64,000 nucleotides of DNA from Pelistega ratti (GTDB taxonomy: Bacteria; Pseudomonadota; Gammaproteobacteria; Burkholderiales; Burkholderiaceae_B), in contig NZ_CP047165.1 of assembly GCF_009833965.1 (NCBI RefSeq), forward strand, positions 1,240,001 to 1,304,000, read 5' to 3'. Positions within the stretch are counted from its first letter, which is position 1; the number at the start of each line of letters is the position of its first letter. A program made the translations under genes and the position numbers. The notes below the pieces were generated by a model. That model worked only from the letters and a program-made list of their open reading frames with translations, had not been told where the DNA came from and did not search any database. Positions 1 to 64,000 of the stretch are shown piece after piece.

Positions 1-65
1 TATTTTTATAGGCTTTATAAATCAATAATAAGAAACACTACTTACGATAATATTTATTTTAATAA

Positions 66-785
66 CTAGTCATGCTGTGAAGGTGTCCACAGTGTTGTAC
101 CACCAGAGGCTTTTTCTAGTGCCTCTACATAGGCTTGGTGTGCGGATAACTCTTCTTCATTCGCATAAATAATAGGCAAAGCATTAACAGTTGCTGCATC
201 TAATTGTCGCACTATATCTGCCTTTTTCTCATTATTTTCATGCATTTCTAAACTCAAACCAAACTGTTGGCGTGTCATGGCAATATAAACATCAGCCAAT
301 AACTCTGAGTCTAGTAAAGCCCCATGAAGCTCACGATGACTATTATCAATTTCAAAACGTGCACATAACGCATCTAAACTAAGACGCTTAACGCCAGGAA
401 TTAATTCCTTAGCGAGCACTAATGTATCCAGAAACTTGGGGACATATTGATGGATAGAAGGATACCCTGCAAGTGCAAATTCATGATTTAAAAAACCAAT
501 ATCAAATGGGGCATTATGTGCAATCATTTCTGCCCCTTTAATATATTCAATAATCTGCTGAATCTGCTGATCAAAAGTAGGATATTGAGATAAAAAATCC
601 GTTGTTAAACCATGCACTTTAAGTGCATCTGGCTCACTATCCCGTTGAGGATTAAAATAGAGGTGTAGATTATTGCCCGTCAATCGACGATCAATAAGCT
701 CTACACACCCTAATTCAATAATACGATTACCGTCTTCTGTTTTAAGACCTGTTGTTTCCGTATCAAAGACAATCTGTCTCATCAT
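66..785 (-). CDS. dnaQ: DNA polymerase III epsilon subunit, 3'-5' proofreading exonuclease
   Basis: The 239-residue protein is a DEDDh exonuclease that proofreads within the replicative DNA polymerase III core. ExoI is DTETTG (Asp8, Glu10), ExoII is HNAPFD (residues 90-95) and ExoIII is HGALLD (His154, Asp159), so all metal ligands and the catalytic His are present. Length fits epsilon subunits, whose C-terminal tail binds the alpha subunit. It lies 3 nt downstream of fabI on the same strand, so the two are probably co-transcribed. Two adjacent Met codons open the frame and either could be the start. A standalone DnaQ-like exonuclease is the alternative, but length and motif spacing favour the true epsilon. 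Confidence 0.93.
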   Translation of the reverse strand: MMRQIVFDTETTGLKTEDGNRIIELGCVELIDRRLTGNNLHLYFNPQRDSEPDALKVHGLTTDFLSQYPTFDQQIQQIIEYIKGAEMIAHNAPFDIGFLNHEFALAGYPSIHQYVPKFLDTLVLAKELIPGVKRLSLDALCARFEIDNSHRELHGALLDSELLADVYIAMTRQQFGLSLEMHENNEKKADIVRQLDAATVNALPIIYANEEELSAHQAYVEALEKASGGTTLWTPSQHD

Positions 786-788
786 AAA

Positions 789-1571
789 CTACACAATACC
801 TGATACAACGGTAGAGAAACCATTATCGACATAGATAATTTCACCCGTAATACCTGAGGCTAAATCAGACAATAAGAATGCCGCAGCATTACCAACATCT
901 TCAATCGTAACATTGCGGCGTAATGGTGTATTCGCCTCTACTGTTTCTAGAATTTTTGAGAACCCTTTAATACCAGAAGCGGCTAATGTTTTAATAGGCC
1001 CTGCTGAAATACCATTAGCACGGATCCCTTTAGGCCCAACACTGCTTGCAACATAGCGTACACTAGACTCAAGTGATGCTTTGGCTAAACCCATGGTATT
1101 GTAGTTAGCAATCGCTCTTTCTGCCCCTAAGTAAGTAAGGGTTAATAACGAACCTTTATTTTTTTCAAGTAACGGAAGTGCAGCTTTCGCTAAGGCAGGA
1201 AAACTATAGGCAGAAATATCATGGGCAATATGGAAAGACTCTCGTGAAAACCCTTCTAAAAAATCACCTGAAATCGCTTCACGTGGTGCAAAACCAATAG
1301 AATGAACCAAACCATCTAAACCATCCCAATGTTCAGATAACATGGCAATGGCATGAGCAATACTCTCATCAGAGCTGACATCACAGGGAATAACAATATC
1401 ACTACCAAAAGACTTGGCATATTCAGTTACTCTATCTTTAAAGCGATCACTAACATATGTAAAGGCTAAAGAAGCGCCTTGATCATGACATGCTTTAGCA
1501 ATACCATATGCAATTGAATAGTCAGAAATAAGACCAGTAATGACGATTTTTTTATTAGCTAAAAAACCCAT
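789..1571 (-). CDS. fabI: Enoyl-[acyl-carrier-protein] reductase (NADH), FabI type
   Basis: FabI reduces trans-2-enoyl-ACP in the last step of each fatty-acid elongation cycle and is the target of triclosan-type inhibitors. The 260-residue length is standard. The N-terminal Rossmann motif has the FabI form ([11 protein letters not shown], residues 13-23). The catalytic set fits the FabI spacing: Tyr147, Tyr157 and Lys164 in [18 protein letters not shown]. It is the upstream partner of dnaQ in an apparent two-gene unit. The 178 nt between it and the next minus-strand gene upstream should contain its promoter. Confidence 0.95.
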
Positions 1572-1749
1572 TTCTCTATCCTACGATAAAAATATACTGT
1601 TTAAAGAAAAACAATATAGTAAACACAGTATCTGGATATACTAAAATCCGTATAACCATCAACTATTAAATATGATGAAAACCAAATTTTAACATAACGT
1701 TAGAGGGCTATACGGATAAAAACTTCATTATTACCTAATAGAAGTATAT

Positions 1750-3681
1750 TTAGTGATGCAAAGAAGGTAATGTGTACCATCCTTTATCGTACATCATAGA
1801 TGGCCATATTGCATGAGCACGGGCTAATGTAATAAGTGTTTCATCCATTGATTGTACAGGGGTATATGTTTCAGGAGCGGTATAGATAACTTGTTGTGCA
1901 GGTAATAAGGGCTGCAATACCGTCAGAATATCCCCTTTAAGATACCCATAATTATCATTGTATTGCATCATCGCTCTACCGCCAGACATAGCTAACGTTA
2001 AATCTTGACCAATCATAGGGTGTTCTGCTTGAATACCCGCTAATGATAATAGCGTAACAGGCAAATCTAACTGACTCATAATACGATCATCTTGCTTAAC
2101 AGGAACTCCTCCTCCAAGGATAAGTGCCGGAATATGAAAATGTTTTAAAGGCACTAGCGATTGTCCCCAAACACGAGAGTCGTGGTCAGCCACAACTAAA
2201 AATAATGTATCTTTCCAATACGGCGATTGTTTTGCTTTTTCAAAAAATTCACCAATACACCAATCCACATAACGGACAGAGTTTTCTACACTTGCCTCTT
2301 CACCAATAGGTGTAATACGTCCTTTCGGATACTCCCATGGAGTATGATTTGTAACAGTAAAAGCAAGGCTTAACTTAGGGGTTTCCAGATCATCCATTAA
2401 AACTTCATGTAATTTGGCAAACATATCTTCATCTGATACCCCCCATGTTCCCTCAAAAACAGGTTGGCTAAAACTCGCACGATCATAAATCTCTTTAAAC
2501 CCATTCCCTAGGAAGAAAGAACGCATATTGTCAAAATGCGACTCACCTCCATAGATAAAACTTGAACGATACCCTAATGGATTTAATAATTGAGCCAAGG
2601 TAAAAAAACGAGATTGTGATTTATTTAACCGTAATACAGCATCTGATAAAGTAGGCGGAAAACCACTACTCACCGCCTCTAAACCTCGAACAGAACGAGT
2701 TCCTGTCGCATAGCACCGCTTAAATGCCCAACCTTCCTGCATTAAACGATCAAAACAAGGGGATAAATTTTGCCCTCCTAAACTACCAATATATTGCGCA
2801 CCTAAACTTTCTTGAACAATCAATACAATATTCTTATAGCGTTGTGTTGCTTTTTGCTCTGATAAACTATTTTCCACTGAAGTAGGTACTTGTAAATGCA
2901 AGGAAGGAATATGTAAATTATTAGCAATAGGTGTTATTGACGCCGCTTGATTAACAAGTTTAATCACCTCCTCATCATTCATATTCACATACGCATCACG
3001 AGCAGAACGTTCATTTTTAATACTATAAATCGCATAATACACACTATAGAGAGAATTCAGTGGTAATGTATTGACCATACTATCACCACAATAAGCAACC
3101 GTAGATGGATTAATTGGGCGATGTTGTAATGTTCCTCTAATCATGAGTGTAATGATTGCCGCACTGACTAAGAACTCAACGACTTGCCATATAAAAGTAG
3201 TGCTTCCCCAACTGGGCGATGGTGATTTAAAAAGCTGATATGCCCCATACATAAGTAAAGCAACACTTATTGTTCCCACTATTAGTACAGCTTTAAATCC
3301 TTTCCATAACATACCTAGCACTTCTTGCGGGTGCTTTAAATAATCCACAAAAAGTCGGTTAGGTCGAGTATCATACTCCATAATAAACTGAGCAGAAGCA
3401 ACCTCCGTAATTAAAACGAGTAAGCTCACCAAACAAAACCAAAAAGTTGTTAAAGATTGTGCAATAGCATTACCATCTAACCAAGGTGCAAACAAAGCAA
3501 CCGGAGCAATTAAAATACCGAGTGTTGATAAATCAATCCGTAAACCACCGATAAAAAGAGGCGATAAAGCATATTGTCGTACACGATGCCATTGCCAGAT
3601 AACTAAACCCATTCGCGACAAAGTCAGTATCAGTATCAGAGCTATTGAAAAAGTTAAAATTTGCGCATACATAGTGGTCAC
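1750..3681 (-). CDS. LtaS-like sulfatase-fold membrane phosphotransferase
   Basis: The 643-residue protein has an N-terminal membrane part (about residues 5-185, some five hydrophobic segments) followed by a sulfatase-fold (alkaline phosphatase superfamily) domain presumably facing the periplasm. Visible metal and catalytic elements are Glu291 in LIVQESLG, the Thr cluster YATGTRSVRG (residues 324-333; Thr328 is the likely nucleophile) and VVADHDSR near residue 500. In Gram-positives this family polymerises lipoteichoic acid. In Gram-negatives related proteins move phosphoglycerol or phosphoethanolamine onto glycans or lipid A, and the substrate cannot be read from sequence. It stands alone, with a 374-nt non-coding stretch on its 5' side. 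Confidence 0.85.
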   Translation of the reverse strand: MTTMYAQILTFSIALILILTLSRMGLVIWQWHRVRQYALSPLFIGGLRIDLSTLGILIAPVALFAPWLDGNAIAQSLTTFWFCLVSLLVLITEVASAQFIMEYDTRPNRLFVDYLKHPQEVLGMLWKGFKAVLIVGTISVALLMYGAYQLFKSPSPSWGSTTFIWQVVEFLVSAAIITLMIRGTLQHRPINPSTVAYCGDSMVNTLPLNSLYSVYYAIYSIKNERSARDAYVNMNDEEVIKLVNQAASITPIANNLHIPSLHLQVPTSVENSLSEQKATQRYKNIVLIVQESLGAQYIGSLGGQNLSPCFDRLMQEGWAFKRCYATGTRSVRGLEAVSSGFPPTLSDAVLRLNKSQSRFFTLAQLLNPLGYRSSFIYGGESHFDNMRSFFLGNGFKEIYDRASFSQPVFEGTWGVSDEDMFAKLHEVLMDDLETPKLSLAFTVTNHTPWEYPKGRITPIGEEASVENSVRYVDWCIGEFFEKAKQSPYWKDTLFLVVADHDSRVWGQSLVPLKHFHIPALILGGGVPVKQDDRIMSQLDLPVTLLSLAGIQAEHPMIGQDLTLAMSGGRAMMQYNDNYGYLKGDILTVLQPLLPAQQVIYTAPETYTPVQSMDETLITLARAHAIWPSMMYDKGWYTLPSLHH

Positions 3682-3766
3682 TAGATAAAAATAAAAAGAG
3701 TATTTATTATAAAAGAAACTGTTTATCTATTTTTACTTCTATTACAAATACCATCATATCCCCCTA

Positions 3767-3795
3767 TTGACTTTTATACAAAACTTTATTAGAAT
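3767..3795 (+). promoter_or_regulatory. Sigma-70-type promoter
   Basis: TTGACT and TAGAAT are separated by exactly 17 nt, a near-consensus arrangement. The predicted transcript starts near 3802, about 255 nt ahead of the 50-codon ORF at 4057. The first transcribed bases can pair: CTGCTTA at 3804-3810 with TAAGCAG at 3851-3857, with a smaller GTTT/AAAC pair inside. Assigned by eye only. Confidence 0.6.
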
Positions 3796-3801
3796 GGATA
3801 A

Positions 3802-4056
3802 CACTGCTTAGTTTATTAACCCAACAAACTATATTAAAAATATCCTTATTTAAGCAGTCCATTTTCAGGTAAAGTTAGCACGCTATTTATTATTATCCTC
3901 TCACTAAGTCGTGCATAAAACAATCCCATTTACACATAGATTATTACTTTTAAGATGTCTGTTTTATTCATACGCCTGAAATATATTTACGTTAATCTAC
4001 ATCTTATTGATATGTGATTAGCTTCTCCAATAATTATTTTTACAAAGGAACTTTTT
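3802..4056 (+). other. Long untranslated leader or small RNA candidate
   Basis: This 255-nt stretch holds no ORF on either strand that I would call. It follows a good promoter, begins with a 7-bp dyad (3804-3810 with 3851-3857) right at the predicted start, and ends at a Shine-Dalgarno-like AAAGGA (4044-4049). It could be an unusually long 5' leader or encode a separate small RNA. No internal terminator with a clean T-run was found, which favours a leader. Confidence 0.3.
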
Positions 4057-4209
4057 ATGAAATTATTAACTCGTTTACGTGATGAATTTTCTTCACAAAT
4101 TATCGCTCATACAACTGGTTCAACCATCAGTAAAGTACAGCGAAATGCTAAAGTCGCTTCTGCATTATTATCAAAAGCGACCAAAGTAAGTGCTAGTACC
4201 AAAAATTAA
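4057..4209 (+). CDS. Small basic hypothetical protein, 50 residues
   Basis: A short ORF starts ATG AAA TTA TTA and encodes MKLLTRLRDE... ending in VSASTKN. It is rich in Lys, Arg, Ser, Thr and Ala, net positive, with no hydrophobic segment long enough to span a membrane. Support for expression is an AAAGGA Shine-Dalgarno sequence 7 nt before the ATG and a near-consensus promoter upstream. It ends one base before the convergent tenA stop codon. I do not recognise the family and no function is proposed. Confidence 0.55.
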   Translation: MKLLTRLRDEFSSQIIAHTTGSTISKVQRNAKVASALLSKATKVSASTKN

Positions 4210-4210
4210 T

Positions 4211-4873
4211 TTAGGCTAATTGGTGTAAACCCATTTCCCAAAAAGCCACTTCCATTCGAGTGGCAGTTTTAAATATATCAATCAGCTTATCTTGTTGTGC
4301 AGGTGTCAATCCAGACACCATGCACTCAAATTGTTGCTTAGCAATCTCAACAGCTTCTGTGTATTCTTTACTACTATACATCGCTATCCAAGGATAATAA
4401 GGATTATTTTCCTCAATGGTAAAAGGCTGTGCCAACAACCATTCTACTGTTTCAGCGTAACCAACTAAGCAAGGCATCAATGCCGTATATAACTCTGGCA
4501 AAGAACCACTCAAACCACAATCTAACACATACCGTGTATAAGCTACGCAAGCACTGGATTCTGGTTCTTGCAAAAGCTGCTCCTCTGTAATGCCCCATTC
4601 TTTACAATAATCAATATGTAGCCCAATTTCCGTATCTAATAGTGCATTAATACCTGTTTGGGCATAACGCATTTGAGCAAAAGAATGACTTTTATAAATC
4701 GCTAATCCCCACGCTCGAGTAAAGTGCAATAAAAATAAATAATCTTGTTTTAAATAATGCTGAAAGCTTTCTTTTTCTAGCGTACCTTTTGCTAGCAAAC
4801 GAACAAACTCATGTTGTGTATAGGCTTGCCACTCTTGTTTAGCAGCTAATTTTAATTGTTCAAAAAACATCAT
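4211..4873 (-). CDS. tenA: TenA family aminopyrimidine aminohydrolase (thiaminase II)
   Basis: TenA hydrolyses aminopyrimidine breakdown products of thiamin to 4-amino-5-hydroxymethyl-2-methylpyrimidine (HMP), feeding salvage. At 220 residues it has family length. Asp44, Cys135 (in LMPCLVGY) and a C-terminal Glu in EVAFWE (Glu208) fall where the TenA catalytic Asp, Cys and Glu lie. ThiZ-ThiX-ThiY, encoded 2 kb away on the same strand, is the matching pyrimidine-precursor importer, and thiD at 49.7 kb would phosphorylate the product. The AGGAG sequence sits 3 nt from the first ATG but 6 nt from the second (4868-4870), so the second Met may be the real start. No TPP aptamer is evident upstream. 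Confidence 0.92.
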   Translation of the reverse strand: MMFFEQLKLAAKQEWQAYTQHEFVRLLAKGTLEKESFQHYLKQDYLFLLHFTRAWGLAIYKSHSFAQMRYAQTGINALLDTEIGLHIDYCKEWGITEEQLLQEPESSACVAYTRYVLDCGLSGSLPELYTALMPCLVGYAETVEWLLAQPFTIEENNPYYPWIAMYSSKEYTEAVEIAKQQFECMVSGLTPAQQDKLIDIFKTATRMEVAFWEMGLHQLA

Positions 4874-5125
4874 ACTCTCCTGATCATTATCTCATTCGGT
4901 GTAATGCATATTTTTACCACAACATGGAAGGATAAGACAATTTTTTACTTATTCTATGTTGAAAATTATTCAATACGGATAATGAAATACTATTCCACCT
5001 TTACTTGGCTAGAAGTCACCTCACTTCACAAGCAAAAACAAAATATCTCTAGTCCCTAAATACGCTTTATCGCTTATTTTCATTATAATATGCCATTAGT
5101 TGATTGTTAAAAGTAAATATAGGTT

Positions 5126-6322
5126 ATGGCAACGAAATCTGATAAAAAAACCATTTGTCTCAATATGATTGTCAAAAATGAATCAGCCATTATTGAACGC
5201 TGCTTAGATTCATTGATTAACCAAATTGATTATTGGGTCATTATCGATACAGGCTCCACAGATAATACACAACAAATTATCAAAGATTATATGCAGAAAC
5301 ATAATATTCTGGGGGAATTGGTGGAGCGCCCTTGGGTTAATTTCTCCCATAATCGTAGTGAAGCATTGGAATTAGCTGAAGATAAAGCGGATTATATTTT
5401 ATTGTGCGATGCCGATATGGTTTTAGAAGTTATTGATCCTAAGTGGAAATCAGAATTAAAAGGCGATCCTTCTTATTTAGTTGTGCAAAAAAATAATACA
5501 TTAAGATACCATAATATTAGATTAGTAAATGGTCGATTAAAAGGAAGAGAGCGTTTTCGCTATTGGGGCGCTACGCACGAATATTGTGATTCTATTGATG
5601 GGAATAATTCTTCTGCCTTTATAAGGGGAATTGAATTTGCAGATTATCAAGATGGTGGGGCAAAAAATGATAAATTTGTGCGTGATATAAGATTACTTAC
5701 CGAAGAAATTAATCGACTCAAAGCATTGGAAAATGCGACTGAAGAAGAAAAAAATAATGCAATGGAAGTTGGGTTATGGCACCGCAGAGAAGGGTTAATT
5801 CAGCGTTGTACATTTTATTTGGCTCAAACTTGGCGTGATTTAGAAGAAAACCAACAGGCATTAGAAACATATAAACAGCGTGTAGCACTTGGTGGTTGGG
5901 TGGAAGAAATTTATTATTCATTACTACAAATAGCACTGCTAAAAATTAAATTAAATAATTCTTTAGATGATATTCATCAGGCATTTTTAGAGGCTTATGA
6001 ATATCGTCCCCAACGAGCAGAAAGTCTCTATTTTTTAGCTCGTCATTTACGTTTAAATAATCGTATTAAATTAGCTTATATTTATGCTTTGACAGCAGTG
6101 AACATACCCAAAAATGAAGATCGATTGTTTATTAATTATGAGGCTTATGGTTGGCAAGCAAAAGATGAATTAGCAGTTGCTGCCTATTGGGTGGAAAATT
6201 ATCAGCTTTGTTATGATTTATGTCTTGAATTACTTGATAATCCTTCTATTCCTGAAAGAGATAAGCAACGTTTTAAAGAAAATCTTAAGTTTGCAGAAGA
6301 AAAATTAGCTCTAAAACAGTAA
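5126..6322 (+). CDS. Family 2 glycosyltransferase with helical C-terminal region
   Basis: The 398-residue protein begins with a GT-A nucleotide-sugar fold: CLNMIVKNES (residues 11-20), a DTGSTDNT loop, then LLCDADMV with the DAD metal-binding motif near residue 100. The C-terminal half (about 200-398) is helix-rich and TPR-like (CTFYLAQTWRDLEENQQALE and similar spacing). No membrane segment or signal peptide is visible, so it should be cytoplasmic and act on an envelope glycan, sugar or protein acceptor that I cannot name. It lies on the opposite strand between tenA and thiY and is followed 9 nt later by the remnant of a second, similar gene, suggesting a former glycosyltransferase cluster inserted among the thiamin genes. 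Confidence 0.8.
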   Translation: MATKSDKKTICLNMIVKNESAIIERCLDSLINQIDYWVIIDTGSTDNTQQIIKDYMQKHNILGELVERPWVNFSHNRSEALELAEDKADYILLCDADMVLEVIDPKWKSELKGDPSYLVVQKNNTLRYHNIRLVNGRLKGRERFRYWGATHEYCDSIDGNNSSAFIRGIEFADYQDGGAKNDKFVRDIRLLTEEINRLKALENATEEEKNNAMEVGLWHRREGLIQRCTFYLAQTWRDLEENQQALETYKQRVALGGWVEEIYYSLLQIALLKIKLNNSLDDIHQAFLEAYEYRPQRAESLYFLARHLRLNNRIKLAYIYALTAVNIPKNEDRLFINYEAYGWQAKDELAVAAYWVENYQLCYDLCLELLDNPSIPERDKQRFKENLKFAEEKLALKQ

Positions 6323-6331
6323 TTAACTAAT

Positions 6332-6523
6332 ATGAATAAAAAATTGGTCGGTTTAAATATGATCCGTAATGAAAGCAATATTATTGAATCCATTAAAATT
6401 TTTCATCAATAGACAATAAGAACAGAAAGTTTAGCACTTAAATATCTTCATTTAGTTGAAGATTCACCCTTACCTACGGCAGCAAGATTGATTCTTGAAC
6501 TGGCTAATAAGTTACGTCAATAA
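6332..6523 (+). pseudogene. Remnant of a second family 2 glycosyltransferase
   Basis: An ATG at 6332 opens MNKKLVGLNMIRNESNIIES..., which resembles the N terminus of the preceding glycosyltransferase (LNMI.NES.II). After 26 codons an in-frame TAG (6410-6412) ends it. The same frame then stays open from 6413 to a TAA at 6521-6523 and reads ...ESLALKYLHLVEDSPLPTAA..., which looks like a helical C-terminal tail. Whole-gene length is missing, so the likely history is a large internal deletion joining the two ends plus an in-frame stop. It begins 9 nt after the intact gene's stop codon and has no predicted function. Confidence 0.7.
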
Positions 6524-6556
6524 TAAGGGCGATAGTAATATATCACCCTTTTATTT
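6522..6556 (+). terminator. Hairpin terminator after the glycosyltransferase pair
   Basis: AAGGG.GATA pairs with TATC.CCCTT around a short loop, followed by TTTTATTT. It closes the plus-strand unit and lies between it and the convergent thiY gene. Confidence 0.6.
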
Positions 6557-6566
6557 ATCCTACCTA

Positions 6567-7511
6567 TTAAGGTGCTATTGCATAGCTCTCAACAGGCAGT
6601 ACTTTTTTAATCAATGATTGTTGATGCATAAACTCTGCAAAATCAGCATAACGCTTTTCTACTAATTTAGCAGGCTCTTTGGTTAAATACGGTAAAGTAT
6701 CTTTCCATGCACGGCGATTAAGCTCAGTATCTAATACTGCGGGTTTATAGCTAATAAAATCATGCCATGCCTGCTCTGTATCTTGGTGAATATATTGTAC
6801 AGCTTGCGTTAATGCCTGATTAAAACGCTTCCATTTATCCGTTTGGTTTCTATCTTTATTATTTACAACCAAAATTAATTCCTCATACACAGGAACACCA
6901 TGTTCTTCTACAAAAAATGCTCGTCCCGGATGCTGCTCTATATCCATTTGATTCAATTCAAAATTACGAAAAGCACCGATTACCGCATCTGTTTTTTGAG
7001 TAATTAAAGAAGGGGATAAAGACCAATTCACATTAATTAACTCAACATCTTTTAATGATAAACCATGATAGTTCAACATAGCACCAAGAAGCACTTCTTC
7101 AAAACCACCTACAGAAAAACCAACTTTTTTTCCTTTTAAATCCTTAATAGACTGGATATCACTCTTATCCAATACCACTACAGAATTCAATGGATTATCT
7201 ACTAATGTTGCTACACGCGTTAAAGGCAATCCCTCATCAATTTGCATATGTAATTGTGGTTGATAAGTTACCGCCATATCAGCTTTACCTGCAGCCACTA
7301 ATTTAGGTGGCATAGAGGGATCAGCAGGCTCAACCATTTCAACCGCAAGTCCTTGTTCTTTAAAAAAACCCTTTTGTTGTGCAATCACTAAAGGGGCATG
7401 GTCAGGATTAACAAACCAATCCAATAAAACAGTTACTTTCTCACTCGCTTGTGCATGAAGAGAAAATACCGCTAAACTACTGGCTAATACAACTTTTTTT
7501 AAAATTTTCAT
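6567..7511 (-). CDS. thiY: ThiY-like periplasmic pyrimidine-precursor-binding protein
   Basis: A 314-residue solute-binding protein of the NMT1/THI5-like fold. Residues 1-22 form a signal peptide ending LHAQAS, followed by the characteristic VLLDWFVNPDHAPLVIAQQ opening and a PADPSMPPKLVAAGKADMAV segment. In this family such proteins bind N-formyl-4-amino-5-aminomethyl-2-methylpyrimidine or a related pyrimidine and hand it to ThiXZ. Gene order is thiZ-thiX-thiY with a 39-nt gap before thiY. The nearby tenA supports the pyrimidine salvage role. A riboflavin- or nitrate-type ligand cannot be fully excluded from sequence. Confidence 0.85.
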   Translation of the reverse strand: MKILKKVVLASSLAVFSLHAQASEKVTVLLDWFVNPDHAPLVIAQQKGFFKEQGLAVEMVEPADPSMPPKLVAAGKADMAVTYQPQLHMQIDEGLPLTRVATLVDNPLNSVVVLDKSDIQSIKDLKGKKVGFSVGGFEEVLLGAMLNYHGLSLKDVELINVNWSLSPSLITQKTDAVIGAFRNFELNQMDIEQHPGRAFFVEEHGVPVYEELILVVNNKDRNQTDKWKRFNQALTQAVQYIHQDTEQAWHDFISYKPAVLDTELNRRAWKDTLPYLTKEPAKLVEKRYADFAEFMHQQSLIKKVLPVESYAIAP

Positions 7512-7550
7512 ATAGTTCCTTTGATGAAATAAATACCCTAAATATATAGC

Positions 7551-8297
7551 CTATTTTCCTGCCCATGGGATACTTTTACGCAAAATATAATCCATACTAA
7601 AATAGACAAGTAATGCCATGACGGCTAAAACAAAAAGGCAAGCAAACATCACATCTACTTGCATTCTTGCATTGGCTTGCAACATTAAATAACCAAGTCC
7701 TGAACTAGAACCTACCCACTCCCCTACAATCGCCCCAATAGGTGCAATAGAAGCAGCCACACGCAAACCTGATGCTAATGAAGGTAAAGAGGCTGGTAAC
7801 CGAATATAACGTAATTGTTGCCATGCACTCGCTTGCATAGTCTGTGCAAGGTACAACCATGTACGAGGTGTTTGCCGTAAACCATCATAACATGCCGCCG
7901 TTACGGGGAAAAAGATTATCAAACTCGCCATAATGACCTTGGAAACCATGCCATACCCAAACCATAGCATCAATATAGGCGCTAAAGCAAAAACAGGAAT
8001 AGCTTGGCTGATAACTAAAACAGGCATTAACCACGGACGGATCGCTCGCACCGCCTGTAATAATAAAGCACTCAAAAAACCAGCTGTACTACCTAATAAA
8101 AGCCCAAGGATAATTTCGATTGCAGTTGTTAAAGTATGTTCAGCAATAAGCGCATAACGCTCTGTTAAAACCATATAGACATCAAAAGGGCTTGGTAGAA
8201 TAAATCGAGGGACATGAGTAATCCATATAATCCCTTGCCAGAAAACTAATAACCCAGTCGCAATAATTAACAAACGAATAAAACGGTGCATTAGCAT
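7551..8297 (-). CDS. thiX: ThiX-like ABC transporter permease
   Basis: A 248-residue integral membrane permease of the BPD/SsuC-TauC type with about six hydrophobic segments. The EAA-type cytoplasmic loop is visible at YLAQTMQASAWQQLRYIRLPASLPS. It overlaps thiZ by 7 nt and precedes thiY by 39 nt, giving a complete three-gene importer. Two Met codons (MLM) near the start leave 2 codons of uncertainty. Function as the thiamin-pyrimidine permease is inferred from ThiY and TenA. Confidence 0.85.
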   Translation of the reverse strand: MLMHRFIRLLIIATGLLVFWQGIIWITHVPRFILPSPFDVYMVLTERYALIAEHTLTTAIEIILGLLLGSTAGFLSALLLQAVRAIRPWLMPVLVISQAIPVFALAPILMLWFGYGMVSKVIMASLIIFFPVTAACYDGLRQTPRTWLYLAQTMQASAWQQLRYIRLPASLPSLASGLRVAASIAPIGAIVGEWVGSSSGLGYLMLQANARMQVDVMFACLFVLAVMALLVYFSMDYILRKSIPWAGK

Positions 8298-9037
8298 AAT
8301 AATGTCTCACTCTCCATCAAGGTTAAGAGCTGATTCTGCCAAAATAACACCTTATGATCATCAAGTTGCCTTGGGGTTGTTGAATCTAACTGTACAATCG
8401 AAGAAAGAAATGGCGACTTATGTTGCATTAGCCAGACCTCTTGACTTAATCGTAAGGCTTCTAATGGATCATGCGTTATTAATAATACTGTCTTATCTCT
8501 TAATAACTGTACAAATAGTTGTTGTAATTGTAGTCGTGTTACCGCATCTAAAGCCGAAAAGGGTTCATCCATTAGCACAATAGGCTTTTCTTCCATTAAG
8601 GTACGAGCAAGTGCCACTCGCTGTCGTTGCCCCCCTGACAATTGATAAGGCATTCGTTGTGCAAAAGCAGCCAAACCCACTTTCGCTAATAGATCTAAGG
8701 CTTTAGCTTTTATAAAATCAGACTTCTCTTGTCGTAAGTGATAGCCTAAATAAACATTTTCAATAACTGTTAGCCAAGGTAAAAGCAAATCATCTTGCGC
8801 CATCCAAGCAATACGATGATGCAAATCATTACCATCATCTGCTTGGATAGTTCCTATTAATTGTTCTTTTTCTAATAAACCAGCTATCGCTTTTAGTAAG
8901 CTACTCTTTCCTATGCCTGAAGCACCCAGAATACTATGCCATTTTCCTGCCGAAAAATGAGCCGATACCCCATTAAAAAGAACTGTCTGTTCATATTGCA
9001 AACCTACTTCCTGTAATAAGATACCGGTTACTTTCAT
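8291..9037 (-). CDS. thiZ: ThiZ-like ABC transporter ATP-binding protein
   Basis: A 248-residue ABC ATPase. Walker A is GASGIGKS (residues 38-45), signature LSGGQ (133-137), Walker B VLMDEP with Asp157-Glu158, and the H-loop is in LLITHDPLEAL. It is the first gene of the thiZXY operon. GAGGGAG lies 4 nt before the ATG. The 318-nt region upstream should hold the promoter. I looked there for a TPP riboswitch and did not find the conserved CTGAGA and ACC..TGATCTGG elements. Confidence 0.87.
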   Translation of the reverse strand: MKVTGILLQEVGLQYEQTVLFNGVSAHFSAGKWHSILGASGIGKSSLLKAIAGLLEKEQLIGTIQADDGNDLHHRIAWMAQDDLLLPWLTVIENVYLGYHLRQEKSDFIKAKALDLLAKVGLAAFAQRMPYQLSGGQRQRVALARTLMEEKPIVLMDEPFSALDAVTRLQLQQLFVQLLRDKTVLLITHDPLEALRLSQEVWLMQHKSPFLSSIVQLDSTTPRQLDDHKVLFWQNQLLTLMESETLLC

Positions 9038-9289
9038 TTGCTCCCTCTTCCCATCCTATATTTATATCAAATAGCATATTCAAAAAATTATGCCATATTT
9101 TTACTTTATTTTCCTAAGATATAATATTAGTTTAACAGTATAGAACGGATAGATTTTTATAAAAATAATGTTTAAAAATGGAATAAGAAAAAATATACCC
9201 TATATCTAAACTAATTTTGATAAAAAGAATAACATTATTATTCTAAAAATACAGAAAAATAATAGATATAGAGTACATGATTGAACACA
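9038..9289. other. Non-coding stretch between thiZ and the DASS transporter gene
   Basis: No ORF, tRNA or recognisable riboswitch. The sequence is strongly AT-rich. The thiZ promoter must lie here but no hexamer pair is convincing enough to call. Confidence 0.5.
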
Positions 9290-9290
9290 A

Positions 9291-9319
9291 CAAAAAGGGA
9301 AGAAGTTTCCTTCTTCCCT
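9291..9319 (-). terminator. Intrinsic terminator of the DASS transporter gene
   Basis: AGGGAAGAAG (9296-9305) pairs perfectly with CTTCTTCCCT (9310-9319) around a 4-nt loop, a 10-bp stem. On the minus strand it is followed by TTTTTG. It lies 37 nt past the transporter stop codon. Confidence 0.92.
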
Positions 9320-9355
9320 CTCGTTGCATTCACAATAAAAACGACATCAACACAA

Positions 9356-10846
9356 CTATAAGATTCCCAACCATTTCCAGTAAGTACCTGCAAATACCAG
9401 CATTAGAAGATACCCAACAAGAGTAATCGCTATCCCCACCTTAGCAAATTGCTTCGCATTAAATGTTTCTGTCCCTAAACAAACCATATTTTGTGGAGCA
9501 TTAATAGGAAGAATAAACCCATAACTAATCACAAAGCCTAATACCATTGTCATGCCAATACGATTAATATCACCGGGAAGTTTTTCTATTAAAGAAATCA
9601 TTATAGGAATCATCGAAGAAGAAAGCGCCGTGGCACTTGCAAAACCAAGGTGAATAACAATCAAAAATGCTGCCAATATTGCAAAAACTACTAAAGGCCC
9701 AAAAGCATCTAATCCTGTTTTACTAATAATTTGAGACCCTAGCCAATCCCCCGCTTGTGTTTGAAGAATCGTTGTTCCTAAGCTAATACCCACACCAAAC
9801 ACAATGACTGTTCCCCAAGGTACTCGACTTTGAATATCTTTCCAGCTAATAACACCAATTTTAGGTAAAAGTAAAATCGCCAAAGCCACCGTTGTCGTTG
9901 CCGTTGTACTGTAATTATGTAATTTACCTTCTGTTGCCCAAACACAAATCAGAGCTAGTGTAACAAGCAATAAACGTTTTTGTGCAGAAGTCATTGCACC
10001 TAATTCTGCAATTTGTTTTCTGACCGTTTCCTGACCACCTTGAAGCCCTTTCACTTCTGGAGGAAAGAATTTCATTGTGATAATGACAAGTACAACTGAC
10101 ATGATAATAGACCATGGCACACCGGCGATAAACCAATTTACCCATGCGACACGTTCGCCAAGCTTACTCTCCATAAAACCTACTGTTAATAAGTTTTGTG
10201 CTGCCGCTGTCTGGATACCCACATTCCATATACTGATACTCTGTGCTACCACAATCATTAAGCCTGCAGCCAAATTAGAACGTTTATCCACACCAAAAGC
10301 AGCAATAATACCCAAAATCACCGGTATCATGGCAGCACTACGGGCAGTCGCACTTGGGACAACAAGACTCAATATAATTGTTACCAATACCGTACCAATA
10401 AAAATAGATTTTGTACTTGTACCGACCAGATTCATGGTTGTTAATGCAATTCTTCTATCTAAACCAGTATAAGTCATGCAAGCAGCTAAAAATAATGCCG
10501 CCGCCACCAATGCTAAAGCGGCATTACTAAAACCACCTAAGGCTAACGATAAAGATTCTTTTGTTCCCCATAAAGTACCTACCGCTGCGTTAGGATTAAT
10601 ACTAGGCGATAAGCCAACTAGAAAGATAATTAAACCTAATATAATAATGGAACTAGCTTCATACGAAATCGCTTCGGTAATCCACACTACTACCGCAAAA
10701 ATCAAAATTGCCAACGCTCGATGACCCGCAATAGTTAAGCCGTCAGGGGTAGGGAGTAAAAGAATAACGATTAATGCAATAAACCCAGCTAACAAACCAA
10801 AGGGAAACTTCCCCGGTGCAAAGAATGGTTCTTTTGGTGTATTCAT
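9356..10846 (-). CDS. DASS family sodium/divalent-anion symporter
   Basis: The 496-residue protein has a dozen or so hydrophobic segments and belongs to the divalent anion:Na+ symporter (SLC13/CitT/SdcS-like) family. Recognisable segments are WITEAISYEASSI, VPSATARSAAMIPVI with the family's conserved Ser/Thr-rich loop, and the second-repeat FASATALSSSMIPIM. Members import succinate, malate, fumarate, citrate, tartrate or sulfate; the substrate here is not determined. It is a single-gene unit with a strong terminator. Its 5' region carries two overlapping dyads (10971-11024) that may be a leader structure or operator. Confidence 0.85.
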   Translation of the reverse strand: MNTPKEPFFAPGKFPFGLLAGFIALIVILLLPTPDGLTIAGHRALAILIFAVVVWITEAISYEASSIIILGLIIFLVGLSPSINPNAAVGTLWGTKESLSLALGGFSNAALALVAAALFLAACMTYTGLDRRIALTTMNLVGTSTKSIFIGTVLVTIILSLVVPSATARSAAMIPVILGIIAAFGVDKRSNLAAGLMIVVAQSISIWNVGIQTAAAQNLLTVGFMESKLGERVAWVNWFIAGVPWSIIMSVVLVIITMKFFPPEVKGLQGGQETVRKQIAELGAMTSAQKRLLLVTLALICVWATEGKLHNYSTTATTTVALAILLLPKIGVISWKDIQSRVPWGTVIVFGVGISLGTTILQTQAGDWLGSQIISKTGLDAFGPLVVFAILAAFLIVIHLGFASATALSSSMIPIMISLIEKLPGDINRIGMTMVLGFVISYGFILPINAPQNMVCLGTETFNAKQFAKVGIAITLVGYLLMLVFAGTYWKWLGIL

Positions 10847-10970
10847 CGAAAACCTCTTTAATAAAGTATCATCAAAATATATTGACCATATCTATGGTAA
10901 ATATACACAGCAATTGAGTCATTTGTATTTCACTTCTTTCATACTATATAAACATCTTGTTAAGAGTAAT

Positions 10971-11024
10971 ATATGGTACCTACAACCTACTCAATACTCT
11001 TAGTTAAGTGAATACCTAACTAAG
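10971..11024. promoter_or_regulatory. Overlapping inverted repeats upstream of the DASS transporter gene
   Basis: TAAGAGT (10971-10977) can pair with ACTCTTA (10996-11002). CTTAGTTA (10999-11006) can pair with TAACTAAG (11017-11024). The two pairings share 10999-11002, so they are mutually exclusive in RNA. The site lies about 125-180 nt before the transporter start codon. Leader switch or operator is a guess. The rest of the 378-nt gap (10847-11224) holds only the dsbC terminator. Confidence 0.35.
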
Positions 11025-11161
11025 CCAAATTATACTCTGCCCCCCTATTACTTATCCTAGTATTTTTACCTTCTTTACAAAACGCAACGGTACATTTCTA
11101 ATCAATAATATTTTAAATCTAAAATATAAAAATCCTTAAAAAACAAAAAGTTACAAATCCA

Positions 11162-11196
11162 TAAAAATAGAGCGACAGGATTCACACTGTCGCTCT
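11162..11196 (-). terminator. Intrinsic terminator of dsbC
   Basis: AGAGCGACAG (11169-11178) and CTGTCGCTCT (11187-11196) form a perfect 10-bp stem with an 8-nt loop, followed on the minus strand by ATTTTTAT. It lies 28 nt after the dsbC stop codon. Confidence 0.92.
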
Positions 11197-11224
11197 GCAC
11201 ATATCAATAAACTAGACAACAGTA

Positions 11225-11920
11225 TTATTTTTTTAAGGCTTCTTCAATCATTGATGCATTGACAAAACCATTAAAACGTTCACCATTACCTAATAAAATC
11301 ATTGGTGTTCCTCGCATTTGGAATTTTCTCGATACTGCTAATGCATCAGGAATGGGTGCATCACACTCTTTTGCCGATTCTGGTGTTTCACCTTTATGCA
11401 TCCAGTTTGCCCAAGTTACATTTGGATCAGAAGAGCACCAAATATTATTTGCCTTTTTCACAGAGTCTCTACCTAAAATTGGCACAATAAACGTATAGAT
11501 TGAGGCATTATCAATTTTATCGAGTTCTCCATATAAACGTTTACAATAGTGACAATTAGGATCTTCAAAGGTAATAATTTTTCGCTCACCGTTACCATTA
11601 ACACGCTTAATCGCTTTATTCAAAGGCAATGCCTCTATATCCTTTAGACTTAACTGTTTTATTTTGGTTTCAGTTAAATCTACTTTACTCTGAGTATCAA
11701 TCAAATTACCTGCCAAAATATATGTCCCTGCTTTATCGGTATAAAGGATAGTTTCATCCGTTACTACCTCATAAATATTAGGATACTTAGTCGGTTCTAC
11801 ACTCTCAATATTGATATCAAAAGCTTTCTCTAAATTTTTCTTGATGGTATCTGTTTCTGCTGCCATCACTGCAGAACCTAAAAAAAGACTGAATAGGGTT
11901 AATTTTTTGATTAATTTCAT
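11225..11920 (-). CDS. dsbC: Periplasmic protein disulfide isomerase DsbC
   Basis: A 231-residue secreted thioredoxin-fold isomerase that reshuffles wrong disulfides in the periplasm. Residues 1-20 are a signal peptide (MKLIKKLTLF...SAVMAA). An N-terminal dimerisation domain follows, then the active site FEDPNCHYCKRLY (Cys123, Cys126) and the cis-Pro loop RGTPMILL. A second Cys pair lies between IWCSSD and ECDAP. Its reductant DsbD is not in the window. Single-gene unit with its own terminator. Confidence 0.92.
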   Translation of the reverse strand: MKLIKKLTLFSLFLGSAVMAAETDTIKKNLEKAFDINIESVEPTKYPNIYEVVTDETILYTDKAGTYILAGNLIDTQSKVDLTETKIKQLSLKDIEALPLNKAIKRVNGNGERKIITFEDPNCHYCKRLYGELDKIDNASIYTFIVPILGRDSVKKANNIWCSSDPNVTWANWMHKGETPESAKECDAPIPDALAVSRKFQMRGTPMILLGNGERFNGFVNASMIEEALKK

Positions 11921-12047
11921 TATTTCTCCTAGTTGAGTATCTCACTATAGCGGCTTATTGTACCTTAACACTACACAAAACAATACTATCTCACCGCCCT
12001 AAAAAATAAAAACACATTATTTTATAATGTAACTATCTCATAAAAAC

Positions 12048-13304
12048 TTATCTAGCACTAGGCGATCCTGCTTCTCTTGGCCATAAAATCCACATTTTAC
12101 CTTGTTGCTTCATACGACCTGCCATTTGCCCTGCCTGATCACCACTTCCCCAGAAAAAGTCTGCTCGAGCAGCCCCTTTAATAGCAGCCCCCGTATCTTG
12201 TGCAAATACCACACGTTGTAGCGGCTCATTACTATTAGGCTGAGTTGTCGCTAAAAATACAGGACTACCTAATGGGACATAGGTTGGATCAACGGCAATA
12301 GCGTGCTGAGCAATCAATGGAATACCATAAGCCCCTTTAGGTCCAGCAATTTGATCACGAATACGCTCTTCCCTAAAAAATACCATTGCCTGATTACTAT
12401 TTAACATCTCAGGAACACGATCAGGATTCTGTTGCGCCCATTTTTTAATATTCTGCATAGAGGCTTGTTGCACAGGAAGCTCACCTTTATCGGCTAACCA
12501 TTTCCCAATTGAGGAATACTGTCTGCCATTATGATCGGCATAAGCAAGACGGAAAGAAGAACCATCTGTCAGCTGTACTCGACCAGATCCTTGTACTTGT
12601 AAGAAAAACGCTTCAACAGGATCATCTAACCAAGCAATGACAGGTGGTTTATCTGTACGTTGTTCAATTTCTGCACGCGTATCATAAGGAACAACCTTAT
12701 TATCAACAACTTTTCCTCGGATACGCTTACCTGCTAATTCAGGGTAAACCTTACCTAAATCAATCGTTAATAAATCAGAAGGAGGGGCATACATTGGCCA
12801 TTGATAGACACCATCTCTTGAACGAGAGCCATTAACAATAGGCTCATAATAACCCGTCACCAAACCCTGAGAGCCCTGACTACCTATTACTGCCCAAGGC
12901 TGTAAGTATTGTTGTAAAAAGTTTTTCGCTTCTTGTCCATCAACATTTACCCCCTTTTGAGCCACCGCTTGGCAAACAGGGTACCATACTTGAGGGGTAG
13001 CTCTTGCAGGAATTGTCAAAGAACCTGATATCGGTCGCATTAACCCTCGGCAATTATTCACCAATGCTAACCAAATATTTTCACCATCTTCTTGAGACCA
13101 TCCCGGTAAATCTCCCCAATTTACCGCCTGATACTGTGCATTAAGTGTTCGAGAAGGCGTAGTTTTAAACACATCACTAGCAGGGATATTAAGTGGGGCA
13201 TAAATATCTATACTCTCATCGGCTACCCCTTGATAATCCGCATAATCTGAACGTGTTGAACACGCAGCCAACAACACAGCACTACATAGCAATAATTTTT
13301 TCAT
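12048..13304 (-). CDS. mltA: Membrane-bound lytic murein transglycosylase A
   Basis: A 418-residue outer-membrane lipoprotein: the signal peptide ends in lipobox LLAAC with Cys15 as the lipidated residue. The MltA domain (about residues 130-290) has VTGYYEP and FFLQVQGSGRVQL, and the 3D domain follows with its aspartates in VVFAQDTGAAIKGAARADFF. It cleaves peptidoglycan glycan strands with formation of 1,6-anhydro-MurNAc ends. It is divergent from rpe with a 134-nt shared promoter region. Confidence 0.95.
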   Translation of the reverse strand: MKKLLLCSAVLLAACSTRSDYADYQGVADESIDIYAPLNIPASDVFKTTPSRTLNAQYQAVNWGDLPGWSQEDGENIWLALVNNCRGLMRPISGSLTIPARATPQVWYPVCQAVAQKGVNVDGQEAKNFLQQYLQPWAVIGSQGSQGLVTGYYEPIVNGSRSRDGVYQWPMYAPPSDLLTIDLGKVYPELAGKRIRGKVVDNKVVPYDTRAEIEQRTDKPPVIAWLDDPVEAFFLQVQGSGRVQLTDGSSFRLAYADHNGRQYSSIGKWLADKGELPVQQASMQNIKKWAQQNPDRVPEMLNSNQAMVFFREERIRDQIAGPKGAYGIPLIAQHAIAVDPTYVPLGSPVFLATTQPNSNEPLQRVVFAQDTGAAIKGAARADFFWGSGDQAGQMAGRMKQQGKMWILWPREAGSPSAR

Positions 13305-13438
13305 ACCTATATTCTCAATATCCTTATGGCTAAGAAAATATCTAGCCCATCGTAAATAAAACCATAATCTAAACAGTAGTAATATAATACTTTATTCCCA
13401 ATTCTTTCACGATTTCCTTATTTCTATACTTACAAATT

Positions 13439-14128
13439 ATGACAGTTAATCACGATATTCGTATTGCACCTAGTATTCTTTCTGCCGATTTTGCTCGCTT
13501 AGGGCAAGAAGTACAAGATGTTATTGCGGCAGGAGCAGATTGGATTCACTTTGATGTGATGGATAATCATTATGTTCCTAATCTCACTATTGGCCCTATG
13601 GTCTGTCAAGCAATACGCCCCTACACCCAAGCACCGATTGATGTCCATCTAATGGTAGAACCTGTTGATAGCCTAATTCCCATGTTTGCAAAAGCAGGTG
13701 CTAATATCATTACATTTCACCCAGAAGCCTCAAAACATATTGATCGTAGCCTTGCCCTTATTCGTGATCATGGTTGTCAAGCAGGACTTGTTTTTAACCC
13801 TGCCACCTCTTTACATTATTTAGACTATGTCATGGATAAAATCGATATTATTTTATTAATGTCTGTTAATCCCGGATTTGGTGGACAATCCTTTATTCCT
13901 GCGACATTAGATAAAATCCGAGCCACTCGCCAACGTATCCAAGACCATCAAGCAAAAGGGGGACAACCCATTCGCCTTGAAGTAGATGGAGGAATTAAAG
14001 TGGATAATATTGCCGAGGTTTATGCCGCTGGTGCAGATACCTTTGTGGCTGGCTCTGCTATTTTTGGTCAAAAAGATTATGCAGATGTTATTGCAAAAAT
14101 GCGTGCTGAAATTGCTAAGGTTGCTTAA
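13439..14128 (+). CDS. rpe: Ribulose-phosphate 3-epimerase
   Basis: A 229-residue TIM-barrel enzyme interconverting D-ribulose 5-phosphate and D-xylulose 5-phosphate in the pentose phosphate pathway. Motifs: [12 protein letters not shown] at the N terminus, [11 protein letters not shown] with the metal-binding His/Asp, [13 protein letters not shown] and EVDGGI. It is followed 23 nt later by gph. The rpe-gph-trpE order is common in Burkholderiales and other proteobacteria. Confidence 0.96.
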
Positions 14129-14151
14129 ATAGTATGCTATAGGAAAGTATT

Positions 14152-14844
14152 ATGAATACCTTATCCTCACGCTATCGTGCGGTTTTATTTGATTTAGATG
14201 GTACGCTAGTTGATAGTATCCCCGATTTAGCGAGTGCAACCAATGCAATGCTCAACGACCTTGGTATGGCGACACTCCCTTTAGCACAACTAAGCCAGTT
14301 TGTTGGTAAAGGGTCGGATATGCTTATAAAGCGAGCATTAGCCAATAAACTCATACCTGATGAGCCTGAAGAAACCCTATTTTCTCGTGCTAGACAACTC
14401 TTTAAAAAACATTACCATCACGATAATGGCACACAAAGTCAGCTTTATCCTTATGTGGTAGAAGGTCTTCATACATTACAAAAAGCAGGACTTCTCCTCG
14501 CTGTTGTCACCAATAAACCAGAAGAGTTTACTCACCCTCTACTTGATAAAATGGGCATTACCCATTTCTTTGATTGTATTGTTAGTGGCGATACTTGTTC
14601 TCGCAAAAAACCCTTTCCCGATCCTCTATTTTATGCGTGTAAAAAACTAAATATATCCCCTCAAGAAGCCTTATTTATCGGCGATTCTATTAATGATGCC
14701 CAAGCTGCACAAGCCGCACAAATGGATGTTTTACTCCTTCCTTATGGTTACAATGAGGGAATTTCTGTGCAAACTTTAAAAGTTAATGCTATAGTAGAGG
14801 ACATACGTTTTGTTGCAGAATGGATTTCTGCACAAAATAACTAG
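14152..14844 (+). CDS. gph: Phosphoglycolate phosphatase
   Basis: A 230-residue HAD-superfamily hydrolase: nucleophile motif LFDLDGTLVDS near the N terminus, cap domain, VVTNKPEEF (motif II) and FIGDSINDAQAA (motif IV). It detoxifies 2-phosphoglycolate formed in DNA repair. The adjacent rpe and the downstream trp leader, whose first codon is only 21 nt past this stop, suggest either read-through into trp or a trp promoter inside the gph end. The classical neighbour context supports Gph over other HAD phosphatases. Confidence 0.9.
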   Translation: MNTLSSRYRAVLFDLDGTLVDSIPDLASATNAMLNDLGMATLPLAQLSQFVGKGSDMLIKRALANKLIPDEPEETLFSRARQLFKKHYHHDNGTQSQLYPYVVEGLHTLQKAGLLLAVVTNKPEEFTHPLLDKMGITHFFDCIVSGDTCSRKKPFPDPLFYACKKLNISPQEALFIGDSINDAQAAQAAQMDVLLLPYGYNEGISVQTLKVNAIVEDIRFVAEWISAQNN

Positions 14845-14864
14845 TTTTTAACCTTGATTCTTTT

Positions 14865-14975
14865 ATGATGCATAATATTCTGACTTTCAACACTTTTTCT
14901 TATACCTATTATGGGTATTGGTGGTGTTCGTCTGTCGGGTTTATGGTGTCTCAAACAAAAGCGGTGTCACGCTAA
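14865..14975 (+). CDS. trpL: trp operon leader peptide TrpL
   Basis: A 36-residue leader ORF (start ATG at 14865 or 14868) contains YYGYWWC, with tandem Trp codons at 14919-14924. It is followed by the attenuator hairpin at 15014-15050 and then trpE. Tandem Trp codons immediately upstream of an antiterminator strand (14936-14943) are the mark of ribosome-mediated transcription attenuation: a ribosome stalled for lack of charged tRNA-Trp would free that strand. The Shine-Dalgarno sequence is weak. No other trp regulator is visible nearby. Confidence 0.92.
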   Translation: MMHNILTFNTFSYTYYGYWWCSSVGFMVSQTKAVSR

Positions 14976-15050
14976 TGTTTAAAGGCTCAAATCGTTAAAA
15001 ACAGCTTATTAATAAACCCGGCAACCTTAATGGAAAGACCGGGTTTTTTT
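14936..15050 (+). promoter_or_regulatory. trp attenuator: antiterminator strand and terminator
   Basis: The terminator is AAACCCGG (15014-15021) paired with CCGGGTTT (15039-15046), a 17-nt loop and a run of seven T (15044-15050). The competing antiterminator is CGGGTTTA (14936-14943), perfectly complementary to TAAACCCG (15013-15020), starting 11 nt after the second Trp codon. The two structures cannot coexist. A clear 1:2 pause hairpin was not identified; GTTT/AAAC around 14939-14957 is a weak candidate. Confidence 0.9.
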
Positions 15051-15092
15051 ATAGCAACTCGGTTAAACCATCAATTACTTTAGAAGACAAAT

Positions 15093-16616
15093 ATGATGAC
15101 TGAAATTGAATTTAATGCATTAGCAGCTCAAGGCTACAACCGCATTCCCTTAATTAAAGAGACCTATGCTGACCTAGATACTACCTTGGGTATTTATTTA
15201 AAACTCGCCCATTCTGGAAAAGAGTCAGGCAAAATGAGTTGCTTACTAGAGTCTGTTGTAGGTGGTGAACGGTTTGGACGCTACTCTTTTATTGGCTTAC
15301 CCGCCAAAACAGTGATTAAATCACAAGGACAACATACTGAGGTATTACATCAAGGTAAAGTTGTTGAAACCCATGAGGGCGATCCATTAGCCTTTATTCA
15401 AGCCTACCAAAAACGATTTAAAGTGGCTCTTCGCCCCGGTATTCCTCGCTTTGCAGGTGGTCTAGCAGGATATTTTGCTTACGATACTGTTCGCCATATT
15501 GAGACCAAACTAGGGCCAACCGTTAAACCTTTCCCCGAAGGATTGGATAACGTTCCTGATATTCTACTGATGCAAGTAGATGAAATGGTTATTGTGGATA
15601 ATGTGATTGGTCGTACTTATCTTATTGTCTACGCCGATCCTACACAGGAAGAGGCTTACTCACAAGCACAAAAACGCTTACTTGAACTACGTATCCTTTT
15701 GCGTAAACCCGTAGAAATTCCTTATAGCTTACCAAGTCTTGTTACCGAAGAAATTCGTAGCTTTAAGAAAAAAGATTTTATTGCTGCTGTTGAAAAAGCC
15801 AAAGAACATATTGCTGCTGGCGATTTAATGCAAGTACAAATCGGACAAGTAATTGCAAAACCTTTCCGTGATTCCCCTCTCTCACTCTACCGCTCTCTTC
15901 GTAGCCTTAATCCTTCTCCTTATATGTATTACTGGAATTTTGGGGATTTCCATGTGGTAGGGGCATCACCTGAAATTCTTGTTCGTCAAGAACAGTTTAT
16001 TGATGAACATCAGGCAACACAATCTAAGATTACTATTCGTCCATTAGCAGGTACTCGTAAACGTGGCGATAGCCCAGCAGAAGATATAGCACTTGCTCAA
16101 GAACTTAAAAATGATCCTAAAGAGATTGCTGAACACTTAATGTTAATTGATTTAGCACGTAATGATATTGGACGAGTTGCAAAAGTAGGCTCTGTTAAAG
16201 TAACGGATCAAATGACCATTGAACGCTATTCTCACGTGATGCACCTTGTTTCTAATGTAGAAGGCACACTCAATAACAATATGGATGCTATTGATGTATT
16301 ACGGGCTACTTTCCCAGCAGGTACGCTAACAGGCGCACCCAAAGTGAAAGCGATGGAAATTATTGATGAACTTGAGCCTGTTCGCCGTGGTATCTATGGT
16401 GGTGCAGCAGGGTATCTCAGCTATAACGGGGCAATGGATATTGCCATTGCTATTCGTACAGGATTAATTAAAGATGGTATGCTTTATGTCCAAGCTGCCG
16501 CTGGTATTGTTGCCGATTCTGATCCTGAAAAAGAATGGTTAGAAACCGAACATAAAGCGCGTGCCGTATTACGTGCCGCCGAACAAGTGCAATATGGTTT
16601 AGATCAACCTATCTAA
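15093..16616 (+). CDS. trpE: Anthranilate synthase component I
   Basis: A 507-residue chorismate-using enzyme that, with TrpG, makes anthranilate. The N-terminal regulatory part shows the [16 protein letters not shown]rp-feedback element (Ser in LLES). The catalytic part has [41 protein letters not shown] and [13 protein letters not shown]. First gene after the trp attenuator, with trpG starting 11 nt downstream. trpF, trpB and trpA are absent from this cluster and presumably elsewhere, as in many Betaproteobacteria. ATG ATG at the start leaves one codon of doubt. Confidence 0.97.
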
Positions 16617-16627
16617 AAGGATTTACT

Positions 16628-17197
16628 ATGTTATTAATGCTAGATAATTACGACTCATTCACCTATAACCTTGTTCAATATTTTGGTGAATTAGGGCAAG
16701 AGGTTAAGGTACTTCGCAACGATCAAACGACTATAGAAGAAATTGAAGCTCTTAATCCTGATTATATTTGTATTTCTCCCGGGCCATGCGACCCTAAACA
16801 AGCGGGGATTTCAATGGATGTGATTCGTCACTTTGCAGGCAAAAAACCCATCCTAGGCGTTTGTTTAGGTCATCAAGCCATAGGTGAAGTTTTTGGTGGC
16901 AATATTGTTCGTGCTAAAACGATTATGCATGGCAAAGCTAGCAAAATTACGCATACCAATACCGATATTTTTAGCCAGATTCCCTCTCCTTATTCAATTA
17001 TTCGTTACCATTCACTCGCTATTGATCGTGACACCCTACCCGATTGTCTTCGTATTACTGCCGAAACAGAAGATGGCGAAATCATGGGAATTGCTCATAA
17101 AACCCTTCCTATCTATGGCGTACAATTTCACCCTGAGTCTATCCTCAGCGAGCATGGACATCAACTTCTCCAAAATTTCTTAAACGTAGAGGTTTAG
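16628..17197 (+). CDS. trpG: Anthranilate synthase component II, glutamine amidotransferase
   Basis: A 189-residue class I glutamine amidotransferase supplying ammonia to TrpE. The oxyanion strand ISPGPCDP, nucleophile Cys in [12 protein letters not shown] and the His-Glu pair in [11 protein letters not shown] are present. It sits between trpE and trpD (1 nt before trpD), so translation is likely coupled. In some bacteria this subunit also serves 4-aminobenzoate synthesis; no pab gene is in the window. Confidence 0.96.
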
Positions 17198-17198
17198 C

Positions 17199-18233
17199 AT
17201 GAGTATTTCCTATCAAGAAGCGCTTACCCGTTGTATTGAGCATAGAGAAATCTTTCAAGAAGAGATGACCGAATTAATGCGTGCCTTAATGCGTGGAGAA
17301 ATGCCTGAACCCATTGCTGCTGCATTACTCATGGGATTACGCGTCAAAAAAGAAACAGTTGGTGAAATTTCTGCAGCCGCCCGTGTCATGCGTGAATTTG
17401 CAACACCAGTACAAATTGATAATGCCGATCAAGCCTTAGACATGTGTGGAACAGGTGGTGATGGTAGCCATACCTTTAATATCTCAACCACAGCAATGTT
17501 TGTTGCTGCTGCAGCAGGTGTACCTATTGCTAAACATGGCAATCGTAGTGCCTCCTCTTCTAGCGGTAGTGCAGACGTACTCGAAGCCTTAGGAGCAAAC
17601 ATTGATATTAAAGATCCTCAAAAAATCCGCGAATGTATGCAAGCAACCAATATTGCCTTTATGTTTGCACCCTACCATCATAGCAGCATGAAAAACATCG
17701 CACCCGTACGTAAATTGCTAGGGGTAAGAACAATGTTCAATATTCTTGGGCCTCTTACTAACCCTGCTGGTGCTAAGAACCAGTTAATGGGTGTTTTTCA
17801 CCCCGATCTTGTAGGTATTCAAGTAAGGGTACTCAAAGAACTAGGGTCTAAACACGTTCTTATTCTTCATGGAATGGACGGTTTGGATGAAGCCTCATTA
17901 GGTGCAAAAACACGTATTGGGGAACTAAAAGACGGCCATATTAGAGAATATGATATTCACCCAGAAGACTTTGGTTTATCTATGCACTCCACTAAAAATA
18001 TGCGTGTTAAAGATACACTAGAATCACGCGATGTTATTCGAGGGGTACTCAATAATAATCCCGGACCTAGCCGTGATATTGTCGTACTCAATGCTGGACT
18101 AGCTATCTATACAGGAAATAAGGCAACGAGTATTGAACAAGGTATTCAACTCGCCAATGAACTTATCAGTAACGGAGCAGCACTCGCTAAAATGCACCAA
18201 TTCTGTGAGTACACAAGGAAGTTAGCATCATGA
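17199..18233 (+). CDS. trpD: Anthranilate phosphoribosyltransferase
   Basis: A 344-residue enzyme joining anthranilate and PRPP. Motifs: [17 protein letters not shown] (PRPP binding), [22 protein letters not shown], and [15 protein letters not shown]. Standalone form, not fused to TrpG. Its stop overlaps the trpC start by 4 nt (ATGA), indicating translational coupling. Confidence 0.97.
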
Positions 18234-19021
18234 ATGATATTCTTGAGAAAATTCTTACGGTCAAACGCGAAGAGGTCGCTGTCTTACGACAAATGCGTAG
18301 TGAGACAGATTTACTTGCTGAAGCAACAGCACGTCAGGATATTAGGGGCTTTGCTAACCATCTAAGAGAACAAATTTCTGCCAACCAAAATGCAGTGATT
18401 GCAGAAATTAAAAAAGCCTCCCCTTCAAAAGGGGTTATCCGTGAAAACTTTAACCCCACCGAGATAGCAACCAGTTATGCAGCACATGGTGCAACTTGCT
18501 TATCTGTATTAACCGATCAACAATTTTTCCAAGGTTCACCTGATTATCTTCGACAAGCCCGTGCTGCTTGTGCATTACCTATTTTGCGTAAAGACTTTAT
18601 GATTGACCCTTACCAAGTTATTCATGCTAGGGCATTAGGTGCAGATTGTATCTTGTTGATTGTTGCCGCATTGTCCGATACACAGTTACAGGAACTTGAA
18701 GATACCAGTATAGAACTGGGTATGGATGTCTTAATCGAAGTACATAATCGTGAAGAGTTAGAACGTGCTTTACAGCTTAAAAGCCCACTTATCGGTATTA
18801 ATAACCGTAATTTACGCACTTTTGAGGTTAGCCTAGATAATACCGTAAACTTACTTAATGATATTCCTACCGATAGAATGGTCATTACTGAAAGTGGTAT
18901 TCATACACGAGAAGATGTACAGACTATGAATAAGCATCAAGTCTATGGTTTTCTTGTGGGTGAAGCCTTTATGCGAGCAGATAATCCCGGCGAAGCACTC
19001 GCTAAATTATTTGATATATAA
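18230..19021 (+). CDS. trpC: Indole-3-glycerol phosphate synthase
   Basis: A 263-residue TIM barrel that decarboxylates and cyclises CdRP. Motifs: [54 protein letters not shown] and [10 protein letters not shown]. It is monofunctional, with no fused TrpF domain. Last gene of the attenuated trpEGDC operon; 89 nt separate it from the HIT-protein gene. Confidence 0.97.
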
Positions 19022-19110
19022 AGTATTTGTCGTATATAGGAAATAATAGGGTGGATAAATAAATCTACCCTATTTATATCAAAGAAAATACAATCTTTAG
19101 AGAAAATTTT

Positions 19111-19569
19111 ATGTCAGATCATTGTATCTTATGCCAAACAGTCGGCGGAAAGCTTATTTATCAAAATGATTTTATCCGTATCATTAATGCACAAGAACCA
19201 CATTACCCTGCTTTTACACGCGTTATCTTACAGCAGCATCAAGTAGAAATGACTGACTTACCTCATCAAGATAGACAACGCTTAATGGACTATGTTTATC
19301 TTGTTGAACAAGTACAACGAGATATTTTGCAACCATATAAAATTAATCTAGCCCAATTTGGTACGATGGTACCTCATATACATTGGCATATTATCCCCCG
19401 TTACCAAGAAGATTTACATTATCCTGCTAGTATTTGGAGTCAAAGTGATAAAGATATGAACGCATCTGACTATCTTACCTTTTTAGAAAAACAGCATACC
19501 TTTCTTGAGACTTATCACCAAACACTACAAGAACGATTACATCAATTCGACAGTAAAACAACTAAATAA
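19111..19569 (+). CDS. HIT-family nucleotide-binding hydrolase
   Basis: A 152-residue protein with the histidine triad PHIHWHIIPRY (His89, His91, His93) and an N-terminal CILCQ pair seen in some HIT proteins. Members hydrolyse nucleoside phosphoramidates or dinucleotide phosphates; the substrate cannot be assigned. It follows trpC by 89 nt on the same strand and may be read through from the trp operon. Confidence 0.85.
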   Translation: MSDHCILCQTVGGKLIYQNDFIRIINAQEPHYPAFTRVILQQHQVEMTDLPHQDRQRLMDYVYLVEQVQRDILQPYKINLAQFGTMVPHIHWHIIPRYQEDLHYPASIWSQSDKDMNASDYLTFLEKQHTFLETYHQTLQERLHQFDSKTTK

Positions 19570-19674
19570 TTGATTTTTCTATATTTTTCTTTACATCTTT
19601 TACTAATTAAGGTATGCTTTTTCTCTTTCATATTGATTCATCGCACCTACCTTCTTGATCCTACTATATGTATT

Positions 19675-19722
19675 GGATTGTTCTGGTCGGCTCGATGACC
19701 GACTTTACAGGAACAATTCCCT
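19675..19722 (+). promoter_or_regulatory. Long hairpin overlapping the rhlE ribosome-binding site
   Basis: GGATTGTTC (19675-19683) pairs with GAACAATTCC (19711-19720, one T bulged). Inside it GTCGG (19686-19690) pairs with CCGAC (19699-19703) around an 8-nt loop. The 3' arm overlaps the likely Shine-Dalgarno AGGA (19709-19712) and ends 2 nt before the rhlE ATG. Translational control of the helicase by its own RNA structure is inference. Confidence 0.5.
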
Positions 19723-21396
19723 ATGTCATTTGACACCTTGGGCTTAGCCCCCGTTTTGCTTAACGCGATTAAAAAAGCAGGATTTACACAACCTACCCCC
19801 GTCCAATCAGCCGCTATTCCTATGGCACTCAATGGGCATGATCTTATCGTTACCGCACAAACAGGCAGCGGTAAAACAGCTGCATTTATGCTACCTGCCC
19901 TACAGAAAATAGCCACCCAAACACCAAGTAAAGATAAAAAAGCCAGTGTACAAATGCTTGTTCTCACACCTACGCGTGAATTAGCATTACAAGTGGCAGA
20001 AGCAGCTAAGATCTATAGTTCTGGGATAAAAGATTTACGCATAGCAACCGTTGTAGGGGGTATGCCTTATGGAGCACAGATTAAAGCACTTTCTCGCCGA
20101 GTAGATATTTTAGTCGCCACACCGGGACGACTAATTGATCATCTACAAGCCAAACGCGTGAATTTATCTAAAATTCATAGCCTTGTACTGGATGAAGCTG
20201 ACCGTATGCTCGATATGGGTTTTATTGATGATATTGATCGTATCGTGGCGCAGACTCCCAAAAACCGACAAACGCTTATGTTCTCTGCAACCTTTGAGGG
20301 AAGTATTGTACGTTTAGCCCAAGAAATACTTAATGATCCGCAAAGAATTTCGATTGCCGATCAAAAAGATAAACATACCAATATTAAACAATGTCTCTTA
20401 TATGCAGACGATCTTGGACATAAATTCCGATTATTAGATTATTTATTACGTGATGCACGTTTAGAGCAAGCAATTGTCTTTACCGCAACAAAACGTGGTG
20501 CAGATGATTTAGCCGAACGCCTAGAAGATGCTGGGTTTGCTGCTGCTGCTTTACATGGTGATATGAATCAACGACAACGTACCCGTACTTTAAATTTCCT
20601 ACAAAAAGGACGTATTCAAGTGCTTGTCGCAACCGATGTTGCTGCCCGTGGGATAGATATTCAAGGTATTACACACTCTATTAACTATGATTTACCCATG
20701 CAAGCCGAAGATTATGTACACCGTATCGGTCGTACAGGACGTGCCGGACGTGATGGATTAGCATTCACGCTTGCTACACATAGTGAGCGTTTTAAAGTAC
20801 GCCGTATTGAAAAATTTATTGGTCAAACCATTGAAACAGATACCATCCCAGGTTTAGAGCCAACACCAAAACCTATCAAAACCAAAGAGAGCAAATCACG
20901 TCATAAAGCAGATTCGCGTAAAAACAAATCTTCACAAGAAAAAGAATTGGCACGTGATGGTTTTGCTCATCGTAAAGGGTTAAAAACAGAAAAAAATAGT
21001 GAGAAAATCAGTAAATCCACTCGTACCAAAGCGATTACTACTCATCAAGAAAACTTTTTTGAAGATAGCAATCCTTTTCAAGCATCACGTCCAACCACTA
21101 CATCTCGTACTAAACGTATAAAAGAAGAACGCACACCACACCACACACTAGAGGGCGATTTTGAAATATTAAGTGCTTCTGAAGCCAGACAACTGAAAAA
21201 ACAACTGGGGAAAGCACCTAAATTTGCAGATTATGAACGTGGCGCTCGTAGTAGTAAAGCAAAATACAATCGAGAAACAAAACGTACTCGCACCAGCCGA
21301 GATGATCCTAAACGTGGTAAACGTACGACAGCAGAAGCAAATCGCGCAGAGACACGCAAGAAAGTGAGTCGAAGCCATAAACGCAAAGCACGTTAA
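19723..21396 (+). CDS. rhlE: DEAD-box RNA helicase, RhlE type
   Basis: A 557-residue ATP-dependent RNA helicase. Core motifs in order: Q motif (GFTQPTPVQ), AQTGSGKT, PTRELALQ, VLDEADRMLDMGF, FSATF, VATDVAARGIDIQG and HRIGRTGRAGR, ending near residue 370. The remaining ~185 residues form a highly basic, low-complexity Lys/Arg/Ser/Thr tail, typical of RhlE helicases and used for RNA binding. Involved in ribosome assembly or RNA decay, especially in the cold. A stable hairpin covers the ribosome-binding site. Confidence 0.9.
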   Translation: MSFDTLGLAPVLLNAIKKAGFTQPTPVQSAAIPMALNGHDLIVTAQTGSGKTAAFMLPALQKIATQTPSKDKKASVQMLVLTPTRELALQVAEAAKIYSSGIKDLRIATVVGGMPYGAQIKALSRRVDILVATPGRLIDHLQAKRVNLSKIHSLVLDEADRMLDMGFIDDIDRIVAQTPKNRQTLMFSATFEGSIVRLAQEILNDPQRISIADQKDKHTNIKQCLLYADDLGHKFRLLDYLLRDARLEQAIVFTATKRGADDLAERLEDAGFAAAALHGDMNQRQRTRTLNFLQKGRIQVLVATDVAARGIDIQGITHSINYDLPMQAEDYVHRIGRTGRAGRDGLAFTLATHSERFKVRRIEKFIGQTIETDTIPGLEPTPKPIKTKESKSRHKADSRKNKSSQEKELARDGFAHRKGLKTEKNSEKISKSTRTKAITTHQENFFEDSNPFQASRPTTTSRTKRIKEERTPHHTLEGDFEILSASEARQLKKQLGKAPKFADYERGARSSKAKYNRETKRTRTSRDDPKRGKRTTAEANRAETRKKVSRSHKRKAR

Positions 21397-21476
21397 TACG
21401 GGTAAATATTGATTAAGGGGCTATTAGCATAGCGATAGTAACAATAATATATAAGGTTATCAATTAAGGTAGTTTT

Positions 21477-22355
21477 ATGTTAAAAGGCATTTGTTTTTCA
21501 TTATTTTCTTCTTGCCTATTTAGCTATTTATATTATTTTTCAACACTATTATTACCGCTAAGTGGTACAGATGTTTTTGGTTATCGTGTTCTTTTAACCG
21601 CCCCTTTTGTCGCACTAGCTATTATTCTATTTAAACAACAAGGTAAATTTATCCATCATTTGAAACGGATACAAAAACACCCTCTACTTATCCTTATTTT
21701 TATGATAAATGGTGGTATTATTGGCTTTCAAATGTGGCTATTCCTATGGGCACCAAATAATGGTAGTGCAATAAGTGTTTCTATCGGCTATTTATTACTT
21801 CCTATCGTCATGGTAGCCGCAGCACGTTTTATTTTTAAGGAACATATTTCACCCTTAAAATTTACAGCCGTTATGGTCGCTATGATAGGTGTTATCATCA
21901 CTATTTTGACTAAAGGCGAACTATCTTGGGAAGCCTCTGCTATTTGTATTGGTTACACCACTTATTTTAGTTTACGAAAAAAACTTAAAATGATGGATAT
22001 TACCGCCTTTTTTATTGAAATACTACTATTACTTCCCCTCTGCTTATACTTTATCTGGCAGACCGATATACAAAGTGTTCAGCTCCAAAACCCCTCTATT
22101 TTCTATCTTTTACCTATTTTAGGCTTAATCAGCGGAACAGCTTTAATTTCTTACATACTAGCCAGTAATTATTTACCTATTAATCTATTAGGATTATTAG
22201 GTTATATCGAGCCTATTATTATGTTCTGGATAGCCATTCTAATTGGTGAAACAATGGATAGCGATACCTATCCATTATTTGTATGTCTTATTATGGCGAT
22301 GGTTTTGATTGTTATAGATGGAATAAGATATGCTAGGCAAGCAAAGTATAAATAA
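21477..22355 (+). CDS. rarD: RarD-type EamA/DMT permease
   Basis: A 292-residue protein with about ten hydrophobic segments and no signal peptide. The segments GTDVFGYRVLLTAPF and QMWLFLWAPNNGSAISVSIGYLLLPI closely resemble RarD (named for chloramphenicol sensitivity), a subgroup of the drug/metabolite transporter superfamily whose physiological substrate is unknown. Single gene, convergent with the next gene. Confidence 0.8.
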   Translation: MLKGICFSLFSSCLFSYLYYFSTLLLPLSGTDVFGYRVLLTAPFVALAIILFKQQGKFIHHLKRIQKHPLLILIFMINGGIIGFQMWLFLWAPNNGSAISVSIGYLLLPIVMVAAARFIFKEHISPLKFTAVMVAMIGVIITILTKGELSWEASAICIGYTTYFSLRKKLKMMDITAFFIEILLLLPLCLYFIWQTDIQSVQLQNPSIFYLLPILGLISGTALISYILASNYLPINLLGLLGYIEPIIMFWIAILIGETMDSDTYPLFVCLIMAMVLIVIDGIRYARQAKYK

Positions 22356-22394
22356 GGATATTTACGTCCAATATTATTTATATTTAAAATAACC

Positions 22395-22418
22395 AAAAAG
22401 TGGGCTTGCCTTGCCCAC
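22395..22418 (-). terminator. Intrinsic terminator of the 141-residue secreted protein gene
   Basis: GTGGGC (22400-22405) pairs with GCCCAC (22413-22418) around a 7-nt loop and on the minus strand is followed by TTTTTGG. It may also stop plus-strand transcription from rarD. Confidence 0.85.
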
Positions 22419-22432
22419 CAATTATTACTGCT

Positions 22433-22858
22433 CTATCTAGCCCCATCAAAAACAGATTTAAAATCATCTATTTTTATAATATCATTTTCCTTAACCACCT
22501 TAATATCCGTAATTCCTTTCCAGCCCATATCAAGATACTCAACACGATACCATTGACTATTATCTTTAGGGGTAATATTAATGATTTTACTTTTAGCATT
22601 CTCTTCTAACTCATCTTGCGCACCTGTACGTAAAGCCTCAGTGGCATAGCAAGTATCTTCACAATCATACTCATAAAGGTCTTGTAGTTTTTGTAAAAAA
22701 TGGGCTGTCCCTACTTTTTTATTTTTAGCTAAATCCTTTATTCCAAAAACATATTGTGTATAAAAATTTGAAATAGCAGATTGAGCATCATTAACACTAA
22801 TAGCAAAAACTTGAGTTGAAACCAATAAAGCTAATAAAGCTATTGTCATTTTTTTCAT
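22433..22858 (-). CDS. Secreted hypothetical protein, 141 residues
   Basis: Residues 1-19 form a Sec signal peptide (MKKMTIALLALLVSTQVFA). The mature part (about 122 residues) starts ISVNDAQSAISNFYTQYVFG. It has one Cys pair (YDCEDTCY) that could form a disulfide, and a C-terminal beta-rich WYRVEYLDMGWKGITDIKVV. The layout resembles DUF3828-type periplasmic proteins, but I am not sure of this. It is monocistronic with its own terminator, and divergent from the MidA-like methyltransferase gene. No function is proposed. Confidence 0.75.
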   Translation of the reverse strand: MKKMTIALLALLVSTQVFAISVNDAQSAISNFYTQYVFGIKDLAKNKKVGTAHFLQKLQDLYEYDCEDTCYATEALRTGAQDELEENAKSKIINITPKDNSQWYRVEYLDMGWKGITDIKVVKENDIIKIDDFKSVFDGAR

Positions 22859-23096
22859 TTTTCACCTATTATATAAATAATTAAAACAAAATATTTCTAT
22901 CCATAATAACAAGACTCCCCCTTTTCTACAAGTTCCTCCTTACTCTATAATAGTATGCTAAGTTAAACCATACTTATACTATAAAATCTCTTTTACATAT
23001 AGCTTAGATTTAGGTTCGAGCGATTAAACGGTATAATGAGGCATCTTAATTTAGTTTTTTAAAACTTACCTCAAAGAATTTTTATATATCAATATA

Positions 23097-24257
23097 ATGA
23101 GTAAACCACTACCCACCCCTCACCCTGAAGCTATCCATCATAGCCAAGCCTGCTTTGAAGCCATCAAAACTAAATATGCACCTGCAACACAGATTCCTTT
23201 TGAAGCATGGATGGATACCGCCTTATATCTACCTTATTGGGGATATTACACCGGGGGGCTACCTAAGCTTAGTGGAGAAAATACCGCTCAATCGGCTTTA
23301 CAAGGCGACTTTACCACAGCACCAGAATTAAGCCCTTGGTATGGTCGTGCATTAGCAATACAAGTACAACAAGTGCTTGATGCTTCACAGAGCCATACTA
23401 TTCTTGAGTTTGGTGCGGGTAGTGGAAAACTTGCCCTATCTATACTAGAACAACTTAATAACCCCAGCATTCATTATTTTATTCTTGAACTATCAGCAGA
23501 TTTGCGTGAACGTCAAAAGGCAACACTTCATCACTATACCCATCAAATCACTTGGTTAGACCAGCTACCTAGCTCCTTTGAGGGCTGTATTATTGCTAAT
23601 GAAGTATTAGATGCTATGCCTGTCAAATTAGTACAATGGAATCAGCACCATCAGCTTGAAGAGGTTTATGTATCATGGGAAAATGGTTTGCCAAGTTATA
23701 AAAACTTACCTGCTTCTACTGAGCTTTCGCAAATAATGTCAGCCCGTATGCCAGCACTCCCCCATTATCAAACTGAAATTAATCTTCGTGGTGAAGCATG
23801 GGTAAAGGCAATGGGGAGTTACCTTAAAAAAGGAGGGGCACTCTTAATTGATTACGGTTTTCCTCGTCATGAATACTATCACCCTCAGCGACATCAGGGA
23901 ACATTAATGTGCCATTTCCAGCATCATGCACATGATAACCCACTTATTTATGTAGGCTTACAAGATATTACCGCTCACGTTGATTTTACGGCTATAGCTG
24001 ATGCTGCACTTGAGGGAGGATTAGAGGTATTAGGTTATACTAGCCAAGCACGTTTTTTAATGAATTGTGGTTTATTAAACTTACTTAGTCAGCTTGATCC
24101 TCAAAATGTACAACACTATGCACAACAAATAGGGCCTGTACAAAAATTACTATCCGAAGCTGAAATGGGCGAACTATTTAAGGTGATGTTATTAGGGAAA
24201 GAGTTAGATATAGATCCCATTGGATTTATGAATGGAGATAGAAGGTATATGCTTTAG
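23097..24257 (+). CDS. MidA/NDUFAF7-family SAM-dependent methyltransferase
   Basis: A 386-residue class I methyltransferase of the DUF185/MidA family. The SAM motif is LEFGAGSGKLALSIL (about residues 100-114). Family signatures include YYTGG, the GCIIANEVLDAMPV segment and GGALLIDYGF. The eukaryotic relative NDUFAF7 dimethylates an Arg of complex I subunit NDUFS2. In bacteria the substrate is not established. A TATAAT-like box at about 23032 (GGTATAATG) lies upstream without a good -35. Confidence 0.82.
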   Translation: MSKPLPTPHPEAIHHSQACFEAIKTKYAPATQIPFEAWMDTALYLPYWGYYTGGLPKLSGENTAQSALQGDFTTAPELSPWYGRALAIQVQQVLDASQSHTILEFGAGSGKLALSILEQLNNPSIHYFILELSADLRERQKATLHHYTHQITWLDQLPSSFEGCIIANEVLDAMPVKLVQWNQHHQLEEVYVSWENGLPSYKNLPASTELSQIMSARMPALPHYQTEINLRGEAWVKAMGSYLKKGGALLIDYGFPRHEYYHPQRHQGTLMCHFQHHAHDNPLIYVGLQDITAHVDFTAIADAALEGGLEVLGYTSQARFLMNCGLLNLLSQLDPQNVQHYAQQIGPVQKLLSEAEMGELFKVMLLGKELDIDPIGFMNGDRRYML

Positions 24258-24319
24258 TATTATAAGAAATAGTTTAAATATAAATTATTTCTTATAATTC
24301 ATTTACTTAATAACAAAAA

Positions 24320-25483
24320 TCACCCCAACAATACCCCTTCTCTCGCCTCTCTTACCGCTATTTTAATCTGTTCTACTTGCCCTTTATATTGTTGGGCAAT
24401 TTGCCCTGCTTCTACTGATTTTACCTTTTGAAGTACCGTTTTCCAGAAATCCAAATAGGCAATACTTTGCACCACAGACATTTGATGAATAATCGTACAT
24501 ACTTCAATCAACTGCCATAGTCTTTCTGGTTTACGAATACCATCTACTTGTTCAATAAAACTAACTATTTGATGGGCTTGGTCTGATGTCATTGGCAGCT
24601 GTTGAATCCCTTGTAATTCAGAAAATCCCTTATACACAATCGGTAGATAATGCGCATAGTCTGCCTGTTCTTTTGCTACCCGTAATTGTTGAGACAATCG
24701 TTTTACTTGTTCACTTTTCCATACCAATAAAGCATAGCGTTGTGAAAGCGTTAGTCTTCTTTTCGCACTTTCTACTAAGTATTCTCCTATTGAAGTATCC
24801 CAATGTAATAAGGGAATCACAACAGACAATGCCCCTATATCGGCTAAAAAGGTAAAACAGCGTTGTGGTTCTTTTTCCATCAAGGCACGAGAAATTTCTT
24901 TCCATACTCGCTCTGCTACTAGAGCATTCACCTCACCATTACACACCATTTGCCGACATAGTAAGATAGTTTCAGAAGCCACAGAAAATGTACTCAATCG
25001 ACTTAAAAATCGCCCTAATCGTAAAATCCGTACAGGGTCTTCAACAAAGGCTTCACTCACATGGCGAAATAATTTTATATTTAAATCATTAACCCCCTGA
25101 TAAGGGTCATAAATATTTCCCTGTTGATCTGTTGCTATCGCATTAATCGTAAAGTCTCTACGCTTTAAGTCTTCCGCCAGACTAACATCTTTCCCTGTAT
25201 AAAAAGTAAACCCCTGATACCCTCGTCCTGATTTTCTTTCTGTACGAGCAAGGGCATATTCTTCCTTTGTAATAGGGTGTAGAAAAACAGGAAAATCACC
25301 GCCAACAGGGATAAATTGCCGAGCCACCATCTCTTCTGGTGTACTGCCTACCACTACCCAATCTTTATCACCTGATGGTAAATGTAGCAAAGCATCTCTT
25401 ACCGCACCACCGACACAAAAAATAGATAATCCTTCTGTGTATTGATCAGATTCAAAGGCTAGGTTAGAAAGCGTTATTGTCAC
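24320..25483 (-). CDS. cca: CCA-adding tRNA nucleotidyltransferase
   Basis: Class II CCA enzyme that builds or repairs the tRNA 3' end. Motifs: VGGAVRD, GDKDWVVVGSTPEEM with the catalytic DxD-type acids, ARTERKSGRGYQGF, LKRRDFTINAIA and HVSEAFVEDPVRILRLGRF. The longest frame starts at 25555, but a GTG at 25483 has AAGGA 7 nt upstream and gives the usual N terminus (387 residues), so that start is used. E. coli Cca carries a C-terminal HD phosphohydrolase domain; here the HD residues are not visible in that region, so only nucleotidyl transfer is predicted. Stands alone between convergent and co-directional neighbours. Confidence 0.9.
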   Translation of the reverse strand: MTITLSNLAFESDQYTEGLSIFCVGGAVRDALLHLPSGDKDWVVVGSTPEEMVARQFIPVGGDFPVFLHPITKEEYALARTERKSGRGYQGFTFYTGKDVSLAEDLKRRDFTINAIATDQQGNIYDPYQGVNDLNIKLFRHVSEAFVEDPVRILRLGRFLSRLSTFSVASETILLCRQMVCNGEVNALVAERVWKEISRALMEKEPQRCFTFLADIGALSVVIPLLHWDTSIGEYLVESAKRRLTLSQRYALLVWKSEQVKRLSQQLRVAKEQADYAHYLPIVYKGFSELQGIQQLPMTSDQAHQIVSFIEQVDGIRKPERLWQLIEVCTIIHQMSVVQSIAYLDFWKTVLQKVKSVEAGQIAQQYKGQVEQIKIAVREAREGVLLG

Positions 25484-25664
25484 GGTGATATCCTTATTTT
25501 TACTGAAAATCTTTATGGATGAGCGAGAATACCTACACTCCCTATTACCAATCATAGTATGGGTTTTCTAGCCCTCTATATAATACTTTACTAATTTCAT
25601 AAAATATATAAATACAAAAAAAGCACAAAATAGTGATTAACCAAGCGAAAGAGCAAAACCCCTA

Positions 25665-25694
25665 ACCCTTATGGCAATATTCACCAATAAGGGT
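25665..25694 (-). terminator. Probable terminator of slt
   Basis: ACCCTTA (25665-25671) pairs with TAAGGGT (25688-25694), extended by TGG/CCA after a bulge. The minus-strand 3' flank is only moderately T-rich (AGGGGTTTTG). It lies 24 nt after the slt stop. Confidence 0.55.
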
Positions 25695-25718
25695 AGTATT
25701 TATATACCCAATATTTTA

Positions 25719-27734
25719 TTAAGGTGCAATTGTCCCCAAGCGATTTTTCAGTGATTTCACTTTTCCTTTATTAAACAAAGCGTCATACCATACCGCATTT
25801 GCCAAAACATTCTTCACATAAATCCGTGTTTCTGTAAAAGGAATGGTTTCTGCAAAAATAGCGCCCTCTACAGGATGTGTTAATGCTGATCGCCAACGTT
25901 TCGCCCGATTAGGTCCTGCATTATAGCCAGCCGTAGCCAAGACCTCTTTCCCATCTAAGTCAGCTTGTATCATGCTTAGATAATTTGTACCTAAAATAGT
26001 ATTCACTTCAAAATCATTCACGCGACTAGGTGAAAAATCACTCATTCCTATTTTATTAGCTACTAGCTTTGCCGTTCCCGGCATTAATTGCATCAAACCT
26101 GATGCCCCCACCGTTGATCGGGCAACCGATACAAAACGAGACTCTTGACGAATTAAGCCATATACCCAAGAGGGAGCAATACCCACACTTCTCGCTTGCT
26201 GTCCTACTCGACCTTCAAATGGTGCTAAAAAGCGTTGATGAAAATTCACTTCTCGCTTAGTGAGCATAGAGGTATTAATCGCTCTATCATAAATATGTTC
26301 ATTCTCTGCCCATTGTGCAGCCGCTAATAAGTCTCTATCCCCTAATCCCACAATGGCATAGTTCCACTCGGCTACCGCTTCATTACGCCAACCTAGTGAA
26401 AATAAAGCAACTGCTTTTTGTAAACCTGTATTTTGCTTAATATGATTTAGTTCAGCGGTACTAACAGGCGCTGCTTGTGTAGGAAAAGTAATATGACCAT
26501 GTAATGCTTCTTGCCCTAATAAACCATAAAAATCATATTGCCCCTCTAATTGTGCAAATAAAGCATTGGCTTGTGCTGTATGCCCTCTTTCTTTTAAGGC
26601 ACGAGCTTTCCAGTACGTCCATACAGTTTCTTTTTGCTGCGTAGAATCCATTAAATTAATCGCTTTTTCTACCCATGCCCAATCAATTTTAGGTTGACGT
26701 AATGCGGCTCTTACTCGCCATGCCGCATTATATGGACTGAGCTGAATATCTTTGCCTAACCGGTACCATTGATCTGCCCGATCCTCCAGATTTAAGACAG
26801 ATACCAAGGCAAACTGTGTATAAGCCCATTGCTGGTCTTTAGCACTTAATAAAGCCGCACCCTGTGTTTTTAAAAAATGAATACCATTCTCTCGATCTTG
26901 TCTTGCTAAACGACTAAATGCCAATGTTCTTAACTCTGCCTGCTCTATATTCTTTGCAGGACCAAATTGAGTATCTAACCATTGTTTAGGATTATTTATT
27001 ATTGCATTAAACTGCTGAAAACCCTCTGTAGTAAAGGCTACTCGAGCATAACGCTGAGCCATTGCTTTATTATCATACTCTACCGCTTCTCTCAAAGGTT
27101 CTCTTAGTTTATGTAAATCAACTAAACCTTTTGATTTTAAAGTATTTAACATTGCACCACAGGCATCATTATTCTTAGCACTTGCCAAGGCTTCCGATAT
27201 GGATACTGACTGACCCAATGCTGCTTTTGCCTGATAATAGGCACAAATACCAGAAGCATGGTTAATTGTCGGTTTACCTAACTGTACTGCCGTTCTAAAA
27301 TCCCCTTGCTTTGCCGCAGCTACTACCCAATCAGCTTTTAAGCGTGCAGAGACATAGGTATTAGGATACTGCTTAAAAAAAGATTGTAATAGGGTCACAG
27401 GTATATTAGTTTGACTTAATTGTTGGCGTAAGTACCAATACATAGGATATGCCCCTAGTTCATGATCATTTTGTGCTGCTATGGCATAATTTGGTAACAA
27501 ATCCCATTGGCGATTTTTCATGGCTTGATAGGCTTGAATCACACTTTGCCGAGCAGCCATATCCACAGATTGAATAGGCTTATATTCAATAGGGTGCTTA
27601 GCATTAATAGGGCTTGCTTGATGTGTTGTTCCCAGCTCTGTACTGGCATGAACAGTTGATTTATTGGATGAAGAACAACCAAGTAACAAGCCAAATATCG
27701 ATAAATATAAACCTTTTACAAGCTTTTTTTGCAT
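25719..27734 (-). CDS. slt: Soluble-type lytic murein transglycosylase (lipoprotein form)
   Basis: The 671-residue protein has a lipoprotein signal (GLLLGC, Cys20). A long alpha-superhelical region with TPR-like repeats (about 60-480) leads to the SLT catalytic domain: YGLIRQESRF with the catalytic Glu, GASGLMQLMPGTA, NTILGTNYLS and ATAGYNAGPNRAKRWR. It cleaves peptidoglycan strands from the periplasmic side of the envelope. It is divergent from the cyclo-ligase gene with only 38 nt between start codons, so the promoters must overlap. Confidence 0.93.
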   Translation of the reverse strand: MQKKLVKGLYLSIFGLLLGCSSSNKSTVHASTELGTTHQASPINAKHPIEYKPIQSVDMAARQSVIQAYQAMKNRQWDLLPNYAIAAQNDHELGAYPMYWYLRQQLSQTNIPVTLLQSFFKQYPNTYVSARLKADWVVAAAKQGDFRTAVQLGKPTINHASGICAYYQAKAALGQSVSISEALASAKNNDACGAMLNTLKSKGLVDLHKLREPLREAVEYDNKAMAQRYARVAFTTEGFQQFNAIINNPKQWLDTQFGPAKNIEQAELRTLAFSRLARQDRENGIHFLKTQGAALLSAKDQQWAYTQFALVSVLNLEDRADQWYRLGKDIQLSPYNAAWRVRAALRQPKIDWAWVEKAINLMDSTQQKETVWTYWKARALKERGHTAQANALFAQLEGQYDFYGLLGQEALHGHITFPTQAAPVSTAELNHIKQNTGLQKAVALFSLGWRNEAVAEWNYAIVGLGDRDLLAAAQWAENEHIYDRAINTSMLTKREVNFHQRFLAPFEGRVGQQARSVGIAPSWVYGLIRQESRFVSVARSTVGASGLMQLMPGTAKLVANKIGMSDFSPSRVNDFEVNTILGTNYLSMIQADLDGKEVLATAGYNAGPNRAKRWRSALTHPVEGAIFAETIPFTETRIYVKNVLANAVWYDALFNKGKVKSLKNRLGTIAP

Positions 27735-27772
27735 ATAATAAATCCTTTAGATGCTCGCTTTAGTTAGACAAA

Positions 27773-28360
27773 ATGATATGTTCCACTGATTATACTGTTT
27801 TACGCCAACAACTTTTAGCAAAACGCAAGAATCTCAGCGTATCACAACGTATCCAATGTAGCCAAATATTAAACAATACCTTATTACCTTTTATTGAACA
27901 GCATTTTCCTAAGGGCTCTTTAATTACCGCCTTTTGGCCCTTTGGTGATGAAATTGACATTAAAGAAACGTTATACCAATTGGATAAGAAAGGCTATATA
28001 CTCGCCCTCCCGCGTGTGGTTGAGCGGGATGCCCCCCTACGCTTTTATTATTGGACAAGTCAAACACCTATGAAAATCGGGCATTTTAATATCCCAGAAC
28101 CTCAAATGACCGAGGAGATACAGCATATTCCCGATCTAGTGCTCACGCCCTTACTTGGCTTCACACACCATAAAGATAGGCTAGGCTATGGTAAAGGATA
28201 TTATGATCGTACATTAAGCAAATGGTTACAACAAAAAGAAAATCTTGCTACTATTGGCATTAGCTGGGATGAAGGGCTTATTGATGATCCTTCTTATCAA
28301 CCTGCACCCCATGATGTACCTTTACAACGAATTTTGACACCATCTGGGTGGGTAGCATAA
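27773..28360 (+). CDS. 5-formyltetrahydrofolate cyclo-ligase
   Basis: A 195-residue enzyme (YgfA/Fau, MTHFS fold) that converts 5-formyl-THF to 5,10-methenyl-THF at the expense of ATP. Motifs: KRKNLSVSQR at the N terminus, WPFGDEIDI, PLLGFTHHKDRLGYGKGYYDR and the acidic C-terminal ISWDEGLI. In E. coli the gene lies behind 6S RNA; nothing resembling 6S RNA is present in the 38 nt upstream here. Stop codon 3 nt before the convergent AraC gene end. Confidence 0.9.
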   Translation: MICSTDYTVLRQQLLAKRKNLSVSQRIQCSQILNNTLLPFIEQHFPKGSLITAFWPFGDEIDIKETLYQLDKKGYILALPRVVERDAPLRFYYWTSQTPMKIGHFNIPEPQMTEEIQHIPDLVLTPLLGFTHHKDRLGYGKGYYDRTLSKWLQQKENLATIGISWDEGLIDDPSYQPAPHDVPLQRILTPSGWVA

Positions 28361-28363
28361 AAA

Positions 28364-29191
28364 TTAACTCATCTCTCTATGTTTCATCAACCATTCTGTT
28401 GGTGTTAAACCAAATTCTCGCTGAAAAATACGTGTTAAGACAGAGTTATGACTATACCCCACTTTCTCTGCCACAATAGAAACAGGTAGCCCTTTTAATA
28501 AGAGCATTTGAGCAACAGCAATCCGCCAATTGGCAAGGTAACTCATTGGAGGGATACCCATTACCGCTTTAAAATAGGAAGAAAAAGAAGAGCGTGACAT
28601 CAATGCTTTTTCTGCCATCATTTCTACTTGCCAGTTTTTTTCGGGATATTGGTGAATCTCCAATAAAAGCCCACTCAAATACTTATCTGTTAATCCTTGT
28701 AGTAGACCTATTTGAAGTAATTTTTTTGCTAAACAGCAACGTACTACTTGTATCGTAAAAAAAGCACATAAATGATGTACTGCTGCTTGGTAACCACAGG
28801 TTTGTTTTGTATTTTCCTCAAAAATCTGGTTGGCGATTACTTGTAACTCTGGACTATCCTCTAATGCTAAAACAACTATATTATTTAAGGTTTGTGTAAT
28901 GGGATTCCGTACACCACTCCCAAAATCAAAGCTAATACAAAAAATATCTAAACCTGTATTATCCAATGGTTGAATATGATGCAATACCTGAGAAGGAGAA
29001 AAAATAATACTTGGTTTATGAATATATTGACTTTTCCCATTATATAGTTGTAATTGACAAGCCCCCTGACGAATAAAATGTAAATACCCCTTATTTGGCT
29101 CATCAAAACTTCCTCTTCGGCATAGATTACCAATAAAGAACAAATCAGTACGAAATGGAAAATAGGTAAAAAGGTGGGTTAATGCATCCAT
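28364..29191 (-). CDS. AraC-family transcriptional regulator
   Basis: The 275-residue form starts at an ATG with AGGAG 6 nt upstream (29189-29191). The longest frame begins 16 codons earlier without such support. The N-terminal part (about 1-160) looks like an AraC cupin-type effector domain (GYLHFIRQGACQLQL). The C-terminal 100 residues contain two helix-turn-helices, the second with IVAEKVGYSHNSVLTRIFQREFGLTPTEWL. It is divergent from the isochorismatase-like gene across 146 nt, its likely target. Effector unknown. Confidence 0.88.
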   Translation of the reverse strand: MDALTHLFTYFPFRTDLFFIGNLCRRGSFDEPNKGYLHFIRQGACQLQLYNGKSQYIHKPSIIFSPSQVLHHIQPLDNTGLDIFCISFDFGSGVRNPITQTLNNIVVLALEDSPELQVIANQIFEENTKQTCGYQAAVHHLCAFFTIQVVRCCLAKKLLQIGLLQGLTDKYLSGLLLEIHQYPEKNWQVEMMAEKALMSRSSFSSYFKAVMGIPPMSYLANWRIAVAQMLLLKGLPVSIVAEKVGYSHNSVLTRIFQREFGLTPTEWLMKHREMS

Positions 29192-29337
29192 TTTTACTCC
29201 TTTTGGTGTGATGGTCGAATTTTTTGGATAATCAGTCAAAACAAAAGAAAATGAACATTCTACAATACACTCTCACACTAAATTAGCACAAATTGTTGCT
29301 TTATTTAACTGTTATCTACCCTAAAAAGGAATGCAAA

Positions 29338-30159
29338 ATGTCTGAAAAAATTAATGAAAATCGACGTCAAGCCTTAACTAAAGGTACTAATATTGCTATG
29401 GCAGCAACTGTTTTAGGTGCAATGGGTGTAACGAGTACAGCCACTGCAATGGAACAAAAAGCAAATGATAAATATGCTGAACCAAAAGAATACGATTTGA
29501 AACGTTTTCCTATGACCATTGATAAACAACGTGTTGCCTTAGTGGTTGTTGATCCTCAAAATGATTTCCTTAGCCCTAATGGCATTATGTGGGGAGTTTT
29601 AAAAGAAACTATCCAGAAAAACAATACTATTGAAAATATTGAAATGCTCTTTAAAACTGCTAAAGAAGTCAATATGCCTGTATTTGTTTCACCCCACCAC
29701 TACTATCCAACCGATGATTTTCATTTTGGTAGTCCCGGTGAACACTTTATGCACGACAGTGGTATGTTTGCTCGCAAAGGTCCTTATACAATGGAAGGTT
29801 TTGAAGGCTCAGGGGCAGATTTTGTTGAACGATACAAACCCTATATCTTTGATGGTAAAACAGTGATTGCTTCACCCCATAAAGTATTTGGTCCTGAAAC
29901 AAATGATTTAGTGTTTCAATTACGCAAACGTAAAATTGATCAAGTTATTCTAGCTGGTATGGCAGCCAACTTGTGTATTGACTCACATATGCGCGAATTA
30001 GTAGAGCAAGGATTTGAAGTAACCGTTATTAAAGATGCGACTGCTGGTCCTACTATTCCAGAGGGAGATGGCTATCTTGCAGCATTAGTTAATTACCGTA
30101 TTATTGCTAATGATCTTTGGACAACAAAAGAAGCCGTCGAAAAGATGAAAAAAGCATAA
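29338..30159 (+). CDS. Tat-exported isochorismatase-like cysteine hydrolase
   Basis: The start at 29338 is preferred over a frame 15 codons longer because AAAAAGGA lies just upstream, and it exposes a twin-arginine N terminus: NENRRQALTKG followed by a hydrophobic stretch and a TATA-type cleavage site near residue 37. The 273-residue protein has the isochorismatase-fold triad: Asp72 (VVVDPQNDF), Lys182 (SPHKVFG) and Cys213 (MAANLCIDSHMREL). Relatives hydrolyse isochorismate, nicotinamide, N-carbamoyl compounds or peptides. Tat export is unusual for the family. Regulation by the divergent AraC gene is inferred. Confidence 0.85.
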   Translation: MSEKINENRRQALTKGTNIAMAATVLGAMGVTSTATAMEQKANDKYAEPKEYDLKRFPMTIDKQRVALVVVDPQNDFLSPNGIMWGVLKETIQKNNTIENIEMLFKTAKEVNMPVFVSPHHYYPTDDFHFGSPGEHFMHDSGMFARKGPYTMEGFEGSGADFVERYKPYIFDGKTVIASPHKVFGPETNDLVFQLRKRKIDQVILAGMAANLCIDSHMRELVEQGFEVTVIKDATAGPTIPEGDGYLAALVNYRIIANDLWTTKEAVEKMKKA

Positions 30160-30205
30160 TTCATCACTTATCCCCTTTTCTCTATAAAATAACTCACTCC
30201 TAAGT

Positions 30206-30253
30206 AAACTGTACGCTGAAAGTTGAATAATCAACCCAAAGCGTACAGTTTTT
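30206..30253 (+). terminator. Terminator of the isochorismatase-like gene
   Basis: AAACTGTACGC (30206-30216) pairs perfectly with GCGTACAGTTT (30241-30251), with an inner GTTGA/TCAAC hairpin, followed by TTTTT. It lies 46 nt past the stop codon and just outside the insertion sequence. Confidence 0.88.
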
Positions 30254-30274
30254 AGTGATTCTTTATGAATCATT

Positions 30275-30307
30275 TGTAGAATAAACTAGCGTTGTTTACA
30301 TTATTTT
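30275..30307 (+). repeat. IS left terminal inverted repeat
   Basis: Starts TGTAGAATAAAC and contains AGCGTTGTTTACA. About 25 of 33 positions match the right end read in reverse complement. It may contain the transposase promoter (TTGTAG and TACATT, 17 nt apart). Confidence 0.8.
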
Positions 30308-30321
30308 AAGATAATAGTACG

Positions 30322-31161
30322 ATGAATATACACAAAAACACTCGCTTATTACCTCGCCAAAGAGAAGAGATTTGGCTAGCCTATACTCAAAACAAACAAA
30401 ATGTCACTTCTTTAGCGAAAGAATACAAGGTTTCTCGCCCCACTATCTATAAGATACTCAAACTCGCTCGTGGTCGATTATTAAAACCTCAGACCAGTAT
30501 CAATAATCGGTTTAGACAGGCTAAATTTGGGATTAAGCGCTTAGCTAAAGTAGAAAAGTCCATCCAAGAACGATTAAAGAAACAAGCTAAACGCTATAAT
30601 AAATCCTATCCTGGCGAAATGGTTCATGTCGATACAAAACGCTTGCCTTTACTGAAAGGACAACACACGCAAAGTCAAAGGGAATATCTGTTTGTGGCTA
30701 TCGATGATTACTCGCGTGAATTATATGCGGCTATTATGCCAGATAAAACCGCCTTTAGCGCAGCTACGTTCTTAACCCAACATCTGATAGACCCTTGTCC
30801 TTATACCATAGAGGTTATTTACTCAGATAATGGAACAGAATATAAAGGAACAAAAGAACATGAGTTTGGTAAAGCTTGTTATCAACATCATATCAATCAA
30901 AAATTTACTAAAGTCGCCAATCCTAAAACCAATGGAAAAGCAGAACGGGTAATTAGAACCTTGATGCAAATGTGGCATGATAAACATGAATTTACCGATA
31001 GCCAGCATAGAAAACAGGAGCTTACCCGATTTATTAATTTCTACAACACCGTAAAACCACATAGTGCTCTTGTTTACCAAGATCAACTTGGTCATAAACG
31101 GACACTGACACCTTACGAATATTTAGAAATTTATTTTGCAAATAGTGTAAACAACGCTTGA
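30322..31161 (+). CDS. IS481-family DDE transposase
   Basis: The 279-residue protein has an N-terminal helix-turn-helix (NVTSLAKEYKVSRPTIYKIL, residues 27-46) and an integrase-core RNase H fold. The DDE triad is Asp104 (MVHVDTKRL), Asp169 (YSDNGTEYKG) and Glu208 (KTNGKAERVIR), with IDDYSRELYA and FYNTVKPHSAL completing the IS481 pattern. One uninterrupted frame without a programmed frameshift, unlike IS3 elements. The Shine-Dalgarno sequence is weak. Confidence 0.93.
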   Translation: MNIHKNTRLLPRQREEIWLAYTQNKQNVTSLAKEYKVSRPTIYKILKLARGRLLKPQTSINNRFRQAKFGIKRLAKVEKSIQERLKKQAKRYNKSYPGEMVHVDTKRLPLLKGQHTQSQREYLFVAIDDYSRELYAAIMPDKTAFSAATFLTQHLIDPCPYTIEVIYSDNGTEYKGTKEHEFGKACYQHHINQKFTKVANPKTNGKAERVIRTLMQMWHDKHEFTDSQHRKQELTRFINFYNTVKPHSALVYQDQLGHKRTLTPYEYLEIYFANSVNNA

Positions 31162-31171
31162 GTTTTTAACA
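31139..31171 (-). repeat. IS right terminal inverted repeat
   Basis: Read on the minus strand it begins TGTTAAAAACTCAAGCG and shares the AGCGTTGTTTACA core with the left end. It overlaps the last codons of the transposase. Confidence 0.8.
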
Positions 31172-31178
31172 AATCATT

Positions 31179-31529
31179 TATTCCACTTAGCAATAACTGA
31201 AATATTTTTTAAAATAAATGACACATAGGTTATATAAAATACAAATACATATAGAAAATATTGAGACTATACTGCATTATTAAATAATATTTATTGTAGG
31301 TTATTCCCATCACTAAGACAGGCTTTAGATCCACTCATCAAATTCATACCAATAATCATTTCTTTGTTATATTCTCTATTATCCATAACCGATCTATTAC
31401 GAATACCATTAGAAAATTTAATAAAGTCATAACTTTTTCTAAACTAATTAATAAACCAGTATTTCTTGTTTAATCATCTCTGTAAGACTTTAACTACAGC
31501 ATCCACTCTTCTAAATTAAGCCCTAGAAA
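31179..31529. other. Non-coding stretch between IS element and metF terminator
   Basis: No intact gene. On the minus strand a 50-codon open frame without a usable start (31443-31291) ends MSGSKACLSDGNNLQ and might be the tail of a dead gene. Nothing else is recognisable. Confidence 0.4.
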
Positions 31530-31567
31530 AATAACTCCTTGATGAAATACATCATCTAGGAGTTATT
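31525..31567 (-). terminator. Intrinsic terminator of ahcY-metF
   Basis: AATAACTCCT (31530-31539) pairs perfectly with AGGAGTTATT (31558-31567), with an inner TGATG/CATCA pair. On the minus strand it is followed by TTTTTCT. It lies 26 nt after the metF stop. Confidence 0.92.
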
Positions 31568-31593
31568 AGAGAGTAGAATTGACAAGAATAGCT

Positions 31594-32430
31594 TTATATT
31601 TTTAAATTCTGCCAAATCGCTAAGGTTGCCTTAGACTGATTTAACGTATAGAAATGAATTCCTGGCACTCCATTATCAATAAGCTTCTGACAAAGCTGTG
31701 TTACGACATCTATACCAAAGGCTCGAATAGAGGCTTGATCATCACCAAACTCTGCTAATCGTAAGCGTATCCACCGTGGGATCTCTGCCCCACACATTTG
31801 TGAGAAACGACTTAGCTGTGAATAATTGGTAATCGGCATAATCCCTGCATAGACGGGAATAGTCACTCCTTTTGCCGTTAATCGATTCACAAATTCATCA
31901 TAAGCATCTGGATTATAGAAGTACTGTGTAATCGCACTATCTGCACCAGCATTTACCTTAGTGATAAAGTGATCTAAATCCTCACTGGGTGAAGTCGCTT
32001 GTGGATGCATTTCTGGATAAGCCGCTACTTTGATATTGAAATAATCACCATAGTGCTGACGAATAAATGCCACCAAATCACTCGCATGACGTAATTCAGA
32101 ACTGGCTAAACCCATACCTGAAGGTAGATCCCCTCTAAGCGCAACAAGTTGTGTGACACCAATCTGCTTAAATTGCTCTAAATACGCCAAAATTTGCTCT
32201 GGCGTATTTCCCACGCACGATAAATGAGGCACTGCTTCTAAACCACGGTTTTTAAGCATTCTCACCGTTTCTATTGTGCCTACCTGCGTTGAACCACCAG
32301 CTCCAAAAGTTACACTCATATAGCTAGGACGAATAACCTGCAATTCTTGAGTGGTTTTTTGAAGCCGTTCTGCCGCTGCTACATCACGAGGCGGGAAAAA
32401 CTCTACACTAAAAAAATTATCTCTTGCCAT
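31594..32430 (-). CDS. metF: Methylenetetrahydrofolate reductase
   Basis: A 278-residue FAD-dependent TIM barrel producing 5-methyl-THF for methionine synthesis. Motifs: SVEFFPPRD with the catalytic Glu at the N terminus, SVTFGAGGSTQVGT, LVALRGDLPSG, GADSAITQYFYN and IMPITNYSQL. Only 1 nt after ahcY, so the two share a transcript controlled by the SAH riboswitch upstream. Both act in the methyl cycle with metK. Confidence 0.96.
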   Translation of the reverse strand: MARDNFFSVEFFPPRDVAAAERLQKTTQELQVIRPSYMSVTFGAGGSTQVGTIETVRMLKNRGLEAVPHLSCVGNTPEQILAYLEQFKQIGVTQLVALRGDLPSGMGLASSELRHASDLVAFIRQHYGDYFNIKVAAYPEMHPQATSPSEDLDHFITKVNAGADSAITQYFYNPDAYDEFVNRLTAKGVTIPVYAGIMPITNYSQLSRFSQMCGAEIPRWIRLRLAEFGDDQASIRAFGIDVVTQLCQKLIDNGVPGIHFYTLNQSKATLAIWQNLKI

Positions 32431-32431
32431 T

Positions 32432-33829
32432 TTAGTAACGATAGTGTTCTGGTTTATAAGGCCCTTCTACAGGTACTCCGATATAATCCGCTTGTTTTTG
32501 CGTTAGGGTAGATAGCTGTACACCTAATTTTTTGAGATGTAAGCGTGCTACTTTTTCATCTAAATGTTTTGGTAAAATATATACCTTACCTGCTTCATAA
32601 TGCTCTCCACGAGTGAAAAGCTCAATTTGTGCAATCGTTTGATTAGTGAAAGAAGCCGACATCACAAAAGAAGGATGCCCAGTAGCACAACCCAAATTAA
32701 CCAAACGACCTTTTGCCAATAAGATAATACGTTTACCATCAGGGAAAATCACATGATCCACTTGAGGTTTAATTTCTTCCCACTGTAAATCCTCTAATGC
32801 AGATACTTCAATTTCATTATCAAAGTGTCCAATATTGCACACAATCGCTTCATTTTTCATTTTTTCCATATGTGCACGTGTAATAACATTGTAATTACCT
32901 GTCGCTGTTACAAAAATATCTGCCTTATCGGCGGCATCTTCCATCGTAACAACTTTAAATCCTTCCATAGAGGCTTGTAAGGCACAAATAGGATCAACCT
33001 CACATACCCATACTTGAGCACGTAAAGCAGCAAGTGCTTGAGCACAACCTTTACCCACATCACCAAAACCAACAACCACGGCAACTTTACCTGCAACCAT
33101 CACATCAGTCGCTCGTTTAATACCATCAACTAAAGATTCACGGCAACCGTATAAATTATCAAACTTAGACTTTGTGACAGAATCATTCACATTAATCGCC
33201 GGGATTTGTAGCTCACCTTTTTGAGCCATTTGGTATAAACGATGTACTCCTGTCGTTGTTTCTTCTGTTACCCCTTTAATTTGTGCTAAACGGGTAGAAT
33301 ACCATGTGGCATCTTGTGCTAACTTAGCTTTAATAGCAGCAAACAGTACACGCTCTTCTTCACTTTGTGGGTTATCTAGTACAGAAATATCTTTCTCTGC
33401 TTTTGCCCCCAAGTGTAATAAAGTTGTTGCATCACCACCGTCATCTAAGATCATATTGGCTTGTTCGCCCGGCCATTCAAAAATCTGATGAGTATATTGC
33501 CAATAATCTTCTAGACTTTCCCCTTTAACCGCAAAAACAGGAATACCACGAGCAGCAATCGCAGCGGCAGCATGGTCTTGCGTAGAGAAAATATTGCATG
33601 ATGCCCAACGCACTTCTGCCCCTAATGCCACTAGTGTTTCAATCAATACACCTGTTTGGATAGTCATATGTAAACTACCTGCAATACGAGCCCCTTTTAA
33701 TGGTTGTGAGGCAGCAAACTCTTCACGTGTTGCCATAAGACCTGGCATTTCTGTTTCAGCAATAGATAATTCTTTACGCCCCCAATCTGCTAAAGAAATA
33801 TCGGCAATTTTATAATCAACTGTACTCAT
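32432..33829 (-). CDS. ahcY: Adenosylhomocysteinase
   Basis: The 465-residue enzyme splits S-adenosylhomocysteine into homocysteine and adenosine, relieving inhibition of methyltransferases. Motifs: [68 protein letters not shown] and the NAD-binding [16 protein letters not shown] terminus KPEHYRY is the family signature. Preceded by a SAH riboswitch with a terminator expression platform, and followed directly by metF. Confidence 0.97.
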
Positions 33830-33926
33830 ATTTATCCTTTACATATAAATGATTAAACGTTTTCATTCTACCGTACTTACTCTCTATTTCTGTACAAATA
33901 GTCGGTATTCCACAAAACTTATACAA

Positions 33927-33975
33927 CAAAAAAGCACTCACCTTATACTGACTTTTTTGCAGATAAGATGAGCGC
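33927..33975 (-). terminator. Riboswitch-controlled terminator before ahcY
   Basis: On the minus strand GCGCTCATCTTAT (complement of 33963-33975) pairs with ATAAGGTGAGTGC (complement of 33934-33946) in a 13-bp stem with two G-U pairs, followed by TTTTTTG. Its 5' arm is also the conserved 3' strand of the SAH aptamer, so aptamer folding and termination exclude each other. Confidence 0.85.
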
Positions 33976-34039
33976 CGTTATATTGATAATCATCTGTTTG
34001 AGCCTAGCAGAAAAATCTGTTGCAACGCCCCTCAAACAG
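33967..34039 (-). promoter_or_regulatory. S-adenosylhomocysteine (SAH) riboswitch
   Basis: Read on the minus strand: P1 is CTGTTTGAG (34039-34031) with CTCAAACAG (34002-33994). The conserved GAGGGGCGTTGCAAC segment follows P1, then CTAGGCTC, and finally the separated AACGGCGCTCATC strand (33979-33967) that forms the pseudoknot. These match the SAH aptamer as I know it. It begins 15 nt after the metK stop codon and controls ahcY-metF. Because the 3' strand is shared with the terminator, SAH binding should turn expression on, as known for this class. Confidence 0.92.
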
Positions 34040-34054
34040 TGAAAAAAGAATAGG

Positions 34055-35221
34055 CTACAAACCAACTGCCGCTCTTAAAGTAGCCGCTTTATCAGTCGCC
34101 TCCCACGAGAATTCAGGTTCTGAACGACCAAAATGTCCGTATGCTGCTGATTTACTATAGATAGGACGTAATAAATCTAGCATCTGTACAATTCCTCTTG
34201 GACGTAAATCAAAATGCTCGCGTACAAGTTTTTCTAATTCAGTATCAGGAATAACACTTGTACCTTCTGTATAAACCGTAATATTAATAGGTTCAGCTAC
34301 ACCAATTGCATAACTCACTTGAATTTGACATTGGCGCGCTAAACCAGCAGCTACAATATTTTTAGCAACATAGCGTGCTGCATACGCTGCCGAACGATCT
34401 ACTTTTGAAGGGTCTTTACCTGAGAATGCACCACCCCCATGAGGGCAAGCACCACCATAGGTATCCACAATAATCTTACGACCTGTTAAACCACAATCCC
34501 CTTGAGGTCCCCCAATCACAAAAACACCCGTAGGATTTACAAAGAATTTTGTATTGGGTGTGATTAAACCCTCAGGGAAACTTGGTTTAATAATTTCTTC
34601 AATAACCGCTTCTCGAATATCCGCTTGCTTGATTTCTGGGTGATGTTGTGTAGAAAGCACCACGGTATCCACTTCTACAGGTTTACCATCTACATAACGG
34701 AAAGTAACTTGAGATTTGGCATCAGGACGTAACCATGATAGCGTACCATTTTTACGCAATTCACTTTGACGCTGTACTAAACGATGTGCATACCAAATTG
34801 GCGCTGGCATTAAGTCAGGTGTTTCATCGCAAGCATAACCAAACATCAGCCCCTGATCCCCTGCTCCTTGATTAAGAATTTCTTCTTGAGAACGATCAAC
34901 CCCTTGAGCAATATCAGGAGATTGTTTATCATAAGCGACCAACACCGCACAACCTTTATAGTCAATACCATAATCGGTATTATCATAACCAATACGTTTA
35001 ATGGTCTGACGGGCAATATCAATATAATCAATATTAGCGGTAGTGGTAATTTCTCCTGCCAATACCACTAAACCTGTATTACACAGTGTTTCTGCCGCAA
35101 CACGTCCATTGGGATCTTGTTCTAAAATGGCGTCTAAAATCGCATCAGAGATTTGATCTGCTACTTTGTCGGGATGCCCCTCCGAAACAGATTCTGACGT
35201 AAATAAGAAATCATTAGACAT
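34055..35221 (-). CDS. metK: S-adenosylmethionine synthetase
   Basis: The 388-residue enzyme makes SAM from ATP and methionine. The start used is the ATG at 35221 ([19 protein letters not shown]), with AAGGA 10 nt upstream; a 16-codon longer frame reads through the leader and is not credible. Motifs: [54 protein letters not shown] and [19 protein letters not shown]. The leader contains a SAM-II-like aptamer. It is divergent from lpxL. Confidence 0.97.
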
Positions 35222-35286
35222 AAAAAAAGCGTCCTTAAAATGAAAAAACGAAAAGAGAACGCGAAGCAACTTGGAAGAAAGTGCGA

Positions 35287-35341
35287 CGCTTTAGCGGTTT
35301 TTATGATTCGCCCCGCAAGTTGTCTGTTTAACTCAGCGAAT
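35287..35341 (-). promoter_or_regulatory. SAM-II-like riboswitch aptamer ahead of metK
   Basis: Read on the minus strand: P1 is ATTCGC (35341-35336) with GCGAAT (35311-35306). The loop begins GAGTTAA and ends CTTGCGG (35319-35313). After P1 come ATAAAA and CCGCTAAAG (35297-35289), which pairs back to CTTGCGG as the pseudoknot. The GA.TTAA, TTGC, ATAAA and GCTAAA order is the SAM-II pattern. Downstream, CAAGTTG (35273-35267) and ACGCTTT beside the Shine-Dalgarno (35232-35226) can compete with the pseudoknot strands; which state is off is not clear from sequence. Confidence 0.75.
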
Positions 35342-35666
35342 AATATTTGCATTTATCAAAAATACAGTCTGCCTATTGTACTCTAATTTAGATTCAACGT
35401 GGTTATTTCACTCTTTTTCTAAGATAATCATTACTCCCTATCCTCTTTATCATCATGATTGAATAGATAGTTATAGCCTATTTATCATAAACAACCCATA
35501 CCTGTCTTTAGTTTATTTTTATACTTTTTATACCGTAGATTTCTCTTGATATGCTGATATAACACCTTATTTATTAACCTTTTTCAGCACTTCAACAGGA
35601 TAACAAGGTATCCTATCCAATATTCTTTTAAAATAATAAAATTACGGATTCCTCCTTATCAAATAT
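35342..35666. other. Divergent promoter region of metK and lpxL
   Basis: AT-rich, no ORF. Promoters for both genes must lie here. No hexamer pair stands out enough to be called. Confidence 0.4.
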
Positions 35667-36563
35667 ATGGAAAAGACTTTTAAATATCGTGTGCTTGAAT
35701 TTATTTTTAAAAGCATTAGCCGTCTCTCTCATAAAAACAGACTACGTTTAGGGGCAACAATATCGTGGTTTTTTCCTAAAGTGGCCAAACGTCGTGCACG
35801 AATTGTTTATACAAATTTACGTTTAGCATTTCCTGAAGCATCAGAAGCACAAATTCATACTTGGGCAAAGCAGAACTTCCGTCTCACCACACAGTCTTTT
35901 ATCGACAGGGCGGTATTATGGTATGCCCCAAAAGCAAAAATAGATGAAATTTGTCAGCTATACGCCTGCCCTGAATTTGAGTCTATTCGACAAGGGAAAG
36001 AGCCTCTATTATTACTAGCCCCTCATTTTATCGGGTTAGATGCAGCTGCTTCCTATCTTTCTGCTATGTTCCCTGAAAGCTGTTCAATGTATAAATCACA
36101 ACATGACCCTGCATTTGATGCCATTATTGCCAAGGGAAGAGCAAGATTTAACAAAGTTCACCTACTTAGCCGACAAGATGGTTTTAGAGGTTTAGTACGT
36201 TACCTCAAAAATGGTTTTCCGCTGTATTATTTACCCGATATGGATTTTGGGAGAAAAGAATCTATTTTTGTTCCTTTCTTTAATATCCCTAGTGCCACAT
36301 TACCCAGTACAGCACAAATTGCACAATTATTTAAACCTAATGTTTGCCCTATTGTAACGGCATTAGATATAAAAACAGGAATTTACCATATCAAGTTTCT
36401 ATCCCCTCTTAAAGACTTTCCAGGGGAAGATTCTATTGAAGAAGCAACCGCTCGTATTAATCGCTTACTAGAAGAGTGGATTCGAGAAGACCCTGCTCAG
36501 TATTACTGGGTACATCGCCGCTTTAAAACCCGCCCTGAGGGAGAAAAAAGCTTTTATGACTAA
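35667..36563 (+). CDS. lpxL: Lipid A biosynthesis acyltransferase (LpxL/LpxM family)
   Basis: The 298-residue inner-membrane-associated acyltransferase adds a secondary acyl chain to the lipid A precursor. The HX4D catalytic motif is HFIGLD (His120, Asp125). YLPDMDFGRKESIFVPFF and YYWVHRRFKTRP are family signatures. Whether it is the LpxL or LpxM step cannot be decided from sequence; the lpxL symbol is by family. Divergent from metK, a pairing seen in Burkholderiales. Confidence 0.88.
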   Translation: MEKTFKYRVLEFIFKSISRLSHKNRLRLGATISWFFPKVAKRRARIVYTNLRLAFPEASEAQIHTWAKQNFRLTTQSFIDRAVLWYAPKAKIDEICQLYACPEFESIRQGKEPLLLLAPHFIGLDAAASYLSAMFPESCSMYKSQHDPAFDAIIAKGRARFNKVHLLSRQDGFRGLVRYLKNGFPLYYLPDMDFGRKESIFVPFFNIPSATLPSTAQIAQLFKPNVCPIVTALDIKTGIYHIKFLSPLKDFPGEDSIEEATARINRLLEEWIREDPAQYYWVHRRFKTRPEGEKSFYD

Positions 36564-36697
36564 ATGATTTTATAGTTGTATTATTTAAAATATTACGCTT
36601 CTATCGTTAGTTAAAATATCTTTTTATATCATCGGTAGCTATTAAAATAACAAGTACCTGTACTCATTTTTCATAAAGAGTAATAAACTTTCGTACT

Positions 36698-36778
36698 AAA
36701 GCCTATAAAAATCTTTATAAATAAAATTTTTAAATTGAAAAAATAAAACAATAATTTTACAAAGATTTCACAGGCTTT
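36698..36778. terminator. Long imperfect inverted repeat between lpxL and tpx
   Basis: AAAGCCT (36698-36704) pairs with AGGCTTT (36772-36778), and AAATCTTT (36709-36716) with AAAGATTT (36761-36768). The intervening loop is almost pure A/T. It sits between two convergent genes, 6 nt from the tpx stop, and could end both transcripts, although no long T-run follows either arm. Confidence 0.45.
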
Positions 36779-36784
36779 TATTAT

Positions 36785-37282
36785 TTATAATACCGCTACT
36801 GCAGCATCATAATTAGGTTCATTCTTAATTTCTGAAACCAATTCGCTATGTAATACCTGATTATTTTCATCTAATACAATCACGGAACGAGCGGTTAAAC
36901 TAGCAATTGGTCCTGTTACCATATTAACACCTAATTGATCATGTACTTCTTTATGACGGAAAGTAGAAAGCATTTGTACATTTTCGATACCTTCTGCCCC
37001 ACAAAACCGTGCTTGAGCAAAAGGTAAATCCGCTGAGATACATAATACAACCGTATTATTTAAGTTAGCTGCACGTTGGTTAAACTCTCGTACAGACATG
37101 GCGCAAACACCCGTATCAACACTAGGGAAGATATTGAGCACTTTGCGTTTACCAGCAAAACTTTCTAAGTTAATATCGGCTAAATCTTTATTGGTAAGGG
37201 TAATACCCTCTACTTTTTCACCCTTTTGAGGAAAATGTCCTTTAATCTCAATAGGATTACCCATCATTGTAACGGTTGTCAT
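36785..37282 (-). CDS. tpx: Thiol peroxidase Tpx (2-Cys peroxiredoxin)
   Basis: The 165-residue peroxiredoxin reduces hydroperoxides with thioredoxin. The peroxidatic Cys60 is in [16 protein letters not shown] and the resolving Cys94 in AQARFCG, the exact Tpx spacing. Single-gene unit downstream of pyrE on the same strand (106-nt gap). Confidence 0.95.
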
Positions 37283-37388
37283 AAAAACTCCTGTTTGATT
37301 TCAATATAAAATATAAATACTTTATCACTATTGAATAAGCATTATCAAAGTGCCTATCAAAAAGAATAAATTTATTCAAATATATAAG

Positions 37389-38048
37389 CTATACCCCATA
37401 CTTATCACGATAGGCTTGTACACTATCTTTATAAGAGGCAAATGTATTATCTTGTATTAATAATTGCATAATATCATTTAAAGAAGCAATACTAACAACT
37501 GGAATACCATATTTTTGCTCTACTTCTTGCACCGCAGAATGGGGCGATAAAGCATCATCTGCCCCAGCTCGTTCCATACGGTCAAGAGCAATCAATACAG
37601 CCGCTGGTGTTGCGCCTGCTTGGCGGATAATTTCAACAGATTCTCTCACCGATGTACCTGCCGTAATCACATCATCAATAATTACCACTTTACCTTGTAG
37701 TGGTGCACCGACTAATACACCACCTTCACCATGATCTTTTGCCTCTTTACGGTTAAAAGCAAAAGGGACATCTTTTTCTTGCTTAGGGTGATTTCCCAAG
37801 GCAACCGCTGTTGTTGCCGCTAAGGAAATACCTTTATAAGCGGGTCCAAATAGCATATCAAAAACCACACCAGAATCTACTAAAGCATTCGCATAAAATG
37901 TAGCTAATTGTCCTATTGATCGCCCAGTATTAAATAAACCTGCATTAAAAAAGTAAGGACTTAACCGCCCTGATTTTACTTTGAATTCTCCAAATTTTAA
38001 AACACCTTGTTCCAAGGCAAAACGTACAAAATCAAGACGATTACTCAT
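37389..38048 (-). CDS. pyrE: Orotate phosphoribosyltransferase
   Basis: The 219-residue enzyme converts orotate and PRPP to OMP in pyrimidine synthesis. The PRPP-binding motif is [17 protein letters not shown]. Other signatures are [14 protein letters not shown] and [11 protein letters not shown]. In enterics pyrE has an rph leader attenuator; nothing comparable is visible here. Confidence 0.95.
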
Positions 38049-38505
38049 ATATTTTTCCCAAAAGTAAAGTGAAAGGGTAACAAGTACCTCTAATAATATA
38101 TTTTCCTATTTTCATAAAATATTTATAAAAATACTTTATAAACCTCTATTTTAATCTTATTACACCTTGAATATCATTATTTTTAAACGAAACAGCATAT
38201 TAGAAATATATTCCCTCTTTAAGCAATAGCGCTATTTTTCCTAAAACTGCAGAATAATCCTATTATTCAACCCTAATCAAATTCCTTTAAATTCTCTATT
38301 TAAAATACTTATTTTAAAAATACGGCAAACTACATTGGTTTGATTTAGACATAAACTAATTTTTATTTTATACAGCTGAATACACCAACAAATATCACAA
38401 ATACTTTTCTCTTACTTTAAAACCTTTTATCAATATCATCTAAATATGCTATAACTATCTCTTATACTTTTTATAAAATACCCCTAAAGAAAAAGGAAGC
38501 GTCAA
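38049..38505. other. 457-nt AT-rich non-coding stretch
   Basis: Divergent region between pyrE and the EamA permease gene. No ORF, tRNA, riboswitch or repeat recognised. An AAGGAAG Shine-Dalgarno is present at its right end. Confidence 0.45.
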
Positions 38506-39354
38506 TTGCCACACCATACAAAAGGTTTAATCTTCGCCCATATCGCCGCTGTATTATTTGGTATGACAGGTATTCTGGGGGCATTGATCAGTACAGATGC
38601 CAACTTTATTACCTTTGGGCGAGCAAGCTTTGCTTTTATAGCGCTTGCACTTGTTGGCTATACATTAAAAGTACCTTTAAATCCTATGATGAGTCGTCCA
38701 CTTCGCCGTTCTCTTTTCTTATCAGGTACATTATTAGCAATACATTGGATCACTTTCTTTTATGCCATCAAAGTAGGGGGCGTTGCTATGGCAACCTTAG
38801 GTTTTGCGAGTTTTCCTGCTTTTATTACACTTATTGAACGCTTTATACTTAAAGATACTATTAGCAAAAGTGCTTGGGTACTAGTTGCCATTGTTATTAT
38901 TGGCTTATTGCTTGTCTCTCCCGAAATGGATACAAAAAATATCAATACAACAGGGCTTCTTTGGGGCATTTTATCGGGGTTTAGTTTTGCTAGCCTTGCG
39001 GTGATTAATCGCACGATTGGTCATGCACTTAACCCCCTTGCTATTGCTTTCTGGCAAAATCTTATTGTTGCTCTTGTTACCATACCACTTGTTCTTTGGA
39101 GTCCCCCTCTCTTAACCTCTTCTGATATACTGTGGCTCTTTATTTTGGGAGTGATATGCACCGCTCTTTCTCATTACTTATTTGTAAGCAGTGTACAATA
39201 TATCAGCGCACGCACAACAGGGTTAATTATTGCTTTAGAACCTGTTTATGCAATTGTCGTCGCATGGTTATTGTTTGGTGAAGAACCAACACTCAAAATG
39301 ATAATTGGTGGATTACTGATTATCGGTGCGGCTATTTATCCTAAAACAACATAG
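38506..39354 (+). CDS. EamA/DMT-superfamily permease
   Basis: A 282-residue integral membrane protein with ten predicted hydrophobic segments arranged as two EamA repeats (second repeat ending RTTGLIIALEPVYAIVVAWLLFGEEPT). Start codon is TTG with AAGGAAG about 6 nt upstream. Substrate unknown. It precedes exonuclease III by 8 nt, so both are probably co-transcribed. It differs from the RarD-type permease at 21.5 kb. Confidence 0.82.
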   Translation: MPHHTKGLIFAHIAAVLFGMTGILGALISTDANFITFGRASFAFIALALVGYTLKVPLNPMMSRPLRRSLFLSGTLLAIHWITFFYAIKVGGVAMATLGFASFPAFITLIERFILKDTISKSAWVLVAIVIIGLLLVSPEMDTKNINTTGLLWGILSGFSFASLAVINRTIGHALNPLAIAFWQNLIVALVTIPLVLWSPPLLTSSDILWLFILGVICTALSHYLFVSSVQYISARTTGLIIALEPVYAIVVAWLLFGEEPTLKMIIGGLLIIGAAIYPKTT

Positions 39355-39362
39355 GACTTATT

Positions 39363-40145
39363 GTGTTAAGAATTACCTCTATCAATGTCAATGGTATTCG
39401 CTCTGCCACTAAAAAAGGGCTAATGGAATGGTTAGCAAAACACCAAGCCGATATTGTTTGCTTACAAGAAATCAAAATTAGTGATGCAGATCTCACCGAT
39501 GATTTACGCCATCCTCTGCACTATCAAGGACAATTTAATCATGCCGTCAAAAAGGGTTATAGTGGAGTAGGTATTTATACGCACTTACCCGTTAAAACCT
39601 ATACTTTAGGCATGGAGAGTGAAGAGTTTGATACCGAAGGTCGTCTTATTTGTGCTGATTTTGGCACATTTACAGTGGTAAGTGCCTATTTACCCTCTGG
39701 TTCTAGTAGTCCAGAACGTCAAGAAGCTAAGTTTCGTTTTCTAGATCAATTTGGACCGTGGATTGATAAAATGATGCAGCACTATAAAGAAACAGGGCAT
39801 GACTATATTATCTGTGGCGATTGGAATATTGCGCATAAAGAAATAGACCTTAAAAACTGGAAAGGCAATCTTAAAAACTCTGGTTTTACCCCTGAAGAGC
39901 GTGCTTGGATGAGTGATTTGTTTGATCGCCGTGGTTTTGTAGATGTTTTCCGTACGCTTAACCCCTCTGCAGATCAATATACGTGGTGGAGTAATCGTGG
40001 TCAAGCATGGGCAAAAAATGTTGGTTGGCGGATTGATTACCATGTAGCAACCCCCGGTATTGCTGCCAAAGCAAAAGCAGCCTCTATCTATAAAGATGAA
40101 CGCTTTTCAGATCATGCACCATTGACAATTGATTATGATGTTTAA
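39363..40145 (+). CDS. xth: Exodeoxyribonuclease III
   Basis: The 260-residue AP endonuclease/3'-5' exonuclease acts in base-excision repair. Motifs: ITSINVNGIRS, CLQEIKI with the metal-binding Glu, SGVGIYT, IICGDWNIAHKEIDL with the catalytic Asp/Asn, WRIDYHVAT and SDHAPLTIDY. The start is GTG, 8 nt after the permease stop codon. ExoA/XthA type of standard length. Confidence 0.93.
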   Translation: MLRITSINVNGIRSATKKGLMEWLAKHQADIVCLQEIKISDADLTDDLRHPLHYQGQFNHAVKKGYSGVGIYTHLPVKTYTLGMESEEFDTEGRLICADFGTFTVVSAYLPSGSSSPERQEAKFRFLDQFGPWIDKMMQHYKETGHDYIICGDWNIAHKEIDLKNWKGNLKNSGFTPEERAWMSDLFDRRGFVDVFRTLNPSADQYTWWSNRGQAWAKNVGWRIDYHVATPGIAAKAKAASIYKDERFSDHAPLTIDYDV

Positions 40146-40227
40146 GCAAATAAAAAGATTGAATACTTTTTATTTAAATTATTTTATAAAATATCGCTCA
40201 AAACAGTTGGTGATAGTTCAGTAAAAT

Positions 40228-40253
40228 AACTCTCTCAAATTGGTTAGAGAGTT
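40228..40253 (+). terminator. Hairpin after exonuclease III gene
   Basis: AACTCTCT (40228-40235) pairs perfectly with AGAGAGTT (40246-40253) around a 10-nt loop. No T-run follows on the plus strand, so intrinsic termination is uncertain. Confidence 0.45.
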
Positions 40254-40360
40254 GCTAAAACAACTCTCCTCTTCTTAGTCACTAAATATCATTAATTTAT
40301 CCATTTATCTTAAATCATTAACTACCTATCCCCTCTCTTTATAGTTTTTCTTTTCTCCAA

Positions 40361-40393
40361 CAAAAAAAGACGAACATCCATAGGATATTCGTC
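40361..40393 (-). terminator. Intrinsic terminator of the CoA-transferase gene
   Basis: GACGAACATCC (40369-40379) pairs with GGATATTCGTC (40383-40393) in an 11-bp stem with one wobble and a 3-nt loop. On the minus strand it is followed by seven T. Confidence 0.92.
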
Positions 40394-40437
40394 CTTTATT
40401 TTACCTAACTACTTAGAAATAATTCACTTCAATAAAA

Positions 40438-41958
40438 TTATTTCATTGAGCCTGTTTTAAGGTATTTATCATGCCAGCTAAGTGCTTCTGAAAGAATATG
40501 AGGTGTATGTTGTGCGCCTGATTCTTGGGCACGGTTAAAGTAATCCCATAATTTTTCTTTGTAATCAGGGTGAGCACAATTCTCAATAATTGCCTTAGCA
40601 CGTTGGCGAGGCGCTAAACCACGCAAATCAGCAAGACCTTGTTCAGTCACGATAATTTGTACATCATGCTCGGTTTGATCAACATGAGAAACCATTGGCA
40701 CAATACCCGAAATATCACCATCTTTAGCAACAGATGGGCGAACAAAGAATGATAGGAAGCTATTACGGGCAAAATCACCAGAACCACCGATACCATTCAT
40801 CATTGAACTACCCATAACGTGTGTAGAGTTCACATTACCATAGATATCAGCTTCTAGCATACCATTGATAGCAATTGTACCTAAACGGCGAATCACTTCT
40901 GGATGATTACTGATTTCTTGAGGGCGAAGAATAATACGCTCACGGTAGAAATCAATATTTTCATTTAGATCATCGACTGCTTCTGGGCTTAGTGATAAGG
41001 CAGTAGCAGATACTTTGGTTAATTTACCTGATTTAATTAAACCTAACATACCATCTTGAATCACCTCAGTATAGGCAGTTAAGTTTTCAAACTCACCATG
41101 TTCCAAGCCTGAAATAACAGCATTAGATACATCACCGACACCTGATTGTAACGGAAGTAAGTTTGGAGGTAAAATACCTTTTTCTACTTCTTTCTCCAAG
41201 AAGTTAAGAATATGACTAGCGATTTTTTTCGCTACTTCATCAGGCTCACTAAAGCTATTCACACGGTCTCTATCATTGGTTTCAACAATACCAATAATCT
41301 TATCCGCAGGGCAATGATAATAAGGATCACCGATACGATCATCTGTTTTATGAATTAAGATAGGTTCACGATGAGGTGGCAATGGTGTACCTGCAATATC
41401 ATGCATCCCTTCTAATTTTTCGCTAAGCGCATAATTGACTTCGATCAGCACTTTATCCGCTTGCTCAATCCATGTTTTATTGTTACCCACAGAAGCAGAC
41501 GGGATAAGTGAACCATCTTCACGGATGCCAACTACCTCAATAACAGCAATATCTAACTTGCCATAGTAACCTGCTTGCACTTGTTGAGTAACGTGTGATA
41601 GGTGAATATCAATATAATTAATATCACCCGCATTAATTTTTTTACGACAAACGGGATCACCTTGGAAAGGCATACGCAACTCGATACCATCCACTTCGGC
41701 TAATACACCGTCTAATTCTGGTGCAGTTGATGCACCCGTTAATAATTTAATTTTAAATGCTTCTCCTTTTGCATGAGCGGCACGAATACGCTCTGCTAAA
41801 GCACCAGGGATTCTTTTAGGATAACCTGATCCCGTAAAACCACTCATACCAAGTGTTGCACCAGGGGGAATAAGCGCTGCCGCTGCCTCTGGTGTCATTA
41901 ATTTACTGTGTAATTCTTTACATTTAATTCGAGATAATGATTGAAAGTTGTCTGCCAT
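40438..41958 (-). CDS. Succinyl-CoA:acetate CoA-transferase / acetyl-CoA hydrolase family
   Basis: The 506-residue protein (start at 41958, MADNFQSLSR; the 20 codons before it lack support) belongs to the Ach1/AarC class I CoA-transferases. Signatures: GMSGFTGSGYPKRIP, LLTGASTAPELDG, LQSGVGDVSNAVISGL, and AYTEVIQDG with Glu298 as the expected CoA-thioester residue. Such enzymes move CoA between succinate and acetate, bypassing succinyl-CoA synthetase or recycling acetate. Hydrolase names in databases are often historical. Single gene with strong terminator. Confidence 0.88.
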   Translation of the reverse strand: MADNFQSLSRIKCKELHSKLMTPEAAAALIPPGATLGMSGFTGSGYPKRIPGALAERIRAAHAKGEAFKIKLLTGASTAPELDGVLAEVDGIELRMPFQGDPVCRKKINAGDINYIDIHLSHVTQQVQAGYYGKLDIAVIEVVGIREDGSLIPSASVGNNKTWIEQADKVLIEVNYALSEKLEGMHDIAGTPLPPHREPILIHKTDDRIGDPYYHCPADKIIGIVETNDRDRVNSFSEPDEVAKKIASHILNFLEKEVEKGILPPNLLPLQSGVGDVSNAVISGLEHGEFENLTAYTEVIQDGMLGLIKSGKLTKVSATALSLSPEAVDDLNENIDFYRERIILRPQEISNHPEVIRRLGTIAINGMLEADIYGNVNSTHVMGSSMMNGIGGSGDFARNSFLSFFVRPSVAKDGDISGIVPMVSHVDQTEHDVQIIVTEQGLADLRGLAPRQRAKAIIENCAHPDYKEKLWDYFNRAQESGAQHTPHILSEALSWHDKYLKTGSMK

Positions 41959-42070
41959 AATAAGTCTCTTTTTAAAATTAAAAATAATAAAGTATGAGCT
42001 TTCATTATAGCAAAGCATTTTTTTGTGGCAACTCTTTTCTTATTATTTAGAAATAAAATTAAACGCTCCT

Positions 42071-42859
42071 TTACTGTATATTCGCTAATTTATGCGTTTG
42101 CAAGCTCAATTGCCAGTGTGGTTTTATGGTTTCTTTGGCGTGCTTTTCTTCTTCATTTCGTGCATTTAATTGCCCTATTAATGCCAATGTTTGCAAAATA
42201 TTCATCTGCCCCCCTTCTTCCAAAGGCGATAAAAAATAATGTTTTGCCTGAATTTTATTCGTAATATGCTGACACCATGCGATAAACCGTGCTTGAGCAA
42301 GTTGAATTTGTTCTGGTGCTAGAGGTGGTTCATATTGTGATGATTCCTTTGTCTCTGTCGTAACAGGTTGCCCTATTTTAAAAATATCTACGACAATTCT
42401 TACCTCATCTGCTTGAGCAATACAGTCTTTTTCATAACGTTCTTCATAGCAATATTTAGGGCTGACAGCAATATAATCAATAAGCGGTGAAATAGTATGT
42501 AAGGCATTACTTTCAATACATAAAAAATACCCTTTTGCTTTCAGTGCAGACAGCAACACCTCTAAATGAGGATGAATACTAGGCTCTCCTCCAGTAATAA
42601 TGATATTTTTTGCTGTATAAGTCGCTATTGCTTGAAAAATATCATCTATACTCATATGCTGATATCGTAAATAATCCGTATCGCACCATGAACAGGCTAG
42701 ACTACATCGCCCTAAACGAATAAAAATGGCAGGCATTCCTGTGTTATGCCCTTCTCCCTGTAAACTCTCAAAAATCTCAACAATACGAAAAGAAGGGGAA
42801 GAAGTCATCACAGGTTTAAGCATGATAGGAGACTTAACCATCATTTTCATCATACTCAC
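42071..42859 (-). CDS. queE: 7-carboxy-7-deazaguanine synthase (radical SAM)
   Basis: A 262-residue radical SAM enzyme in queuosine biosynthesis, converting 6-carboxytetrahydropterin to CDG. The cluster motif is CSLACSWC (Cys52, Cys56, Cys59), the CX3CX2C form. EIFESLQGEG and NIIITGGEPSIHP are QueE signatures. The central insert (TETKESSQYEPPLAPEQ) fits longer proteobacterial QueE. The start is uncertain: the frame overlaps queD by 26 nt and has several Met codons before FRIVEIFESL. Third gene of queCDE. Confidence 0.92.
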   Translation of the reverse strand: MSMMKMMVKSPIMLKPVMTSSPSFRIVEIFESLQGEGHNTGMPAIFIRLGRCSLACSWCDTDYLRYQHMSIDDIFQAIATYTAKNIIITGGEPSIHPHLEVLLSALKAKGYFLCIESNALHTISPLIDYIAVSPKYCYEERYEKDCIAQADEVRIVVDIFKIGQPVTTETKESSQYEPPLAPEQIQLAQARFIAWCQHITNKIQAKHYFLSPLEEGGQMNILQTLALIGQLNARNEEEKHAKETIKPHWQLSLQTHKLANIQ

Positions 42860-43262
42860 TATAAGAGTTTGGTGTTTCCCATAACCGTACGCGTGTAACA
42901 GGTAGTTGATGGGATTGAAGTACCTTAAAAATATGGCGGCTCATCACCTCAGCGGTTGTTCTTTGTGTTAGTGCATAGGTCTTTAATTGCCATTCTTCTA
43001 GCATTTTGGCGATAGTGGCTTCTCTTTCATTATATTGGTTATATAGAAAGGCATGATCCATTTTATCGACAATATGTGTTTTGACTACGGCTTTTAAATC
43101 ACTAAAGTCAATCACCATACCCTCTTTAGGCCCACTATCATGGAGCTTACCACTAACCTCTACTTCCAATTTATAGGTATGTCCATGCAAGTTCTTACAC
43201 TTCCCATCATGCCCGTCTAGTAGATGTGAACTATCAAATGTAAATACTTTAACAACTTTCAT
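42834..43262 (-). CDS. queD: 6-carboxytetrahydropterin synthase
   Basis: The 142-residue PTPS-fold enzyme makes 6-carboxy-5,6,7,8-tetrahydropterin from dihydroneopterin triphosphate. Zinc ligands His13, His26 and His28 and nucleophile Cys22 lie in SSHLLDGHDGKCKNLHGHTY; AFLYNQYN and TAEVMSRHIF follow. It starts 2 nt after queC and overlaps queE. Confidence 0.94.
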   Translation of the reverse strand: MKVVKVFTFDSSHLLDGHDGKCKNLHGHTYKLEVEVSGKLHDSGPKEGMVIDFSDLKAVVKTHIVDKMDHAFLYNQYNEREATIAKMLEEWQLKTYALTQRTTAEVMSRHIFKVLQSHQLPVTRVRLWETPNSYSEYDENDG

Positions 43263-43264
43263 CT

Positions 43265-43918
43265 TTACTCTTTTGTCGCTAAATACGTCATTAATCCTTG
43301 GTTACGAAGTTGGCAACTAGGGCATTCACCACACCCCCCTACAACACCAAGGTAACAAGTATGTGTATGCTCTCTGATATAGTCTAAATAACCCAAACTA
43401 TCTGCCAATGCCCATGTTTGTGCTTTTGTTAAATACATTAAAGGCGTATGCAACTGAAAAGCATAATCCATCGCCAGATTAAGGGTAACATTCATGGATT
43501 TGATAAAAACATCTCGACAATCAGGATAACCACTAAAATCCGTTTCACAGACCCCAACAATAATATGTTTAATTGCTTGGGATTTCGCATAAATTGCTGC
43601 ATATAAGATAAATAAAGCGTTACGTCCATCTACAAAGGTATTTGGCATACCTTTTGTATCTGATTGAATGGTCGCTGTATTATTCATCAACGCATTATCC
43701 GTAATCTGCTGAATAAGCGATAAATCAAGAATAGTTTGGGGAACACCTAAATCTTGAGCGATCCACTTTGCTTTTTCTAATTCAATGGCATGGCGTTGAC
43801 CATAGGCGAAACTAATGGTTTGAACATTTTCTTTGCCATAAGTGGCAATTGCCTGTAATAAACAGGTTGTTGAATCCTGACCACCTGAAAAGATGACCAA
43901 GGCTTTTTCTTGAGACAT
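43265..43918 (-). CDS. queC: 7-cyano-7-deazaguanine (preQ0) synthase
   Basis: The 217-residue ATP-dependent enzyme converts CDG to preQ0. The start chosen is the ATG at 43918 with AAGGAA 7 nt upstream; the longer frame would translate the riboswitch. PP-loop SGGQDSTT (residues 11-18) and the zinc-binding cluster [17 protein letters not shown] are diagnostic. First gene of queCDE, preceded by a preQ1-I-like riboswitch. queF and the later steps are outside the window. Confidence 0.95.
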
Positions 43919-43923
43919 GATAA

Positions 43924-43990
43924 GTTCCTTAGTTTTGATTTCGTTATCGTGATAAAACACATAACGGCATGGGAGGATTGCGAACCATGC
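43924..43990 (-). promoter_or_regulatory. preQ1-I-like riboswitch with an extra hairpin
   Basis: Minus strand: P1 is GCATGG (43990-43985) with CCATGC (43972-43967), enclosing loop TTCGCAATCCTC. A 25-nt hairpin follows, CGTTAT (43966-43961) with ATAACG (43947-43942) and an inner GTG/CAC. Then comes the A-rich tail ATCAAAACTAAGGAAC. TCCT in the loop (43977-43974) can pair with AGGA of the Shine-Dalgarno (43929-43926), so ligand binding should block queC translation. The core closely resembles preQ1-I aptamers; the extra hairpin is unusual for that class. Confidence 0.85.
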
Positions 43991-44115
43991 ATAAATAAAC
44001 AAGTATTATAACGAATAGTTATCGTGTATTCTATCTTTTAGCACGTACTTACCTTATACGCTTACTATTCATTAACGATACAGCAGAAAATGATACCTAT
44101 TTACCCTTTTCCTGT

Positions 44116-44179
44116 AGCGGTAAGTTAGGCAAACGACTATCTGCATTCACCATTTACCTAATAACGATACATTACCGCT
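44116..44179 (-). repeat. Hairpin spanning the stop codon of the 62-residue ORF
   Basis: AGCGGTAA (44116-44123) pairs with TTACCGCT (44172-44179); the next bases TTAGG (44125-44129) pair with CCTAA (44157-44161). No T-run follows. It may be a terminator-like or mRNA-stabilising structure between the gor operon and queC. Confidence 0.45.
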
Positions 44180-44360
44180 CTGTTATATCTATTACACTTG
44201 CCTTATTCGCTGAGATTTTATCCTCTTGCACTTTCACCTGTTGCTCAATTTCTTGTGCATATTTATTCAACTTAGGTTTTATCCAAAGATTCCATATTAG
44301 CCAATGAAATACAAGTGTTGCAAGCACTAGACCAACGCCCAACATAAGGTATAACCACAT
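44172..44360 (-). CDS. Small single-span membrane protein, 62 residues
   Basis: An N-terminal hydrophobic segment (about residues 3-28, LMLGVGLVLATLVFHWLIW) is followed by a charged, probably helical tail (KPKLNKYAQEIEQQVKVQEDK). It begins 13 nt after the asparaginase stop on the same strand, at the end of the gor-ybdG-asparaginase string, which supports it being real. Family not recognised; no function proposed. Confidence 0.65.
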   Translation of the reverse strand: MWLYLMLGVGLVLATLVFHWLIWNLWIKPKLNKYAQEIEQQVKVQEDKISANKASVIDITER

Positions 44361-44373
44361 TTACTCTCTCCCA

Positions 44374-45384
44374 TTAATACGCATTGTAAAGATGCAGATA
44401 TTTTTGTAAAGCCTGCTCAACCTGCTGACGATTGCCTTGCGTTGCCCATAGAATAGCACTCAGTAATAAGCGAGTCTTACGAGGGCATAAAAAGCCAGCC
44501 ATTATTACACCAAGTTGCTGCAAATCAACTTCTGCACCCTTATAACCATACACCGCATTGGTGGTGCTACCTGAGCCTGTCCGAGAGGTCATAATAACAG
44601 GCATTTTCTGGATGATAGGCGGTAAAGTATCTCGCACTTTTTCAGAAACATGACCACTACCTACCCCTGCAATAACTAAACCTTGATAATTAAGTGACGG
44701 TAAAGCAGAATATAGCTCTGTCGCTTCATCCAGTACTGTTTCAATCAGCAATACCTTATCACTGGTTTGGCTAGGTACAGGTAAAATTGCTCTTTCACTA
44801 GGCGCACGAAATATTCGAACACCCCCCTCTTGTATATAACCTAAAGGTCCAAATACAGGAGAAGTAAATGTTGCTAATGATACAGTATGGGCTTTTTTCA
44901 CAAATCGTGCTTGGTGAATTTCATCATTCATTACAACCACAACACCATGATTTCGTACCTTTGGACTCATTGCGACTTGAATCGCTGCTAATAGATTAGC
45001 AGGACCATCTGCACCTGCTTTATTTGGAGAACGCATTGCTCCTGTTAAAACAAGCGGGGCAGCATAGGGCCAATATAAATCAAGAAAGAAAGCTGACTCT
45101 TCTAAAGTATCCGTTCCTTGTACCAGTACCACACCAGACGCACCACTATCAATTTGTTGTTTTGCCCATGTTAAAGCAGCAAATAAGTGTTCAAATTGAA
45201 TAGAGCCACTCGCCAAATTTGCCAAAGTATGAAGGCGAAGATCAACAGAAAGTGCCGAAAGTCCCGGTACACTAGCGACAAGTTGTTCCGCACCCAATGT
45301 AGAGCTAACACCTTTCTCATTATCCTTAGCCGTCATTGTAATAGTACCACCCAGTGTACCGACTGCCACCATACGCTTTGTCAT
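44374..45384 (-). CDS. ansA: L-asparaginase (cytoplasmic type)
   Basis: The 336-residue enzyme hydrolyses asparagine to aspartate and ammonia. Catalytic Thr motifs are VGTLGGTITM near the N terminus and VLVQGTDTLEESAF; the triad Lys is expected in VLTGAMRSPNKAGADGPANL. No signal peptide is present, so it is not the periplasmic AnsB form; the symbol is tentative. It lies 9 nt after ybdG and 13 nt before a small membrane protein gene, in an operon starting with gor. Confidence 0.88.
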   Translation of the reverse strand: MTKRMVAVGTLGGTITMTAKDNEKGVSSTLGAEQLVASVPGLSALSVDLRLHTLANLASGSIQFEHLFAALTWAKQQIDSGASGVVLVQGTDTLEESAFFLDLYWPYAAPLVLTGAMRSPNKAGADGPANLLAAIQVAMSPKVRNHGVVVVMNDEIHQARFVKKAHTVSLATFTSPVFGPLGYIQEGGVRIFRAPSERAILPVPSQTSDKVLLIETVLDEATELYSALPSLNYQGLVIAGVGSGHVSEKVRDTLPPIIQKMPVIMTSRTGSGSTTNAVYGYKGAEVDLQQLGVIMAGFLCPRKTRLLLSAILWATQGNRQQVEQALQKYLHLYNAY

Positions 45385-45393
45385 CTCTCTGTC

Positions 45394-46638
45394 CTATTGT
45401 ATGTGTTGTGCAAATGCTTCTCGCATATCATAGCCCGTTGGATTCTGATAAATACGTAAGTCAAATTCACTCACTACTGCAAAAATATGATCAAAAATAT
45501 CCGATTGAATATCCTCATAGTTTACCCAAGCCACATCATTACTAAAACAATATATTTCTAGTGGAATACCCTCTGAGGTTGGTGCTAATTGTCTCACCAT
45601 AACCGTTAAATCTTGACGAATCTTAGGATGGTTTTTGAGATAACGCACTAAATAGGCACGGAAAGTACCAATATTGGTTAATCGTCTGCCATTTAATCGT
45701 AACGATAAGTCAGCCGTTTTATTCGCCTCTTCAAGCTCGCCCGATTTAGTAATAATATATTCAGCTAATAAAGGGCTCTTCGTTAAACGAGAGACATCTT
45801 CTTCTGAAATAAAATGCACTGAACTAGCATCAATCATAATCGCTCGTTTAATACGACGGCCACCAGACTCTGTCATTCCGCGCCAATTTTTGAAAGAGTC
45901 AGAAATCAAGGCATAGGTCGGAATGGTTGTAATAGTATTATCCCAATTTTGTACCTTAACTGTTGTCAGCCCAATATCAATCACTGAACCATCAGCATTG
46001 TATTTACTCATTTCTAACCAATCACCTAAATTCAGCATATTATTAGCCGATAACTGAATCCCTGCAACAAGTCCCAAAATAGGGTCTTTAAATACGAGCA
46101 TTAAGACAGCCGTCATAGCTCCCATACCAGAGAGAATAATCAATGGCGATTGTCCAATAAGGATAGAGATAATACTGATACCAATACCAATTGAAATGAG
46201 TATTTTAAGCGTCTGCACCAACCCTCTTACGGGGAAGTGTGTCGCAAATCCACGATCAAAACACCACTTGGTTAAAGTATCTAAGAGTGCAAAACTGATA
46301 AATAAAACAATCAGTAATGTCCAACTCTCTGTTGAAACTTCAGCAATACTACGTACTACACCAGGTTCAAACCATATTTGTGCTAATTTATTAATCACTA
46401 AAGAGACCAATAAATAATTAATATAGACAAATAGCTTGGTCTCTCCTAAACGTCTTAAAAAGATAAAACGTGAATTGACACATACTTTTTGCAATAAGCG
46501 CCGTGTCAATAGATAGGCAACGTAATAAATAACAAAAGCAGCAATAATCAATCCTAAAGCAACCAAACCAACTGAGAGATGATCGGTATAAAAGGTAATA
46601 TTATTTGCCAATAACCATTCTTTAATTTGAACTTGCAT
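45394..46638 (-). CDS. ybdG: MscS-family mechanosensitive channel, YbdG type
   Basis: The 414-residue protein matches E. coli YbdG in length and in landmark segments: SILIGQSPLIILSGMGAMTAVLMLVFKDPILGLVAGIQLSANNMLNLGDWLEM (pore helix and beta domain), then SVIDIGLTTVKVQNWDNTITTIPT and FKNWRGMTESGGRRIKRAI. Five hydrophobic segments precede the pore. It should open under hypo-osmotic stress. Its start codon overlaps the last base of gor, indicating coupled translation. Confidence 0.9.
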   Translation of the reverse strand: MQVQIKEWLLANNITFYTDHLSVGLVALGLIIAAFVIYYVAYLLTRRLLQKVCVNSRFIFLRRLGETKLFVYINYLLVSLVINKLAQIWFEPGVVRSIAEVSTESWTLLIVLFISFALLDTLTKWCFDRGFATHFPVRGLVQTLKILISIGIGISIISILIGQSPLIILSGMGAMTAVLMLVFKDPILGLVAGIQLSANNMLNLGDWLEMSKYNADGSVIDIGLTTVKVQNWDNTITTIPTYALISDSFKNWRGMTESGGRRIKRAIMIDASSVHFISEEDVSRLTKSPLLAEYIITKSGELEEANKTADLSLRLNGRRLTNIGTFRAYLVRYLKNHPKIRQDLTVMVRQLAPTSEGIPLEIYCFSNDVAWVNYEDIQSDIFDHIFAVVSEFDLRIYQNPTGYDMREAFAQHIQ

Positions 46639-47990
46639 TATTTCTCCACAGGGGTACGCATCGTAACAAACTCTTCTGCTGCGGTTGGGTGAATTCCAAT
46701 GGTACTATCAAAAATCGCTTTTGTTGCACCTGCTTTGAGGGCAACCGCAAACCCTTGAATAATTTCACCAGCCTCATCACCTACCATATGAACACCAACA
46801 ACCTTATCACTGGCTTTATCAACAATTAATTTCATTAAGGTACGCTCATTTTTACCTGTCATGGTATGTTTAAGTGCTTTAAAATCAGAGCGGAAAATCA
46901 GAATATCACCATATTTTTCACGGGCTTGTGCTTCACTCAATCCAACCGTAGCCACATTCGGTGTCGTAAAAATAGCCGTTGGAATATTATCATAGCTCAT
47001 CTGACGTGTACCATCACCAAATAGGGTATCAACTACTACCATACCTTCAGCCAAAGCAACTGGTGTTAAGTCTAAATGACCGACTACATCACCTACCGCA
47101 TAAATAGATGGAATATTGGTTCTAAAATGTTCATCAACCAGTATTTCACCTCGTTTACCTGTTTGGATACCAAGTGCCTCTAGATTTAATCCTTTGGTAT
47201 TAGGACGGCGACCTGTTGCAAAAAAGACTTGATCCACTTCTTCCGTACGACCATCTTTAAACGTTGCCAAAATACCCGTAGCGGTTTTTTCTAATGAGGC
47301 AATATCGCTATTCACACGTAAATCCACCCCGTGTTTTATCATTTCTTGCATCACAAAATCTTGTAAATCTTCATCAAAAGAGCGAAGGATTTTTTCAGAT
47401 CGATATACTTGGATGACTTTAGCACCTAATCCATTAAAAATAGAGGCAAATTCACTGGCAATATAACCACCCCCAACAATTAATAAACGCTTAGGAAATA
47501 CAGGCAAATCAAATACTTCATTAGACGTAATCGCTAATTCTTTACCAGGAATATCAGGAACAACAGGCCAACCACCCGTGGCAATAAGAATATGTTTAGC
47601 CGTATAAGTCTTTTCCCCTACTTTTACGGTATTAGCATCAACTAATGCACCATGTCCTTTTAGTAATTGCACACCAGAGTTTTTAAGTAAATTACCATAT
47701 ACCTCATTAAGACGAGCAATTTCAGCCGCGCGATTATGTTTAAGTTTTTCCCAATCTAATGTAGAGGATACTTGACTCCAGCCAAATCCTTCCGCTGAAC
47801 TAAACGCACCAGGAAAACTAGAGGCATAGCTATATAGTTTTTTAGGGATACATCCTACATTGACACATGTACCTCCTAAAAAGGTACTTTCTACAACCGC
47901 TACTTTTACACCTTTGGCAGCTGCCATACGAGAAGCTCTAACACCACCACTTCCAGCACCAATCACTAATAAATCAAAATCCATCTTCAT
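46638..47990 (-). CDS. gor: Glutathione reductase
   Basis: The 450-residue FAD flavoenzyme reduces glutathione disulfide with NADPH. FAD motif GAGSGGVRASRMAA, redox disulfide GGTCVNVGCIPKK (Cys42, Cys47), NAD(P)-binding GGGYIASEFASIFNGLG and C-terminal GIHPTAAEEF with the catalytic His. The length equals that of typical Gor and the disulfide spacing separates it from mercuric reductase. First gene of a four-gene string with ybdG, asparaginase and a small membrane protein. Confidence 0.94.
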   Translation of the reverse strand: MKMDFDLLVIGAGSGGVRASRMAAAKGVKVAVVESTFLGGTCVNVGCIPKKLYSYASSFPGAFSSAEGFGWSQVSSTLDWEKLKHNRAAEIARLNEVYGNLLKNSGVQLLKGHGALVDANTVKVGEKTYTAKHILIATGGWPVVPDIPGKELAITSNEVFDLPVFPKRLLIVGGGYIASEFASIFNGLGAKVIQVYRSEKILRSFDEDLQDFVMQEMIKHGVDLRVNSDIASLEKTATGILATFKDGRTEEVDQVFFATGRRPNTKGLNLEALGIQTGKRGEILVDEHFRTNIPSIYAVGDVVGHLDLTPVALAEGMVVVDTLFGDGTRQMSYDNIPTAIFTTPNVATVGLSEAQAREKYGDILIFRSDFKALKHTMTGKNERTLMKLIVDKASDKVVGVHMVGDEAGEIIQGFAVALKAGATKAIFDSTIGIHPTAAEEFVTMRTPVEK

Positions 47991-48235
47991 AACTCCACAA
48001 TAAAACCAATGTTCTTTTGTAACCCTGTATTTTACTCAATTTTTATAAACTCTGCGATATATTGATAAAGGGAAACAGATAGAGATGCCAAGCATTTTTT
48101 ATATTTAAAATACCAGTAATTTTGGCTAAATATAAACTATCTGTCAGAAAACACACCCTATTTTTGCTATAGTCCCTCAATCCTCATTCGGGGAAATTTC
48201 AAATATTAAAGAATATTATCACTCCATATATACCA

Positions 48236-48266
48236 GCAAAAAACGCCTTACAAAAGGCGTTTTTTA
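48236..48266 (-). terminator. Bidirectional intrinsic terminator after ppk2
   Basis: AACGCCTT (48242-48249) pairs with AAGGCGTT (48254-48261) around a 4-nt loop, flanked by an A-run on the left and six T on the right, so it works on either strand. It lies 17 nt from the ppk2 stop. Confidence 0.92.
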
Positions 48267-48282
48267 TACTATAACGGTAAAA

Positions 48283-49386
48283 TTACTTTGATTTAGACAC
48301 GTCAGTATCAGCCGTCTCATACATCGCATTAGAACGACCAACAATGAGTGAATCTATCTTACCAATCTTGTCAATATTCTTATTCTTATAGGTAAAACGA
48401 TGCAATACAAAACGTAAAGCATTTAATCGTGCACGTTTTTTACAATTGGATTTAATCACCGTCCACGGCGCATCACTAGTGTCCGTATGGAAGAACATCG
48501 CTTCTTTTGCCTTCGTATAATCATCCCACTTATCTAAAGATGCCATATCAATAGGGGATAATTTCCATTGTTTTAAAGGATGTGATTTACGCTCACGGAA
48601 GCGACGGCGCTGTTCATCTCTTGTTACAGAGAACCAAAACTTAATTAAAGAGATACCACTACGCACAAGATTACGCTCAAACTCTGGCACTTCACGCATA
48701 AACTCCTGATATTCTTCATCAGTACAGAATCCCATAACACGCTCTACACCTGCACGGTTATACCAAGAACGGTCAAAGAGTACAATCTCCCCTTTTGTAG
48801 GTAAGTGCTGCACATAACGTTGGAAATACCATTGCCCTGCCTCGGTTTCAGTTGGTTTTTGAAGAGCAACAACACGTGCTGTACGGGGGTTCAAATGCTC
48901 CATAAAGCGTTTAATCGTTCCCCCTTTACCTGCGGCATCTCGTCCTTCAAACAAAATAACAATTCGGGATCCTGTTTCTTTCACCCATTGTTGAAGTTTT
49001 AATAATTCAACTTGTAAATTATATTTTTGAAACTCATAATTACGGCGAGACATTAAATAGCGATAAGGATAAACACCCATTTCTTGCCAGTTCTCAACTA
49101 ACTCATTATCAGGATTATCTGATTTTTCACTTTCTAATTTACGCTTTTCTTCTTGTAAGAGTTTAAATAGTGCTCTTTTATCATCTAAAGATAACCCACC
49201 CAAAAGGTTCTTCACATTGGTTGAGTTTGTCTCCTGATCCAGTACACCAACAACTGCTGCACTTTCTTTATCAATTCTGGCACGAACACGATTTTTAACA
49301 ACATTACGGCGAGTTTGTGCTTTCGTATTTCCTGTCGCAATATCTCCCTCAGAAGCATGACGACTAGTAACTTTTTTTGTTGCCAT
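48283..49386 (-). CDS. ppk2: Polyphosphate kinase 2
   Basis: A 367-residue PPK2 with an N-terminal extension of about 100 charged residues before the kinase fold. Walker A GRDAAGKGG (148-156), Walker B DRSWYNRAGVERVMGF (around 203), lid RRRFRERKSHPLKQWKLSP. The enzyme uses polyphosphate to phosphorylate NDPs or NMPs, or the reverse; the PPK2 class is not assignable with certainty, although the single-domain form suggests class I. Monocistronic and divergent from thiD. Confidence 0.92.
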   Translation of the reverse strand: MATKKVTSRHASEGDIATGNTKAQTRRNVVKNRVRARIDKESAAVVGVLDQETNSTNVKNLLGGLSLDDKRALFKLLQEEKRKLESEKSDNPDNELVENWQEMGVYPYRYLMSRRNYEFQKYNLQVELLKLQQWVKETGSRIVILFEGRDAAGKGGTIKRFMEHLNPRTARVVALQKPTETEAGQWYFQRYVQHLPTKGEIVLFDRSWYNRAGVERVMGFCTDEEYQEFMREVPEFERNLVRSGISLIKFWFSVTRDEQRRRFRERKSHPLKQWKLSPIDMASLDKWDDYTKAKEAMFFHTDTSDAPWTVIKSNCKKRARLNALRFVLHRFTYKNKNIDKIGKIDSLIVGRSNAMYETADTDVSKSK

Positions 49387-49692
49387 AGATTTTCCTTATG
49401 CTTGTTGAAATAAAAATAATCCCACATCTCTTTTAAGAGTGTTTTAAACGCATTTTACTCCTATTTGTTTATAAAATTGATGAAAAAGTATGTAAAATGA
49501 TAAAACTTTCTTAACAAACCTCTTTTATAAAAGGGTTTTTAACACTTTCTACTTTCTCGTGATTATTTACGTTAAAATAAGTATAGGTATATTCTCCCTT
49601 AGCATAAAGATAAGATAAGCAAAAAACAGTAAAAATCGATTGCTTAATAAGATACTTCTTTATGCCAAACAATACTTTACAAAGAGGTAGGT
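49387..49692. other. Divergent region between ppk2 and thiD
   Basis: No ORF or riboswitch. A weak hairpin (AAACC.CTTTT with AAAAGGGTTT) lies near 49515-49540, with no obvious gene to terminate. No TPP aptamer was found ahead of thiD. Confidence 0.4.
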
Positions 49693-50508
49693 ATGATTAA
49701 AAATACATTAACCATTGCTGGGGTTGATCCTTCTGGTGGAGCAGGAACACTTGCTGATGTCAAAACGATGTCTGCTCTTGGCACTTTTGCTTGTGCAGTT
49801 ATTGCCGCACTCACCGCACAAAATACGCAGAATGTAACAGGCATTCAGCCTATCCCTCCTGATTTTATCCGTTTACAGATAGATACCTTATTTCATGATG
49901 TCCGTATTGACGGGGTAAAAATTGGTATGTTAGGACAGACCCCCGTTATTCATACCGTAGCAGATAGTCTTGAAAAATATCAACCTCCTTTTGTTGTACT
50001 CGATCCCGTTATGGTCGCTAAAAGTGGTGATTTATTACTTGAAGAAAAAGCCGTTGCCTCTCTTATAGAGGTATTAATACCACAAGCCCATATGATTACG
50101 CCTAATTTACCCGAAGCAGGTGTCATTCTCAAAAGTAGCACACCAGAAAGTATTAAGGAAATGTATCATTTTGCGGAAAAACTCCATAAACGAATGGCTA
50201 GCTCTGATGAACGATGGGTACTCCTTAAAGGAGGGCATCTTCCTAGCCAAGATACAGTAGATTTACTGTTTAATGGCGATAAAATGATAGAGATTCAACA
50301 CTCCAAGATTCAAACTAAAAATACACATGGAACAGGTTGTTCCCTCTCTTCTGCCATTTGTGCGTTACAGGCTCGATTACAAAATATTCCTCTCGCAACA
50401 CAGCAAGCAGTTGATTTTATTTATCAATCTATTCAACATGCTGATGAATTAAGCGTTGGTCATGGTCACGGCCCTATACATCATTTTCATGCTTTATGGT
50501 CTCAATAG
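49693..50508 (+). CDS. thiD: Hydroxymethylpyrimidine/phosphomethylpyrimidine kinase
   Basis: The 271-residue ribokinase-fold enzyme phosphorylates HMP and HMP-P for thiamin synthesis. Motifs: AGVDPSGGAGTLADVKTMSALG, VLDPVMVAKSGD, ITPNLPEAGVIL, VLLKGGH and NTHGTGCSLSSAI (anion hole and catalytic Asp region). It would take up the HMP released by TenA. A bifunctional thiE fusion is not present. AAAGAGGTAG upstream is a good Shine-Dalgarno. Confidence 0.93.
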   Translation: MIKNTLTIAGVDPSGGAGTLADVKTMSALGTFACAVIAALTAQNTQNVTGIQPIPPDFIRLQIDTLFHDVRIDGVKIGMLGQTPVIHTVADSLEKYQPPFVVLDPVMVAKSGDLLLEEKAVASLIEVLIPQAHMITPNLPEAGVILKSSTPESIKEMYHFAEKLHKRMASSDERWVLLKGGHLPSQDTVDLLFNGDKMIEIQHSKIQTKNTHGTGCSLSSAICALQARLQNIPLATQQAVDFIYQSIQHADELSVGHGHGPIHHFHALWSQ

Positions 50509-50748
50509 GTAAAATCATGCTTTAACCCTAAATAGCTTGGTGTTATCAGCCCAAATAAAGCACCGATAGATCATAATTCTCTTTAAGCCTAATATTACAA
50601 AACCTTAGTGATGTATTTTTGTTAGAATGGGTGATAAGATTTTAAGAAAGGCTTGTTTGATAGCGTTAATGACACATGGTTTTATCGCCTATTTCTTGAT
50701 ACACAAGCCTATTTTCTCTGTTTAACTTTTATTTTTAAAGCGTTTGTT

Positions 50749-51426
50749 ATGAGTACTCTATCTCCTTTATTAGAAAAAAGTCGTTTCAATATGATTGCAC
50801 AACAAATCCGCCCTGCTGGTATTTTAGATGAAAAAGTATTAGAAACCTTATCTACTTTATCTCGGGACGCTTTTGTCGATGAACAATACCAAAATATCGC
50901 CTATACCGATACAGAGATTCCTATTGTTGTAGAAGGCATCAAAACCAATGAAACAATGCTAACACCTATTTTAGAGGCACGTTTAGCAGAGGCACTTCAG
51001 TTAGCTCCCTCAGATACTGTACTTGAAATTGGTACAGGTAGTGGCTTTCAAGCAGCATTACTTGCTCAACTCTGTAAACATGTTACCAGTGTTGAGGTTG
51101 ATCCTAAGATTGCCCAATTTGCTATTGCTAATCTACAAAAAAACCATATCACCAATGTTAAGGTAGAAATCGGTGATGGTCAAAATGGCTGGGGAACAAC
51201 AGAGTTTGATGCGATTGTGGTAACTGGCTCATTACCAGAAATATCAAATACCTTAAAATATAAACTCGCGGAAGGCGGACGTTTAGTTGCCGTCATTGGT
51301 ACTGGTCCTTCTATGTCTTTAGTGAGGGTTACTCGCCAAAGTGCCACTGATTTTACGGAAGAGCATTTATTAGAGACCTATATTAAACCTCTAAATGGCC
51401 CCCATATTTCACATTTTAAATTTTAA
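50749..51426 (+). CDS. Protein-L-isoaspartate O-methyltransferase-like protein
   Basis: The 225-residue start at 50749 (MSTLSPLLEKSRFNMI) is preferred; the frame extends 32 codons upstream from a TTG but that part is unlike the family. The protein has the class I methyltransferase motif VLEIGTGSGFQAALLAQL, the RDAFV substrate segment and FDAIVVTGSLPEI. The RFNMIAQQIRPAGILDE opening is that of a Pcm-like subgroup in Betaproteobacteria, where repair activity is not proven for every member. Confidence 0.82.
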   Translation: MSTLSPLLEKSRFNMIAQQIRPAGILDEKVLETLSTLSRDAFVDEQYQNIAYTDTEIPIVVEGIKTNETMLTPILEARLAEALQLAPSDTVLEIGTGSGFQAALLAQLCKHVTSVEVDPKIAQFAIANLQKNHITNVKVEIGDGQNGWGTTEFDAIVVTGSLPEISNTLKYKLAEGGRLVAVIGTGPSMSLVRVTRQSATDFTEEHLLETYIKPLNGPHISHFKF

Positions 51427-51602
51427 GTAAGCTATACTGCTACTTTTTCTAAATATGCGTACTAGTATTTCTTCAAATTAAACGAAGTAGCAGAAACTAA
51501 TAGAGAAGCTACCTAAAACTTAAATTTTCAAAGGTAAAACCTATAGAGTAAAAAACACCCCAAGGTAAATACTCAAAGGGACGATTCTACAGAAAATAGG
51601 AT
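51427..51602. other. Non-coding stretch after the Pcm-like gene
   Basis: AT-rich with no ORF, tRNA or other signal. It runs up to the terminator at 51603; the remaining 51632-51825 also contains no gene. Confidence 0.4.
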
Positions 51603-51636
51603 AAAAGGGAATGGTTATTCTATTCCCTTTTGTGCA
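51603..51636 (+). terminator. Intrinsic terminator of the Pcm-like gene
   Basis: AAAAGGGAAT (51603-51612) pairs perfectly with ATTCCCTTTT (51622-51631) around a 9-nt loop, ending in TTTTG. It lies 176 nt after the stop codon. A second, less regular hairpin (AGAGGA with TCCTCT, near 51750-51780) lies closer to the next gene. Confidence 0.75.
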
Positions 51637-51825
51637 TGATATTTCTATCTTTTTAAAAAGAGATACCTTTTAAATTCGTAACTGATTTATCCCTAGTAAA
51701 TTAAAGGCAAATCCCTTTCTTAATAAGCCATTCTTTTGTATGATTACTATTAGAAAGAGGAAGATTTATCCTCTCTTTTCTATTGTAAAATAACATTTCC
51801 TGTCCCCTATAACTTAATATTTAAT

Positions 51826-52749
51826 ATGGATACAACAACCTCCACATCAATAAATGCCACTATACAACGGCAAAAAGCGGCAAGCAAATCGACATGGGTA
51901 AGTGTTATTGTTAATATTTTCTTATGCGTTGTACAAATTATCACAGGGTATCTTACGGCATCCAGTGCGTTAGTAGCTGATGCTATTCATTCACTATCTG
52001 ATTTAATCTCTGATGCGGCCGTACTCATTGCAAATCGTTTTGCTAACATCCCTCCTGATGAAAACCACCCCCACGGCCATTATCGTTATGAAAATATAGC
52101 CAGTTTCTTTATTGGTTTATTATTACTGAGCGTTGGTCTGGGGATGATTTGGAATAGTGTTCATCAGCTCTTATTAAGTGAGAAAACACCAACTGATATA
52201 CACTATGCAGCCCTCTTTATTGCTCTTTTTGTACTCATTGCCAAAGAGGGTTTATTTCGTTATTTATTAGCGATTGGCAAAAAAGTCGGTTCTACTATGC
52301 TGATAGTGAATGCATGGCACGCTCGCTCAGATGCTTTATCTTCACTCATTGTTTTTATTGCTATTATTGCCTCTATCATGGGGGTTTTATGGGCAGACAG
52401 TGTTGCTGCCTTATTAGTTGGTGCAATGATTGCTCATATGGGGCTTCAATTTACATGGAATGCTTTACAAACCCTAAGCGATCTTGCCGTTAGCCCAGAG
52501 GAACAGCAAGAAATAGCTAAAATCATTCAACAGACCGAAGGGGTTATTCAATTTCATCAGCTCAAAACACGAAAATCTGGTGATTTTATCCATGTTGAGG
52601 TACATTTAGAGTTTCCTGAAGAAACCACTATTAAAACAGCACATGATATAGGATTAGCTGTTAGCCATCGCTTAAAAGCAAAAGGTAATATTATTGATGT
52701 GACAACACATTTTGATCCTATTTCTACAGATCATCATTCTTTAGATTAA
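51826..52749 (+). CDS. Cation diffusion facilitator family transporter
   Basis: A 307-residue CDF protein with six hydrophobic segments and a C-terminal cytoplasmic domain. Metal-site motifs are ALVADAIHSLSDLISD (TM2) and AWHARSDALSSL (TM5), the HD-HD-type pattern used by Zn/Fe/Cd exporters; an ENHPHGHYRYEN loop follows TM2. Probably exports zinc or ferrous iron with proton antiport; metal specificity is not decided. Monocistronic. Confidence 0.9.
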   Translation: MDTTTSTSINATIQRQKAASKSTWVSVIVNIFLCVVQIITGYLTASSALVADAIHSLSDLISDAAVLIANRFANIPPDENHPHGHYRYENIASFFIGLLLLSVGLGMIWNSVHQLLLSEKTPTDIHYAALFIALFVLIAKEGLFRYLLAIGKKVGSTMLIVNAWHARSDALSSLIVFIAIIASIMGVLWADSVAALLVGAMIAHMGLQFTWNALQTLSDLAVSPEEQQEIAKIIQQTEGVIQFHQLKTRKSGDFIHVEVHLEFPEETTIKTAHDIGLAVSHRLKAKGNIIDVTTHFDPISTDHHSLD

Positions 52750-52828
52750 AGAATTTCTTATCAATTGGGCTTATTAAAACCCTATTACAATAAACCTCAG
52801 AAAACTTCTAACACTTTTATATAAACCA

Positions 52829-52870
52829 AGGTATCTTAATCCTTCTAAGCATCATTAAGATACCTCTTTT
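52829..52870 (+). terminator. Intrinsic terminator of the CDF transporter gene
   Basis: AGGTATCTTAA (52829-52839) pairs perfectly with TTAAGATACCT (52855-52865), with a 15-nt loop and CTTTTCTTG downstream. It lies 79 nt after the stop codon. Confidence 0.82.
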
Positions 52871-52946
52871 CTTGATTAAAAATATGATACGATTAGATGA
52901 ATAAATAAAGAAAAAACTAAGTAAAAATTAATTCTCTATCGCTTAT

Positions 52947-53231
52947 TTAGATAAAATTTACAATATTAATATCTAAACCATTTTCCAACATTTCTTCTAG
53001 TTTAGGCGCATTCTGTTGAAAAAATAAAGAGTTCAGATGAGCATCTAACTCCACTTGACTTGTCCAGCGTTCAATAAAACAATAATGTCTTTCTTTTCCT
53101 GAAACAACACCACAATCATAGCTTTGGCAACCTACATGAGTTCGACTTTCAGAAATAAACTGTTTTACCAAATTTTCAAATTTTGCTTCAAAGCCTTGCT
53201 TTACTTGGCAAATTGCGTAAACACCAATCAT
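52947..53231 (-). CDS. Antibiotic biosynthesis monooxygenase-domain (ABM) protein
   Basis: A 94-residue single-domain ferredoxin-like-fold protein: VYAICQVKQGFEAKFENLV, SRTHVGCQSYDCGV and FIERWTSQVELDAHLNS are typical of the ABM/YgiN group. Members are cofactor-poor quinol or polyketide monooxygenases, often dimeric and cytoplasmic; the substrate is unknown here. The Cys pair GCQSYDC is not usual. Single gene. Confidence 0.8.
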   Translation of the reverse strand: MIGVYAICQVKQGFEAKFENLVKQFISESRTHVGCQSYDCGVVSGKERHYCFIERWTSQVELDAHLNSLFFQQNAPKLEEMLENGLDINIVNFI

Positions 53232-53455
53232 TATTTACTCCTTTTTAATCATAAAGAATTAGTTAATTCTATCACTATTTTTACGCATTAAAAATGGCTC
53301 TACTACCGTCCAAACTACTTGAAACAATATAATACTGATATTGTCATTCAAGCTATCATAACATCACCTAATAATCCTGATAATATAGTGTATCCTCTAA
53401 GCAAAATGGCATACACTAATTTGTACACCTCCTAATTATTTGGCTTGTAACCTTA

Positions 53456-54604
53456 TCAATCAAGTAGATGATTTGCCAAATGCACTTGCTGATACCGACC
53501 ATCACGCAATCGAATAATCCATCCATCTAATTCCATTTGTAACAAACGAGCCGCTATCTCATCTAACGCAAGAGAAGAAGCTTGTTGTAACGCCATTAAT
53601 TCCGTTGGATCAAATCCCATTAAATCCAATAATTGTTGATTGATAGGGTCTATTTCTTTATTCGATTGTTTTGCATCAGGTTCTGGTGCTTTATGATGAA
53701 TAGGGTAGCCTAACTCTTCTAAAATATCTTGCCCTGTTTCAACTAATTTTGCCCCCTGCCGTATTAAACGATGACAACCACGAGACAAAGGAGAATGAAT
53801 TGAACCAGGAATGGCAAAAACATCTTTCCCCATTTCACTTGCCAATTGAGCCGTAATTAAAGAACCACTTTTTTGAGCTGCCTCTACCACAACAACACCT
53901 TTGGATAGCCCTGCTACAATACGATTACGCATCGGAAAATGAAATGCTTGTGAGCGTGTATCCAAGGGAAACTCTGTGACTAAAGTCCCTTGTTCCCGAA
54001 TACGCAAAGCTAAGTTTTTGTGTTCTGCTGGATATAAACGGTTAATTCCTGTTCCCATAATGGCAATCGTTGCCCCTTCTTGACCTGAAGCAAGTGCCCC
54101 CTCATGAGCTGCTGCATCAATACCTAAGGCTAAACCACTAATAATACTCCATCCTTGTTGAGCAAGATATTTTGCAAAAGCATGTGCATTTTGTACTCCT
54201 CCCAGAGTAGCATTTCGTGAACCCACTATCGCTAAAGCTGGTTTCTGAAAAGCCGCTAATTGACCATCAACATAAAGCACGACTGGGGGATCATGTGTAT
54301 CCAATAAAGATTGAGGGTAATGCTTATCAGCTAATGTTAAGAGATAATGATCTTTTTTTTGCAACCATTCCTTAGTTTGTTCAATCTTTGCTAGTATTTC
54401 AGATGAGCATGGTGCACTTAGCTGACGGGCTAACTGTTCACCCACAACGGTTATTAACGCCATATATTTTGCTTCAAAAATGGCTTGCGGCAGACCAAAC
54501 CGAAGTAATAAATTCTTAGCTGTCACCGAACCAACTCCTGGCTCTAGGGTTAAACGTAACCAAGCATTTAGCTCCTCATCTGATAAGACTGCTGTATTTT
54601 GCAT
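53456..54604 (-). CDS. dprA: DNA processing protein DprA
   Basis: The 382-residue protein loads RecA on incoming single-stranded DNA during natural transformation. ATG at 54604 (MQNTAVLSDEEL) has AAGGGA 7 nt upstream; a TTG two codons earlier is less likely. The Rossmann-like core contains VGSRNATLGGVQNAHAFA, SGLALGIDAAAHEGAL, GTGINRLYPAEHKNL and GSIHSPLSRGCHRLIRQGA. A C-terminal winged-helix domain is visible (ELMALQQASSLALDEIAARLLQMELDGWI). Other competence genes are outside the window. Divergent from def. Confidence 0.94.
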   Translation of the reverse strand: MQNTAVLSDEELNAWLRLTLEPGVGSVTAKNLLLRFGLPQAIFEAKYMALITVVGEQLARQLSAPCSSEILAKIEQTKEWLQKKDHYLLTLADKHYPQSLLDTHDPPVVLYVDGQLAAFQKPALAIVGSRNATLGGVQNAHAFAKYLAQQGWSIISGLALGIDAAAHEGALASGQEGATIAIMGTGINRLYPAEHKNLALRIREQGTLVTEFPLDTRSQAFHFPMRNRIVAGLSKGVVVVEAAQKSGSLITAQLASEMGKDVFAIPGSIHSPLSRGCHRLIRQGAKLVETGQDILEELGYPIHHKAPEPDAKQSNKEIDPINQQLLDLMGFDPTELMALQQASSLALDEIAARLLQMELDGWIIRLRDGRYQQVHLANHLLD

Positions 54605-54739
54605 AAACAAATCCCTTGAAATTTAGGAAAATATACTTATTATAAAATTGATTTATCCTTTTTAATATGGTGATGAATCAACTTATCCATTCGTATTTCT
54701 ACTATAATCTCTTTTTTATTGATACGATTATTATTCATT

Positions 54740-55246
54740 ATGGCATTACTTCCTATCTTACATTATCCTGATGCACGCCTACATACTGTTGCAAAACCCG
54801 TTGAAAAGGTTGATGACCGCATTCGTCAAGTTGTCAAAGATATGACAGAGACAATGTATGAGTCTTCTGGTGTAGGTTTAGCTGCCACACAAGTAGATAT
54901 ACATGAGCGTATTGTCGTTATTGACGTATCAGAAGAAGGTAATGATTTACGCGTACTGATTAATCCTGAAATTACATGGAAAAGTGAAGATACCATTATC
55001 TATGAAGAAGGGTGTTTATCTGTCCCTGGGATTTACGATAAAGTAACTCGCTCTGCTAAAGTAAAAGTAAAAGCGCTCAATGAAAAAGGTGAAGAATACG
55101 AATTCCATGCAGAAGGATTACTAGCTGTATGCGTTCAACATGAATTAGATCACCTAATGGGTAAAGTATTTATTGAACGATTATCTGCTTTAAAACAAAG
55201 TCGTATCAAGACAAAAATTAAAAAACAAGCTAAACAACAAGCATAA
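54740..55246 (+). CDS. def: Peptide deformylase
   Basis: The 168-residue metalloenzyme removes formyl from nascent proteins. ATG at 54740 is preferred to a TTG seven codons upstream, giving the family N terminus [14 protein letters not shown]. The three diagnostic motifs are GVGLAATQ (44-51), EGCLS (90-94; Cys92) and HELDH (134-138). Usually def is followed by fmt, but here the next gene is tyrB after 275 nt and a terminator, so fmt must be elsewhere. Confidence 0.96.
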
Positions 55247-55256
55247 TCAAAAGGTT

Positions 55257-55299
55257 AATCTCTGAAAGCTATTTATTATCTGTTTTCAGAGATTTTTTT
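55257..55299 (+). terminator. Intrinsic terminator of def
   Basis: AATCTCTGAAA (55257-55267) pairs perfectly with TTTCAGAGATT (55284-55294) around a 16-nt loop, followed by a T-run. It lies 10 nt after the stop codon. Confidence 0.92.
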
Positions 55300-55521
55300 G
55301 CTAAACAAGAAAACCATATTAATAGTATTAAAAAATTTTAGCGTCAAGCAAAGTAAGTACTTTGAACATATAATATATCAGCGGTAGTTCTGTACTACTT
55401 TAGTGTTTTATACTATCATCTGAATCAATAATTTTTCTTTCATGTAAAATATCTTTTATAAATTAAAAAATTATTTATTATTTTGAATTTCAAATAATCT
55501 TTGATATAAAAAGAGGTATTT

Positions 55522-56715
55522 ATGTTCCAACATGTTGCTTACTATGCAGGGGATCCCATTTTAGGTTTAGTTGATAAGTTTAATGCTGATCCTCGCCCCC
55601 ATAAAGTTAATCTCAGCATTGGTATTTATTTTGATGAAAAAGGTAAACTACCCGTTTTATCATGTGTACGTACCGCAGAAATTGAGCGTGCAAGAGAAGC
55701 ACAACCGCGTAGCTATCTACCCATGGAAGGTTTAGCAAGCTACCGACAAGCTATTCAACATTTTGTTTTTGGAAAAAACAACCCTGCTTTACTTAACAAC
55801 CGTATTGCCACTATTCAAACTATCGGTGGATCAGGCGCACTCAAAATAGGCGCTGATTTTCTCCATCAATGGTTTCCTCATGCTAAAGTCTATGTAAGCG
55901 ATCCTACATGGGATAACCATAAGAGTATTTTTGAAGGAGCGGGATTTAGTGTTAGCACATATCCTTACTATGATGCTCAAACCATTAGTGTTAAATTTGA
56001 AGAAATGGTTAGCTTCTTCAAAACACTACCAGCAGATAGTATCCTTATCCTACACCCTTGCTGTCATAACCCAACAGGCGTAGATCTCAATCCTCAACAA
56101 TGGGATGAGGTACTCCAGATTATCCAAACCAATAAACTGATTCCTTTTATGGATATTGCTTATCAAGGCTTTGGTGATAGTTTTGAAAAAGATGCCTATG
56201 CTATTCATAAAGCGATTGAGATGGGCTTATCATTTTTTGTTAGTAACTCTTTTTCTAAAAATCTATCACTATATGGTGAACGTGTTGGTGGTCTTAGTGT
56301 TGTTTGCCCCTCAACAGAAGAAGCGCAATTAGTCTTTGGTCAGCTTAAAGCAGGTGTTCGCCGTATTTACTCTAGCCCCCCTTCTCATGGTGCTTATATT
56401 ACGGCTCAAGTCATCAATACTCCAGCACTTTTCCAAGAGTGGGAACAAGAAGTTGCGCAAATGCGAGAACGGATTAAAACTATGCGTCAACAACTATACC
56501 AAACACTTAAAACAAAACTACCTCATCGTTCATTTGAGTATTTTATCCAACAACGTGGTATGTTTAGTTATACAGGTTTAACACCCGAACAAGTTCAACG
56601 CTTACAAGATGAATTTGCCATTTACCTAGTCGGCTCTGGACGTATGTGTATAGCAGGGTTAAATACAAGCAATATTGAGTATGTAGCAAATGCCATTGCA
56701 GAGGTACTTGCTTAA
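55522..56715 (+). CDS. tyrB: Aromatic amino acid aminotransferase
   Basis: The 397-residue PLP-dependent fold-type I aminotransferase belongs to the AspC/TyrB group. The PLP lysine is Lys246 in SNSFSKNLSLYGERVGG; SYLPMEGL, HPCCHNPTGVDL and DIAYQGFGD are family features. It transaminates Tyr, Phe or Asp. Distinguishing TyrB from AspC by sequence alone is uncertain; the Burkholderiales homologues are usually named TyrB. Monocistronic. Confidence 0.88.
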   Translation: MFQHVAYYAGDPILGLVDKFNADPRPHKVNLSIGIYFDEKGKLPVLSCVRTAEIERAREAQPRSYLPMEGLASYRQAIQHFVFGKNNPALLNNRIATIQTIGGSGALKIGADFLHQWFPHAKVYVSDPTWDNHKSIFEGAGFSVSTYPYYDAQTISVKFEEMVSFFKTLPADSILILHPCCHNPTGVDLNPQQWDEVLQIIQTNKLIPFMDIAYQGFGDSFEKDAYAIHKAIEMGLSFFVSNSFSKNLSLYGERVGGLSVVCPSTEEAQLVFGQLKAGVRRIYSSPPSHGAYITAQVINTPALFQEWEQEVAQMRERIKTMRQQLYQTLKTKLPHRSFEYFIQQRGMFSYTGLTPEQVQRLQDEFAIYLVGSGRMCIAGLNTSNIEYVANAIAEVLA

Positions 56716-56730
56716 AACCTATCTCTATCT

Positions 56731-56769
56731 AAAAAAGAGAAATAGTCTATTTAACTATTTCTCTTTTTT
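56731..56769 (+). terminator. Intrinsic terminator of tyrB
   Basis: A 15-bp perfect stem (56731-56745 with 56755-56769) is formed by AAAAAAGAGAAATAG and its complement, with a 9-nt loop and six T at the end. The A-run on the left also makes it usable in reverse. Confidence 0.95.
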
Positions 56770-57044
56770 GTTATATACAAAGTATTGCTTATCTATTCTA
56801 TTTCTTCTACAGCAGTGAATATATTGACTAAATAAATAGATATTTTATAGGTTTAATAGACTTAAACATAGAAGCATAACATTCTAATAAGTTTAAGATA
56901 AAGATATACACTACCATACTTTGCTTATCATTTTCCATCTATCTATAACAAGATAATAAAGCCCATTTAAGAATAATATTCTTATTATTTATGCTAGGGA
57001 TAGCCACACTATTTAACTATTTTAGGAATATAAAATAAGTCATG

Positions 57045-57152
57045 TACACACGTTTTAGCCATTTCTTGTGCACGTTGTAGTTATACGCACACGTTTTAGC
57101 CGTTTCTTGTGCACGTTGTAGTTATACACACACGTTTTAGCCGTTTCTTGTG
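57045..57152. repeat. Tandem 41-bp repeat, about 2.6 copies
   Basis: CGTTTTAGCC recurs at 57051, 57092 and 57133, a period of exactly 41 bp. Each unit also contains TTTCTTGTG and, in the first two copies, GTGCACGTTGTAGTTATAC. Copies differ by very few bases. The block lies between the convergent tyrB and adhesin genes in a stretch (56770-57190) without any ORF. Its role is unknown. Confidence 0.85.
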
Positions 57153-57189
57153 TAGATAAGTTTTATAAACTGGGTGTTAAAAACACAGT

Positions 57190-57226
57190 ACAAAAAAGGT
57201 CGGAATAGATACTATTCCAACCTTTT
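57190..57226 (-). terminator. Intrinsic terminator of the adhesin gene
   Basis: A 15-bp stem with one mismatch joins 57194-57208 and 57212-57226 around a 3-nt loop, followed on the minus strand by six T. It lies 65 nt beyond the stop codon. Confidence 0.92.
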
Positions 57227-57290
57227 AATTTATTATTAATGAGTATGTATATAACTAACCTTTTATTGGTAAGCTATATACATCACTAGA

Positions 57291-60200
57291 TTACCACTGA
57301 TAACCAATACCAGCGGATGCTCCTACATCTCCTCGAGTATTTGCATTACCTTGCGCTTTAATGATAATCTTACCGTTATCACTAATTCGCGAGAAACCTA
57401 CTGCTACAGCACCTTCATTTTTGTAAGTCCCTGCTGAAGCAGCCAACATAGACTTACCAGGAAGGAAGGCTTGTGGTAAGCCTACTGCCGCATTGGCTCC
57501 TGCAATACCAGCACGAAGGTCTTTATTATTACGGTCAATTCGGTTATAAATATCACCAGTTCTTTGGTTCAATTGATTAACATTCACCGCATCAGTACCA
57601 TTCACACCTGGTGCAACATTGGTAATACGCTGACCACCTCCACTAATACCGCTTGAGGTAATACTTGGACCATTATTAATCGTTAAACCACCTTGATTCA
57701 AGGTTGTACCGCCAATATTGACACTACCATTACTATCCAATGTTACGTTATTGGCCAATTGGGTTTTTAAGCCTCCTTTACCATCATTAACAACACGGAT
57801 ATTATCCTTGGTAGTAGCATCTTTAGCACCACCCGTAATATTTAAGTTAGAACCCAGTGTACGATTCACCGTAATACCATCATCGCCCGTAAATTTAAGA
57901 CCATCATCCATTGTGGCAACTTCACGGGTAGTATTATTCCCATCAGTATATTTAATACGGTCAATTTCTTTACCCGCATCTTTTTCAGCAACAGTTGTTG
58001 ATCCTTTTTCTGGTTTAAGGGTAACACTTGATCCAGCCTTACCATCTGCACCACGAGGACCTGTTAGACCAATAGATCCATCTTTACCGTTGATAACTAC
58101 TGATGAACCATCTTTACCATTTACTCCGATAGTACCATCAACACCGTCTTTGCCAGCTTTTCCTACAGTAACAGAATTAGCTTTCAAATCTTTGTCTAAG
58201 GCAACAACTACCTTACCATTTTTGGTAATAGTTTTAACGTTCTCAGCACTATAGTTAGTATCGGCTTTTGTACCCTCACCCACAATCTCAAGTTTTTCAC
58301 CTAAATTTTTGTGGATAACTGAACCAGACTGCGTACCAAAGTCTAAACCTTTATTAACAAGCTCTTGCTTAGTATTATGCAACTGTGAACCATTGATAGC
58401 ATCTTTAGATGTTGAACTAATCTCACCATCAGCAACATTAACAACTTTATTACCACCGTTATCTAAACCTTTATTAGTTAAGGTCACGTTGTTTTTACTA
58501 CTATCCGATGCTTTGATAGTAATACCACTATCATTCATGGTTGTATTGCCTGTGGTTACAGTCGTGAAATCAACATTATCTTTTGTTTTCACAGTATATG
58601 TCGTGCTACCATCAGCATTTTTAGTTGGTGTCACTTCCATATTTTTACCTGCTTCAACTTTTGCTGTCGCTTGTGTCAGACCATCTTTTAACTGTTTAAC
58701 ATTAACTGCATCAGTATCAGCTTCACCAGCTTTCACGTTAGTGATCTTGTTACCATCAACACTTAAGTTACCGCCAGAGATGGTTGTTCCGCCCTCTTTA
58801 AACTCAAGTTTTTGACCATCTTTATTTGAGATAGAATCAATATTTTTCAAGTCTTTTGCAAGTTGAGCTTCTAAAGTGCCGTTTCCATCAGCTTTTACAT
58901 TAATATTACCGCTTGCTGATTTAAAGTTTTCAGAATCCTCTTTACTAACCCCCTCACCTTTAATAGTAACGAGAGAGTTAAGTGTATGGTTATTGACTAC
59001 GCCATTATTGCCAGTAAATTTCAAGCCATCATTAAGTGTTGCCACTTCTTCTCTTGTAATATTACCCGCATTATCTTTAGTTTCATAAACCATACGCGTT
59101 TTAGTGTCACCATCTTTACCATCAACACCAGCCTTACCCTGTGCCATAGTAATAGATCCACTAGAACCATCTTTACCATTGATGCCGATAGTACCGTCTT
59201 TACCATTCAAGGCTATGCCATCTTTACCATCAGCACCTTTCAAGCCAATAGAGCTATCTTTACCACTGATAGTAACACCATCTTTACCATTTTCACCTTT
59301 AACAGTAATAGTCCCTGGTTCATTATTATTACCGATAGTGACATCTTTATCTAAACCAATTTGTAATTTAGATTTGCCATCTTCAGTAACAACTTTAGTG
59401 GTTACACTGCCATCACCTTTTACAGTGACGGTTTCACCAAGTTTGGCTTTAACATCCTGACCTTTTTCATCGGTTAGACCAAAGCCACCACCTTTTGAAG
59501 GGTCAGTAATACTATTAACAGATTCTTTTAAGTCACCCACATTGACCGCATTATTTAATGTATCACCTGTAGCATTTGCTAAAGATACTTTATTACCACT
59601 AGCGTCTTTCAATCCACTATCAACATTAACAATTTGGTTACCACCATTGTTTAGACCTTTGTCGGTTACACTAACTGTCTTATTAGCAGGCGCATCTTTT
59701 GATGTAATCACTAAACCATTACCATCAATCACAGATTTACCGCCCATATTATTGATAAATGTTGCACTCGTTAAATCTTGTAGCTGTTTAGCCATTTTAA
59801 GAATTAATCGACCGTTTTCATTATCAACTCGTAAGTTTTTATCTGTTACATCAGCATTTTTACCAAGGCGACCTAAGATTTCTAGCTCTTCATTCAGTTT
59901 CTTAGCGATAGATTCACCCGTATCGCCTTTGAAACGTAAACCATCATTAAGGGTTGCCACTTCTTCGGTAATGGTTTTGTTCGGGTCTTTCGGATCTTTG
60001 GTTTCGTAAACAATACGTGTTTTGCTTTCACCGTCTTTTCCGTCAACACCTGCTTTTCCATCAGCACCTTTAATGGTTAAACCATTTGCTCCATCCTTAC
60101 CATTTAAGCCGATTGAGCCGTCTTTACCATTAATAACTACTGATGAACCATCTTTACCGTTCACACCGATAGTACCATCAACACCATCTTTACCGTCAGC

Positions 60201-63200
60201 ACCTTTTTCACCAACAGTCACTTTATTGGCGGTTAAGTCTTTTGCTAGGGCAACAACAACTTTACCGTTTTCAGTGATAGTTTTGATGTTAGTTGCATCA
60301 TATTCGGTATCTGCTTTTTCTCCCTTACCCACAATCTCAAGTTTTTCACCTAAGTTTTTATGGATAACAGCATCACTACCTGTTGATTGCGTACCAAAAT
60401 CCAAACCTTTATTGATTGTATTGGTTACATTATAAAGCTGTGAACCATTAACAGCATCTGTAGAGTTCGCGCTTACATCACCCGCTTGAACATGCGTGAT
60501 TTTATTACCATCAACACTTACATCACCGCCTTTAATGGTTGTACCACCATTTTGATTGAATACGATACTTGATTTACCATTGGTAATAGATTCAATACCG
60601 TTAAGGTTTTTAGCTAAACGGGCAGTCAAGTTATTAGAACCATCAGAAATAACACCAATGTTATTTTCTTCCGACAGTTTATTTCTATCGGTAATACCAC
60701 CGACAACATTGACTTGTTCATTTAAACGTTTTTTGATAACACTTGTATTTGCAATGGCATCACCATAGTATTTCATACCATCATCATGCGTCGCTACTTC
60801 ATGTTCTTTACCATCTTTATCTTGGTAAACGATACGGGTGATACCATCTTCGCCGTCAACACCAGCTTTACCTTTTTTAACAGAAATATCAGCCGTTGCA
60901 TTTTGTCCGTCTTTACCAGCAGGACCTGTTAAGCCAATATGACCAACACCATCTTTACCAGAAATAGATACGGCATCTTTACCGTCTTTACCACTGATTC
61001 CGACTTTACCATCTTCACCATTTTGACCGTTAGGGCCAGTAATAGTCACACCATCTTTACCATTTTGACCATCTTTGCCATTCACAACGATTTTGTCTAA
61101 ATTCGTTAATTCTGAATCTAGGCTATAGGTGTATTGTTGGTTTTCACCATTGATAGTCTGTTTAACAGATAAATTCTTACCTGCGGCAAAGGCAACTTCA
61201 TTTCCTGGTTTTACAACAGTAGAAGTAGCAGTATCAATTAATTTACCACCATCTGCTTTTGCAGTAGCTTTCCAACCACTACTATTAATTGCTTTGGAAA
61301 TGTCCTCTGTGGTGGCAATACCATTTTTACCATCAGTACCATCGGCACCTTTAGTACCATCAGCCCCAGCTTTACCATCTTGACCAACAGCAATTTTACC
61401 AATAGTCACTGCATAGTTCACAACGCCATTATCAGCAACACTTGCCGTTAGGTAATCACCCGTAGCTTGGAAATCTAAACCTTTTTGTAAAGTCGTTTGT
61501 TTCGCCGATGTTGCATCTCCATTAGCTTTATATGTTAATTCGGCGGTTTGTTCCACTTTATCCTTAGAAACGCTTACTTCATAAGTAGCATTTGGATCAC
61601 CAAATTTTTGACCATTTTGAGGCGTTACCGTTGCTAAGTTATTGGCATCATCTGCCGCTTTCACTTTTTCTGTTGAAACCGAAGCATTGACAACTTTATT
61701 TAGTTGATTAACATTAACGGCATCCGTACCATCTGTCCCTTCAGCAACATTAGTAATCTTATTACCACCGTTATTGAGACCATTATCTGTTAACGAAACC
61801 GTTTTGGTCGGATTATTCGAATTAATGGTAATACCACTACCATTGACGATCGTTGTTTTATCGCCGTCTTTAAACTCAGCACTGGTTAGATCTTTAAGCG
61901 TTTTGGCTAATTTCACCGTTAAAGAACCATTGGCATCACCGATTACACCAATATTGTTATCCGCCAGTTTAGTTGCGTCAGTCTCCCCACCAACAATACT
62001 TAATGTCTCACCAAGTTGACGATTAACATTAACATTCGCATTATCACCTTTAAAATTCAGCCCTTTTGCAATATCATCTGTATTTTTGGTGATATTTTGC
62101 GTATTGTTCGTCACATTTTGGTTGGTAGCATACAGTTGTGAGCCATTGACGGCATCTTTACTATTTGCATCAACCGTTCCGTTCGCCACATCGGTAATCT
62201 TATGATTATCGACACTAACATCTCCGCCAGAGATTATCGTTTTACCATCCTTACCTAACTCAATTTTATGCGTACCGTTAGCGATAGAATTAATATCGGT
62301 TAGGTCTTTCTCTAATGCGTAGGTATAAGTATGATCACCGTTTGTCGCTACGTCTTGTTTAATATTTAAGTTTTGACCAGCCGCATAATTCACGGTGGTA
62401 CCCGGTTTAACAATGGTAGCCGCAGCCGTTGAACCTGATGCCACGTTACCTGTTGCATTACCTAACCAACCTGAGTTGTTAATGATATCTACCACTGTTT
62501 TGACGGTTGCAATACCATCTTTACCATTAACACCCGGTTGACCCGGTACACCCGGCTTACCATCATTAATTGTTGGCGCTTCACCTAGTACCACGTCATA
62601 TTTAACCACCCCATTTTTATCAACCGAGGCAGTTGTGTAGTTACCATTGACAAAATCTAAACCGTCTGACACTTTAACGCTTTGTTTCGTACTCGCATCA
62701 CCATTCGATTTATACGATAACAAGGCATCGCCTAAGTTTTGAGCAATCGCATTAACGGTATATGTTTTCTGTCCTGTCGTTGCATCAGATGTTTCGTCAA
62801 CTGTCACATTATCGCCGGCTTTCACCACTGTGCCTAAACCTGTAATCACTTTTTTACCTTCATTGGTAATATTAGTAAGGTTATTATCCGCGGCATTATC
62901 GATTTTATCCTTAGTTTCCTTCGTTAAATCGACAGCAACTTGGCTACCAGATGCTTTAGTTTCAACATATTTTTGGTTATCTCCTCCTACCACATCAAAC
63001 TGCAAGCCACCTGCTTTATTAAGTTGCTGAGTTTCTGTTGCAGTATTTTTATCAGCACCTAGCTTAATCGTATTATTACCTAATTTATTTAGCTGATTAA
63101 CATTAACGGCATCCGTACCATCTGTCCCTTCAGCAATATTAGTAATCTTATTACCGCCGTTATTGAGACCATTATCTGTTAATGAAACCGTTTTGGTCGG

Positions 63201-64000
63201 ATTATTCGAATTAATGGTAATACCACTACCATTGACGATCGTTGTTTTATCGCCGTCTTTAAACTCAGCACTGGTTAGATCTTTAAGCGTTTTGGCTAAT
63301 TTCACCGCTAAAGAACCATTGGCATCACCGATTACGCCGATATTATTATCCGCTAATTTAGTTGCATCAGTCTCGCCACCAACAATACTTAAGGTCTCAC
63401 CAAGTTGACGATTAACATTAACATTCGCATTATCACCTTTAAAATTCAGCCCTTTTGCAATATCATCTGTATTTTTAGTGATATTTTGCGTATTGTTCGT
63501 CACATTTTGGTTGGTAGCATACAGTTGTGAGCCATTGACGGCATCTTTACTATTGGCATCAACCGTTCCGTTCGCCACATCGGTAATCTTATGATTATCA
63601 ACACTAACATCACCGCCAGAGATAATCGTTTTACCATCCTTACCTAACTCAATTTTATTGGTACCATTAGAGATAGAATTAATATCGGTTAGGTCTTTCT
63701 CTAATGCATAGGTATAAGTATGATCACCATTTGTCGCTACATCTTGTTTAATATTTAAGTTTTGACCAGCGGCATAATTCACGGTGGTACCCGGTTTAAC
63801 AATAGTAGCCGTAGCTGTTGAACCTGACGCTACATTACCTGTTGCATTACCTAACCAACCTGAGTTGTTAATAATATCTACCACTGTTTTGACGGTTGCA
63901 ATACCATCTTTACCATTAACACCCGGTTGACCCGGTACACCTGCTTTACCATTACTAATTGTGGGCGCCTCACCTAGTACCACGTCATATTTAACCACCC
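57291..64000 (-). CDS. Trimeric autotransporter adhesin, C-terminal part (gene continues past the window)
   Basis: The visible 2236 codons are the C-terminal portion; the apparent GTG start at 63998 is an internal Val, so start and signal peptide are outside. The last ~75 residues form the YadA-like membrane anchor, ending TRGDVGASAGIGYQW. The passenger alternates collagen-like Gly-X-Y tracts (NGKDGSIGLNGKDGANG and similar), neck/head motifs (GTDAVNVNQLN, DAVNGSQLY) and a recurring block such as EEVATLNDGLRFKGD. Two near-identical segments 463 codons apart suggest expansion by duplication. Expected to form a surface trimer binding host or abiotic surfaces; the ligand is unknown. Monocistronic end with a strong terminator. 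Confidence 0.95.
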   Translation of the reverse strand, partial: VVKYDVVLGEAPTISNGKAGVPGQPGVNGKDGIATVKTVVDIINNSGWLGNATGNVASGSTATATIVKPGTTVNYAAGQNLNIKQDVATNGDHTYTYALEKDLTDINSISNGTNKIELGKDGKTIISGGDVSVDNHKITDVANGTVDANSKDAVNGSQLYATNQNVTNNTQNITKNTDDIAKGLNFKGDNANVNVNRQLGETLSIVGGETDATKLADNNIGVIGDANGSLAVKLAKTLKDLTSAEFKDGDKTTIVNGSGITINSNNPTKTVSLTDNGLNNGGNKITNIAEGTDGTDAVNVNQLNKLGNNTIKLGADKNTATETQQLNKAGGLQFDVVGGDNQKYVETKASGSQVAVDLTKETKDKIDNAADNNLTNITNEGKKVITGLGTVVKAGDNVTVDETSDATTGQKTYTVNAIAQNLGDALLSYKSNGDASTKQSVKVSDGLDFVNGNYTTASVDKNGVVKYDVVLGEAPTINDGKPGVPGQPGVNGKDGIATVKTVVDIINNSGWLGNATGNVASGSTAAATIVKPGTTVNYAAGQNLNIKQDVATNGDHTYTYALEKDLTDINSIANGTHKIELGKDGKTIISGGDVSVDNHKITDVANGTVDANSKDAVNGSQLYATNQNVTNNTQNITKNTDDIAKGLNFKGDNANVNVNRQLGETLSIVGGETDATKLADNNIGVIGDANGSLTVKLAKTLKDLTSAEFKDGDKTTIVNGSGITINSNNPTKTVSLTDNGLNNGGNKITNVAEGTDGTDAVNVNQLNKVVNASVSTEKVKAADDANNLATVTPQNGQKFGDPNATYEVSVSKDKVEQTAELTYKANGDATSAKQTTLQKGLDFQATGDYLTASVADNGVVNYAVTIGKIAVGQDGKAGADGTKGADGTDGKNGIATTEDISKAINSSGWKATAKADGGKLIDTATSTVVKPGNEVAFAAGKNLSVKQTINGENQQYTYSLDSELTNLDKIVVNGKDGQNGKDGVTITGPNGQNGEDGKVGISGKDGKDAVSISGKDGVGHIGLTGPAGKDGQNATADISVKKGKAGVDGEDGITRIVYQDKDGKEHEVATHDDGMKYYGDAIANTSVIKKRLNEQVNVVGGITDRNKLSEENNIGVISDGSNNLTARLAKNLNGIESITNGKSSIVFNQNGGTTIKGGDVSVDGNKITHVQAGDVSANSTDAVNGSQLYNVTNTINKGLDFGTQSTGSDAVIHKNLGEKLEIVGKGEKADTEYDATNIKTITENGKVVVALAKDLTANKVTVGEKGADGKDGVDGTIGVNGKDGSSVVINGKDGSIGLNGKDGANGLTIKGADGKAGVDGKDGESKTRIVYETKDPKDPNKTITEEVATLNDGLRFKGDTGESIAKKLNEELEILGRLGKNADVTDKNLRVDNENGRLILKMAKQLQDLTSATFINNMGGKSVIDGNGLVITSKDAPANKTVSVTDKGLNNGGNQIVNVDSGLKDASGNKVSLANATGDTLNNAVNVGDLKESVNSITDPSKGGGFGLTDEKGQDVKAKLGETVTVKGDGSVTTKVVTEDGKSKLQIGLDKDVTIGNNNEPGTITVKGENGKDGVTISGKDSSIGLKGADGKDGIALNGKDGTIGINGKDGSSGSITMAQGKAGVDGKDGDTKTRMVYETKDNAGNITREEVATLNDGLKFTGNNGVVNNHTLNSLVTIKGEGVSKEDSENFKSASGNINVKADGNGTLEAQLAKDLKNIDSISNKDGQKLEFKEGGTTISGGNLSVDGNKITNVKAGEADTDAVNVKQLKDGLTQATAKVEAGKNMEVTPTKNADGSTTYTVKTKDNVDFTTVTTGNTTMNDSGITIKASDSSKNNVTLTNKGLDNGGNKVVNVADGEISSTSKDAINGSQLHNTKQELVNKGLDFGTQSGSVIHKNLGEKLEIVGEGTKADTNYSAENVKTITKNGKVVVALDKDLKANSVTVGKAGKDGVDGTIGVNGKDGSSVVINGKDGSIGLTGPRGADGKAGSSVTLKPEKGSTTVAEKDAGKEIDRIKYTDGNNTTREVATMDDGLKFTGDDGITVNRTLGSNLNITGGAKDATTKDNIRVVNDGKGGLKTQLANNVTLDSNGSVNIGGTTLNQGGLTINNGPSITSSGISGGGQRITNVAPGVNGTDAVNVNQLNQRTGDIYNRIDRNNKDLRAGIAGANAAVGLPQAFLPGKSMLAASAGTYKNEGAVAVGFSRISDNGKIIIKAQGNANTRGDVGASAGIGYQW
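61695..64000. repeat. Long direct repeat with 1389-bp period inside the adhesin gene
   Basis: The segment 61695-62611 recurs at 63084-64000 with an offset of exactly 1389 bp (463 codons), differing only by scattered substitutions such as TATATI/TAAATI and NGTNKIE/NGTHKIE. The segment between them (62612-63083) is single-copy within the window. The second copy reaches the right edge, so more copies may follow. Confidence 0.92.

Follow-up and report, generated by a model that had tools for sequence, protein, structure and literature searches.

How are ahcY and metF controlled behind metK in Pelistega ratti, and does the RNA between metK and ahcY act as a switch? The genome (2.33 Mb, one contig) carries these genes on the minus strand of the window, meaning here the whole 64,000-nucleotide stretch of DNA that was analysed, in the order metK (methionine adenosyltransferase, 34055–35221; TIGR01034, 601.7 bits), ahcY (adenosylhomocysteinase, 32432–33829; TIGR00936, 612.8 bits) and metF (methylenetetrahydrofolate reductase, 31594–32430; TIGR00676, 316.9 bits). 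An lpxL-like gene is divergent, and a 279-aa ORF near metF (30322–31161, plus strand) resembles an insertion-sequence transposase by eye. A sequence-only reading had placed an SAH riboswitch, with a terminator using one strand of its aptamer, at 33927–34039, and these coordinates stand.

The check proposed with that reading, a covariance-model scan with the Rfam SAH model, gave a significant match. RF01057 matched positions 33963–34039 (minus strand) with 60.0 bits against a gathering threshold of 37 (E 1.5e-8, Rfam 15), over model positions 1–78 of 78. This was the sole gathering-level Rfam 15 match within the whole window, and the genome holds one copy. The nine pairs of P1 join 34031–34039 to 33994–34002, and the conserved core segments GAGGGGCGTTGCAAC, CTAGGCTC and AACGGCGCTCA are all present, so the Rfam match and the sequence agree with the earlier description of ordered aptamer segments and a 9-bp P1. 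The P4 pseudoknot, which we take to be the binding pseudoknot of the SAH riboswitch, pairs GGGCG (34026–34030, minus strand) with CGCTC (33970–33974, minus strand; located from the Rfam match and the sequence) through five pairs including one G-U, and this duplex alone amounts to −5.3 kcal/mol. A 125-nt segment around the aptamer (33926–34050) had a fold z-score of −4.31, and none of 200 shuffles folded equally well. Score, P1/P2/P4 layout with the conserved core, and position upstream of the SAH-recycling genes ahcY and metF all correspond to RF01057, and nothing in the window copy places it outside the family. It is an SAH riboswitch of the known family and ordinary in kind. What sets the copy apart is its site between metK and ahcY and the intrinsic terminator on its P4 strand; 77 of the 92 expression platforms compared below lack a hairpin with a T-run as defined there. 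The aptamer begins 15 nt after the metK stop, which ends at 34055, a spacing that the sequence-only reading had given correctly.

The intrinsic terminator spans 33928–33975 (minus strand), with its 5' arm at 33963–33975, its 3' arm at 33934–33946 and T6 at 33928–33933. The hairpin has 13 pairs, amounts to −21.9 kcal/mol alone and is directly followed by T6, which bears out the 13-bp stem and six T said to reuse the GCGCTC strand. Its 5' arm includes all five bases of the P4 3' strand, and because the hairpin uses the aptamer's pseudoknot strand, the aptamer and the full terminator are mutually exclusive. When GCGCUC was held unpaired, the fold of 33922–34039 went from −39.9 to −22.2 kcal/mol, a loss of 17.7. 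A generic terminator scan of the window did not list the shared-strand hairpin, which its printed loop limits of 3–8 may explain. From the end of T6 to the ahcY ATG there are 98 nt.

RF01057 was found above its cut-off in 245 of 268 family genomes and in five of the seven genus members (the window's genome, G220, G221, G222 and G223). In the remaining two, G218 and G219, there was no RF01057 match, and none in the metK–ahcY stretch at E up to 1. These two genomes (loci L193 and L194) measure 1.6–1.7 Mb and have kept the metK leader element described below. The aptamers of the four other riboswitch-bearing genus loci (L142–L145) scored 53.4 to 59.6 bits. Between the metK stop and the aptamer lie 10–16 nt in four of the five riboswitch-bearing members (window 15, L142 16, L143 14, L145 10) and 176 nt in L144. 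By AhcY identity, the nearest among the 80 named records kept, a set from which records very close to the window may be omitted, were Pusillimonas sp. (87%), Achromobacter insolitus (85%) and an Alcaligenaceae bacterium (84%). The metK–ahcY order is widespread: metK ends less than 1 kb before ahcY in 16 of the 80 named loci and within 1.5 kb in a further three, contig ends cutting some of the 80. The SAH motif written as a regular expression matched 40 of 131 ahcY loci and was replaced by a model, R2, which has matches in 70 of the 80 named loci and in all 50 other loci, these being the window or loci fetched as riboswitch holders. In the passages of Leyn et al. 2014 (PMC4239095) that concern SAH riboswitches, ahcY and metF are core members of the regulons and metK is not controlled by these riboswitches. 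For three Alcaligenaceae genomes, Table 1 of that paper seems to give none of these riboswitches, in contrast to the family count obtained here.

We compared the platforms at 92 of 120 R2 matches, window included. The 28 dropped comprised seven whose downstream stretch was already counted and 21 lacking an accepted spelling of the shared strand (GCGCTC, GCGTTC, GCGCCC or GCGCTT), 15 of which read ACGCTC. A hairpin was counted when at least seven pairs formed on the shared strand, and a T-run when at least five T occurred in the next eight bases; controls were 20 rounds of shuffling of the downstream sequence, in which letters having equal neighbours were swapped. With close relatives counted separately, the shared-strand hairpin was present in 85 of 92 platforms, compared with a shuffled mean of 40.3 and maximum of 52. 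The hairpin followed by a T-run was found in 15 of 92 (shuffled mean 1.6, maximum 3), so a T-run does not invariably accompany the shared hairpin, contrary to the expectation tested. The 15 consist of the five riboswitch-bearing genus members (window and L142–L145), all of which keep the layout, together with L148–L151, L054, L055, L069, L071, L073 and L156, of which L069 and L156 are weak by eye. Some weak R2 matches (L010, L048, L051, L076 and L079) are apparently misplaced. Elsewhere the strand pairs with the ahcY start region AAGGAGGGCGTGATG (L034, L040, L081, L095 and others), or alternatively lies in a hairpin lacking a T-run. Sequence comparison thus indicates that use of the shared strand is general, and that the putative terminator is one of several platforms and a minority form. 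SAH platforms would accordingly exist in terminator and non-terminator forms that use the same aptamer strand.

Relatives such as L111, L089, L159 and L142 also have, in their SAH platforms, a second helix that joins the hairpin loop to sequence farther downstream. Among the 78 of 85 hairpins long enough to be scored, close relatives counted separately, this helix had at least six pairs in 39, compared with a shuffled mean of 13.7 and maximum of 22. Its base combinations vary (ACCCGT/ACGGGT, CCTGTA/TACAGG, ACCTGC/GCAGGT). We rejected it as an antiterminator, its partner being transcribed with or after the T-run.

SAH riboswitches raise expression at high SAH, and they bind SAH and reject SAM. 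For the window copy, the reading we favour, and hold to be probable, is SAH-gated antitermination on a transcription-terminating platform, based on the anatomy and on the same layout in the five riboswitch-bearing genus members. Polymerase arriving from metK would transcribe the aptamer 15 nt past the metK stop. At low SAH, GCGCTC would pair downstream, the 13-pair hairpin would close and transcription would halt at T6, where the metK mRNA would end as well. At high SAH, the bound aptamer would keep CGCTC in P4 and the hairpin base would stay open; polymerase would then continue into ahcY–metF, whose products would degrade SAH and supply methionine regeneration. Because P4 is weak compared with the hairpin, both SAH and the order of folding would have to play a part in switching. 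We infer SAH binding, termination and read-through from this arrangement. The sequence-only reading had proposed the same two states; anatomy and genus layout agree with it, and the part that has polymerase reading through from metK is likely, on the following grounds.

Promoter scans covered sigma-70 consensus sites, and a promoter that departs from this consensus may exist within metK. The window's coding strand gave no sigma-70-like site from 35021 to ahcY, a stretch that includes the interval between aptamer and ahcY, where a strong promoter had been named as evidence that the terminator is irrelevant. In L142–L145, the region scanned ahead of the aptamer comprised the gap and roughly the final 400 nt of metK, and site counts exceeded those of shuffles by at most one standard deviation. 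L143 has one 9-of-12 promoter-like site just before the aptamer, in a region with two sites (shuffled mean 1.4), and L142 has a 9-of-12 site in the interval from terminator to ahcY; both are within what shuffling yields. The corresponding stretches of L144 and L145 had none, and before the aptamer no coding-strand site was found in the window, L142, L144 or L145. The metK stop and the ahcY start lie 14 and 12 nt apart in G218 and G219, the two genus members with no riboswitch match. Since no consensus promoter was found from 35021 to ahcY and the two genes nearly abut in G218 and G219, transcription likely reads through from metK into ahcY.

These data bear on three other explanations. An own promoter inside the metK 3' end, from which the antiterminator would work without metK transcripts, seems rather unlikely to us: the scans were limited to sigma-70 consensus sites, L143 has its site just before the aptamer and the 176-nt gap of L144, which counts against read-through from metK, leaves room for a promoter, whereas the four other riboswitch-bearing members have no coding-strand site there, the L143 region barely departs from its shuffles, and metK and ahcY abut in two genus members. 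The 77 platforms that lack a hairpin with a T-run count against antitermination and would suit a hairpin that acts on translation or decay of the ahcY mRNA instead of on transcription, as would the several platforms that pair the strand with the ahcY start region and the enrichment of the second helix. We nevertheless consider action on the mRNA improbable for the window, in which T6 directly follows the hairpin 98 nt before the ahcY ATG, and the T-run is kept in the five riboswitch-bearing genus members. Least probable would be a constitutive metK terminator behind an aptamer that no longer switches. The terminator is indeed the far more stable structure when ligand is left out, but the aptamer retains its 60 bits in the window and its high scores in L142–L145, and ahcY would need a promoter behind T6, where the window has no consensus site.

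The SAH switch would lie within a transcript that may begin with a second sensor. In the metK leader, a SAM-II-like pseudoknot element lies at 35282–35342 (minus strand), where R1, a model built from 29 motif-picked rows (the window among them) and fitted to P1 only, scores 77.8 bits. The Rfam SAM_alpha model, RF00521, matched 35271–35349 (minus strand) with 21.1 bits against a cut-off of 36 (E 0.016 in a 501-base search). Because the window's score lies below the Rfam cut-off, we call the element SAM-II-like only and do not assign it to the family. At E 1, RF00521 matched one of six other genus stretches (L143, 22.2 bits), and its weak matches are unspecific, being present in seven of 14 control genomes at E up to 1; the claim for the metK element is therefore based on the comparison of relatives. 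An element of the same build precedes metK in the genus and in many relatives.

The first alignment held the 29 motif-picked rows, and the motif fixes 27 letters, so that 27 invariant columns and five of 14 pairs were fixed by construction; further pair types were no better than in shuffles (354 of 500 as high). Because this count was motif-biased, it was repeated on 76 R1 matches (74 distinct) taken without a motif filter, some of them not in front of metK, and this is the count that we rely on. Over the 14 pairs, 91.6% of cells pair; changes on both sides occur in 11 pairs, all three helices included. None of 500 shuffles reached any of the five covariation measures, and slid controls paired in at most 49.7%. 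Of the 74, 35 leave the outermost pair of P1 open. Across the 76 matches, the element has the H-type P1/P2 pseudoknot of SAM-II. The segments CTTGC and GCTAAA, which presumably line the SAM pocket, are both in the window and are fixed by the motif in the motif-picked rows; all 76 matches have GCTAAA and all but three have CTTGC, two of the exceptions being L193 and L194 (ATTGC). Folding of the whole metK leader with the pseudoknot left out gave a z-score of −0.81, and 34 of 200 shuffles were as good. A literature search of titles and abstract openings found no metK leader RNA in beta-proteobacteria.

Downstream of the element, the metK Shine-Dalgarno region AAGGACGC (35229–35236, minus strand) stands 7 nt before the ATG, and AGGACGC occurs just before the metK ATG in all seven genus members (window, L142–L145, L193 and L194). 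A complementary GCGTTC lies upstream, shortened to GCGTC in G218 and G219. In the window it occupies 35257–35262 (minus strand), is complementary to 35229–35234 with one G-U, and is proposed as a possible anti-Shine-Dalgarno strand of metK. From this complementarity we propose that a SAM-bound pseudoknot would free the GCGTTC strand and so close the metK ribosome site. Several relatives within the family (L084, L152) have not kept the metK platform motif.

The SAM-II-like RNA is below the Rfam 15 cut-off in the window, yet R1 matches 240 of the 268 family genomes (E up to 0.1; best E 1.0e-14 to 3.6e-7), nearly always in single copy. All seven genus members have a match (49.3 bits in G218 and G219). 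Among the 28 family genomes with no R1 match are reduced ones (g22) and the listed members of genus g26; the latter have the SAH riboswitch all the same. At E up to 0.01, R1 matched 133 of 250 in the order sample and 30 of 274 in the class sample, partly other SAM-II-like elements. Among 22 named loci that include the metK start and 400 nt upstream, 12 have an R1 match, that of L072 being weak. Fetched loci had metK behind the R1 element in ten of ten cases for the family, 16 of 20 for the order and five of 20 for the class, the window's own locus being counted in both the family and order sets.

The element resembles SAM-II (RF00521) in the order of its two-helix pseudoknot and in its CTTGC and GCTAAA segments. 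It differs in its sub-threshold RF00521 score and in that R1 is weak on SAM_alpha loci (13.6–18.2 bits in 16 of 30); the window's metK leader also has GAGTTA at the place of GATTTG in metX copies, and an insert precedes the last strand in many relatives. Both models match L072, the metK leader of a record that bears the label gammaproteobacterium (RF00521 37.5 bits, above its cut-off; R1 25.5 bits), and L072 so links the R1 element to SAM_alpha. SAM_alpha itself exceeds its Rfam threshold in 186 of the 268 family genomes, and the ORF behind it in 30 fetched loci (L112–L141) is mostly MetX-like by eye, that of L136 having been tested as MetX. The relevant passages of PMC4239095 report SAM_alpha only from Rhizobiales and Rhodobacterales of the alpha-proteobacteria, and describe a metXZ element, a beta-proteobacterial pseudoknot of methionine genes before metX or metZ; those passages mention no beta-proteobacterial metK leader element. 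The metXZ element is probably SAM-II, as judged from the metX leaders scoring here as SAM_alpha.

In other genomes of the order, R1 also matched tandem SAM-II-like elements upstream of MATE-family transporters (L225 787–1008, L226 793–954, L228 1819–2192, L230 1663–1911 and L219 1501–1701), with MatE found in all five genes tested. No Rfam match over cut-off was found at these five loci. Behind the first copy, L225 and L226 have a hairpin with a T-run, and a small ORF may lie ahead of the MATE gene (by eye). Tandem SAM-II riboswitches are known, with 44 examples given in the part of PMC9481103 that treats them, and Table 3 there places SAH among the classes not found in tandem. The operon described here would be like such tandems in having two sensors of SAM metabolism on one transcript; those tandems share one leader and the same ligand, whereas here metK separates the two putative sensors.

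Tentatively, and with some doubt, we suggest that the operon is a two-input device in which a SAM-II-like off-switch in the metK leader is combined with an SAH on-switch for ahcY–metF. At high SAM, the leader element would shut metK translation, and the product SAM and by-product SAH would act on successive genes of one transcript. Given the size of a ribosome footprint, a ribosome terminating on metK would extend roughly as far as the edge of P1, so that metK translation may affect folding of the aptamer. The pairing could matter, as the SAM-II-like RNA heads the probable transcript and the ahcY part lies behind the SAH switch. If the leader senses SAM, one operon would carry both a SAM off-switch and an SAH on-switch, a compact and testable case of a single operon reading both SAM and SAH.
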